Source: a virus
Direction: 5' to 3' (one strand)
Virus record (IMG/VR): IMGVR_UViG_3300042465_002980
Span: 1 to 38,258 of that record
Length of the DNA stretch: 38,258 nt
The notes beneath the pieces were generated by a model. The model did not search any database. It was given only the letters and a program-made list of their open reading frames with translations, and was not told where the DNA came from. Position numbers and translations under genes: made by a program. This document shows positions 1 to 38,258 of this stretch, in pieces. Each line of letters begins with the position of its first letter. Position 1 is the first letter of the stretch.

Positions 1-2
1 AC

Positions 3-368
3 GGCGACGTCACCGCGTACCGCTCAGAATTGCGCAGTATCACAAAATCACGGCATCATGCCGAAACCCTGATAAATGCCGTAGCATGGCGCGATAGCCT
101 CACGGCGGACGACATTATCAAGGCGTCGCAATCCGCCTATTCCGGGTGCCTCACGATTGTGCGCACCGACACCGGCGGATTCAAGATTGATTACTGCGCG
201 GGCCAATACTTCCCCACAGAATACCGTAACGCGGTCTGCGCCGTGCTGTCCGCGGCACTGTGGGATTACTGGCGCACCGATACCGTTAGCGGGGACGGCG
301 CCTGGGACAGGATACGTAATACCGCGCGTAAAGAGTTAGGTCGGAGCATTGCGCAAGTCTGGTTTTGA
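3..368 (+). CDS. hypothetical phage protein, 5' end cut by window
   Basis: I do not recognise this protein. The reading frame is open to the left edge of the window. The only in-window start is a TTG at 30 with no Shine-Dalgarno, and the codons before it read as ordinary protein, so the true start probably lies outside. From the TTG it would be 112 aa. It is soluble, with two Cys and a run of Trp/Tyr/Asp residues near the C-terminus, and has no signal peptide or membrane segment. It ends 79 bp before the next gene. Confidence 0.6.
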   Translation, partial: GDVTAYRSELRSITKSRHHAETLINAVAWRDSLTADDIIKASQSAYSGCLTIVRTDTGGFKIDYCAGQYFPTEYRNAVCAVLSAALWDYWRTDTVSGDGAWDRIRNTARKELGRSIAQVWF

Positions 369-381
369 TAAACCCCCAACG

Positions 382-426
382 GCCAGCGCCTTAGTAATAG
401 GGCGCTAGGCGGTGCGGGTTTCGCAC
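382..426 (+). other. two hairpins in an intergenic leader
   Basis: The 79-bp gap between the first two genes can form two hairpins. The first pairs GCC-AGCGCC (382-390) with GGCGCT-a-GGC (401-410). The second pairs GTGCG (412-416) with CGCAC (422-426). Neither is followed by a T-run, so an intrinsic terminator is unlikely. They sit just upstream of the AGGAG ribosome site of the next gene and could be a leader structure or a processing site. Confidence 0.35.
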
Positions 427-447
427 TATCTGATAGGAGTGGCAACC

Positions 448-660
448 ATGGACAAATACGGCGCAATAATGACCGGGCACGCCTGCGGTATCTTGGAGCA
501 GGTTTTTACCGCGGAATGGATCAACCTGGAAAACAAGGATCAGCAAAAAATTGCCCTTGATTTTCTGGATGCTGCAAATAATGAAGACTGCAGCGCCCGC
601 GAATACCAACGGCGGATTGGCGCCAGAAACCTTGCGAAGTATGCACGGTGCCTGAAATGA
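448..660 (+). CDS. small hypothetical protein (70 aa)
   Basis: I chose the ATG at 448 because AGGAG (435-439) lies 8 nt upstream. A GTG at 412 in the same frame lies inside a hairpin and has no ribosome site. The protein is 70 aa, soluble and slightly acidic in the middle, with a basic C-terminal third rich in Arg and Lys. I recognise no domain. Its stop overlaps the next start as ATGA (657-660), the translational-coupling junction typical of this early operon. Confidence 0.7.
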   Translation: MDKYGAIMTGHACGILEQVFTAEWINLENKDQQKIALDFLDAANNEDCSAREYQRRIGARNLAKYARCLK

Positions 661-869
661 CGCCTCTTAACAAAACAGTCAATCGCCGGACAATCGGCAC
701 ACACCGCGGCCGCCGTTTCGTGGTCATTCTGGAGCCTGGCGACGTTATCGGGTTTCGGCCTGAACGCACGCGCACCGTATTTTATACGACGTTAGCAGCA
801 TGTTTTGACATGGCAGTCCGGCAACATGTCGCCGCTAAACGTGCAGCGAAAAAGAAAGGTAAACAATGA
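657..869 (+). CDS. small basic hypothetical protein (70 aa)
   Basis: This starts at the ATG of an ATGA overlap with the previous gene. A GTG nine bases upstream is less likely. It is a very basic 70-aa protein: an Arg-rich N-terminal third, a beta-like middle (residues 20-45), and an Ala/Lys-rich tail ending in a Lys cluster. This would suit nucleic-acid binding, but no known fold is recognisable. It ends in another ATGA overlap at 866-869. Confidence 0.65.
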   Translation: MTPLNKTVNRRTIGTHRGRRFVVILEPGDVIGFRPERTRTVFYTTLAACFDMAVRQHVAAKRAAKKKGKQ

Positions 870-976
870 AACCGGAAACCCTCTACGAATGGCTAGGCGA
901 ATGCCTGGCGGCCGGGTGCGTGATTGCCTTGCCGTTGGTCTTGCTGTTTATTGGCGCGGCCTTGGGGCTGTCCTAA
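866..976 (+). CDS. 36-aa single-pass membrane protein
   Basis: This very short gene starts at the ATG of an ATGA overlap and ends in a TAATG overlap, so both ends fit the operon pattern. The protein has a short acidic N-terminus with a Trp, then one hydrophobic segment (about residues 13-34) rich in Ala, Leu, Gly and Val. It is probably an inner-membrane peptide, of a kind common in early phage operons for host takeover or exclusion. No specific function can be assigned. Confidence 0.6.
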   Translation: MKPETLYEWLGECLAAGCVIALPLVLLFIGAALGLS

Positions 977-1137
977 TGCTTTGGCGTAACCTGTCGGCGC
1001 TACGGCGCCGGCGATTACTTAACCTGCAGGCTCATGCCGAGGTGGCGGCCGCGCATGGCGATACGGCGTACAGCCGGAAAGCCCTGCGCATTTATTGGCG
1101 TTTTAACCCGGCCGTAAAGCCCTGGAATCTATGGTAA
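976..1137 (+). CDS. 53-aa basic hypothetical protein
   Basis: This begins at the ATG of a TAATG overlap with the membrane peptide gene (976). An in-frame start at 805 would run through two other genes and is not needed. The product is Arg-rich (an RRRR cluster near residue 12) with aromatic residues at the C-terminus. No domain is recognised. Its stop overlaps the following ATG at 1131. Confidence 0.55.
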   Translation: MLWRNLSALRRRRLLNLQAHAEVAAAHGDTAYSRKALRIYWRFNPAVKPWNLW

Positions 1138-1322
1138 ATCTGCCCGAATCCTGGCCATTTCCTGATGCGGTAATCGCGCCTGATCCATCGGATCCGCCGG
1201 TAATCGCGGACCGAAGTATTGACACGGCCAAAAAGTCCAGTATTATGGGCCTGCGCGGTAATCGCGGCAGGTCTGTGAAACCCCCGGTAATCGCCGGGGA
1301 TATTGATGATGCACCTTTTTAA
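1131..1322 (+). CDS. doubtful 63-aa ORF lying over a promoter/operator region
   Basis: The ATG at 1131 overlaps the previous stop, as other real genes here do. However, the encoded peptide is Pro/Asp-rich and low in complexity, and the DNA holds four exact copies of GGTAATCGC plus a near-consensus promoter. The repeats account for its recurring Val-Ile-Ala and Gly-Asn-Arg residues. It may be a real small protein, or this may be a regulatory region that happens to be open. The next gene has its own good ribosome site and does not need coupling from here. Confidence 0.35.
   Translation: MVNLPESWPFPDAVIAPDPSDPPVIADRSIDTAKKSSIMGLRGNRGRSVKPPVIAGDIDDAPF
1219..1246 (+). promoter_or_regulatory. sigma70-type promoter P1 flanked by dyad repeats
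   Basis: TTGACA (1219-1224) is separated by 16 bp from TATTAT (1241-1246), close to the bacterial consensus. One GGTAATCGC copy ends 12 bp upstream of the -35 box. Two others (1257 and 1286) lie just downstream of the -10 box, where transcription would start and early elongation would occur. P1 would serve the gene at 1337. Repression by a protein bound to the repeats is inference. Confidence 0.65.
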
Positions 1323-1336
1323 TTGGAGAAAAGATC

Positions 1337-1699
1337 ATGCGTAAATACACAGTAATCGCACCTGACGAGATGACCTTGGCCGATGTGCGCGCCATGTTGC
1401 CTGGCTGCACGGTTTCTGAAGTGAAGGTAAAAACGAAGGCCGGAAAGCCGGAAGCGGATTTTGAGCCGGTAATGGTGCTCAAGAATGGCGAAGTGATCCG
1501 CGAGATCGACGGCGTGAGCGCGCAGAAGGCCATCGCCAAGATCATGGCCGAAGTACGCAAGGGGCAGAACTCCGATGGCCGGCACAAGCACGTCTACCCG
1601 GACTGGGGTAATCGCCCGGACGCCAGCGCCGCGGATTACATCAAACAGTTTTGCGATGCGCTGAAGCACAAACCCGCCGATTATGTGGTGGCCGAATGA
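1337..1699 (+). CDS. hypothetical early protein (120 aa)
   Basis: A GGAG ribosome site (1324-1327) precedes the ATG at 1337, and P1 lies about 90 bp upstream. The protein is soluble. Its first 60 residues look like a small alpha/beta domain with many Lys, Glu and Val. The second half is helical, with a His/Tyr/Trp-containing stretch near residues 82-92. I cannot assign a family. The stop overlaps the next start as ATGA (1696-1699). Two copies of the repeat motif, one with a mismatch, lie within the coding sequence. Confidence 0.7.
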   Translation: MRKYTVIAPDEMTLADVRAMLPGCTVSEVKVKTKAGKPEADFEPVMVLKNGEVIREIDGVSAQKAIAKIMAEVRKGQNSDGRHKHVYPDWGNRPDASAADYIKQFCDALKHKPADYVVAE

Positions 1700-1893
1700 G
1701 CTACCATATCAAACCCCAGGGCGACAGCTTTCTGGTCATCAAGACCGCGGATCCGAGTAACCCCAAGGACCGCATGGCCGAGCGGATTATCGCAGTATGC
1801 GGTAATCTACCAGACGCAACCGCCGTATTGAAGGGGTTGTACTGGGTGGCTGCTGCGGAAAATACGCAAGTCAACGCCCGCGGGCAACATTGA
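1696..1893 (+). CDS. small hypothetical protein (65 aa)
   Basis: This starts at the ATG of an ATGA overlap with the preceding gene. The in-frame extension to 1651 has no ribosome site. It is a 65-aa soluble protein with a beta-like first half and an Ala-rich helical second half; no motif is recognised. It ends at 1893 within the -35 box of promoter P2, so the operon is re-initiated here. Confidence 0.65.
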   Translation: MSYHIKPQGDSFLVIKTADPSNPKDRMAERIIAVCGNLPDATAVLKGLYWVAAAENTQVNARGQH

Positions 1894-1918
1894 CAGTCCT
1901 GCGGTAATCGCGTATCCT
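1890..1918 (+). promoter_or_regulatory. sigma70-type promoter P2 with a dyad repeat in its spacer
   Basis: TTGACA (1890-1895) and TATCCT (1913-1918) are separated by exactly 17 bp. The spacer contains the full GCGGTAATCGCG dyad (exact 9-mer at 1903-1911), so a protein bound there would block RNA polymerase directly. The next gene starts at 1940 with a TTGGAG ribosome site. The position of the repeat is the strongest evidence that the motif is an operator. Confidence 0.65.
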
Positions 1919-1939
1919 TTGATAATTGGAGACAACATT

Positions 1940-2134
1940 ATGGGCCTGAAAAAAGTCGTTCGGTTTATCTCGCAAGCTGAAAAACCAGTGAGCCAGGTGT
2001 TCGATACTGGCCGGCGTGGCAATCCAATGATGGGCTGCGACTGCGTGCAATGCTTTGGCTATTGTTCGGTCAATTTTGAAATAGCGGAGCGAGAGAAAGC
2101 GGAGAAACGGCAGGCGCCGGGAGATGACGAATGA
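1940..2134 (+). CDS. Cys-rich hypothetical protein (64 aa)
   Basis: I chose the ATG at 1940, with TTGGAG (1926-1931) upstream, over a TTG at 1919. The protein is 64 aa: a basic N-terminal half, then four Cys in the pattern C-x-C-x2-C-x3-C around residues 35-43, then a charged Glu/Lys-rich tail. The Cys cluster could bind zinc or iron-sulphur, but it matches no family I can name. It is the first gene after P2 and overlaps the following lipoprotein gene by 4 bp. Confidence 0.65.
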   Translation: MGLKKVVRFISQAEKPVSQVFDTGRRGNPMMGCDCVQCFGYCSVNFEIAEREKAEKRQAPGDDE

Positions 2135-2484
2135 AACGCGCGGTAATCGCGGCTGCTTTACTGGCGATGACCGGCTGCACAGTTGTCAACGAGCATAAGC
2201 TGCCGCCGGCTGACTGGCCTGCGCTGGAAATAACTGTTGAGCGCAATGGCTTTTGGGAAACTCAGGAAAAGTGCGGACGCAACGTGGCCGAAGTGCTGTT
2301 AATTGGGCCTGCGCTTGGCTGCATGTGGGTCAATTTTGACGAGATGCGCTGCCGGATATACCTGTGGCTTGATGTATTGGAGCATGAAATGCTGCATTGC
2401 CGGGGGTATGACCATTACGGATCGTCCGACCTGGCTGACTATTGGGAACAGTGGAAAAAGGATAATCAAAATGTGCAACGGTAA
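2131..2484 (+). CDS. early lipoprotein with metzincin-type zinc motif
   Basis: The 117-aa product begins with a basic N-terminus and hydrophobic segment ending in a lipobox-like MTGC, with Cys16 as the predicted lipidation site, so it should be exported and anchored in the envelope. Residues 85-95 read HEMLHCRGYDH, which fits HExxHxxGxxH, the zinc-binding and catalytic signature of metzincins (His85, Glu86, His89, His95). Extra Cys residues in the mature part may form disulphides. Substrate and role are unknown; envelope remodelling or superinfection exclusion are guesses. The start is in an ATGA overlap, and a repeat copy lies in its first codons. Confidence 0.7.
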   Translation: MKRAVIAAALLAMTGCTVVNEHKLPPADWPALEITVERNGFWETQEKCGRNVAEVLLIGPALGCMWVNFDEMRCRIYLWLDVLEHEMLHCRGYDHYGSSDLADYWEQWKKDNQNVQR

Positions 2485-2620
2485 TTGCGATCAGGGTCGG
2501 CGCTGCGACTGCGTAACCAGCGATTTTCTTGACGGACTGATTACGTTGGGCTTTGCGGTGGCAATGCTGGTGGCTGGCGGCATCATCGGGTTTCTTGTTG
2601 GCTTTTTGGTGGGGGAGTGA
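2471..2620 (+). CDS. Cys-rich single-pass membrane protein (49 aa)
   Basis: The ATG at 2471 lies inside the end of the lipoprotein gene (14-bp overlap). The N-terminus has four Cys (residues 2, 6, 12, 14) with Gly, Gln and Arg between them. One hydrophobic helix follows (about residues 21-47), rich in Gly, Val and Phe. Small phage proteins with a similar Cys-Asn-rich head and a single membrane helix seem common to me, but I know no function for them. Confidence 0.6.
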   Translation: MCNGNCDQGRRCDCVTSDFLDGLITLGFAVAMLVAGGIIGFLVGFLVGE

Positions 2621-2621
2621 A

Positions 2622-2858
2622 ATGACCTTCCTAACCGAACTCACCGCAGTCCTAGCAAACGCTAATAACGCAATGGCTGGAGTATTCCTCCGCAGTCACG
2701 CCAAAGAAATCGTCGCGCTGGTCGAGGCTGTGCAGCAGGAACACGGGGGAGAAATCAACAATCCCCGATGCCCGATCTGCAACGCCCTCGCCGCGCTGGA
2801 CAAGGAGCCAATAGACCCCAACAAATGGGCCTTTGACCGGGGGCTGGAGAGCTACTAA
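2622..2858 (+). CDS. hypothetical protein with one CxxC (78 aa)
   Basis: The ATG at 2622 follows the previous stop by 1 bp, with GGGGGAG just upstream as the ribosome site. An upstream in-frame start would overlap the membrane protein. The product is 78 aa and mainly helical in its first 45 residues, then has a single CPIC pair that could be half of a zinc site. It ends in an acidic, aromatic tail. It directly precedes the RuvC-like gene. Confidence 0.6.
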   Translation: MTFLTELTAVLANANNAMAGVFLRSHAKEIVALVEAVQQEHGGEINNPRCPICNALAALDKEPIDPNKWAFDRGLESY

Positions 2859-2859
2859 T

Positions 2860-3339
2860 ATGAATAATTGGATCCTCGGGGTAGACCCTGGCCTGTCTGG
2901 CTGCATGGCGATGCTCCACAAAGGCGCCGTGGATGTGTTTGACATTCCGACCACCACGCGCACGGTCAACAAGAAAGAGAAACGCCAGATTGACCCGTAT
3001 CAACTGGCTGCCTGGCTGGAGATACAGCGCCCACTAATCAAGTTCGCCGTGGTTGAACAGGTCGGTACCATGCCCGGCCAGGGCGTCACGTCCGCATTTA
3101 ATTTTGGCTTTACAACAGGTTGTATTCACGGTATTATTGCAGCCTGTGGTATTAAAATACGTACGGTACCGCCGCAGGTGTGGAAACGAAAATATGGGCT
3201 GCTCGGCCAGAACAAGGACGCCAGCCGCGGGGAAGCAAGTCGCAGGTTCCCCGAGTTCACCCACCTGTGGCCATTAAAGAAGCACGATGGCCGGGCAGAA
3301 GCGGCGCTGCTGGCACTTTATGGGAGTGAGACGACATGA
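2860..3339 (+). CDS. RuvC-like Holliday junction resolvase
   Basis: The 159-aa protein has the RuvC/RNase H-fold layout. Asp9 lies in the first strand (GVDPGLSG), Glu66 in VVEQVG at the usual spacing, and His142-Asp143 near the C-terminus (KKHDGRAEA) with Glu147. These would bind two metal ions to cleave branched DNA during replication, recombination or packaging. Length and residue spacing match bacterial RuvC. The ATG at 2860 is close behind the previous stop; a longer start at 2833 is unlikely. A second resolvase-type gene occurs at 7443. Confidence 0.88.
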   Translation: MNNWILGVDPGLSGCMAMLHKGAVDVFDIPTTTRTVNKKEKRQIDPYQLAAWLEIQRPLIKFAVVEQVGTMPGQGVTSAFNFGFTTGCIHGIIAACGIKIRTVPPQVWKRKYGLLGQNKDASRGEASRRFPEFTHLWPLKKHDGRAEAALLALYGSETT

Positions 3340-3494
3340 TCCCCTCGATTGCAGATCAGTTGCTGTACATGGGCCTGGGCGCCGGCATTATGCAACTAAT
3401 CCATGAATACTACGCTTTCAAACCTGACCATGGCCGGGTGTTCGGTGCCATCCAGATGGTGTTGTTCTGGACTTACTTGTTGGTGAAGACGTGA
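3336..3494 (+). CDS. small membrane protein (52 aa)
   Basis: This starts in an ATGA overlap with the resolvase gene and ends in a GTGA overlap with the next. The 52-aa product has two hydrophobic stretches, about residues 5-25 and 34-51, separated by a charged turn, so it is probably a two-pass membrane hairpin. It forms a pair with the membrane protein gene that follows. I recognise no family. Confidence 0.6.
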   Translation: MIPSIADQLLYMGLGAGIMQLIHEYYAFKPDHGRVFGAIQMVLFWTYLLVKT

Positions 3495-3733
3495 GTTACC
3501 TCGCCGCCTTCGCTGCATCCTTCGTCTATATCTGTTTGAAGGCCATGCAGCAGATCAACGTGGTGCGGGACGCGCAGCGGTGGATCCTGCCCACATCCTT
3601 GGGTATGACGGCGTGCGAGTTCTACATCGTAGGCTACATCGCCGCGGTCGGGCCGACGCTGCCGGGCATCATGGCTATTGGTATTGGCTCCGGCCTGGGC
3701 TGCCTGCTGGCTATGCGGATACATCGCAAGTGA
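3491..3733 (+). CDS. multi-pass small membrane protein (80 aa)
   Basis: It starts with GTG at 3491 in a GTGA overlap. The 80-aa protein has hydrophobic segments around residues 3-19, 38-53 and 57-75, separated by a basic loop with Arg and Trp, and ends with a short basic tail. The size and shape are holin-like, but it sits in the early region away from the lysis genes, so I leave it as a membrane protein of unknown role. The next gene starts in another GTGA overlap. Confidence 0.65.
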   Translation: MSYLAAFAASFVYICLKAMQQINVVRDAQRWILPTSLGMTACEFYIVGYIAAVGPTLPGIMAIGIGSGLGCLLAMRIHRK

Positions 3734-3933
3734 TCTACATCCTGTACGTCGCCTACATTGTCACGGCATCCGGCGTGCCGCACCCGCAGCAGGTCGGCCC
3801 CTTCAAAGGCATTATCGCCTGTGAACACGCTGCCGCTCAAGTCCAAGCAGTTGACAACCGCATCCGATCCACGGTATGCTTATCGTTGAACCATAAACCA
3901 ATGCACTGGAATGGAAAGGAACTCCCAAAATGA
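3730..3933 (+). CDS. hypothetical protein (67 aa)
   Basis: The GTG at 3730 overlaps the previous stop (GTGA), and the stop at 3933 overlaps the next ATG (ATGA). This tight fit is why I prefer it to a longer frame from 3580, which would cover a real gene. The first dozen residues are hydrophobic and aromatic; the rest is polar with Cys and His residues. Function is unknown. Confidence 0.5.
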   Translation: MIYILYVAYIVTASGVPHPQQVGPFKGIIACEHAAAQVQAVDNRIRSTVCLSLNHKPMHWNGKELPK

Positions 3934-4259
3934 CCCTCCCGACCGACGCTGCCGCCCGCAAAGCCATTCCGGTGTACAGCGGGTTCATCAAATATTTCCC
4001 CCGCGGCATGATCGCCGTGGCCCAGTTGTCCAAGATCGGTAACGAACAGCACAACCCTGGCCAGCCTCTTTACTGGGATCGGTCGAAGTCCGGTGACGAG
4101 ATGGACGCACTGGTGCGGCACATGCTGGACGACGCCATGGGCGTGCCAGTGGACACTGACGGGGTGCTGCACGCCACCAAGCTGGCCTGGCGCGCGATGG
4201 GCAATCTGGAGAAGCTGCTGGAGAATAAAGCGGCAAATACCCGGAACGGGGTGAAATGA
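3930..4259 (+). CDS. dATP/dGTP diphosphohydrolase-like protein (DUF5664)
   Basis: The 109-aa product resembles the small phage domain named dATP/dGTP diphosphohydrolase N-terminal (DUF5664). It has an ARKAIPVYSG start (residues 9-18), a YFP segment, the signature KIGNEQHNPGQP (35-46), a Trp-containing segment, and a helical part with RHM and Ala-Trp-Arg-Ala. Members are proposed to hydrolyse purine dNTPs, and in some phages they go with altered dNTP pools or base substitution. No PurZ-like gene is in this window. It starts in an ATGA overlap and ends overlapping the phosphoesterase gene. Confidence 0.75.
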   Translation: MTLPTDAAARKAIPVYSGFIKYFPRGMIAVAQLSKIGNEQHNPGQPLYWDRSKSGDEMDALVRHMLDDAMGVPVDTDGVLHATKLAWRAMGNLEKLLENKAANTRNGVK

Positions 4260-5143
4260 TGCCCTATAAAGACGTTACCAAGAAACGGGAGAATGACCGC
4301 AAGTATTGGCTGAAGGTCAAGGGCGCCGGCCCTTTGCCGGTATCAACCGCCATGAACCGAGCCATAGATGTGGTACAACACATTAAGATCAAGGTGCCGA
4401 AGCACGGACTAAAGATTGCCTACATCCCGGACGCGCAGGTCATGCCGGGCGTTGACATGCGGCACCTGTTCTGGTGCGGGCAGTATCTGGCAGAGAAGCG
4501 CCCGGACGTGATTGTCTGTGGTGGCGACTTTGGCGACTTTCCCAGCCTGTCACGCTTTGGCCGCGGGGAACGCAAGTTTGAAGGGCTGCGCTACCGCCGG
4601 GACATTGACGCTTTCCATCAAGGCATGGAACTGTTGATGACACCGATTGCGCTGGCCAAGAACTACAAGCCGGCGCTGCACTTCACCCTTGGCAACCATG
4701 AAGACCACATCAATCGCATCACGCAGGAGCACTCCTTTCTGGAAGGGCTGATCTCGCAAGACGACCTGCACTTGGCTGACTATGGCTGGAACGTTCACCC
4801 GTTCATGCAGCCTATTGCCATTGCCGGCGTGGCCTTCTGCCACTACTTCCCGAGCGGCGGCCTGGGTCGCCCAATCACGACCGCGCGCGACATCCTGAAC
4901 AAGCTGCACATGAGCGCCATTGCCGGCCACCAGCAGGGCCGGGACATTGCGTACGGCAAGCGGGCTGACGGGCGCCAGATGACGGCGATCATCAGCGGTA
5001 GCTTCTACCAGCACGACATGAGCTACCTGTCGCCATTTACCAACGCCCACTGGCGCGGTATGTGGCTTCTCCATCAAGTTAAAAATGGCGAATTTGACGA
5101 GATGGCACTTTCAATCGACTACCTGAAACGGAGATATGCGTGA
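4256..5143 (+). CDS. calcineurin-like metallophosphoesterase
   Basis: The 295-aa protein carries the metallophosphoesterase motifs: Asp59-x-Gln61 (normally DxH), GGDFGD with Asp91, GNHED with Asn147-His148-Glu149, His196, and GHQQG with His225 (normally GHxH). It should bind two metals and cleave phosphoesters. The Gln in place of the first metal-ligand His and the loss of the last His suggest altered metal use. The first 20 residues (PYKD, KKRENDRKYW) resemble the basic leader of phage HNH endonucleases. Starts at 4256 and 4259 are both possible. It follows the dNTP hydrolase gene, so nucleotide or end processing is plausible. Confidence 0.82.
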   Translation: MMPYKDVTKKRENDRKYWLKVKGAGPLPVSTAMNRAIDVVQHIKIKVPKHGLKIAYIPDAQVMPGVDMRHLFWCGQYLAEKRPDVIVCGGDFGDFPSLSRFGRGERKFEGLRYRRDIDAFHQGMELLMTPIALAKNYKPALHFTLGNHEDHINRITQEHSFLEGLISQDDLHLADYGWNVHPFMQPIAIAGVAFCHYFPSGGLGRPITTARDILNKLHMSAIAGHQQGRDIAYGKRADGRQMTAIISGSFYQHDMSYLSPFTNAHWRGMWLLHQVKNGEFDEMALSIDYLKRRYA

Positions 5144-5370
5144 GCAACACCGTAGACGCAAACGTGTTACGAGCGGTGTTCGCCGCGCGCGTGTCGCTGG
5201 CCAAGCTGACCAAGGCCGAAGCGGTAACGCACGCGAAGGATGAATGGGAAAAGACCCAACGCTGGGTCGCGTCTGCCAGCAGCAAGGAAGGGTCGTTCGT
5301 CTGGTTCTGCCAGGAGTTTGACTTGGACGAGTCCGCAGTCCTGCGGGCAATACGGGAGCGGCGGAAATGA
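5140..5370 (+). CDS. small hypothetical protein (76 aa)
   Basis: It starts with GTG at 5140 in a GTGA overlap and ends in an ATGA overlap. The 76-aa protein is soluble and helical, with a Trp-rich middle (about residues 36-56) and an acidic then basic C-terminal helix. I recognise no domain. The C-terminal part resembles a short helix-turn-helix in composition, but no clear motif can be defended. Confidence 0.6.
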   Translation: MSNTVDANVLRAVFAARVSLAKLTKAEAVTHAKDEWEKTQRWVASASSKEGSFVWFCQEFDLDESAVLRAIRERRK

Positions 5371-6236
5371 GTGGCGCGGATAAAGAATACAAGTTCGGTC
5401 CAAAAAATAACTGGCGGCGCTCAGTGTGGAACCAAATTAAAGCAAGGCTCAGGGTTCCCGCCAAAGACGCGCTTGTGCTGTACTTGGCCGGCCCCGGTGA
5501 TTATGACCGCGAGGTAGCAGTAAGCAAAGGGTTCAGGGCAGACAATCTAATATCAGTGGAGCGCAACAGCGCCGTGCTGTCACAGTTGCGAGAGAAAGAC
5601 GTGCTGACGATCCGAGGCGATTTTGTGGATGCCGTAAGAACGTGGCCCGCAAAAAAGCCGTTTGATGTGGTGTTTGGCGACTTCTGCGGCGACTTGTCGC
5701 AAGGTCTGCTTGACGCCATAGGTTGTTTTGCGGTGGTTCGGCAAACCCAACGCAGTGTATTTGCGTTTAACTTTCAGCGCGGGCGGGACGCGACGCTACG
5801 CAATTTACGGGCAAAGACCCCCCACATTAAACACCGAGGCGAGTTGCTGGCCGAGGCGTTAGCCTGCGTCGAGTCTCCTTCCTATTTATCTTATCGGAGT
5901 GGAACGCTTTTGTTTGATTCCGTCGTGTATTTGTCTGTTTTAGAGGCTAGGCGCCGCTTTACAGATGATTACCGGGCGGACGCTTTTGCCTTTCTCGCAA
6001 AGTCGCGGCGCCGTATCGCAACAAGCCCACTAGGGGCCACCCATCCGTTGTGTTTAAAGGAGTTAGAAGCTGCCCAAGAGTATTTGAATGCGGCTACTGT
6101 GTTTGAGCCTTACGACGCAGCCTTGCAGCCGCTTGTCGCGCAAAACACTAAAGAATGGCGGGGTGATGTTCCGACGCGGACTAAACGCAGTGCGGCTGCG
6201 ATAAGTGCCATTCACACCCGCAGAGCGGCGTGCTAA
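5367..6236 (+). CDS. SAM-methyltransferase-like orphan protein
   Basis: The 289-aa product has a Rossmann methyltransferase-like start: LYLAGPGDYD (residues 38-47) in the SAM glycine-loop position, an acidic residue ending strand 2 in SVERN (63-67), a GDF segment, and FDVVFGDF (99-106) in the motif IV position. Beyond residue 120 I recognise nothing. No DPPY or PC catalytic motif is visible, so it need not be a DNA base methyltransferase and may have lost activity. The DNA is richer in T than its neighbours, especially 5870-5960, hinting at recent acquisition. It starts in an ATGA overlap. Confidence 0.6.
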   Translation: MSGADKEYKFGPKNNWRRSVWNQIKARLRVPAKDALVLYLAGPGDYDREVAVSKGFRADNLISVERNSAVLSQLREKDVLTIRGDFVDAVRTWPAKKPFDVVFGDFCGDLSQGLLDAIGCFAVVRQTQRSVFAFNFQRGRDATLRNLRAKTPHIKHRGELLAEALACVESPSYLSYRSGTLLFDSVVYLSVLEARRRFTDDYRADAFAFLAKSRRRIATSPLGATHPLCLKELEAAQEYLNAATVFEPYDAALQPLVAQNTKEWRGDVPTRTKRSAAAISAIHTRRAAC

Positions 6237-7435
6237 CTCCCCGCCCATATCAGATCGAAGGCCGGGATTTTCTGGCCAGCCGCACACGCGCCCTGCTGGC
6301 CGATGAAATGAGGGTCGGCAAGTCCTGCCAGGCGATCATGGCTGCGCACAAGCTGGGCGCGCAGTCCATGTTGGTGACGTGCCCTGCCATCGCCGTGCCC
6401 CACTGGCACCGGGAGATCGAAAAGTGGTGGCCGTCGGGTCCGCTGCCGAAAGCGCAGGTGCTGTCCTACAACAAGGCCACGACCCTGTGGGAAGAAGGGT
6501 TCAGTCAGCCCCGGTTCGACGTGTTCATCCCGGACGAAGCACATTTTGCTAAGACACCAACCGCCAAGCGCACACGCATGGTCTACGGCAAGACCGGGTT
6601 TGGTCAAGCCGCCGGCGCCATCTGGCCGCTGTCCGGCACACCCGCACCGAAGCACGCCGCCGAACTCTGGCCGATGCTGAAAGCCTTTGGCGTGGTCGGC
6701 ATGGATTACCAGGCGTTCATCGAACGCTACTGCGTATACGACAAGTGGGCCGACAAGATCCGCGGCACCAAGCAGTCCATGATCCCGGAACTGCGCACCC
6801 TGCTGGCGACCGTGATGCTGCGCCGCACCCGCAAGGATGTGGCACCGGACATGCCGGCCATTGACTTTCAGTTCCTTGAGATCACACCGACCACCGCGGC
6901 TGACCTGCCGGCGGGCATTGACACCGAGCACCTGGAAGACAACCCGACTTCGATGCAGGCCGAGCGTATTGCCGTGGCGCAGTCCAAGGTGCTGCCGCTG
7001 GCCAAGAACATCGACTTTGCCATCAGCAACGAACTGCTGAAGCAGACCGTGGTGTTCGGCTGGCACACCGAGCCACTGGAGCACTTGACACGGCTGCTGA
7101 ATTCTCTTAATATAAAGACCGAACTGATTACCGGCAAGACGACGCCGGTGCAGCGGGAGCGGATACAAAATAATTTTCGTAGTGGCTTGACACAAGTTAT
7201 TGCCGGGAATATTATGAGTTGTGGCACGGCGATTGATCTTAGTTCCGCCAGTCACGGCCACTTTTTAGAGCTAGATTGGGTCAGTGGTAACAATGTGCAG
7301 GCCGCCAACCGGCTGGTCAGCATGGAGAAAAAAGAGAAGGTCACGATTGACGTGGCCACGGTGCCGGGAACGATTGATGACGGCGTGCAGCAAGTGTTAA
7401 TGCGTCGAGTTAAAGAGTTGTCAGCGTTGTATTAA
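6230..7435 (+). CDS. SNF2-like superfamily 2 helicase
   Basis: The 401-aa protein starts with GTG at 6230, overlapping the previous gene by 7 bp. Helicase motifs occur in order: RPYQIEG (Q-like), LADEMRVGKS with Lys31 (Walker A), PDEAHF with Asp102-Glu103-His105 (motif II), LSGTPAP (motif III), VVFGWHTE (motif IV region), and QAANRLVSMEKKEK (motif VI). Usual motif VI reads QaxgRxxRxGQ; here the second Arg is Ser. It is compact, like phage SNF2/DEAD proteins, and probably remodels or unwinds DNA at the fork. The last third of the gene (about 7100-7230) is AT-rich and holds promoter-like sequences. Confidence 0.85.
   Translation: MLTPRPYQIEGRDFLASRTRALLADEMRVGKSCQAIMAAHKLGAQSMLVTCPAIAVPHWHREIEKWWPSGPLPKAQVLSYNKATTLWEEGFSQPRFDVFIPDEAHFAKTPTAKRTRMVYGKTGFGQAAGAIWPLSGTPAPKHAAELWPMLKAFGVVGMDYQAFIERYCVYDKWADKIRGTKQSMIPELRTLLATVMLRRTRKDVAPDMPAIDFQFLEITPTTAADLPAGIDTEHLEDNPTSMQAERIAVAQSKVLPLAKNIDFAISNELLKQTVVFGWHTEPLEHLTRLLNSLNIKTELITGKTTPVQRERIQNNFRSGLTQVIAGNIMSCGTAIDLSSASHGHFLELDWVSGNNVQAANRLVSMEKKEKVTIDVATVPGTIDDGVQQVLMRRVKELSALY
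7085..7113 (+). promoter_or_regulatory. candidate internal promoter (TTGACA-N17-TAATAT)
   Basis: TTGACA (7085-7090) and TAATAT (7108-7113) are 17 bp apart in an AT-rich patch inside the helicase gene. It could drive the endonuclease VII-like gene at 7443. The evidence is the sequence only; codon use in this patch could make it by chance. Confidence 0.35.
7187..7215 (+). promoter_or_regulatory. candidate internal promoter (TTGACA-N17-TATTAT)
   Basis: TTGACA (7187-7192) and TATTAT (7210-7215) are 17 bp apart, the same two hexamers as promoter P1. It lies 230 bp before the endonuclease VII-like gene, in tandem with the candidate at 7085. No GGTAATCGC copy is near, so if active it is probably not under the same control as P1 and P2. 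Confidence 0.45.
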
Positions 7436-7442
7436 TTAAAAC

Positions 7443-7847
7443 ATGGCTTATAAAAATCACGAAGATTTACTTGAGTATCGGCGTCAATACCGCATTAAGA
7501 ATCGAAAACGGATGAACGCATACGCCCGCCAATGGCAAAAAAATTACCGCATAAAAAACGGAGAAGCCGTTAGCGCGTATAAATCCGAATACGATTTGAA
7601 ACGAAAGTATGGGATAAGCTCTGCCGAGCGCGACGCAATGCTGCAGGAACAGGGCGGGGCGTGCGCCGTATGCAAAACAAAAGAACCAGACGGAAACGGC
7701 CGGTGGCGGGTAGATCATTGCCACGTTTCTGGAAAAGTACGAGGGATACTGTGCTCTTCGTGCAACTTGGCATTAGGGCTTATGAAGGACAACATTGCTT
7801 CGTTTCGCAGAGCCATTATCTATTTAAATAAGGAAAACAACGAATGA
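7443..7847 (+). CDS. recombination endonuclease VII-like (HNH) nuclease
   Basis: The 134-aa protein matches the endonuclease VII/His-Me finger family: paired zinc ligands CAVC (Cys74, Cys77) and CSSC (Cys104, Cys107), with the catalytic core DHCH (Asp91-His94) between them and Asn108 after the second pair. The first 50 residues form a basic Tyr/Arg/Lys-rich leader. It may resolve branched DNA like T4 gp49, or be a free-standing homing-type nuclease. The gene has lower GC than its neighbours, follows the helicase by 7 bp, lacks a good ribosome site, and overlaps the next gene by 4 bp. These features suggest a later insertion. Confidence 0.85.
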   Translation: MAYKNHEDLLEYRRQYRIKNRKRMNAYARQWQKNYRIKNGEAVSAYKSEYDLKRKYGISSAERDAMLQEQGGACAVCKTKEPDGNGRWRVDHCHVSGKVRGILCSSCNLALGLMKDNIASFRRAIIYLNKENNE

Positions 7848-8353
7848 TCGAAGTCACATTTAAGTTTGACAGCATTGAGAAAGCTATCGCTACACTGGGT
7901 TCGCTGATGAAGGGCGCCGCACCGGTGCCGAACATTGAGAATCCGGCGAAGCCCGAAGGCGCACTCGCTGGCAAACAACGTAAACCCCGTGCGGATGCAG
8001 GCAAGGCGCGCGGGCCGTACAAAGACAATGGGGTGGCTACGCCGCCGGCGCCCGCCGAAGCGGACAATGCCCAACCGTCGGGAGAAGTGCCTGCGGAAGT
8101 CACCCCGCCCGAAACCGCAGCGCCGAAGGAGACTACAATCGCAGCTGACTCCGTGCAACAGCCGACGGAACCCGCTTCGGCCGCTGCGGCCACCCAAGAG
8201 CAAGCCCAGGCTGCATTGGAATCTTTGTTCGCAACCAAAGGGCTGCCAACGGCGCAGGCCACAATGGCACTGTTTGGCGTGTCGCGGCTGCGTGACATGA
8301 AGCCGGAAGACTACGGCCAGTTCGTGATTGCGGCGCAGGAGGCAACCAAGTGA
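7844..8353 (+). CDS. hypothetical protein with Pro/Ala-rich linker (169 aa)
   Basis: The ATG at 7844 overlaps the previous stop (ATGA), with AAGGA upstream. It has a short ordered N-terminus (residues 1-30), a long low-complexity Pro/Ala/Glu/Lys linker (about 30-125), and a conserved-looking C-terminal helical domain (125-169). The shape suggests two small domains joined by a flexible tether, perhaps an accessory to the nuclease and SSB genes that follow. No family can be named. Confidence 0.65.
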   Translation: MIEVTFKFDSIEKAIATLGSLMKGAAPVPNIENPAKPEGALAGKQRKPRADAGKARGPYKDNGVATPPAPAEADNAQPSGEVPAEVTPPETAAPKETTIAADSVQQPTEPASAAAATQEQAQAALESLFATKGLPTAQATMALFGVSRLRDMKPEDYGQFVIAAQEATK

Positions 8354-8472
8354 ACTACCGCCCGCAATATCCGATGGCTAACTACTTCTACTGCTTGTCC
8401 GAACTGGTCGCCTTTGACCTGCCGGTGGACACATTCATCTTGGGCTGGATCGCCAACGAGGAAAACCAGTAA
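8350..8472 (+). CDS. 40-aa hypothetical protein
   Basis: This very short gene begins with GTG at 8350 in a GTGA overlap and ends in a TAATG overlap with the next gene, so both ends fit the operon pattern. The product is rich in Tyr, Asn and hydrophobic residues, with Asp/Glu near the C-terminus. It may be amphipathic. Function is unknown. Confidence 0.5.
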   Translation: MNYRPQYPMANYFYCLSELVAFDLPVDTFILGWIANEENQ

Positions 8473-9209
8473 TGGCGTTTCACGCCAAGCTGTCAGCGTC
8501 AGCCGCACACCGCTGGATGAACTGTCCAGCTAGTGTGCGGCTGTCAGAAGGGGTGCCGCACGTTGAAAGCCCGCACGCCAGTCTTGGCACCATGGCGCAC
8601 TCAGTGGCGGCGTATTGTTTGAAGCATAAGCTGCCGGCCAGCGCCATCTTGGACGATCATGCCGACAGCGTGCAGTTCTACCTAGACTTCTGCCGTAAAC
8701 AGAAAGGCACACACGCGATTGAGATTGACTTAGCGCCTGCCTTGGCCCGCATCGACCCGGACACTGGCGGCACGGCGGACTTCGTATGCTGGACGGAAGA
8801 CGGCAAGCACCTGCTGGTGGCCGACTTCAAGTTCGGGACTGGCGTGCCGGTAGCGGCGGAAGACAACAAGCAGTTGAAAATGTACGCGCTTGGCGCTATG
8901 CTGTCCCTGTTCCTTTGCCCGGAAACTGTGGAAGTGGCCATTGTGCAACCCCGGCTGGAGGATCCAGAGCAGTGGGTCAAGCGCAGCACCTTTCGCGCCA
9001 TTGATCTCTTGGACTTTGCAGCGGATGTGCAGGAGGCAGCAGTCAAAGCGCGGCAGCCGGAAGCAGAGCCGGTGCCGGGCGAAGAACAATGTCGCTGGTG
9101 CCAGGCGGCGAAGGCCAAGCGGTGTTCGGTGGCAGTCAAGACCGGCTACCGCAAACCCGCCGGCGCCAAGATTAAAGCAGATGATTTCGCGGTAATGACG
9201 GGACCGTGA
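8472..9209 (+). CDS. DUF2800 Cas4/RecB-like Fe-S nuclease
   Basis: The 245-aa product fits DUF2800, a PD-(D/E)xK family nuclease. Nuclease residues are GTADF (Asp103), DFKFG (Asp118-x-Lys120) and the QxxxYALG helix (Gln134). Cys18 near the N-terminus and the C-terminal set Cys207-x2-Cys210-x7-Cys218 have the split four-Cys layout that binds a 4Fe-4S cluster in Cas4, AddB and Dna2. It is probably an exonuclease for DNA end processing and recombination. It sits next to the SSB-like DUF2815 gene, a pairing I believe is common in phages. It starts in a TAATG overlap. Confidence 0.85.
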   Translation: MAFHAKLSASAAHRWMNCPASVRLSEGVPHVESPHASLGTMAHSVAAYCLKHKLPASAILDDHADSVQFYLDFCRKQKGTHAIEIDLAPALARIDPDTGGTADFVCWTEDGKHLLVADFKFGTGVPVAAEDNKQLKMYALGAMLSLFLCPETVEVAIVQPRLEDPEQWVKRSTFRAIDLLDFAADVQEAAVKARQPEAEPVPGEEQCRWCQAAKAKRCSVAVKTGYRKPAGAKIKADDFAVMTGP

Positions 9210-9253
9210 GCCAAGCGTAACATTCTCCCCCGTCACTTTAGGAGTAACACACT

Positions 9254-9847
9254 ATGGGTACCCGAGTTCGTATTAACGATGTCCGTTTCAACTTCACCAA
9301 CAACCTGTTCACCGCCGGCAAGGCCAAAGGCAACGACAGTGGCAAAGAGAAGTTCAGTGTCGTCGCCATTTTCGGACGTGAGCATCCGCAGATTGCCGAG
9401 ATCAAGGCGGCACTGCTGGAAGCTGCAACCGCCAAGTGGGCTGCCAAAGCGCCAGAAGTGCTGAAGCAACTGGCGGCTGGCGACCGCATCTGCCTGCACG
9501 ATGGTGACGCCAAGAGCGATCACGCGGGTTACGCTGGCAACTACTTCATCAATGCCAGCAACGAACTGCGCCCGCTGGTCATCGGTCCGAACCGGGAGAA
9601 CCTGGTGGCGGCGGACGGCAAGCCCTACTCCGGGTCTTACGGCAATATCATTCTGGAGTTCTGGGCGCAGGACAACCAGTTCGGCAAGCGCGTGAACGCT
9701 TCGCTGCTGGGTGTGCAGCACACCAAGGACGGCGAACGCCTGTCCGGTGGCGGGATTGCCGCGGCGGATGACTTCGAAGCCATCCAGATGCCGCCCCCGG
9801 CTGCAGGTTCCGGCGGTGGCAGCAGCGGCGCAGCAGCACTGTTCTAA
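9254..9847 (+). CDS. DUF2815 single-stranded DNA-binding-like protein
   Basis: The 197-aa protein matches DUF2815, an OB-fold-like phage SSB family: strand-rich residues 4-40, a helical insertion with Ala/Glu/Lys (48-75), and further strands to about residue 155. It ends in a flexible Gly/Ser/Pro tail with a terminal hydrophobic AALF. The acidic tip of E. coli SSB is absent. It should coat ssDNA during replication and recombination. The start has a strong ribosome site (TAGGAG at 9239-9244) in a 44-bp gap, and the gene ends just before an intrinsic terminator, which suggests separately tuned, high expression. Confidence 0.82.
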   Translation: MGTRVRINDVRFNFTNNLFTAGKAKGNDSGKEKFSVVAIFGREHPQIAEIKAALLEAATAKWAAKAPEVLKQLAAGDRICLHDGDAKSDHAGYAGNYFINASNELRPLVIGPNRENLVAADGKPYSGSYGNIILEFWAQDNQFGKRVNASLLGVQHTKDGERLSGGGIAAADDFEAIQMPPPAAGSGGGSSGAAALF

Positions 9848-9859
9848 AAGACGGCCCTT

Positions 9860-9898
9860 CCCCGCCGGCGCTGTGTGGGCTGGCGGGGTCTTTTTCTT
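9860..9898 (+). terminator. intrinsic terminator after the SSB-like gene
   Basis: CCCCGCC (9860-9866) pairs perfectly with GGCGGGG (9882-9888) across a 15-nt loop, followed by TCTTTTTCTT. It begins 12 bp after the SSB stop and ends just before the ribosome site of the cytosine methyltransferase. It should end or attenuate the operon, limiting readthrough into the methyltransferase and polymerase genes. Confidence 0.85.
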
Positions 9899-9910
9899 CT
9901 GGAGAATTCA

Positions 9911-10933
9911 ATGGCCGCTTACTACAACGAGATTGATCCCTACGCCGCCCAGTGGCTGCGTAACCTGATCGCCGCGGGGCACATTGCGCCGGGCGACGTG
10001 GACGAAAGGAGCATCAACGATGTCAAAGCCGACGACCTTAAAAACTACACCCAGTGCCACTTCTTCGCCGGCATCGGGGTCTGGTCTTATGCCCTCCGAC
10101 TTGCAGGCTGGCCCGACGACCGGCCTGTGTGGACCGGAAGCTGCCCCTGCCAGCCATTCAGCGCAGCCGGAAACCAGCAAGGAACCGCAGACGACCGGCA
10201 CCTCTGGCCCGTCTGGTCAGAACTTATCCGCCAGCGAAAACCTGCGGTTGTGTTTGGTGAACAGGTTGAAGCAGCGATCCGCCACGGCTGGCTCGACCTT
10301 GTTCAAGCTGACCTGGAAGGAATCGGTTACGCCTTCGCAGCGGCCGGTATCCCTGCTGCGGGCTTCGGTGCGCCGCACATCCGACAGCGATTGTGGTTCG
10401 TGGCTGAGTCCAACCAGTTGCAGTCCGAACAGTTTGCGCGGTCAGGGGCAAGACCCGGAGTTGCGGAAGGCGCAGGGTCATGCGGTGAACCTGCAAGATC
10501 AGGTACGCCTCGCCGGCTGGGTAACAACAACAACAAGGGACTGGAAGGACACTGCGGCGGACATCAAGCCGAGGGAGGATGGGACGGAGCGGTTCGATCA
10601 GTTGCCGCGGCAGGCGAATCTGGCGGGGTGGCCTACACCACAAGCGAACAATGCAACGCGGGGCGGATCGGAACAACAAGCGACGAATCCGGAACGGTCG
10701 AGCGATCTGCACGACTTCGTCCTGCTGGCGAAGAACGGCCCCGCCCGACTAACGGACACTGGCGAGATGCTGATTGGCTCCACTGCCGGGATGGAAAGTG
10801 GCGGCCAGTTGAACCCGGCACATTCCCGCTGGCTCATGGGGCTGCCAGCCGAGTGGGACGCCTGCGCGCCTACGGCAATGCGATCGTCCCGCAAGTCGCC
10901 GCAGAAGTCATCTCAGCCTACATGCTTGGCTGA
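9911..10933 (+). CDS. C5 cytosine DNA methyltransferase
   Basis: The 340-aa protein carries C5-methyltransferase motifs: FFAGIG (motif I, residues 51-56), GSCPCQPFS with catalytic Cys80 (motif IV), FGEQVE in place of ENV (motif VI), [10 protein letters not shown] (motif VIII, 156-165), and YGNAIVP near the C-terminus (motif X). It methylates cytosine in DNA, perhaps for host restriction evasion. Residues about 167-275, where the target-recognition domain should be, are Gly/Ser/Asn-rich and look poorly folded. Exactly there the DNA also encodes a nested gene in another frame. The ATG at 9911 has GGAG (9901-9904); an upstream in-frame start lies in the terminator. Confidence 0.88.
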
Positions 10934-10943
10934 TCTACTGTGA
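10020..10943 (+). CDS. nested gene in alternate frame inside the cytosine methyltransferase
   Basis: This 307-aa frame lies almost wholly within the methyltransferase gene. Its ATG at 10020 has an excellent Shine-Dalgarno, GAAAGGAG (10004-10011), 8 nt upstream. Its stop forms a GTGA overlap with the polymerase start at 10940, the junction used throughout this operon; the methyltransferase itself stops at 10933. From about residue 120 the protein looks ordered, with [16 protein letters not shown] and [16 protein letters not shown], and codon use in this frame looks natural where the methyltransferase frame becomes low-complexity. From memory, similar proteins occur beside phage cytosine methyltransferases, often called hypothetical or methylase. 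Role unknown. Confidence 0.7.
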
Positions 10944-12967
10944 CAGAACCCGTCCTGCACATCGACTTTGAAACCCGCAGCACCGTTGACCTGCGGGAAG
11001 TCGGGCTGCACAACTACGCCCGCCATCCGGATACCGGCATCTGGTGCATGGCGTGGGCGATTGGCGACATGGAGCCGGAGATATGGCGCAAGGGCGAACC
11101 GCTGCCGACACCGGTGTGGCGGCACGTCGAAGCCGGGCTGCCGGTCTACGCGCACAACGCGCCCTTTGAACTGACCATCTGGAACAACGTCGAAGCGCAG
11201 ACATTCGACTGGCCGGAATTGAAACCCGAGCAAACCTACTGCACAATGGCGATGGCGTACGCCATGGGTCTGCCCGGCAATCTGGAAGACGCCGCCCTTG
11301 CCATGGGGCTGCGCGTGCTGAAGGACGCCGAAGGGCGCAGTCTGATGCTCCGGATGTGCCGGCCGCGATCGAAGCCGGGCCAGCCGCTGACGTGGTGGGA
11401 CGAAGAAGACAAGCTGGCCCGCCTCTACGAATACTGCCGGCAGGACGTGCGGGTCGAACGGGAACTGCACAAGCGGCTGATGCCCCTCTCCGACAAGGAA
11501 CGCCAGGTCTGGTTGCTGGACTACCAGATCAACCAGCGTGGCGTGATGATTGACGTGCCCACGGCCAAGGCAGCGATCACCCTGGCCGACACCATGAAGG
11601 TGAAATATGACGAACAGATGGCCGACGCCACCGGTGGCGCCGCGACTTCATGCACGGCGCTTGCTCCGATCAAGGAGTGGCTTAATGAACAAGGCTGCCA
11701 CAAAGCACTCGTTGGCTTGGCTAAAGCGGATGTCACGGAACTGCTGGCCGACGATACCCTGCCCGCTGCTGCCCGACGTGTCCTGACGCTGCGGCAAGAG
11801 GCTGGCAAGGCAAGCAACGCCAAGTTCAACGTCATGGTCAACCAAGCCGGCGACGATAACCGGCTGCGCAATCTAGTCCAGTATCATGGTGCCGCCACCG
11901 GGCGCTGGGCTGGCCGCGCGGTGCAAGTCCACAATCTAGTCCGTGATATGCCGAAGGCTCACATCATTGAGCACGTCTTGGAACTGGTGCGGGGCGGGCA
12001 GCATGAAGCTATCGACATGATCTACGGGCCGCCACTGTCCATGGTGTCCCGGTGTATGCGGTCGTTCTTTACAGCAGCGCCCGGCAAGATGCTGCTGGCG
12101 GCGGACTTCTCAAACGTCGAAGGGCGGGGCGCTGCGTGGTTCGCTGGCGAACACTGGAAGATCGAAGCCTTCCGCGCAGCCGACGCCAAGACAGGGCCGG
12201 GCATCTACGAGTTGGCCTATGCCAAGTCGTTCAACGTGCCGGTGGAGTCTGTCAAGAATCCCTCGGAAGAACGGCAGGTCGGCAAGACGATGGAGTTGGC
12301 TTTCGGCTACCAGGGTGGGGCCGGCAGCTTTCATGTGATGGGCAAAACTTACGGAGTGAAAGTCACCGATGAAAAAGCAGACGAGTTCAAAAACGCCTGG
12401 CGCTCGGCGCACCCGCGCATCGTCGGCACGTGGTATGACATCCAAAGGGCGGCAATCAGCGCCGTCAAAAACCCCGGCGAAGTCTACGCTTGCGGCCACC
12501 CCGGTCGCCAAGCCAAGTTTAAAGTGGCCGGTTCGTTTCTATGGTGCCTGCTGCCAAGCGGTCGCGCAATTTGCTATCCGTATCCGAAATTGCTGGAAGG
12601 CGAATACGGGCCGCAGCTGACCTACATGACCAACCCTTCCCCGGACGACCGGAAGAAGGGCAAGGTCATCAAAGACCCGCAGAACTCAGCGGGTTGGGCG
12701 CGGGTCGGCACCTACGGCGGCAGCCTGTTCAACAACATTATCCAAGGCACCTGCCGTGACCTGCTGGCGGATTGCATGTTGCGTCTGGACGGACTTGGTG
12801 CTAACATAGTTCTTCACGTTCACGACGAAGCGGTTGTGGAAGTTGACGCGGACAAGGCAGAAGCCGCGCGCCAGAAGATGCAAGAGATCATGCGAACCCC
12901 GCCCGAGTGGGCTGCCGGGTTCCCCCTTTGGGCCGACTGCGGAGCGATGAAACGATATGGTAAGTAA
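10940..12967 (+). CDS. family A DNA polymerase with 3'-5' exonuclease
   Basis: The 675-aa product is the replicative polymerase. The N-terminal exonuclease has Asp9-x-Glu11 (HIDFET), His72-Asn73 (YAHNAPFE) and YEYCRQD with Asp169. Polymerase motif A is [10 protein letters not shown] (Asp389; SN-V replaces the usual SQI), motif B is [13 protein letters not shown] (Arg445, Lys449, Tyr457), and motif C is HVHDE (His628-Asp629-Glu630). There is no 5' nuclease domain, as expected for phage enzymes. It starts with GTG at 10940 in a GTGA overlap with the nested ORF, and overlaps the primase gene by 11 bp. Confidence 0.95.
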
Positions 12968-14762
12968 ACTTGACGCCGCCATCGCCCTTGCAGCCAAGGG
13001 CTTTGAGGTGTTCCCGATCAAGCCGGGGGCGAAGTTCCCGCCGCTGGTCAAGGACTGGCCCAATAAGGCATCCAATATTGTCCAATTCTTTGGCCCGTGG
13101 TGGGACAAGAACCCGGACGCGAACATCGGGATCCACGCCAAAGGCATGATTGTCATTGACGTTGACGTCAACAAGGGTGGTGATGACTCGCTGGCCTTAC
13201 TGGAGATGACGCACGGGTTTCCTGAAACCCTTACAACGATCACCCCCACCGGCGGGCGCCACCTGTTTTACCGCACCGACGCGCCGGTCGCCAACGGGGT
13301 GGACTGCCTTGGCCGAGGGGTTGACATCCGTGGGCAGAACGGCTACGTTGTAGCCCCTGGCTCAGAGGTCGAAGCCGGGCGCTACCGGTTCGACAAGGAC
13401 ATCCCGATAGCCGACGCGCCCGACTGGCTTGTGCTAAAACTTGGCACGGTCGTACACAAAACCAGCACGTCCACCACCGATGTACAGGATGCGCCAGTGG
13501 ACGTGGTGGCGCGGGCGCGGGAGTGGCTGGCCAAGCAACCCGGCGCCGTCGAAGGCGAGGGTGGCGACGCGCAGACCTTCAAGGTCATCTGCGCCCTACG
13601 GGATCTGGGGCCGTCAGCCGAGCAGGCCGGCGAACTGCTGGCGGAGTGGAACGATCGCTGTTCCCCGCCGTGGACGCCCAACGAATTAGGCGTTAGGGTG
13701 GGTAACGCCTACCGCTATGCACAGAACGACGCTGGCGCGCGCGCCGCCATGCCGGATGACTTCCCAGTCATGGACGTGCTGCCGGCCCCACCCCGCAAGC
13801 CCACCAAGGTCACTCGCCTTTCTCAATTCGCGAATCAAGAATCCAAGGGCGCGGGCTACTTGGCCAAGGGGTTGCTGCAGAAGGCATCCTACGCCATTGC
13901 CTACGGCCCCCCTGGGGGCGGCAAGACCTTCACCCTGCTGGACTTGGCCTACAACATTGCCGCCGGCAAGGACTGGATGGGTCATAAAGTCCACGGCGGG
14001 CCGGTGCTCTACCTGCCTTTTGAGGGTGGTGGCGGGCTAATCAAGCGCGCCCAGGCGCTGCGCCAGAAGTATGGCAACGAGGACGTGCCGTTCTTCATCG
14101 CCCCTGCCAGCTTCAATCTGCGGGAGCAGACTGGCCGCAAGGAACTGGGTGCCGTCATTGCTGACCTGCCGGAGAAGCCGGTGCTGATCGTGATCGACAC
14201 CTTGGCCCGTGCGCTGATGGGCGGGGATGAAAATTCCGCACAGGACGTAGGGGCTTTCAACAGCGCGGTGGCGGCCCTCATTGAGTCAACCGGCGCCTGC
14301 GTGCTGATCGTCCACCACTCCGGCAAGAACCAGAACGCCGGGGCGCGCGGGTCGTCTGCCCTCTTGGGCGCCATTGACACGGAACTGCAGATCAGCGACA
14401 ATAGGGTTACGGCCAGCAAGCAGCGGGACGTGGAGATTGGCGCACCGATTGGCTTCAAGCTGGTGCCGGTGGTGGTGGGGCTGGACTCCGATGGCGACGA
14501 GATGACATCCTGCGTGGTGGAGCCGGACGCCGTAGGCACCGGCCCGACTGGCAGACTGGCTGGTCACGCCAAGCGGGGGTTTGAAGTGCTGTGCCAGCTG
14601 CGGCCGGACAACACTTCGATCAGCGACATCGAATGGAAGGAAGCGTGCCTTGAGTTCCTGCCGGCACGCAAGGCTTCATTCTATGACATGAAGCATGTGC
14701 TGCTGAAGAAGCGATACATTGTGGTTGACAACGAAGGGCTGGTGACACGGAGGATGGAGTAA
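12957..14762 (+). CDS. prim-pol primase fused to RepA-like helicase
   Basis: The 601-aa protein combines two domains. The N-terminus is a bifunctional primase-polymerase: Asp68-x-Asp70 (VIDVDVN), GGRHLFY with His102, and a GVDIRGQNGYVVAPGS segment. A helical linker follows. The C-terminal half is an AAA_25/RecA-like helicase with Walker A GPPGGGKT (317-324), Walker B VLIVID (409-414) and HHSGKN. It should prime and unwind at the phage fork, next to the polymerase. The last 60 residues resemble a winged-helix tail. The ATG at 12957 overlaps the polymerase end. Confidence 0.92.
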   Translation: MVSKLDAAIALAAKGFEVFPIKPGAKFPPLVKDWPNKASNIVQFFGPWWDKNPDANIGIHAKGMIVIDVDVNKGGDDSLALLEMTHGFPETLTTITPTGGRHLFYRTDAPVANGVDCLGRGVDIRGQNGYVVAPGSEVEAGRYRFDKDIPIADAPDWLVLKLGTVVHKTSTSTTDVQDAPVDVVARAREWLAKQPGAVEGEGGDAQTFKVICALRDLGPSAEQAGELLAEWNDRCSPPWTPNELGVRVGNAYRYAQNDAGARAAMPDDFPVMDVLPAPPRKPTKVTRLSQFANQESKGAGYLAKGLLQKASYAIAYGPPGGGKTFTLLDLAYNIAAGKDWMGHKVHGGPVLYLPFEGGGGLIKRAQALRQKYGNEDVPFFIAPASFNLREQTGRKELGAVIADLPEKPVLIVIDTLARALMGGDENSAQDVGAFNSAVAALIESTGACVLIVHHSGKNQNAGARGSSALLGAIDTELQISDNRVTASKQRDVEIGAPIGFKLVPVVVGLDSDGDEMTSCVVEPDAVGTGPTGRLAGHAKRGFEVLCQLRPDNTSISDIEWKEACLEFLPARKASFYDMKHVLLKKRYIVVDNEGLVTRRME

Positions 14763-15016
14763 TGCCCCTTTATGATTTGTTCTGCCCCACCTGCCACCGG
14801 ACAGTCGAACGCCAGTGCAAGATCAACGACCGGCTATCCCAACGCTGCTATCACGATGGCGATATCCTGACCGTCAAGATTGCGCCGGTCTACGGCAAGA
14901 TGGCGGGCACGGTGCTGAAAGGCGGCGGGCCTGATCGGTTCACCGCCGACATGATTGGCTGCCGGGTGGACGAACTGCCTAGCGGATTGCGGGCGGACAA
15001 AGGGGCCGCGAAGTGA
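14762..15016 (+). CDS. small FmdB-like zinc-ribbon protein
   Basis: The 84-aa product starts like FmdB-type zinc ribbons (MPLYDLFCPTC), with Cys8 and Cys11 as the first knuckle. The second knuckle is not a clean CxxC: the available residues are Cys19 and Cys29. It may bind zinc imperfectly or dimerise. The C-terminal part is basic and Gly-rich. It starts with a TAATG overlap (GGATGGAG upstream) and ends in a GTGA overlap with the adenine methyltransferase. Confidence 0.65.
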   Translation: MPLYDLFCPTCHRTVERQCKINDRLSQRCYHDGDILTVKIAPVYGKMAGTVLKGGGPDRFTADMIGCRVDELPSGLRADKGAAK

Positions 15017-15453
15017 GTTTCACCGATGGCAATAAAGCGGACGGCAAGCACTACTGGCTGACGCCGCCAGAGTTAATGGATCGGTTGCAGTTGGAGTTTG
15101 ACTTCAACTATGACCCCTGCCCTTTCCCAAAACCCGACGATTATGATGGGCTGGACGCGGAGTGGGGGTCGCGTAGCTACGTCAACCCGCCGTTCGGTGT
15201 CGTCCTGCACAAAGGTAAAAAGAAAGGCGCCACTGCTTGGGCGCGGAAGTGTATCGAAGAACACCGCAAGGGCAAGACTGTTGTGATGGTCTACCCTATC
15301 GACAAGTGGGTATTGATGTTGCTGGACGCCGGTGCTAAGGTGCGCAACCTAAAGGATGTGAAGTGGTGTGCCACTGAGGACGGGGCACCCGGCAAAGGTA
15401 CCGGCCGGCACGTCGCTATGTTCGTGCTAGAGGCCGAACAGCCGCCCAAATAA
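15013..15453 (+). CDS. phage N6-adenine DNA methyltransferase (Dam-type)
   Basis: The 146-aa protein fits the phage N-6-adenine methyltransferase family: WLTPPELMDRL near residue 15, FDFNYDPCPFP (29-39), DGLDAEWG (45-52), the catalytic NPPF (58-61), and a later strand VVMVYPIDKW. It should methylate adenine in DNA, protecting it or marking it. It starts with GTG at 15013 in a GTGA overlap. It is the last gene of the plus-strand unit, and its 3' end overlaps the convergent minus-strand gene by 38 bp. Confidence 0.87.
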   Translation: MSFTDGNKADGKHYWLTPPELMDRLQLEFDFNYDPCPFPKPDDYDGLDAEWGSRSYVNPPFGVVLHKGKKKGATAWARKCIEEHRKGKTVVMVYPIDKWVLMLLDAGAKVRNLKDVKWCATEDGAPGKGTGRHVAMFVLEAEQPPK

Positions 15454-15577
15454 ACCCGACGTTGGCTACGGCATACGCGGCCCAGGCCAGCGCCATGCCC
15501 GGATCACCGGCTTTGCCGTAGCGCACCGACACGGATAGATACAGGCCGGCGGCGATCAGCAGTTCCCAAGGCGTCAC
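15416..15577 (-). CDS. 53-aa membrane protein at the end of the lysis unit
   Basis: It starts with GTG (15577-15575) in a GTGA overlap with the 3TM holin gene and stops at 15418-15416, inside the 3' end of the convergent adenine methyltransferase gene. The 53-aa product has two hydrophobic stretches (about residues 4-18 and 28-47) separated by a short charged loop, and ends in a basic tail. Its place suggests a lysis accessory, such as an antiholin or holin partner, but this is inference from position. Confidence 0.6.
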   Translation of the reverse strand: MTPWELLIAAGLYLSVSVRYGKAGDPGMALAWAAYAVANVGFIWAAVRPLART

Positions 15578-15975
15578 TTGCTGACACCCTTTGCTTTATC
15601 CACCGAACGCAGGGTGCCAAGGCCGAGCAGACCGGTGACGACAACCCACAGCAGGTCAATGTTGACATCCGGTGGTGCTGGCCAGCCCTTGATGGCGCCG
15701 ACCCAAGCCAGGATCGGTTGCAGCAAGGTGGCGTAGACAAAGCCAGCGCCGCCAGCCCAACCAAAGAACGGCCGCCAGCCAGCGACGAACACGGAAGCGT
15801 GCTGCGCCTCGCGCGCATTGATCTCCAGTTGGCCCATGATCTGCTTCAGATCACCATCCTGGGTCATCTTCATCAGTTCCAGTTCGGCGGCAGCCTTCTG
15901 CGCAGGATCCGGGAAGATGCGGTCGATGATACCTTTGCCCAGTTCAAACAGCGGGCCTAAGAGTAACGGGTTCAT
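15574..15975 (-). CDS. 3TM holin (GTA_holin_3TM-like)
   Basis: The 133-aa product fits the holin-of-3TMs family: an amphipathic N-terminus with a helical region, then EINAREAQHASVFVAGWRPF (residues 51-70), the hallmark run before the membrane part. Hydrophobic segments follow at about 70-95 and 106-122, ending in GLGTLRSVDKAKG. It would permeabilise the inner membrane so that the signal-less endolysin encoded just upstream can reach the cell wall. Start and stop both overlap neighbours by 4 bp. Confidence 0.82.
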   Translation of the reverse strand: MNPLLLGPLFELGKGIIDRIFPDPAQKAAAELELMKMTQDGDLKQIMGQLEINAREAQHASVFVAGWRPFFGWAGGAGFVYATLLQPILAWVGAIKGWPAPPDVNIDLLWVVVTGLLGLGTLRSVDKAKGVSK

Positions 15976-16307
15976 TTCTTCCCCTCATGTTCCAGACTGT
16001 AATGATTGCCGTCGTTGAAGCGGCCACCCCAGGTGCCGCCCATCTTTTCCCACTGTTCACCCAGCGGGGTGTGCGCTTCGGTGCTCTCCAAGAACACCCC
16101 ATCCTTGAACAGATTAAAGTCTACCGCCAGGCGCAGCTTGTGGCAGGAGTTGGCCGAGCCGTAGCCCACTTTCCAACCAATCTGGCCGTGCAGCCGCGGG
16201 TCACGGTAGGCGTCACCGAAGGTCAACTCGTACCCGTTGTCGTACGCCCAGATAACCAAGTCCGCAATCATGCGGACGAACTTGCGCTGCTTCTGGCCGA
16301 GGGTCAC
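15972..16307 (-). CDS. endolysin, M15-type L-Ala-D-Glu / D-Ala peptidase
   Basis: The 111-aa enzyme has the M15 peptidase zinc site: SCHKLRLAVD (His56 and Asp63) and DGNHYS (His102), plus YRDPRLHG upstream. It cuts peptide cross-links or stems of peptidoglycan, like the T5 endolysin. There is no signal peptide, so release depends on a holin. It is shorter than many M15 proteins but complete across the zinc motifs. It starts with GTG (16307) in a GTGA overlap with the secreted protein gene. Confidence 0.9.
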   Translation of the reverse strand: MTLGQKQRKFVRMIADLVIWAYDNGYELTFGDAYRDPRLHGQIGWKVGYGSANSCHKLRLAVDFNLFKDGVFLESTEAHTPLGEQWEKMGGTWGGRFNDGNHYSLEHEGKK

Positions 16308-16603
16308 AACGTCACCAAGGGCTTGATGGCCTGTGCCGGGATCACCGACACAGTGCCGTCATCGAAGTACAACCCAATGGCCCCGGCTTCTGTAAAGCCA
16401 CCGAAGCAACCCTCGTTGGTCTTGCCGTTCTGCGTCCACGTTGCTCGCAGCGGCAGGTTCTTCACCGCTGGCAACCGGCACTTCTCGTCAAACAGCGTGA
16501 CGGTAACGCCCGGCGCATTGGCCGCGGCGATGGGTGCGGCGTACAGCCCGACCCAAATAAACAGCAACCCGACAGCGATAACACCTTGCACAATGGTTTT
16601 CAT
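16304..16603 (-). CDS. secreted hypothetical protein in the lysis cassette
   Basis: The 99-aa product has a signal peptide: Lys2, a hydrophobic core to about residue 22, and an Ala-x-Ala-type end near residue 28. The mature part has two Cys (42 and 66), likely a disulphide, and strand-rich sequence with ATWTQNGKTNEGC and FDDGTVSVIPAQA. I have seen similar small exported phage proteins but know no function. Its place in the lysis cassette suggests a periplasmic role. It is not a recognisable Rz or Rz1 spanin. Confidence 0.65.
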   Translation of the reverse strand: MKTIVQGVIAVGLLFIWVGLYAAPIAAANAPGVTVTLFDEKCRLPAVKNLPLRATWTQNGKTNEGCFGGFTEAGAIGLYFDDGTVSVIPAQAIKPLVTL

Positions 16604-16941
16604 ACGCTCCCCTTTGACCAGCCCATTTCAATCTCAATGGCACGGGCGGCTTCCTTGAAGTCGGTGTCGTGCGCGTACTTGTTTGGCACCTGGTCGTGAC
16701 CGAGAGCCGCGTGCAGCATCTCATGTGCCAGGATGCGGAGCAGCATGTCCAGTGATTTTGTGTCGGTGGTGTCTACCCAGATACAGTGGTTGTCGCCAGC
16801 CTTGCCATGGTAGCCATGGGCTTTGAGTGGCTTGGCCACGAACACCATCTTGTTGACCGAGGGCAGGCGGCGGTCACTGCTGAACGCAATCTTTTTGAGG
16901 AAGCAGTAACCCGCGCGCAGGTCACTCTCGTCAAAGTTCAT
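16600..16941 (-). CDS. SprT-like putative zinc metallopeptidase
   Basis: I chose the ATG at 16941 because it forms an ATGA overlap with the preceding holin-like gene; a longer start at 17055 would run through that gene. The 113-aa protein has HEMLH (His73, Glu74, His77) and a later His91 in YAHDTDF, the order of SprT-like proteases. A beta-rich segment with CIWVDTTD precedes it. It is short for SprT and has no visible zinc ribbon. Its presence among lysis genes is unusual. Substrate unknown. Confidence 0.72.
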   Translation of the reverse strand: MNFDESDLRAGYCFLKKIAFSSDRRLPSVNKMVFVAKPLKAHGYHGKAGDNHCIWVDTTDTKSLDMLLRILAHEMLHAALGHDQVPNKYAHDTDFKEAARAIEIEMGWSKGSV

Positions 16942-17123
16942 TTTTTGCGCAGCCAGTCCTGCACAGTCTGCGTTTCGTATATCCGAATAACCGTCCAGAC
17001 AATAGCGGCAATGGTGGCGATGATGGTCAGCGCGGTAGAGAACACCCCAAGCCACGCAGCGAATACCGTACCATAAGCCGCTGCGTCGGCCAGGTGTTTG
17101 ACTTGATCCGTTTGCTGCACCAT
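16938..17123 (-). CDS. 61-aa holin-like membrane protein
   Basis: The ATG at 17123 has AAGGGG upstream; an ATG at 17141 has no ribosome site, so I prefer the shorter form. The product has a polar N-terminus, one long hydrophobic stretch (about residues 18-49) that could hold one or two helices, and a basic C-terminal tail (WLRKK). Size, charge pattern and position at the start of the lysis cassette fit a small holin. With the 3TM holin downstream, the cassette may have a holin pair. Confidence 0.6.
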   Translation of the reverse strand: MVQQTDQVKHLADAAAYGTVFAAWLGVFSTALTIIATIAAIVWTVIRIYETQTVQDWLRKK

Positions 17124-17153
17124 TTTACCGCCCCTTGTCATGTTATGGTTGGA

Positions 17154-18491
17154 TTACCTATCGTACAGAATGTTGACACTGCCGCCATCAAAGGTGTCGG
17201 CGCCACTGCGAGTGATGCGAACGCGATCAAGTTCTGCGGTAAGTGCTTTGGCCCCGCCACCGACACCAGCAAGTGTCGAAGAAAGGCCGGTTGCCCCACT
17301 AGCAACCCAATTAAAGGTAGCGGAGTCCAATAATGTTAAAGTCAAAATACCGCACAGCGTACGTGTATTCCCCCCTATCGGCACAAGAAAACCTGATGAC
17401 GAAGACAATACCCCCTGAGATGCGTTATCGAATACTCCCCAAGCACCAACGTAACCGGAAGTTTCTAATCCGCCTGAGTCTCCGATCTGCACAAGAACGT
17501 CGTCAGTGCCGGACAAGGTGACGTTTGAGAAACTAATCGTTATTCTTTTAATTCCTGTCGGGAGGCTGTTGAAATCAAATGCGGTGCCGGACGCGGTGGA
17601 TTGAACGGCGCCGGAAATAGTGGAGTTGGTGCAATTTGTCAGAACGCCCGATGCAGGAGTACCCAGTGCTGGTGCCACCAGCGTCTTGTTGGACAGGGTT
17701 TGTGTGGCGTCCGTGCCGACCAAGGTAGTGGTGGCGTCCGGCAAAGTAACTGTGCGGTCTGCAGTGGGATCGCCCGGCGTCAGGGTCAGTTCAAAATCAT
17801 CTGACGTGGCCCCTTCAAACACTACAACGCCGTCTTCCGCCACGGTTACTGTGCCACTCAGCGTCGGGTCGGACATTGACCCGCTAGCAGCAGCAGGCGC
17901 ACCCAGCACCGTGCGTGCATCTGCCGCGTTCGCTGCGGCCAGCAGGGTTTCGCTGTACGCCGTGGTCAGTGCGGTATCGGTCGGTGCGGCCAGCGCCACC
18001 AGTTCTTTGCTGGCGTCAAAGCCCAAGTATTTGTTGGCCCGGTCAAACGGCAGCACGGCCAGCCCGTCAGTGGCCGTTTCGTCGGACGACAACCGGACAC
18101 CAAGGTTGTTGCCTTCGTCCAGTTGCTGCGCAATCATGGTCAACCGGTCGAGCCGGTCTTCCAGCACTTCCGCGTCGTTGATGTCGTTGTTCAGGAAGTC
18201 GTCGTCTTGTGTCAGGGGCAGCACGCGGCGAATAACCAGCGTAATCCCCGCAGCCGGTGCGCCGTAGGGGCTGGAGCCGCCAGCCAAACTAACCGTTCCG
18301 GTGGCTCCTGCGCCGCCGGATACCGTGTAGTCCGTGTTTTCGACCAAGGCTTCGGACGCGCCGGTTGAGTCCGTGACCGCCGTGAGCACAAGGTCACTGG
18401 TGTCAAAGAAGACCACTGGCGACGTGGCGAAGCTGGTCGTAACACCGTTGCCAGCGAAGGTCTTGCGGTTAGTTACTGAACTGACAGTCAT
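17154..18491 (-). CDS. tail fibre protein with T7 fibre-like N-terminus
   Basis: The 445-aa protein starts with a T7 tail-fibre-type attachment domain (residues about 1-130), with NRKTFAGNGVTTSFATSPVVFF and the YTVSGGAGATGTVSLAG region. A shaft follows with TLSNKTLVAPALGTPASG (about 270-290), typical of fibres. The C-terminal 150 residues are beta-rich and may be the receptor-binding tip. It should be trimeric and fix host range. An AGGGGA ribosome site precedes the ATG at 18491. It lies upstream of the lysis cassette. Confidence 0.85.
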   Translation of the reverse strand: MTVSSVTNRKTFAGNGVTTSFATSPVVFFDTSDLVLTAVTDSTGASEALVENTDYTVSGGAGATGTVSLAGGSSPYGAPAAGITLVIRRVLPLTQDDDFLNNDINDAEVLEDRLDRLTMIAQQLDEGNNLGVRLSSDETATDGLAVLPFDRANKYLGFDASKELVALAAPTDTALTTAYSETLLAAANAADARTVLGAPAAASGSMSDPTLSGTVTVAEDGVVVFEGATSDDFELTLTPGDPTADRTVTLPDATTTLVGTDATQTLSNKTLVAPALGTPASGVLTNCTNSTISGAVQSTASGTAFDFNSLPTGIKRITISFSNVTLSGTDDVLVQIGDSGGLETSGYVGAWGVFDNASQGVLSSSSGFLVPIGGNTRTLCGILTLTLLDSATFNWVASGATGLSSTLAGVGGGAKALTAELDRVRITRSGADTFDGGSVNILYDR

Positions 18492-18513
18492 TTTTAATCC
18501 CCTATATTCCAGT

Positions 18514-19044
18514 TTACCCTAAGAGCAGGAACATTGTTTCAAGTTCTTGTTTCCGTTGCTTTTTCTTGGTTGGCGTTTGCACCGACATGGCCATCACGTC
18601 CCAGTATGCGATGGGCGGGGGCAGTCGGGTGACGCTGAGTTCCGCATCCTGCCCCGTCACACTGAACGTGCCGTGCTGCGCCACCAGTTCGTAACCCGCT
18701 GTGACCGGCGTGTATGTGATGTCGATGTCTTGCCCGGCCAGCGCAAAGCTGCCATGCAAAGGCGACAGCGCGCGGTTGCGGGCCAGCGCAGCATCCTGGC
18801 CGGTCAGACTGAACGTGCCATGGTTGGCTTCGATCAGCTTGCTGCGCAGCAGCGTGATGTTCTGCCCTGAAAGGCTGAACGTCCCGTGGGTCGGCGATAG
18901 CGCCCGGTTGCGGCTGATCGTAACCGACTGACCAGTCAGGCTGAACGTGCCGTGCTGCGCCGTGATGTCGTAGTTGACCGGCGCCCCACCGCTTGCTGGG
19001 TTGTCGGCAATCGTGCCGTCGGCTATGGTGCCGTAGGCGATCAT
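18514..19044 (-). CDS. tail-associated protein with 22-residue HGTFSLTGQ repeats
   Basis: The 176-aa protein has five copies of an HG-[TS]-F-[SA]-[LV]-x-GQ unit, beginning at residues 31, 53, 75, 97 and 124 (spacing 22, 22, 22, 27). Each unit looks like two short strands, so the protein may form a beta-solenoid or repeat spike. A basic segment with KKKQRKQ near residue 160 precedes a hydrophobic C-terminus. No strong ribosome site is seen; it is probably coupled to the upstream Gly-rich gene, which ends 3 bp earlier. Its place between fibre and appendage genes suggests a virion or assembly role. Confidence 0.65.
   Translation of the reverse strand: MIAYGTIADGTIADNPASGGAPVNYDITAQHGTFSLTGQSVTISRNRALSPTHGTFSLSGQNITLLRSKLIEANHGTFSLTGQDAALARNRALSPLHGSFALAGQDIDITYTPVTAGYELVAQHGTFSVTGQDAELSVTRLPPPIAYWDVMAMSVQTPTKKKQRKQELETMFLLLG
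18625..18954 (-). repeat. 66-bp tandem repeat within a coding sequence
   Basis: The 22-residue protein repeat is visible in the DNA as recurring blocks on the plus strand around 18660, 18750, 18810, 18880 and 18945, each containing a version of CTGAACGTGCCGTG. The period is 66 bp for the first four units. Homologous recombination between units could change repeat number. It is coding, in frame, and not a CRISPR array. Confidence 0.6.
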
Positions 19045-19047
19045 GCG

Positions 19048-19977
19048 TTACCAACACGTCAGGATGGCGAACGCATCGCCGCCGAAGCCCACCTGGCCGA
19101 CGGTAGATGTGGTCAGTGCACCACCCATGCCCCCGCCGCCGCAGCCTGGCGCGCCATGGCCACCACGGCCTTGAACGAGGCCGGTGGTTAAAGCAGTGCC
19201 GTGTGTGGAAGCACTGCCGGTGCCGCCTATGAAGTAGCCAAGATTCGCAACCGGCCGGAAACCAGCATTGCCAAAAGCCGCAGGAACGGTGGCCGTAGCG
19301 GAACCCTGCCCGCCAAGCAGCGTGGGAAAGGCACCCGCGCCCGTTAATTGTCCGCCGTTGGTGCCGGTCGCCGCTGCTGCCGGCAGTCCGCCGCCGCCCG
19401 TGCCGCCCGTAACAAACGCGCCGGTGGTCGGCAGCGTCAGGTTGGCCGCCGCGACAGTCGCACCGCCTGCCGTGCCGACTTGTGACGCCAGCACTTGAAT
19501 CGCATACATCCAGCCCAGCGGCATGTTGGTTGCGGCAGCAATCGCCGCAGCGGTGCCGACCGTGCCGCCTGTTGCACCCGAAGCGTTGCCACCATGTAAG
19601 CCGCCGTTGGCAAACGCGATGACGCCGTTCGCGGCGGTGGCCGGCTCGATCGCCACATAGCTGGCAAAGTTTGCCGTTGCCGTGGGTTTGCGCCCCGCCA
19701 GTGATAAATACAGCCGATCCGGCAATACAGCCAGGGGCATTTGAAGTATCGTGATTGCCCCACTTTGCCCGCCCGCACCACCAGCAGCGGTTGAGTTCGC
19801 GCCGACCACACCAGTGCCGCCATTACCACCGGCGCCAACCAGCACAATGGACAGCATGGACTTGCCACGTGGCTTGGTCCACGTTTTCCAAGACGTGCCA
19901 GCAGTTACCGCGTCGCCAAAGAACCACTGAACATCAGCGGCGCCTGTTGACTTCGGAGTGTGGAAAAAGTCCAGCAT
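19048..19977 (-). CDS. Gly-rich tail appendage / adhesin-like protein
   Basis: The 309-aa product has an ordered N-terminus (residues 1-45, with several Trp and Phe), then long Gly/Ala/Thr-rich stretches such as GAGGNGGTG (49-57), GGTGGGG and GAPGCGGGGMGG near the C-terminus. Such composition is found in phage tail adhesins and poly-glycine folds. It probably contributes to receptor binding beside the fibre. It starts in a TGATG overlap with the upstream gene. The family is not certain. Confidence 0.6.
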   Translation of the reverse strand: MLDFFHTPKSTGAADVQWFFGDAVTAGTSWKTWTKPRGKSMLSIVLVGAGGNGGTGVVGANSTAAGGAGGQSGAITILQMPLAVLPDRLYLSLAGRKPTATANFASYVAIEPATAANGVIAFANGGLHGGNASGATGGTVGTAAAIAAATNMPLGWMYAIQVLASQVGTAGGATVAAANLTLPTTGAFVTGGTGGGGLPAAAATGTNGGQLTGAGAFPTLLGGQGSATATVPAAFGNAGFRPVANLGYFIGGTGSASTHGTALTTGLVQGRGGHGAPGCGGGGMGGALTTSTVGQVGFGGDAFAILTCW

Positions 19978-20426
19978 CAGTATTTGCCGCCAATGACTGA
20001 CACGGCCCAGCCGGTGGTGACTGCCGTGCCAATCCCTCCATAGATGCGATAGCCGGGAGGGATGGCCATGTTCAGCGTGTACTCAATGTCAGGCGACGCT
20101 GCGACGATGCTGTATGCCGTGGCGGGGAGTGTCACTTCACCGATTAGCACGTTGTTGGCCGGGGTGGCCGGGGTGCTGCCGTTGTTCAGGAACAGACGCA
20201 ACACCGATGCGGTGGACGTGCCGGTGATGGCTGCGCACTTGGCGCGCACTCTTTGCACAAAGCCGCCATTGGTGGCGTCCGCCGTGAACAACAGCACAGC
20301 ATTGGCATCGCTGCCGTTAAAACCGGACACGTTGGCGGCGGTCATTGCAGTAGCGATCAGCGCGGACGTGCCGTTCCACTGAATGTCTGCTACCTTGCTA
20401 TAGATTGGGTCATTATTACCGGGCAT
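19977..20426 (-). CDS. small structural protein (149 aa)
   Basis: A strong AAGGAG (20439-20434) lies 7 nt before the ATG at 20426. The protein is beta-rich, with Ala/Thr/Gly-rich sequence and an IQWNG near the start, and lacks membrane segments. It looks like a virion decoration or tail appendage protein, judged from composition and from its neighbours. No enzymatic motif is present. Confidence 0.65.
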   Translation of the reverse strand: MPGNNDPIYSKVADIQWNGTSALIATAMTAANVSGFNGSDANAVLLFTADATNGGFVQRVRAKCAAITGTSTASVLRLFLNNGSTPATPANNVLIGEVTLPATAYSIVAASPDIEYTLNMAIPPGYRIYGGIGTAVTTGWAVSVIGGKY

Positions 20427-20437
20427 TGTCTATCTCC

Positions 20438-20788
20438 TTATGGCATTGCCATGCCGTTAAACTGTGCAACTTGGTAGCCTACGTTTGCGTGGCTGACTGT
20501 CTCTGCTGTCGCTGTGCAGTAGACATTCGATGTCCCTGCCAGCGTGATCGCGTTTCCTGAATTAGAACTGCTCCGTATCAAGTCTCTGGTCAACCCCGTA
20601 GTACCGTTGAACACACCTTCACCCACTTCCCACAATGCTCCAGACACCAGCAGGTAGGTCACTTTCAGCGACGCACTGCCGAACGCTGAAGCAAAGGTGC
20701 GGTAGTTGGTGACAGCCCCCGCAAGGGTGACGGCCCCCGTCCCTGTGGTGGCGGTAGTCTCTTGAACCCTGTCAGCGATGTATGGCAT
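20438..20788 (-). CDS. small structural protein (116 aa)
   Basis: It starts in a TAATG overlap with the upstream gene. The 116-aa protein begins MPYIADRVQETT and has GTGAVTLAGA, WEVGEGVF, LTRDLIRSSSNSG and a strand-rich C-terminus. This arrangement is familiar from small podovirus and siphovirus appendage proteins of unknown function. It is probably part of the virion. Confidence 0.65.
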   Translation of the reverse strand: MPYIADRVQETTATTGTGAVTLAGAVTNYRTFASAFGSASLKVTYLLVSGALWEVGEGVFNGTTGLTRDLIRSSSNSGNAITLAGTSNVYCTATAETVSHANVGYQVAQFNGMAMP

Positions 20789-21201
20789 TACGTGGCCTGG
20801 AATACGCCGTTGGTGCCGTCAAGAGTGACGGTAACTGTCTCGCCTGCTGCGACCACTTGGCTGCTGCCGTAGTCCCAGTAGCCAATCACGTTGTTGTTCG
20901 TGCTGTTGACCAGCAAGGCGTAGCGGAAGGTGAAGCCACCGCCACTGGCCGTCCACGCGGTCGGGGAAGTCAGCACCAGTTTGTAGGTGCCGCCAGATTG
21001 CGTGGCGCTGGATACCGCGGCAGAATTGCCGCCCTGCGTGTAGCCGCCGCCAGTGGCCAAGTCCGTGGTGCCCGGCGTGAAGGCGGCGTTGGCCGGCGCA
21101 GCGGCAGACAAGGCAACTGCCCAAGTGTCGGAGCCAGCGTTGACGGCTTCAAACAACGGCTCAATTGCCGCGTTGATTTTTACGAATGATGCGGTTGGCA
21201 T
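20788..21201 (-). CDS. small structural protein (137 aa)
   Basis: A GGAGA ribosome site precedes the ATG at 21201 by about 6 nt. The 137-aa protein is beta-rich and Thr/Ser/Gly/Ala-rich, with GGGYTQGGNSAAVSSATQSGG in the middle and YALLVNSTNNNVIGYWDYGS later. It contains no catalytic motif. It is followed directly by a similar-looking gene and is probably a tail or capsid accessory protein. Confidence 0.62.
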   Translation of the reverse strand: MPTASFVKINAAIEPLFEAVNAGSDTWAVALSAAAPANAAFTPGTTDLATGGGYTQGGNSAAVSSATQSGGTYKLVLTSPTAWTASGGGFTFRYALLVNSTNNNVIGYWDYGSSQVVAAGETVTVTLDGTNGVFQAT

Positions 21202-21213
21202 TGCTGTCTCCGA

Positions 21214-21579
21214 TTAACGTAATACGGTTCTGGACCGCATGGTGCCGAGTTCGTCAGGCACCATCACGCGGTCGGCCAAAGCGGCCTGAATCATCTTATC
21301 CATGCGCTTTGCCAGCGACACTTCCAACTTCTCAATTGCCGCCACCAGCGCCGCGTCTTCCGGGGCGTCGTCTTCTTCGTCGGCTTCTTCCACTTCAACG
21401 GGCTTACGGACTTCCCGCCGGAGTTCATCAATCTGCGTTTGCAGGTCGGCGGCCGTGTTCTCGGCAGCAATGGCGCGGTCTTCCAGCACCAGGATCAGCC
21501 GCCCGAGTTGCCGCGCGGTTTCGTCTGACGTGTCATCCGGCAGCTTCAATTCCCTGCCATTGCCAAGGTCGAGTATCAT
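21214..21579 (-). CDS. coiled-coil hypothetical protein (121 aa)
   Basis: It starts in an ATGA overlap with the large internal virion protein gene. The first 20 residues resemble a small strand domain. Residues about 25-60 and 75-100 are heptad-like helices, split by a very acidic Glu/Asp-rich loop (about 62-73). The C-terminus is basic. The shape suggests an assembly chaperone or virion adaptor. No family is recognised. Confidence 0.62.
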   Translation of the reverse strand: MILDLGNGRELKLPDDTSDETARQLGRLILVLEDRAIAAENTAADLQTQIDELRREVRKPVEVEEADEEDDAPEDAALVAAIEKLEVSLAKRMDKMIQAALADRVMVPDELGTMRSRTVLR

Positions 21580-24500
21580 TTTTCAGCCTTGATTCGTTTC
21601 TCAGGGGCGACTGCCTCTGTCTGCTTAATGATGGTGTCCACGATCTTCTGCCGCACTTTGTCTCGCTCCGCGGCATCCGCCGGCAGGGCCGCATACTGAC
21701 CTTGGCGGCGAGTGCCTTCAATGACGCGCTTGTAGATTGCTTCCTTGGCAAAGTCTGGTGTGCGCTCCCAGTCCGGGGCGTTGACAATCGGCGCCAGAAT
21801 CTCCATGGCGTTCTTGCCGGACACTTGCGCAAACACGTCCCGCTGTTCGGCGGTCAGTTCGATGCGTTTGTCTTTTGCCTTTAACGGGCCTTTTTCCGTT
21901 ATGTCTTTTGGCACCGGCGCTATCGCCAATTCCAGCCGCACGGCTTCGGTCTTCACTTTGTTTTTGCTGACTTCGCTGGTCGCCACCGGCATGACAGCAA
22001 ACCACTTGTTGTTGGCGGACGGCTCACCCCACGCGTCCCGCTTCGGCATCAGCTTCTCGCGGAAGTAGGGCAGTTGCGACTGAATGGCGTCCATCACGCC
22101 GTCCACTTCCCGCTTATACGGATCGGCCAAGGTCGTTGTCTGCCCGATGATCTTTGGCACCAACGAGGTGGCGTAGCCTTCCATGAATTGATCGCCGTAA
22201 CGCACCGGGTCAACCATGGCGTTGACCGCACTGGCCAAGCCGGACAGGTAGGTTGTGCTGATTGTGGCGTTGCCGAACATCAGCACCAGCATCGCGGTCA
22301 TTTTTTTCGCGTCTACGTTGTCGTCGCTGGCCTTTATCATGTCAATCAAATCACCGGCTATCCCCATGACTTTGGCCACGGGTTCGATGCGCTGATAGCT
22401 ATAGTATTTGCCATCAATCTGGATACTGTAGGGCTGCCAACCAGCGGCGCGTTTCGTGCCGCCTTGCTCTTTATCGTAAAGACCACCGCCGGTCAGAATA
22501 CCGTCTTCAGCCATGGCGAACGCCGTCATGGCGATGCCGGTGCCGATGGTGACGCGGGCAATGGCGCGGGCCTGGGCTTCGCCACCAGCGGCAAAGTCCG
22601 CACGCCAGCGGCCGGACAGCAGGTTCAAGCCGGGCGTGTGCTGCACCGCCCAGGATACCAAGTTGGCCGGGGTGCGCACGAACGGGATAACGAACTGGCT
22701 CCAGTGGCCTGCCATGGCTTGCTGCACCATCTCCAGGCGCGGGCCGACGCGCTGCGAGAACACGGCTTCGGCACCAACTTGCGCGATCGTATCCAGCACC
22801 TTCTGCCCGGCGGTTGCTGACAGCCCAGTCGCCGGGTTGTTCAGGTATTCGGTGATCTTGGCTTTCGCCTCCATCGTGTCCGGGTGCAGCCCTTCTTTGA
22901 CCACCCGATCAACTGCCAGTTCGTAGGCTTTTGCCCGCTCCGCAGGGATACGGAACAGCGCGTCCTGCGCTTGCAGCAGCCGGAACGGGGTGCGGATAAT
23001 CTCACCCTTGACGCCTTCAATGGCCGGGCGATAAATGTCACCCTTGTCCAGACTCAGCGTGTCGCTGCGCAGGGCTTCCCCGGCCACCTTGAGTGCGTCG
23101 GCGGTGCCCAGTTGCAGGCCGATGACGGACGACAGGGCGCGGGCTTTATATTGCGCCATGGTCAGTGGGTCGCCCTTGGCTGCGCGCTTGCCCGCGGTGA
23201 TCGTCGCAGCCAGGGTATTCTCCGGCAGGTCGATCATCCACTTGGTGGTGTTACCCATGATGTTGGCCAGATGGGTCAACGGACCAGACAAGATACCTGC
23301 CTTCCACGCTTCGATTACCTTCTCGGTCGTCGTGGCCTTGGAATATTGGCTGGCAAACTCAGCCATCTGCGCCGGGTCTTTCATCTGGGACATCATCCTG
23401 GCCACGTCCTGCAGGCTGCCCTTGCGCTCTGCAGCGGCCAGCAGGACGTTGGCTTCGCCCAGCAAGGCAGAGTCGTATTTGATGCTTCGCAGGATCTGAA
23501 GCGCGCGGCCGGCTTCGGCGCCCACCCCTTCCAGTTCAGCCTTCAGCATCCCCACGCGCTCAATGGCAGCAAGGGCGGTCAACTTGGCTTGCGGTGTGAG
23601 TTCGGCGGGCGTCAGGTCTTTGATCTTCGCCAGTTCCTGCATGGCATGATTGGTCGCCCCTTTCAGCAGATGCGCGCGGGCGTAGATTTCAGCCGCGTTG
23701 CCCGCTTCGCCAATCACCCGGTCACTGACCTTGCCACCAGCAATGGCTTGCAGGGCTTCCGTGGCAGTCTGCTTGTTTGGCACCACACCGCGGGTTTGTG
23801 CTTGAATCTCGTTTTGGTAGAGTTCCGTGACGCCACGCAGCACTCCCTTGGCGGTGGCGTTGTCCGTAATGTATTCGTATTTCACCGGGTCAACCAGCGC
23901 GCCGCTGCCCAGCTTCGGCACGGTTGTCGGGTCGGCGTTCAGCGCCTCACGCAGCATGTCCGGGCGCGGGTCCGCGTCAATGGCCGCTTTGATGCGTTCT
24001 TGCAGGGCCACCGGTTCATAGGCTTTCGGGGTTTCGCCTTTCTCCAGCGCCGCCTTTATTTCAGGATTCTTCGCCGCATCCCCGGCCACCATGTCAGGTG
24101 TGCGGCCAGTCTGCGCGTAAATGGACCGCAACCCGCCCGCCACCTTCACGGCACCCTTCATGCCACCCAGCAGCAGCGCGTTGTCCATGAAGTCCATGGC
24201 GGTCGGCATACGGCCTTCCAAGGCTGCGGAAGTCGTAGTCAGTGTTGACAGTTCGGTGCCGAAGACTGCTGCGCCTTTGGTCACAGCGCCCGCCGTAGCA
24301 GGCAGCGCCGCCCCCACCACGCGTCCAGCACCCATGGTCGCTGCGCCGATCACCGCGCCCTTGGTGCCGCCGGCCATCGCCGCTTTGGCGATGTCCCAGA
24401 CACCGCCCCAAGAGGCTGCGTGGTTGTTGGAGTAGGCTTCAATCAGTGCATCCCGCAAAGCCATTGGGGCCGCAAAGCCTGCGGCACCCATGGCAATAGG

Positions 24501-24791
24501 GCCGCCTGGCGCGGCTGGAACTGCGGCGGCGATAGACAGCGGCAGGTCAGCTACAACACCCGCGGCGCCAGCGGCTAGGCGTTGATGCCAAGGGGCGTCT
24601 TCACCTAGTTGCTGACTTGGCATCTGGCCGCGCAAGGCCAGACCGGTGGCGCTGTTCTGCAGCCCGGCGATTACCGCGTCACCAATGTCTTTGGCACGTT
24701 TCGGCTCCGGCACGTTGATCGCCGGCGGGCCGAATTGCGCCCACGGACCTGCGACCGGCGCAGATTGGAACTGCTCCCAGGGACCAGCCAT
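21576..24791 (-). CDS. large internal virion / DNA ejection protein (gp16-like position)
   Basis: At 1071 aa this is the largest gene. The N-terminus has two GPWEQF/GPWAQF repeats (residues 3-8 and 15-20), seen in many large phage ejection proteins. Residues about 70-180 are Gly/Ala-rich and hydrophobic and could insert into the host membrane. The rest is long and helical. No transglycosylase motif was found by eye. By order (gp13-, gp14-, gp15-like genes upstream) it corresponds to T7 gp16. It overlaps both neighbours. The only exact GGTAATCGC copy outside the early region lies in this gene, at 24667-24675. Confidence 0.8.
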   Translation of the reverse strand: MAGPWEQFQSAPVAGPWAQFGPPAINVPEPKRAKDIGDAVIAGLQNSATGLALRGQMPSQQLGEDAPWHQRLAAGAAGVVADLPLSIAAAVPAAPGGPIAMGAAGFAAPMALRDALIEAYSNNHAASWGGVWDIAKAAMAGGTKGAVIGAATMGAGRVVGAALPATAGAVTKGAAVFGTELSTLTTTSAALEGRMPTAMDFMDNALLLGGMKGAVKVAGGLRSIYAQTGRTPDMVAGDAAKNPEIKAALEKGETPKAYEPVALQERIKAAIDADPRPDMLREALNADPTTVPKLGSGALVDPVKYEYITDNATAKGVLRGVTELYQNEIQAQTRGVVPNKQTATEALQAIAGGKVSDRVIGEAGNAAEIYARAHLLKGATNHAMQELAKIKDLTPAELTPQAKLTALAAIERVGMLKAELEGVGAEAGRALQILRSIKYDSALLGEANVLLAAAERKGSLQDVARMMSQMKDPAQMAEFASQYSKATTTEKVIEAWKAGILSGPLTHLANIMGNTTKWMIDLPENTLAATITAGKRAAKGDPLTMAQYKARALSSVIGLQLGTADALKVAGEALRSDTLSLDKGDIYRPAIEGVKGEIIRTPFRLLQAQDALFRIPAERAKAYELAVDRVVKEGLHPDTMEAKAKITEYLNNPATGLSATAGQKVLDTIAQVGAEAVFSQRVGPRLEMVQQAMAGHWSQFVIPFVRTPANLVSWAVQHTPGLNLLSGRWRADFAAGGEAQARAIARVTIGTGIAMTAFAMAEDGILTGGGLYDKEQGGTKRAAGWQPYSIQIDGKYYSYQRIEPVAKVMGIAGDLIDMIKASDDNVDAKKMTAMLVLMFGNATISTTYLSGLASAVNAMVDPVRYGDQFMEGYATSLVPKIIGQTTTLADPYKREVDGVMDAIQSQLPYFREKLMPKRDAWGEPSANNKWFAVMPVATSEVSKNKVKTEAVRLELAIAPVPKDITEKGPLKAKDKRIELTAEQRDVFAQVSGKNAMEILAPIVNAPDWERTPDFAKEAIYKRVIEGTRRQGQYAALPADAAERDKVRQKIVDTIIKQTEAVAPEKRIKAEK

Positions 24792-26260
24792 TATTTAACT
24801 TCTTTGTAGTTGGATTGGACTGCCGGGTCGCCGCCTTTGAATTCCCATTTCTTGCCGCCAAACTCCAACACAGTCCCGGCGCGCGGAAGGGCGGTCGCCG
24901 GCGTATTCCCCTTCACCCGGTCAATCGAACCCTGGATGAACTCGCGTGAACCCACAAAGTCTTTGCTGGCGGGGTTGAACGCCTCCATCGGGTCTTTCTT
25001 TTCTGCCCGCAGAGCCTCAGTCTTTTTATACACCCGGTTTTGGTAGTCCATCTGGATTTCAGCGACGATACCTGGTTGTCCAATGTAGCGTGGGTCTTGC
25101 GACAGCGAACGTCCGACAATCGACATCAAGCCATTTAAATGGCCACCGATGGATCGATTGTTCTCGTCCTTCTGGTTGGCCACCATGGCATTCAATTGGT
25201 TGGCCGTGTTGGTGTTAATGTCGCCGCGCTGCACCGCCTCAAAGATTGGCGTGGCGCTGTAAATCTTGCGCGCGTCGCCATCTGGCGCATGAATTGCCAT
25301 CCACAGATTGCGTTCGACAACCGGGTCTGAGCGTTTACCCTCGTTCCTTGCCTCTTTCGCCCGACTTTCGGCCAGCAGGATAATGTGCTCCCGCGCCCGT
25401 GCGGTCAGTGTTTCGTCACTCAGCGCGGCCTTCATGGAAAAGCCGCCGGTCATCATCTGTTTAAAATAACCGTCAAGGGATTGTTCGCTTTTCCGCAGCC
25501 GCTCTACTTCTGCTTCCGCCTTTACGCGCGCGTCTTCTGCGCGCATGGCGTTTTGTGTTTCTTTTGCCCGATCAAGAATAGCCTGCCGCTGCGCCGGGTC
25601 CAACACAAACTGGCCGTCTTCAACCGCTTTGATGGCGGCGTTCGGGTCGCTGCGCGCCAGCGACCGAGCCGCTGCCACGTTCAGATTGTTCTTCAGTTCT
25701 TGCGCATAAGCGTCCCGCTTTTCCGGCGGCACACGGGTCAGTGTTGCGATAAACGCATCAACGTCCTGCTCCGCCTGTGGCAAGTAGGCAGGGCCGTTCG
25801 TGGCCAGTGTGCTTCCGAGACTGCTCAAGAATTTAGCGCCGTCTACCCGCGCTTGTATTGATGCGCGCGTTACGGCTATGTTGTTGGCTTGATTATCAAA
25901 CACAGCCGTGTTGTTGGCTGCGTGTAGGGCTGCTGCGTCTGCGCCTTTGCGCGTCTGCACCCCCTCGCTGACTTTGGATATGTCGGCGTCCAGTTCTTCC
26001 TTAATCTTGCCCAAGTCTTCACCAGAAGTCGCCGCTTCGTCCAGCCGCTTGGCGTACTTGGCCCGGATCTCGGCCTGCTGCACCAGCACTTTGCGGGACT
26101 CGTCTTCTTCTGTGCGTTGGAATTGCTGCTCTGCCACATTCTGAACGGTGCGGCCAAGCGGAGCCATGTCCACAAAATTCGTGTCTTCAACACCGGCACG
26201 CCGCCCGCCGGAGATGGCACCCGGCTGAATGTCGGCACTACGAGTAGGCAGTCTTGGCAT
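24791..26260 (-). CDS. helical internal virion protein (gp15-like position)
   Basis: The 489-aa product is almost wholly helical and charged, with Lys/Glu/Ala/Arg heptads over residues about 40-330, no signal peptide and no membrane segment. Position between a gp14-like and a very large protein suggests the second core/ejection protein. The C-terminal 40 residues include FGGKKWEFKGGD, a small strand-rich end. It lies 2 bp after the upstream gene and overlaps the next as TAATG. Confidence 0.78.
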   Translation of the reverse strand: MPRLPTRSADIQPGAISGGRRAGVEDTNFVDMAPLGRTVQNVAEQQFQRTEEDESRKVLVQQAEIRAKYAKRLDEAATSGEDLGKIKEELDADISKVSEGVQTRKGADAAALHAANNTAVFDNQANNIAVTRASIQARVDGAKFLSSLGSTLATNGPAYLPQAEQDVDAFIATLTRVPPEKRDAYAQELKNNLNVAAARSLARSDPNAAIKAVEDGQFVLDPAQRQAILDRAKETQNAMRAEDARVKAEAEVERLRKSEQSLDGYFKQMMTGGFSMKAALSDETLTARAREHIILLAESRAKEARNEGKRSDPVVERNLWMAIHAPDGDARKIYSATPIFEAVQRGDINTNTANQLNAMVANQKDENNRSIGGHLNGLMSIVGRSLSQDPRYIGQPGIVAEIQMDYQNRVYKKTEALRAEKKDPMEAFNPASKDFVGSREFIQGSIDRVKGNTPATALPRAGTVLEFGGKKWEFKGGDPAVQSNYKEVK

Positions 26261-26262
26261 GG

Positions 26263-26853
26263 TTAATATCCGGGGTCGTCGTAAGAACTGACAGAGATAC
26301 CGCCAGTGCGGGTCAGCCTGCCTTGGTTCATGTTGTAAGCCGCAGCACCGCCTTTAAGCAGTTCGCCGCCGGCCTTCATGTAGCCCGCAGTCCGCGCGGC
26401 CTTGCCGCTGGCCGTGTCCAGATTGGCCGTATTCACAAAGCCACGCGCACGCTGTTCGCCCTGGTAGACCGCGTATTGCTTCTCCAGTTCGCCTTGTGCC
26501 GCTTGGTCGCCCAGCACGTCCAGCACCGAGCCGGAGTCTGCCGCGCCGCCGCTCTTGCCCTGCGCCGCCCGAATGGAACCCAGCCGCAGCGCGTTCTCAC
26601 GTTCAATCTGGCTTGCCTGCGCCGCCGCGTCACCCCGCGCAATCTCGGCGTTCTGCATACCGACTGCCGCGTTGAAGTCTGCAGCGGCCTTGGCAGCGTT
26701 ACCCTGTTGGATGGCGCTGACCGCCTGTACGCCAGCGCCAACAGCCGCCATAATTGCCAGCGTGCCGGGGTCTTCGCGCAGCCCGTAAGCCGGGCCGCCG
26801 AACGGATTACCGGCTGGAATCTCAAACGCCCAAAGTTTGTCTGCCCGTGACAT
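26263..26853 (-). CDS. internal virion protein (gp14-like)
   Basis: The 196-aa product has a hydrophobic Ala/Gly segment (about residues 32-50), then a repeated Ala-rich helix with FNAAVGMQNAEIARGDAAAQ (60-79), characteristic of T7 gp14-like internal core proteins. A Gly-rich C-terminal part follows. It would form part of the ejection channel across the envelope. It sits 3 bp after the gp13-like gene. Confidence 0.8.
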   Translation of the reverse strand: MSRADKLWAFEIPAGNPFGGPAYGLREDPGTLAIMAAVGAGVQAVSAIQQGNAAKAAADFNAAVGMQNAEIARGDAAAQASQIERENALRLGSIRAAQGKSGGAADSGSVLDVLGDQAAQGELEKQYAVYQGEQRARGFVNTANLDTASGKAARTAGYMKAGGELLKGGAAAYNMNQGRLTRTGGISVSSYDDPGY

Positions 26854-26856
26854 GCT

Positions 26857-27291
26857 CTACCCCGTAATCCTCACGTACCCCGTGTGGTCTTCCCCTTCCG
26901 GGCCGAAGCGTTCCATCCGCTCAGTCTCCACCCGGAACCCCAGCATCTTTGCCCACTTGTGGCCCAGCGCAAAATCACGCCGAACACTGATCTCCAGCCG
27001 CCCTTCTACCTTGGCCATGTGCTTTACCGCGGCCATGGTAATGAACCGCATGTACTTGCCACTGGCCTTGTTCAGATACATCCATCCTTGATGCCGCCCT
27101 GGCCAGTGCTGGATCGTCCCGCCGCACGCCACCGGCGTTCCGTCAACCACTGCCGTCCAACTGTTCTGCTTCTCCAGCGCCATCAGGGTTTCCACATCCA
27201 ACGGCATGAAACCGCTTTCCGGCTTCCCCGCTCCCACCAGCCACGCAATGTGCCAGCGGCGAAACGGCACCACTTGTCTAGTCCGAGACAT
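26857..27291 (-). CDS. GNAT-like protein (T7 gp13 position)
   Basis: I start it at the ATG 27291, which overlaps the nozzle gene end by 14 bp; a longer form to 27360 begins with unlike sequence. The 144-aa protein has a GNAT acyltransferase-like layout: ESGFMPLDVETLM, WTAVVDGTPVACGGT (strands 3-4), YLNKASGKYMRFIT, and KMLGFRVETERMERFG at the C-terminus. It matches the gp13/internal-virion-A-like proteins that precede gp14 in podoviruses. Enzyme activity is not certain. Confidence 0.78.
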   Translation of the reverse strand: MSRTRQVVPFRRWHIAWLVGAGKPESGFMPLDVETLMALEKQNSWTAVVDGTPVACGGTIQHWPGRHQGWMYLNKASGKYMRFITMAAVKHMAKVEGRLEISVRRDFALGHKWAKMLGFRVETERMERFGPEGEDHTGYVRITG

Positions 27292-29800
27292 TGATCTTCG
27301 GCATGATGGCCAGCACGGTTGCCGGGAACGGGCCGTCAGCCCGCCAGTAGACTTGCCCACGCCTGTTAAAGTCGTCTTCCATTCGTTCGCTGATAACGTC
27401 AGTCACAAGCGCGGTTGCCTCACCAAAGTTTTGCCCCCATGTCGTTGCAAGAATCTCAGTTAGATTAGCAGAATCCGGGCCAAATTTCAAGCCCAACGTA
27501 TCCATCAGCCAAAACCCTACAAGGTGAATTCGCTTAGTTTTGCCCTGCGAGGTGCCATCCTGCGACCCCCCTTCCAGTGGCATGGTCTGCCCGTCGCTTT
27601 GGTAGCTGTAACCCAGCGTGACGACCGTGGCGGTGTGGTTCAGGGTGACGGTGCCATTGGTGACGGTCACGGCCGGGTGCTTGGCGCCGTCCACGTAAGG
27701 GGTGATGCTCTGCCCTTCCAAGTGCCACAGGCCCGTCACGGTGCTGCTGGGCGACGCGTTGGTGATGGTGTAGCCACAATCCAGATGGAAAGCGTCAACC
27801 TGCGTGTCGCCGTATTCCCAGATTTTGCTCATGTATTCAATGTAGCGTTTGGTGGCTCCATTGATGTAACGCTTGACTACCATGTAGAGTTCATCCCGGC
27901 TGGCGGACGGGTTCGGCACCACGGCCACGGATTCGACCAGCGGGATGGCGGTGCTGCCGGCGTTGCTGTAGCCGCCAAGTTCGTGCCGGTGCCAGGCCAC
28001 TACGTCTTGATCGCGCTCGTAGGTGAAGCCCAGCAGCACGCCGTCTGACCGGACAGCCCAGACAATAGCCTGCGGCTGGGTCTGGTAGGCCAGTTCGGTG
28101 ATTGACGGGCGGGTGATGTGCTCGGCCAGCATGGTCATGTCAGGGGCTTTAAAGCCATCGACTTCAAATACGTAAGCCAGTTCCCGCAGCTTGCGACCCG
28201 CGCGCTGGACGAACAGCACGGCGTTGCCCGCGGACACGGGCGCTACATCGGCGCTGCCGTGGCGAGTGGACGGTTTGCCTGTAATGTTGGTAGGGGTAAT
28301 GGCTTCGTTCAATGCCGAAGGCTTTACCTGCCATTCGCCGCGGGTGGTGCCGACCAGCAAGCCCTTCTCGTTGGTGGCCAGCCACTTGACCGCATTGACA
28401 TCATCTGCGTTCAAAGTGAACGACACGGCGTTGTCATCTGCCACCACGCCCGCCGTGCTGGTCGGGGCGAAGTTGGAATACAGCCCGGTCTTGGAGCCAT
28501 CAATACGCTGCGGCGACGTGGCCGAGCCAGCAAAGAACAGCCGGTCTTCATGGAACGTGGCGCAGGTCGGGTAGCCCGTGGTGTCTGACCACAGGCCCAT
28601 GCGCCAGTCGGTCTTGGAAGTGGCGTCGGTCAAGGTGCTGTAGACATGCCCAATCACCACGGTAGTCGAAACGAAGTGGACGATTTCAACGTAGCCCCAG
28701 ACAGAACCTTCCCGGATGCGGATCAACCGGCCAACGTCGGTGCTCAGAAAGCCTTGCCCGCCGTTGATGCCAGTGATGGCACTGGCCGTGATGAACGGGT
28801 GCCGGCTTGAAGTGCCGCCGCTGACGTAGGCGTTGGTGTAGACGGAGCCTTGCAAGTCAAAGTCGTTGGCATTAATTCGGGTGACAACCCAGTGCTCGTT
28901 GGCTTCAGTCGTGCCAAGCACGTTTTCAATTTCGGTGCCTTCGCCAGTCAGCAGGCCGTGGCCCGCCGCCGTGATGCGGATAAGACCTGAACCATTATTT
29001 GCCGCGTTAGTAATGGCGACCGGCGTGCCATTCGTTGCGGTGTCCGGGGTCAGGGTCGTGGTGCCGGTGTTCATTGACTCATACGGCCCATCGGCAAACG
29101 TGATGTCAGCCAGCGTCCAGGACGTAGCGGACACACGCACCAGCGTTGCCGGCGGGAAGTCGGGGTGCAGAATATACAACGTATCGGCAGATTGGACGAT
29201 ACGCAGATCAACCAAGTCAGCTTCGGCGTAAGTCGTCGTCACCTGGTAGATTTCCGCCACCGTGCCGCCGGACGACCATGCGCCGTAACCCGCGCTGTTT
29301 ACCGCGGTGCCGTCGCTGTTGTAGAGTTCAAACGTGTTGGCGCCAGTATTGACGTTGGTGACAACAAACTCCCGGCGGTTCACCTGCGTCATGCCAACCA
29401 CGCCAGAGACATACACACGGTCGCCGTTGGCGTAGGTGTCGCTGCCAGAATAGGTCAATACCGCTGTTGCGGCCTGCGTGATGCCGGTGATGTTTTGGCC
29501 GGTTGCCGTCAGCGGCGCGTTGCCCGTGAAGAACCGGATGTAGTTCTCGCCAAATTCCAGCACGTAGGTCTGGGTGACGGAGAATTGAAACGGGAACAGG
29601 CGGCACTCTTTGTCGTGGTGCCGCGCTTGCTGTTGGTAGACGGTGCCGGGGCGGCGGGTCCACGCGCCCTGGGTCAGCGGGATGGCGTTCTTGCAAACCT
29701 GCAGCCCGTTTTTGTACTTGGCGATGTCCTGCCGGCCAAGCAAAAGAGGGCTGAGTTCGCCCGCGTTACAGGTATTCTGAATCAGGCTGGCACGGGCCAT
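27278..29800 (-). CDS. tail nozzle protein (gp12-like, tail tubular B)
   Basis: The 840-aa product begins MARASLIQNTCNAGELSP and LLLGRQDIAKYKNG, followed by LQVCKNAIPLTQGAWTRRPG, the recognisable start of podovirus nozzle/tail tubular B proteins. The rest is beta-rich, including WSDTTGYPTCATFHEDRLFFAG (about residues 405-425), typical of the same family. It forms the tube end below the adaptor ring and helps hold DNA in. It lies 1 bp after the adaptor gene. Confidence 0.9.
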   Translation of the reverse strand: MARASLIQNTCNAGELSPLLLGRQDIAKYKNGLQVCKNAIPLTQGAWTRRPGTVYQQQARHHDKECRLFPFQFSVTQTYVLEFGENYIRFFTGNAPLTATGQNITGITQAATAVLTYSGSDTYANGDRVYVSGVVGMTQVNRREFVVTNVNTGANTFELYNSDGTAVNSAGYGAWSSGGTVAEIYQVTTTYAEADLVDLRIVQSADTLYILHPDFPPATLVRVSATSWTLADITFADGPYESMNTGTTTLTPDTATNGTPVAITNAANNGSGLIRITAAGHGLLTGEGTEIENVLGTTEANEHWVVTRINANDFDLQGSVYTNAYVSGGTSSRHPFITASAITGINGGQGFLSTDVGRLIRIREGSVWGYVEIVHFVSTTVVIGHVYSTLTDATSKTDWRMGLWSDTTGYPTCATFHEDRLFFAGSATSPQRIDGSKTGLYSNFAPTSTAGVVADDNAVSFTLNADDVNAVKWLATNEKGLLVGTTRGEWQVKPSALNEAITPTNITGKPSTRHGSADVAPVSAGNAVLFVQRAGRKLRELAYVFEVDGFKAPDMTMLAEHITRPSITELAYQTQPQAIVWAVRSDGVLLGFTYERDQDVVAWHRHELGGYSNAGSTAIPLVESVAVVPNPSASRDELYMVVKRYINGATKRYIEYMSKIWEYGDTQVDAFHLDCGYTITNASPSSTVTGLWHLEGQSITPYVDGAKHPAVTVTNGTVTLNHTATVVTLGYSYQSDGQTMPLEGGSQDGTSQGKTKRIHLVGFWLMDTLGLKFGPDSANLTEILATTWGQNFGEATALVTDVISERMEDDFNRRGQVYWRADGPFPATVLAIMPKINVSD

Positions 29801-29801
29801 G

Positions 29802-30371
29802 TCAGTACCTAGCTGCCAGCCACGGGTCTTCCGGGAACTCCTGCGCTGCCTTCTCTATAGCCCCGCAACGGCGGGCTTCTGCGATGTCGGCCTTGTAGTC
29901 TTCTTTAACGCTTTCCTTGTCCGAAGTGCTGTCCGTGATTTCCTTGGCGCACTCCAGCGCCAGGCGGCCAGCAAAGGCTTCCACGAACAACGGGTCGTAG
30001 TAGTTCGGATCTTCAATGCGGGCGATGTATTTGATCTCCAGCGGGGCCGCATCTGTGCTGAGAATGTGAATACCTTCAATCTTCCAATCGACTGCGGCGC
30101 CCGACTCGTTATCCCGCAACAGGCGGATGAAGTCGTTGGGCAGGCTGTAACGATTGTAGTCGCCCCACACCGGGTCGTCGCCATCGGCGGCGATTGAATC
30201 GCGTTTGATGGCAAAGGACCAGTCGTAGCGGCGCAGTTCTGCGTCACGGACACGTTCAAACGCCGCGTTCATGGAACGGGCGTTCGGGGTGTCCTGGTCC
30301 AAGCTGGAGATGCGCTTCGCACCCAGCTTTTGCAAGGCGCGGTTCGCAATGGCGACGTTTGAGATAGCCAT
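29802..30371 (-). CDS. head-tail adaptor (gp11-like, tail tubular A)
   Basis: The 189-aa product begins MAISNVAIANRALQKLGAKR and has RYDWSFAIKR, YSLPNDFIRLLR and YIARIEDPNYYDPLFVEAFA, the standard features of podovirus tail tubular A/adaptor proteins. It binds the portal and connects it to the nozzle. Order with the nozzle gene (gp11 then gp12) matches T7. It starts 1 bp after the 612-aa protein gene stop. Confidence 0.92.
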   Translation of the reverse strand: MAISNVAIANRALQKLGAKRISSLDQDTPNARSMNAAFERVRDAELRRYDWSFAIKRDSIAADGDDPVWGDYNRYSLPNDFIRLLRDNESGAAVDWKIEGIHILSTDAAPLEIKYIARIEDPNYYDPLFVEAFAGRLALECAKEITDSTSDKESVKEDYKADIAEARRCGAIEKAAQEFPEDPWLAARY

Positions 30372-30372
30372 G

Positions 30373-32211
30373 TTATGCTGTCACCGCCTGTAATTGACTT
30401 GCGCTTAGTTGGGTCGAATAAATACGGACGTTACGGATGGTGCCGAAAGCAAAGTTAGACCCAGCAACCGCGCCAATAGCAATTAAGTTTAATGACGGCA
30501 AAGTAACTGTCGCGTCCGTTCCAACCGTTCCGGCATTTACGCAACCCTTTACGTCATTGGCTGCGTAAGACATTGCCATTTTTGCAGAAGTATCTACGCC
30601 TATTGCGGTTGTTGCGACCAAAGCCTGCGTTACTCCGCCGGTAACAACCGCCCCATAAATGTTTGCACCAAATCCCTCAAGACTCACATAATCAGTCGAT
30701 ATGGAATTGTTTAGCGAAAGGAATGTGACGGGACCAGATGCGCCGTTTCTCCTTATTTCAACGTAAAGCGTACCAGCACTAGCCGAAGCATTACCCGCGA
30801 ACGTGTAGGTCAGCACATCAGCGTTTCTCGGAACTGCTACTGTAGTCGTGGGGGTGTAGGTAGAGGCGAAACTACCGGCTTCTAGTTGAGCGCCGTAATA
30901 TACGTTTGTGCCAGCGCCAACAGGAGCGCCACTGGATTGAGTTGCGCTAGACGCACCTCCCGGTGTCATCCGCATAGTCCAAACAGCAGCCGTCGCTAGA
31001 AACGTCAGTGACACACGCCAGAAATTACCTGCATCCACACAGGCTGCGCTTGATGTAGTGATAGTCCAACCACCAAGCCGCGAAGTCCAAACCGTTGCAA
31101 CCCCGTTATTTGTGTCTAATGTGCAAATCCCCATAAGCGGACTTCCAAACAATTCAATAACCGGAAAACTTGTCGCGCTAGTTGTCTTTTTTACAAATAC
31201 GGATGCGGTGTATGTTGTCGCAGTTAGGGTTATTGTTTGATCACAGTAATTACTACCCGTTCCAGTTATCGTCCAAGCTGACGTAGCACCATCAGGGCCG
31301 GTCTGATTCTGTGTAGGTGAGGCGCCACCAGTCGGAACCCAAGTCGTAGTAAACGCATTGCTCTGCAAACACAGATTCGTCCTCGCACCCTCCGCGAGAT
31401 ACCCCTTCAGCGTAGCCAAGCTAATAGGCGAACCAGTAGCCTCAGTCACTACGTTAGAAGCGACTGTGTTGCCATTCGTCGTGGCGAAGTATTTAACACC
31501 GTCTACCATCGCACCGTGGTATGGGCTAGATAGAACACCCACGCTGACGTATTCGCCGGGAGTCTGGATGGATTGGCCGGTGACTGATTCCCATTGCGGA
31601 CGCCAGATATAGACCCGCGAAAGTTGACCGGCATCAAATCTTCTAATCCACCATTGAGCATCTGCCGCGCCAGTTCCTACGCCGGTCGAGTATCTCGCCC
31701 ACGTTGTCGTTATGCTTAAATCCGTTCCGGGAAGTTGTGTTCCGCTGTTGGAATTTATGCGAATTGTTCCGGCGACGTCACCCCTCAACCACACGCTTAC
31801 AGTAGAACTTCCTGCCGGAACCGTTGCGCTCGTTTGCTTCCACCCATCACCACTTACCGGAAAATCTAATTGAGTTGCCGTGGTTCCGCCAAGCGGGTCT
31901 GTAGCTCCCGCCGTTGCAGACCCCGTTAATTGCGCTGTCCAAGATGCGCCGGTTATTGCCTCCGTTGCCGAAAGACGATTAGCCACCCGCCGCGCACCCT
32001 GAAACCTTACCTCGCCACTCAAGCAGTTGAGTAATACATCTTCATGGTCGGTAACGGTTGCTATTGTCGCTCTTGTGAACGTGGCCGAGCCGGCGCCTCG
32101 CCCAAATACTACGGTGTCTGTAAGGGGTGCGAAGAACGTAAGGCCAGAAGTCAAGAGCGTATCTAACGCGCTCCCGACGTTGTTCGCCATCAAACGACGA
32201 CGGCGGTCCAT
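30373..32211 (-). CDS. large virion appendage protein with jelly-roll/LamG-like domains
   Basis: The 612-aa product has two similar Ser/Thr/Gly-rich beta domains. The first (about residues 80-225) includes WTAQLTGSATAG and the YIWRPQWESVTGQ end. The second (about 280-455) includes TWVPTGGASPTQNQTGPDG and the YYGAQLEAGSFASTY end. These recur in carbohydrate-binding virion proteins. The C-terminus (460-612) looks LamG/concanavalin-like. The gene is lower in GC than its neighbours and lies between capsid and adaptor genes, suggesting transfer. The ATG at 32211 is 3 bp after the previous stop; a start at 32190 is also possible. Confidence 0.7.
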   Translation of the reverse strand: MDRRRRLMANNVGSALDTLLTSGLTFFAPLTDTVVFGRGAGSATFTRATIATVTDHEDVLLNCLSGEVRFQGARRVANRLSATEAITGASWTAQLTGSATAGATDPLGGTTATQLDFPVSGDGWKQTSATVPAGSSTVSVWLRGDVAGTIRINSNSGTQLPGTDLSITTTWARYSTGVGTGAADAQWWIRRFDAGQLSRVYIWRPQWESVTGQSIQTPGEYVSVGVLSSPYHGAMVDGVKYFATTNGNTVASNVVTEATGSPISLATLKGYLAEGARTNLCLQSNAFTTTWVPTGGASPTQNQTGPDGATSAWTITGTGSNYCDQTITLTATTYTASVFVKKTTSATSFPVIELFGSPLMGICTLDTNNGVATVWTSRLGGWTITTSSAACVDAGNFWRVSLTFLATAAVWTMRMTPGGASSATQSSGAPVGAGTNVYYGAQLEAGSFASTYTPTTTVAVPRNADVLTYTFAGNASASAGTLYVEIRRNGASGPVTFLSLNNSISTDYVSLEGFGANIYGAVVTGGVTQALVATTAIGVDTSAKMAMSYAANDVKGCVNAGTVGTDATVTLPSLNLIAIGAVAGSNFAFGTIRNVRIYSTQLSASQLQAVTA

Positions 32212-32214
32212 CGC

Positions 32215-32631
32215 TTAATCCGGACTCTTGCGGAGCCGGAGCGTGATGTCGTACGTTGCGCCGGAAACAGCACCCGCGGTGGTCAGCAGGATGTCCCGCT
32301 CGCCGGTAGCGGTGCGGGGGTCAGACAGCCCGCGCTTGGCGTAGGCAAAAGAATCGCCGCGGAAGTCGTCATAGCCGGAACCACTCAGCGCCAGGGCGAC
32401 CACCGGGGAAGTCGTTCCCCACAGGACGCGCACGGAACTGAAGCCCTGGATATTCCAGCGGACTTCTTCAATGTCCAAAGACGCCGGGGCGCCGCCGTCT
32501 TCCGCCGTCAGGGTCGAAATGTCAACCTTGACCACCACGCTCTCGCCGGTGGCGTCAGAGATATTGGTCAGGTGGACGTTAATCCGTTCCGGTGACTCGG
32601 TGACAACGCGCGTGGTGACTGCATCAGCCAT
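32215..32631 (-). CDS. virion structural protein (138 aa)
   Basis: AAGGAG lies just before the ATG at 32631. The 138-aa protein has VHLTNISDATGESVVVKVDIS (about residues 19-39), an IEEVRWNIQGFSSVRVLW segment and a beta-rich C-terminus ending in a LRLRKS strand. This layout is shared by a widespread family of small phage structural proteins near the head genes. Exact place in the virion is unknown. Confidence 0.7.
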   Translation of the reverse strand: MADAVTTRVVTESPERINVHLTNISDATGESVVVKVDISTLTAEDGGAPASLDIEEVRWNIQGFSSVRVLWGTTSPVVALALSGSGYDDFRGDSFAYAKRGLSDPRTATGERDILLTTAGAVSGATYDITLRLRKSPD

Positions 32632-32640
32632 GTTGGCTCC

Positions 32641-32874
32641 TTACGACGCAGCCGTTACGGGCCACAGTTTTGCGGTCGAAATACGATCGTAAACGATTTT
32701 CAGCTGGGCCAGCAAACGCTGCTTGCCTTCCATGCCGACAAATACCGTGTCATCCCAGTTGAATTGGCAAACACTGGCGTTGTCCAGCGTGCCGCCGGTA
32801 ACGTCAAACGTAACATCGTTGCCGTTGACGTGCGGGCCGTTGGTGCCGGTGACTTGAACAGAGGCTACTGCCAT
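32641..32874 (-). CDS. small head-region protein (77 aa)
   Basis: This is the first gene after the capsid terminator. A GGGAG ribosome site lies between the terminator T-run and the ATG at 32874. The 77-aa protein is beta-rich with one Cys and a basic helix near the C-terminus. It lies 9 bp before the next structural gene. It may be a decoration or connector protein. No family is recognised. Confidence 0.62.
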   Translation of the reverse strand: MAVASVQVTGTNGPHVNGNDVTFDVTGGTLDNASVCQFNWDDTVFVGMEGKQRLLAQLKIVYDRISTAKLWPVTAAS

Positions 32875-32886
32875 GTGCTTCTCCCG

Positions 32887-32919
32887 AAAAAAGAACCCCG
32901 AGGGCCGAAGCCCCCGAGG
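32887..32919 (-). terminator. strong intrinsic terminator after the capsid genes
   Basis: On the minus strand a 10-bp stem, CCTCGGGGGC paired to GCCCTCGGGG (two G-U pairs), closes a TTCG tetraloop (32919-32896) and is followed by TTCTTTTTT (32895-32887). The UUCG loop is unusually stable. It lies just after the capsid-associated gene, where T7 also has a partial terminator after the capsid gene. It should raise capsid expression relative to tail genes. Confidence 0.88.
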
Positions 32920-32929
32920 TCAGTCGCCG

Positions 32930-33433
32930 TTATTCCGGCAGAACGTAGTCCACTTCCATCAGGTGCGCAATACCTGCACCCAGTGCCGTCACAACCGTCA
33001 AGGCGATGTCAAACTCAACATCAGCCGTGGCGCCGGCGGTGCCGACGGCCGTCACATAGGCGGTTGCCAGGTCGTTTGAACGCTCCAGGGCGGTCTGCGT
33101 CACGTCGATCTGCGTGCGATCTTTTTCAGCGGACATCACATACAGCGTGGCGAACACGTCGTCATCAATGGCGATGCCGTCGGTGCGATACAGGCCGCAT
33201 TTGACTGCGCCCGAGGTCGTGGTGGCGCCGGTCAGGAAGATGCCGGTGATACGCGCGCGCGCCGGAAGGCGAACGAACGTGTACCACTGACCAGCGGTGC
33301 CGCCGGTGAACGACGCAGCAGCCAGATAGCCTTGCGCCGTGCGGTGGATGCCGCCCTTTTCCAGCTGGTTGGTCTTGACCGCCGGGCTTGCCGACTGGTC
33401 GGTAACAACTTGCGAGCTTGATACGAGTGCCAT
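32930..33433 (-). CDS. capsid-associated structural protein (167 aa)
   Basis: AAGGAG precedes the ATG at 33433, 12 bp after the capsid gene stop. The 167-aa protein is beta-rich, with GGIHRTAQGYLAAASFTGG (about residues 27-45), a LPARARITGIFLTG strand and a DYVLPE end. It is expressed with the capsid protein before the terminator, so it is probably abundant, for example a decoration protein. It has no enzymatic motif. Confidence 0.72.
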   Translation of the reverse strand: MALVSSSQVVTDQSASPAVKTNQLEKGGIHRTAQGYLAAASFTGGTAGQWYTFVRLPARARITGIFLTGATTTSGAVKCGLYRTDGIAIDDDVFATLYVMSAEKDRTQIDVTQTALERSNDLATAYVTAVGTAGATADVEFDIALTVVTALGAGIAHLMEVDYVLPE

Positions 33434-33445
33434 GTCAGCTTCTCC

Positions 33446-34339
33446 TTAGATCTGGTCGTCGCACTGGATGCGGATTTGCTTGCCCAGTTGCGTGCGGGTT
33501 GCGCCGAGGGTCATGGCGAGGTAGACCTGGGTTGCGTAACCCTTGTCTGCGCGCGGGCCAATCTCAGCCCGAACTTCGTCCCACATGCCCAGATGCATAC
33601 CTGACTTGAGCCACAGCGGGATCAGGCGGTTGCCGGAGGTAATGGTCAGGCGCTCAGTGATGATGAAGTCCACACCCATGAACCGCTTGACTTTGCCGTC
33701 CACCAGAACTGCGCTGTTACCGTAGTCCTTGTTGACGACTTGCATTTCCTTCAGCAGCGCATCGTGCTCGTAGCTGGAGATGGCGCCGTAGACGGACTCG
33801 TTCAGTTCGCCCTTGTTCGCCAGCATCAGCTTCTGAATGGCCGACTGCAGCTTGGCCACGTTCAGCGCCGAAGCGGTGCCGCCCGTGTTGACGCCCACGT
33901 CGTAGGTGCCGGAACCCAGCGTGCCGAACGACTCAGAGGTCGTGCCGTTCTCGCCGGTGTAGTTGGTGCCGAAGATCGCGGCCAGGATGATGTCATCCTT
34001 GACACGCTGCATTGAAGCGGCGCCGGCCATGGCATACGGGCTGGTCAGTTCAACGATGGCGCGCAGTTGGTCTTGCTTGTCAACCAGCGAGGCCCATTCG
34101 TAGTCGGTCGGGAAAACCCAACGCTTGTCTTGCGAGAGATCGAGCAGCGGGGTGTCAGCGTGACGGCTGGTACGCTGGACAGCCGTAGCGGAACCAAACT
34201 GTTCGACAGTGCTGGCGGCTTTGCCAACGTAACTGCCAACGGTGACGGCACCGGCAAGGCGGGAATCGGTTTGTTGCAGCAGAAGCTCTACGTTGGCCTT
34301 GTACTGCTGTACTGAGGCAACTGTGATGTTATCCGGCAT
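33446..34339 (-). CDS. major capsid protein
   Basis: The 297-aa protein starts MPDNITVASVQQYKANVELL and has LLDLSQDKRWVFPTDYEW, LTSPYAMAGAASMQRVKDD, a glycine-rich loop near residue 140, and GVDFIITERLTI with MHLGMWDEVRAEIGPRADKG near the end. Size, position after the scaffold gene and these features fit a HK97-fold podovirus capsid protein. A GGAG site precedes the ATG. It is preceded by a 158-bp structured leader and followed by one more gene and a strong terminator. Confidence 0.9.
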   Translation of the reverse strand: MPDNITVASVQQYKANVELLLQQTDSRLAGAVTVGSYVGKAASTVEQFGSATAVQRTSRHADTPLLDLSQDKRWVFPTDYEWASLVDKQDQLRAIVELTSPYAMAGAASMQRVKDDIILAAIFGTNYTGENGTTSESFGTLGSGTYDVGVNTGGTASALNVAKLQSAIQKLMLANKGELNESVYGAISSYEHDALLKEMQVVNKDYGNSAVLVDGKVKRFMGVDFIITERLTITSGNRLIPLWLKSGMHLGMWDEVRAEIGPRADKGYATQVYLAMTLGATRTQLGKQIRIQCDDQI

Positions 34340-34497
34340 GATTTACTCCGTAAGTGTTTAATTTCAAGTCAGTTTGTCCAATCTGGCTGGACTTCGCCGG
34401 CTTGTCCCTTACGGGGGCCATGCAGGTCAATCACACTGCGGGGGCTTTCACCTTGTCCGCGCGACTTCCCTACAACTCCATATTACCACACTGCACG
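34340..34497 (-). promoter_or_regulatory. structured non-coding leader of the capsid gene
   Basis: This 158-bp gap is the longest in the minus-strand unit. Read on the minus strand it can form several hairpins: GUCCA/UGGAC (34392-34376), CCC-GUAA-GGG with a GNRA loop inside a GGC/GCC pair, GCAG/CUGC across 10 nt, and GCGG/CCGC. GGACAAG occurs twice. GGUGAAA and CCCGCAGUGUGAU recall parts of the cobalamin riboswitch core, but the full core is not present. It may be a cis-regulatory RNA, a processing site or a promoter region. No clear sigma70 promoter was found; TAATAT at 34485-34480 has no good -35 box. Confidence 0.5.
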
Positions 34498-34674
34498 CTA
34501 CTTTTTCCCAGGCAACCCCAAAGGCTTAACAGGCTCCCCTTTCGGTGAAGAAATAATCCAATTAAACCAAGCACTTGCAATTTCAACTACCCCTTCGGCC
34601 TGCCCTTTGAGGTGGACCGTAGGGGTTCTGGCTGCGGCTTCGATGCACCGCAGTTTGATTTCGCGTTCGTCCAT
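34498..34674 (-). CDS. 58-aa protein between scaffold and capsid genes
   Basis: It begins in a TGATG overlap with the scaffold gene stop (ATG at 34674-34672) and ends at TAG 34500-34498. The product begins MDEREIKLRCIEAAA, a charged helix with a Cys, then a linker, a helix with Trp-Phe-Asn-Trp-Ile-Ile, and a basic Pro/Gly/Lys tail. The codon use is ordinary. It might be an assembly factor co-translated with the scaffold. No family is assigned. Confidence 0.62.
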   Translation of the reverse strand: MDEREIKLRCIEAAARTPTVHLKGQAEGVVEIASAWFNWIISSPKGEPVKPLGLPGKK

Positions 34675-35519
34675 CACTTACTGCCTGGGTACATAATGGA
34701 AAAAAGTTTGTTCTCTTTTTCCTGCGCCATCTTGTGACCTGGGTGGCTCTTGTCCTTCAGCGCGGCGATATGGTTCGGGTCGCTGCGCGCGGTCGCCAGT
34801 TGGTTCTTGGCCTCGTCCGGGGTCAGGGTGGTGCCGAAGTCGGTGTTCTTGTTCTGCGTGACCAGCGTGTCTTCACCCAGTTTGCCGCCCATCTCGGCCA
34901 GCAGTTTGTAGGTGCCGGCGTAGCCCAGACTCTTTTCAATGGAGTCAATTAGTTCCGGCGTGAAGCCCAGCGTGGTGGCGGCGGTCTTGGCCCGGTTCAT
35001 CATCCGGTCATGCCCGCCACGCCATTCGTCCAGCAGAGATTGCTTGTCGGCCGCCACGTTCAGGTCGTAGTCCTTGGCTGCCTGTTCGCGCGCGGCCGTC
35101 TGCATGGTGTTCCACTCGGCCACCAGCGTCTTGGCCTGGCTGTCCGTCACGTTTGACTTGTGCAGGATACTCTGCATGGTCTTGGCAAAGCCCTCGTCCG
35201 CCTTGGCGCCTTTCGGCAGGCCAACAGTCATGTCATATTTGTCCGGCGACTCCGGCAGGCCCAGCTTCTGAAACACGGACTTGACACCTTCCGGGTCGTC
35301 CATGCGCGGCATGGTAATCAGGGTTGACGGGTCACGTCCAATCAGTTTCTCGACTCCCTGGTAAGACTTCACGATGTCCGCCGGCGCGGTCCAGCCTTTG
35401 TTGGAGATGTAAGCGGCGGCGTCCGGGTCGGTCAGACCATGCCACGGGGCAGCAGCATCAGGCGCAGGGGTAGATGCGGGGGCGGGTGCAGGGGTAGATG
35501 CGGGGGCGGTGTCGGTCAT
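34674..35519 (-). CDS. scaffolding protein
   Basis: The 281-aa product has an Ala/Pro/Thr repeat-rich start (residues 1-25), then WHGLTDPDAAAYISNKGW and KSYQGVEKLIGRDPSTL (about 50-66), a known pattern in podovirus scaffolding proteins. Charged, helical sequence follows, including a long Ala/Asp/Lys region. It guides capsid assembly and is removed later. It lies immediately upstream of the capsid gene and overlaps the glycosyltransferase gene by 4 bp. Confidence 0.85.
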   Translation of the reverse strand: MTDTAPASTPAPAPASTPAPDAAAPWHGLTDPDAAAYISNKGWTAPADIVKSYQGVEKLIGRDPSTLITMPRMDDPEGVKSVFQKLGLPESPDKYDMTVGLPKGAKADEGFAKTMQSILHKSNVTDSQAKTLVAEWNTMQTAAREQAAKDYDLNVAADKQSLLDEWRGGHDRMMNRAKTAATTLGFTPELIDSIEKSLGYAGTYKLLAEMGGKLGEDTLVTQNKNTDFGTTLTPDEAKNQLATARSDPNHIAALKDKSHPGHKMAQEKENKLFSIMYPGSK

Positions 35520-36508
35520 AGTCCAAGCTCCTTCAGTCCATTGATGAAATCGTCACAGTGTATCTGCTCCATGCACTTGGAATCGCCGTACGGGCAATTC
35601 CGGAAATCATGTCTGCTCATGCGCCACTTCGATTGGCAACCGGTACACTCCAAGTCACGCGGGCCGACGTAACGTATCTTGTAGCTTGGGTCGCCGTTGC
35701 GGGCGATGAACCGGTGGCGCGGTATCGTCGCCCCCATGGCGTAGATGATGTTGGTGTCGGTCGTCCCGGCCAAGTGCAGCGTGCCACCGTCAACGCCAAC
35801 CACCGCTTCCGCGTAGCCCAGCAAGTCGCGTAGTTCCAGCAGCGTCGTTTTCTCCCGCAGATCAATGCACTCTACGCGCAGGGAAGGCGGCAGCTTGTCT
35901 ACTTCGTCAATGATTGTGATTGGCGTCAGCACGCCGCCAGCTTCGGCTTGCGTGTGGCTGGTCTTGGTGCCGACCAGCACCGGCACGTAGCCTTGCTCGT
36001 TGACCCACTCAATTACCGGTGCCATGACGCTGGCGCGGAATAGCTTGTTGTCGGAGGTAGCCCCTACCGGGAACACCACGTAAGGTTCATCGAACCGACG
36101 CTTGCCCAAGGGCGCCTGCGTAGGGTAGCTGCGTTCCAGCATGTTCTCCGGGCGCGAGTCCAGCAGACAACCAAAAGCGTAGTCAACCATGTGGACACGG
36201 TTGCGGGTGTGCGTGTTGAACGGCATTTGGTTCAATGCCACATGGCCGGGGTTGCGTTCTTCCCGTTCGGCCTTGGTCTTGGGAAAGTCCTCAAAGTTGC
36301 GGATCTCAAACTCGCCGTAGGGCTTCAGCAGGTGCTCCAGCAATTCGTGCTGCCACGACGGTCCCCACACCCGGATAACGGAAAATGGGTCGGCTACGCG
36401 CCCGGCAATCACTGCCGGCAGCGAACAGATCACGTCACCCAATGCGCCGTGGTTCAACACGAAGTTCATCGGCAGTCCATCACCAATCATCTTGCCGTCA
36501 CGATACAT
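35516..36508 (-). CDS. GT9-family (heptosyltransferase-like) glycosyltransferase
   Basis: I start it at the ATG 36508, which has GGAG 6 nt upstream and overlaps the previous gene by 11 bp; an ATG at 36553 overlaps more and lacks a ribosome site. The 330-aa protein has the GT9 start NFVLNHGALGDVICSLPA (residues 15-32), VVFPVGATSDNKLF, and GVDGGTLHLAGTTDTNIIYAMG (238-259), which binds the nucleotide-sugar phosphates. A C-terminal Cys cluster (CTGC, then three more Cys) may bind zinc. The donor and acceptor are unknown; LPS or virion modification are possibilities. It is unusual inside a head module. Confidence 0.85.
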   Translation of the reverse strand: MYRDGKMIGDGLPMNFVLNHGALGDVICSLPAVIAGRVADPFSVIRVWGPSWQHELLEHLLKPYGEFEIRNFEDFPKTKAEREERNPGHVALNQMPFNTHTRNRVHMVDYAFGCLLDSRPENMLERSYPTQAPLGKRRFDEPYVVFPVGATSDNKLFRASVMAPVIEWVNEQGYVPVLVGTKTSHTQAEAGGVLTPITIIDEVDKLPPSLRVECIDLREKTTLLELRDLLGYAEAVVGVDGGTLHLAGTTDTNIIYAMGATIPRHRFIARNGDPSYKIRYVGPRDLECTGCQSKWRMSRHDFRNCPYGDSKCMEQIHCDDFINGLKELGL

Positions 36509-36785
36509 TCGTATCTCCGCTCGGTCGTCCAGAGTAAAGCTGCCACAGTTCATCGGGCGACAAATTTAAATGGTTTTGCACTCTCAACCACACTTCCCGG
36601 CGGCCTTCTGCCATGGCGTGCGCGCGGTCGTCTGCGTGGAACGTGGACTCATGCGCCCGGCAAAACCGCGCCAGGTCGCGCAACACTTCTTCGCCCAATG
36701 GCGAACGGAACGTGGTGTTGTAAGCGTGGCGCCGGCGCATCAACACCCGGCGTACCTGCTCCCACCAATCGGTCAGGACTTGCAT
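36498..36785 (-). CDS. Bbp19-like head-region protein
   Basis: I choose the ATG at 36785, which overlaps the methyltransferase end by 13 bp; a start at 36827 would overlap further. The 95-aa protein has Arg/Met-rich residues 10-20, then FRSPLGEEVLRDLARFCRAH (about 27-46), ESTFHADDRAHAMAEGRREV and a NHLNLSPDELWQLY end. This matches Bbp19-type proteins named from Bordetella phage BPP-1, found next to podovirus scaffold and capsid genes. Role in the head is not known to me. Confidence 0.75.
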   Translation of the reverse strand: MQVLTDWWEQVRRVLMRRRHAYNTTFRSPLGEEVLRDLARFCRAHESTFHADDRAHAMAEGRREVWLRVQNHLNLSPDELWQLYSGRPSGDTNVS

Positions 36786-37312
36786 ACGACCATAGTTGTT
36801 TCCCACTCCTTGATGATGTTGCGGCAATGCCGGGCTTTGTATTCCAAGTCCGGGTCGCTGCCGTCTACAGCCGGGTCAAACGTGTACCGCACCGGCCCCA
36901 TATCAAAGTCTATATTAAAGTATTTCCAGAACGGTGTCAACTGGTGGCCGTGTTTGGCCAGCATGTCGGAATATTTCTTGGAAAACATCGCCAACGTGCC
37001 AGGCAGAATGGCGTGCTGGTGGGTCGGGTCTTGCAGGAAAATATCGTGGCTCGGGTGCGGCAAGGTGACATGGACGCGGGCGCCGTGGGCGCAGACACGG
37101 TGCAGTTCCCGCATGAAGTGGAAGAACGGCTCGACGGGGGCAATGTGCTCAATGACGTGCGATGCCTCCACCGCTTCCACGGAGTTATCATCCCACGGCC
37201 ACCGATCAACGTCCAGCCGGACAACCACGTCCGGGTCTTCCATCGGCTGGGAATCGACGTTGACGAAGCCAAGCAGCTTTTTGCTGCCGCATCCAAGGTT
37301 AAGTTTTATCAA
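36773..37312 (-). CDS. SAM-dependent methyltransferase (Methyltransf_11-type)
   Basis: The 179-aa product has LNLGCGSKKLLGFVNVDSQP (residues 4-23), where LGCG is the SAM loop and the Asp ends strand 2, then VVRLDVDRWPWDDNSVEAVEA (about 30-50) and SHVIEHIAP, as in Methyltransf_11. FMRELHRVCAHGARVHVTLP (67-86) fits strand 5. The substrate is probably a small molecule or a sugar, not DNA. It lies between portal and Bbp19-like genes and near the glycosyltransferase. Its start is in an ATGA overlap with the portal stop. Confidence 0.85.
   Translation of the reverse strand: MIKLNLGCGSKKLLGFVNVDSQPMEDPDVVVRLDVDRWPWDDNSVEAVEASHVIEHIAPVEPFFHFMRELHRVCAHGARVHVTLPHPSHDIFLQDPTHQHAILPGTLAMFSKKYSDMLAKHGHQLTPFWKYFNIDFDMGPVRYTFDPAVDGSDPDLEYKARHCRNIIKEWETTMVVCKS
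36912..36940 (-). promoter_or_regulatory. candidate late promoter inside the methyltransferase gene
   Basis: On the minus strand TTGACA (36940-36935) and TAATAT (36917-36912) are 17 bp apart. It would drive the Bbp19-like, glycosyltransferase, scaffold and capsid genes. The hexamers equal those of the candidate at 7085. It is within coding sequence and has no further support. Confidence 0.35.
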
Positions 37313-38258
37313 GCAGCGGGTGCTGACTTCATCAGGCCGGCGACGGCGGGGGCTGCTTCAATCATCTGTTGTGTCTGGGCTTGTTGCGCGCGACCGGCAC
37401 GCATGGCTTCTACGTCCTGCATTGAACGAGTCCATGCGGTCGGCGCACCCTGGATGTCCAGAATCTCCGGCATGGCGGTATCAAAATTGAAAAAGTCAAG
37501 AGGCGACGGGTCGCCGGTGTTCTTGGCGTAGTTGGCCGCCACGTCCAGCGCCCGCATGAAGCCAGCGGCTTTCTCCGACCGCTGCATCCGCGACATCGGG
37601 CTGTCGTACTCAATGAAGTATTCTGCTGCCTCGGTGTTGCGCAGGATCGACGGCATCTCCGGCACCAGCCCTTGCTGGAACAGGAGATCAAGTTCGCGTT
37701 CGATCATGCGGCCAAGGAACTCGGCTTGCAGACGGCCAGCGGTCGGGGCGATTAGCATCCCCTTCTCGCGCGCCCGCTCCAGCACTTCGGTCGCCGTCAT
37801 CTGCGGCGTGTCGATCAGAATCTGGAACAGCGTAATCAGGAAGGCGTCATTGATGACATCCTTCTCCATCTGCATCATCTTGTCGCCAACCGCAATGTTG
37901 CCGGTCGGCAGCACGTCGATCATGCGTTTGCCATCTTTGTTCAGACCGCCGGCGTTCAGCGCGCCGGGCTTCAGGCTAAAGGAACCAAGGTTGCCGTCGT
38001 CGTGCGCCAGCAGGACCGGATCCACAACACGGTGGCCTTGCTTCAGCACGGTCTTCTTTTGCTCGTTCAGCACCTTGATGGCGGGCAGCACCCACTGCGC
38101 CGGGCCGCGACCGTAAATCTCACCGGATACTTGGGTGTAGCGGGCCACCGGCAGCGGGAAGCTGTTGTAGCCTGACTCCCGAATTTCCTCTTGGTTCTGC
38201 GCAAAAATGTAGAGCGAAGCGTAACGCATCCCCTTCGGGTCAACCCTGCGCGGATCAA
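37309..38258 (-). CDS. portal (head-tail connector) protein, N-terminus outside window
   Basis: The frame runs open to the right edge; codons before the ATG at 38229 read as protein and fit the portal family, so the visible 315 or so residues are the C-terminal part. It has YGRGPAQWVLPAIKVLNEQ (about 38-57 from that ATG), LAHDDGNLGSF, MQMEKDVINDAFLITLF, the TATEVLERAREKGMLIAP segment and an Ala/Gln-rich tail, as in T7 gp8-like connectors. It forms the dodecameric ring for DNA entry and exit. It overlaps the methyltransferase gene by 4 bp. Confidence 0.92.
   Translation of the reverse strand, partial: DPRRVDPKGMRYASLYIFAQNQEEIRESGYNSFPLPVARYTQVSGEIYGRGPAQWVLPAIKVLNEQKKTVLKQGHRVVDPVLLAHDDGNLGSFSLKPGALNAGGLNKDGKRMIDVLPTGNIAVGDKMMQMEKDVINDAFLITLFQILIDTPQMTATEVLERAREKGMLIAPTAGRLQAEFLGRMIERELDLLFQQGLVPEMPSILRNTEAAEYFIEYDSPMSRMQRSEKAAGFMRALDVAANYAKNTGDPSPLDFFNFDTAMPEILDIQGAPTAWTRSMQDVEAMRAGRAQQAQTQQMIEAAPAVAGLMKSAPAA

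Follow-up and report, generated by a model that had tools for sequence, protein, structure and literature searches.

The early region of an uncultivated tailed phage carries a cluster of a short word, CGGTAATCG[C/G], which is probably an asymmetric, oriented operator of stoperator-like type, placed at early sigma70-type promoters for a putative sequence-specific binder. The word is most likely the binding site of a switch protein because the same layout, promoter plus word, recurs in distant relatives; this recurrence across lineages was noticed post hoc, after looking. The DNA analysed, called the window below, is a virus record of 38,258 bases. Its + strand codes for small early and replication genes up to about 15.5 kb, and the - strand for structural genes. 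The capsid resembles those of HTVC010P-like phages (about 40% identity; best match 44%). Bearers of the motif form a little-known clade of uncultivated tailed phages, four of which (G002, G005, G007 and G009) look complete because they have terminal repeats at about 43-44 kb.

A one-directional cluster of repeats in early genes

Exact copies of GCGGTAATCGCG lie at 1167, 1255, 1901 and 2140 of the window. GGTAATCGC occurs exactly on the + strand at 1169, 1199, 1257, 1286, 1607, 1903 and 2142, within 982 bp. All seven of these copies, spanning 1169 to 2150, are on the early-gene strand, and the remaining 37 kb hold one other, at 24667 (-). With one mismatch allowed, the window gives 20 matches; 100 shuffled versions give 8.2 +/- 3.0, and not one reaches that number. 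Among clustered k-mers, CGGTAATCG ranks first in the window and likewise in G002, G005, G006, G007 and G009. A matrix scan places the strong early sites of the window on the + strand only, and in six genomes (the window and five relatives) all strong early sites are on the early strand. The scan gives one strong outlier in the window, inside a late gene and in the sense of late transcription; this lone copy (24666-24677, -) is close to the beginning of the gene, a large one, and is common to G005 and G006. Features of the early region are collected in Table 1.

Table 1. Promoters, repeat copies and genes of the early region of the window
Feature	Position	Strand	Basis	Remarks
Small ORF, LPExWPFP family	1131..1322	+		Holds sites 1-4 and P1; relative in L059
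Site 1, CGGTAATCGC	1168..1177	+	Word count, matrix scan	
Site 2, CGGTAATCGC	1198..1207	+	Word count, matrix scan	30 bp from site 1
Promoter P1, TTGACA-16-TATTAT	1219..1246	+	Promoter scan	Hexamers conserved
Site 3, CGGTAATCGC	1256..1265	+	Word count, matrix scan	Just downstream of P1
Site 4, CGGTAATCGC	1285..1294	+	Word count, matrix scan	
One-mismatch site, CAGTAATCGC	1350..1359	+	Word count, matrix scan	Start of gene 1337-1699
Site, GGGTAATCGC	1606..1615	+		Within gene 1337-1699; missing from L054/L056 homologue
Degenerate site, CGGTAATCTA	1800..1809	+		Full consensus in L054/L056
P2 -35 hexamer, TTGACA	1890..1895	+	Direct reading, promoter scan	Identical in six close relatives
Repeat GCGGTAATCGCG in P2 17-bp spacer	1901..1912	+	Direct reading	
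P2 -10 hexamer, TATCCT	1913..1918	+	Direct reading, promoter scan, relatives	
Cys-rich protein gene, VFDxGRRGNPxxGCDCxxCFGYC	1940..2134	+		First gene after P2; candidate regulator
Lipoprotein gene, HExxHxxGxxH motif HEMLHCRGYDH	2131..2484	+		
Site, CGGTAATCGC	2141..2150	+	 	10-11 bp into lipoprotein gene
Small Cys-rich membrane protein gene	2471..2620	+		
Near-site, CGGTAATTGC	2479..2488	+	Word count, matrix scan	Start of gene 2471-2620

Sites occur inside genes 1131-1322, 1337-1699 and 2131-2484; relative to start codons, they range from -37 to about +270. P1 has a site on each side, about 11 bp before it and 10 bp after it. An ORF similar to that of 1131-1322 is also read in L060. In L051-L053, gene 1337-1699 is swapped for an unrelated gene with conserved flanks, the replacement bearing AGTAATCGCG near its start. 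A second short word, ATGGGCCTGC, lies near the motif at 1244 of the window and at 3532, 4019 and 4450 of L059, and TGGGCCTGC is present in four copies within 1.3 kb of G009. A literature text search gave, among the ten matches listed out of 88, no paper describing this word as a motif of phages.

Other elements were observed nearby. Two tandem hairpins at 378-432 of the window (-29.1 kcal/mol, z -4.6) are near-identical in L054 (~4795-4852) though neighbouring genes differ; an Rfam search of positions 1-4000 returned nothing credible. In L051 (the record of G002; 4460-4640) and G006 (~1745-1880), the small terminase gene is separated from the first early gene by an array of GTTACGGTT/CGTTACGG repeats that may serve as an origin or in packaging; the window contig stops before it. 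A TTGACA-17-TAGCCT sequence at L051:4735-4775, flanked by an inverted repeat AAACCCC...GGGGTTT and near-identical in L054, is likely the first early promoter.

The word inside promoter spacers

Direct reading confirmed that TTGACA and TATCCT stand 17 bp apart with the repeat between them, as the initial annotation had stated (1890-TTGACA-GTCCTGCGGTAATCGCG-TATCCT-1918). P2 ranks 10 of 12 in the promoter scan of the window, and all promoters described here, P1 and P2 included, are consensus matches; from its position, P2 transcription would be expected to start near 1924-1926. GTAATCGCG is unchanged at P2 in all six close relatives, and in L054/L056 the repeat there has GGTAAT altered to AGTAAT. 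At the local site density, the chance of a site landing in one given spacer is roughly 6% by rough estimate, so the weight rests on relatives rather than on the single coincidence at P2.

In the distant relative L057 (G007; 71% in a RuvC-like protein), the same Cys-rich gene is preceded by TTGACA-GGCTCGGTAATCGGGCG-TAATCT, that is, TTGACA-GGCT-CGGTAATCG-GGCG-TAATCT. The motif has moved 2 bp relative to P2 while the spacer is still 17, and a further copy is located 22 bp upstream. In L167 the word takes a variant form, CGGTATTC, with seven forward and no reverse copies in a 17.7-kb record (Poisson about 6e-9). One of its copies is found in TTGACA-CACGCC-CGGTATTCC-GG-TACTCT, with a spacer of 17, the 6+9+2 register of P2 and a -10 matching at only 3/6 positions; what this promoter drives is a small ORF located some 230 bp ahead of the Cys-rich gene. 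In the lambda-like control region of the unrelated L179, CGGTATTCC is found three times between divergently oriented promoter-like sequences; one copy occupies a spacer, in the same register, and immediately precedes a small ORF that gave weak HTH matches. Because in-spacer placement recurs in L057 and L167, with a closely similar word in the same register in L179, the operator reading is good.

Other relatives show other arrangements. L059 (G009) has GGTAATGG twice in addition to four exact copies; its exact sites are away from any recognised promoter and only a near-site lies at one, just past a TTGACA-17-TACAGT promoter that comes after an intrinsic terminator. L142 has three sites, two of them with the 30-bp separation seen in the window. 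These first two are placed after an intrinsic terminator (4728-4750, -14.6 kcal/mol) and ahead of TTGACA-18-TAGAGT; the third comes about 12 bp after the -10 of that promoter. L058 has four CGGTA[AT]TC words nearby on one strand, and L060 and L141 keep the Cys-rich gene and promoter-like upstream sequence with the motif absent. Outside the clade, two-copy scans of IMG/VR yielded mostly coding tandem repeats, and a fixed-register promoter scan mostly single copies, plus L179. A scan of bacterial genomes with the promoter pattern gave at least 118 matches; among the matches listed, three had at least three nearby copies, in unrelated genomes.

Constraint on the word and competing readings

Between the window and L054, 59 of 60 motif columns and 24 of 24 promoter hexamer positions are identical, compared with 676 of 894 (76%) in the rest; judged from this alignment, selection acts on the nucleotides of the motif. 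Mere chance or coding repetition of VIA and GNR peptides is thus a very remote explanation. Among other viral contigs that have two close copies, the majority are indeed coding tandem repeats. Yet within the cluster VIA is written GTAATCGCN in 5/5 cases (elsewhere in the window in 1/8) and GNR is written GGTAATCGC in 2/2, which speaks for selection on the nucleotides. The copies also occupy two reading frames as well as intergenic DNA, so a repeated peptide is not their cause, and they are far above shuffles and conserved in excess as nucleotides. Neither does coding force the orientation, since no frame of the reversed word contains a stop codon.

The initial annotation had seen a dyad at P2, which proved imperfect (CGGTAATCG versus its complement CGATTACCG). 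At site 1351 and at P2 of L054/L056, position 1 is changed from G to A and the partner base is unchanged. Since such mismatches are uncompensated and orientation is fixed, the element is asymmetric. A palindromic operator for a dimer was rejected on the same imperfect dyad and lack of compensatory changes. An RNA hairpin was rejected as well: flank complementarity showed no excess over a permuted null (P 0.15-0.27; MFE P 0.32), and no hairpin signal extends beyond the core.

A doubtful but possible alternative is that CGGUAAUCGC acts within early mRNA, as the target of a protein or small RNA controlling translation, stability or antitermination. In its favour, every site is on the strand that early transcripts carry as sense, several are 10-14 nt past start codons (1351, 2142, 2480), and some form strong hairpins (1257, 1286, L142:4947). 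Against this, flanks are no more complementary than permuted ones, start-codon distances vary widely, and the in-spacer copies and those between terminator and promoter in L142 are probably outside the transcript of the adjoining promoter. The L142 copies, probably untranscribed, point to DNA recognition, which is favoured by spacer placement, by the sites around P1 and by sites upstream of a promoter behind a terminator. An activator role, the bound protein aiding rather than blocking polymerase at P1 and P2, is improbable: the -10 of P2 is weak (TATCCT), that of L167 weaker, and a site lies upstream of the -35 in L057 and at P1, but copies within genes do not fit activation. The spacing of P2 is, moreover, already optimal at 17, so distortion of the spacer in the manner of MerR is unneeded. 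Iteron-like repeats for replication, packaging or recombination, overlapping promoters by chance, would share the common orientation and 29-30 bp steps, and the region does swap genes between relatives (1337-1699 replaced in L051). This reading is also improbable, as sites are spread over 1.3 kb and different genes with no regular phasing across genomes, and G002 and G006 have a separate GTTACGGTT array at the terminase/early junction.

In the preferred, operator reading, the sites would belong to a small regulatory network of the early region, and a sequence-specific DNA-binding protein, phage-encoded or host-supplied, would bind them at early sigma70-type promoters, sitting between -35 and -10 at P2 and just upstream and downstream of P1. 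It would keep RNA polymerase off the promoter, its simplest role being to turn early transcription down in time, and intragenic copies in the same orientation may act as roadblocks to elongation, as mycobacteriophage stoperators do. Several observations count against this reading: the placement of the exact L059 sites, the absence of the motif in L060 and L141, the poor -10 of L167 and the different ORF behind it, and the lack of a recognised repressor or integrase in the gene set of G002. Blocking by a repressor at P2, proposed at the outset, gains from the conservation of P2 and motif and from the recurring in-spacer placement, but no repressor was identified, which leaves room for activation or a host protein. 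The proposal that P2 governs a separately switched gene set is only partly supported: it is weakened because sites also flank P1 and occur within genes, and no credible terminator isolating P2 was found in the window.

Candidate binder and relation to known switches

The genes downstream of P2 do match their earlier description as Cys-rich protein, HExxHxxGxxH lipoprotein and Cys-rich membrane protein. All genes around P2 are on the + strand, with no HTH family among them. In the gene set of the complete relative G002 (DNA polymerase and one lysis-region gene being outside the scanned set), which includes small uncharacterised proteins, no integrase and no recognised repressor or HTH family was found. 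The Cys-rich protein of 1940-2134 is a candidate binder solely by its association with the sites; it is also present in relatives where they are absent. Pfam searches gave no match for it and no significant match for the lipoprotein (2131-2484); no Cys-rich homologues were found in cultured phage records or in GTDB genomes. Structure models of products 657-869 and 1940-2134 were uninformative (mean pLDDT 58 and 45). A second HExxH-type protein besides the lipoprotein, of the SprT-like metalloprotease family, is encoded downstream of the tail genes (16600-17055, -).

L5-type (Cluster A) stoperators (PMC9283540) are similarly many, short and asymmetric, with one orientation relative to transcription, and are located both at promoters (here the consensus matches P1 and P2) and downstream in transcribed DNA; reversal of the L5 site abolishes repression (PMC9283540). 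Unlike them, the word has a different sequence, spans 10 bp rather than 13 bp, and forms a cluster of about 1.3 kb plus one strong late-gene site instead of a genome-wide set; in the scanned gene set of the complete relative, no L5-type repressor was found, nor any sign of lysogeny genes. Lambda-type CI/Cro operators, exemplified by the L179 control region, share the position within the -35/-10 spacer of an early promoter, whereas the window site is asymmetric and fixed in orientation and has neither a divergent promoter pair nor a cI/cro-like gene beside it. Start-Associated Sequences of Cluster K mycobacteriophages, whose binder is unknown (PMC3203893), are likewise short oriented repeats in early genes with symmetric outer bases and an asymmetric core, but they stand 3-7 bp before start codons and have a Shine-Dalgarno core AGGAG, and the window sites do not.

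It is conceivable, if unlikely, that the complete system consists of a phage-encoded regulator, perhaps the Cys-rich protein acting on its own promoter, with one-directional operators and intragenic roadblocks, and with specificity shifted between lineages (CGGTAATCG to CGGTATTC), all in phages with no recognised repressor or integrase. The best-known examples of oriented operators that also lie within coding sequence come from temperate actinobacterial phages. The paired site variants offer a direct route to the binding protein. If the reading is true, the occurrence of this layout in a clade where no repressor was recognised would suggest a wider distribution of such switches.
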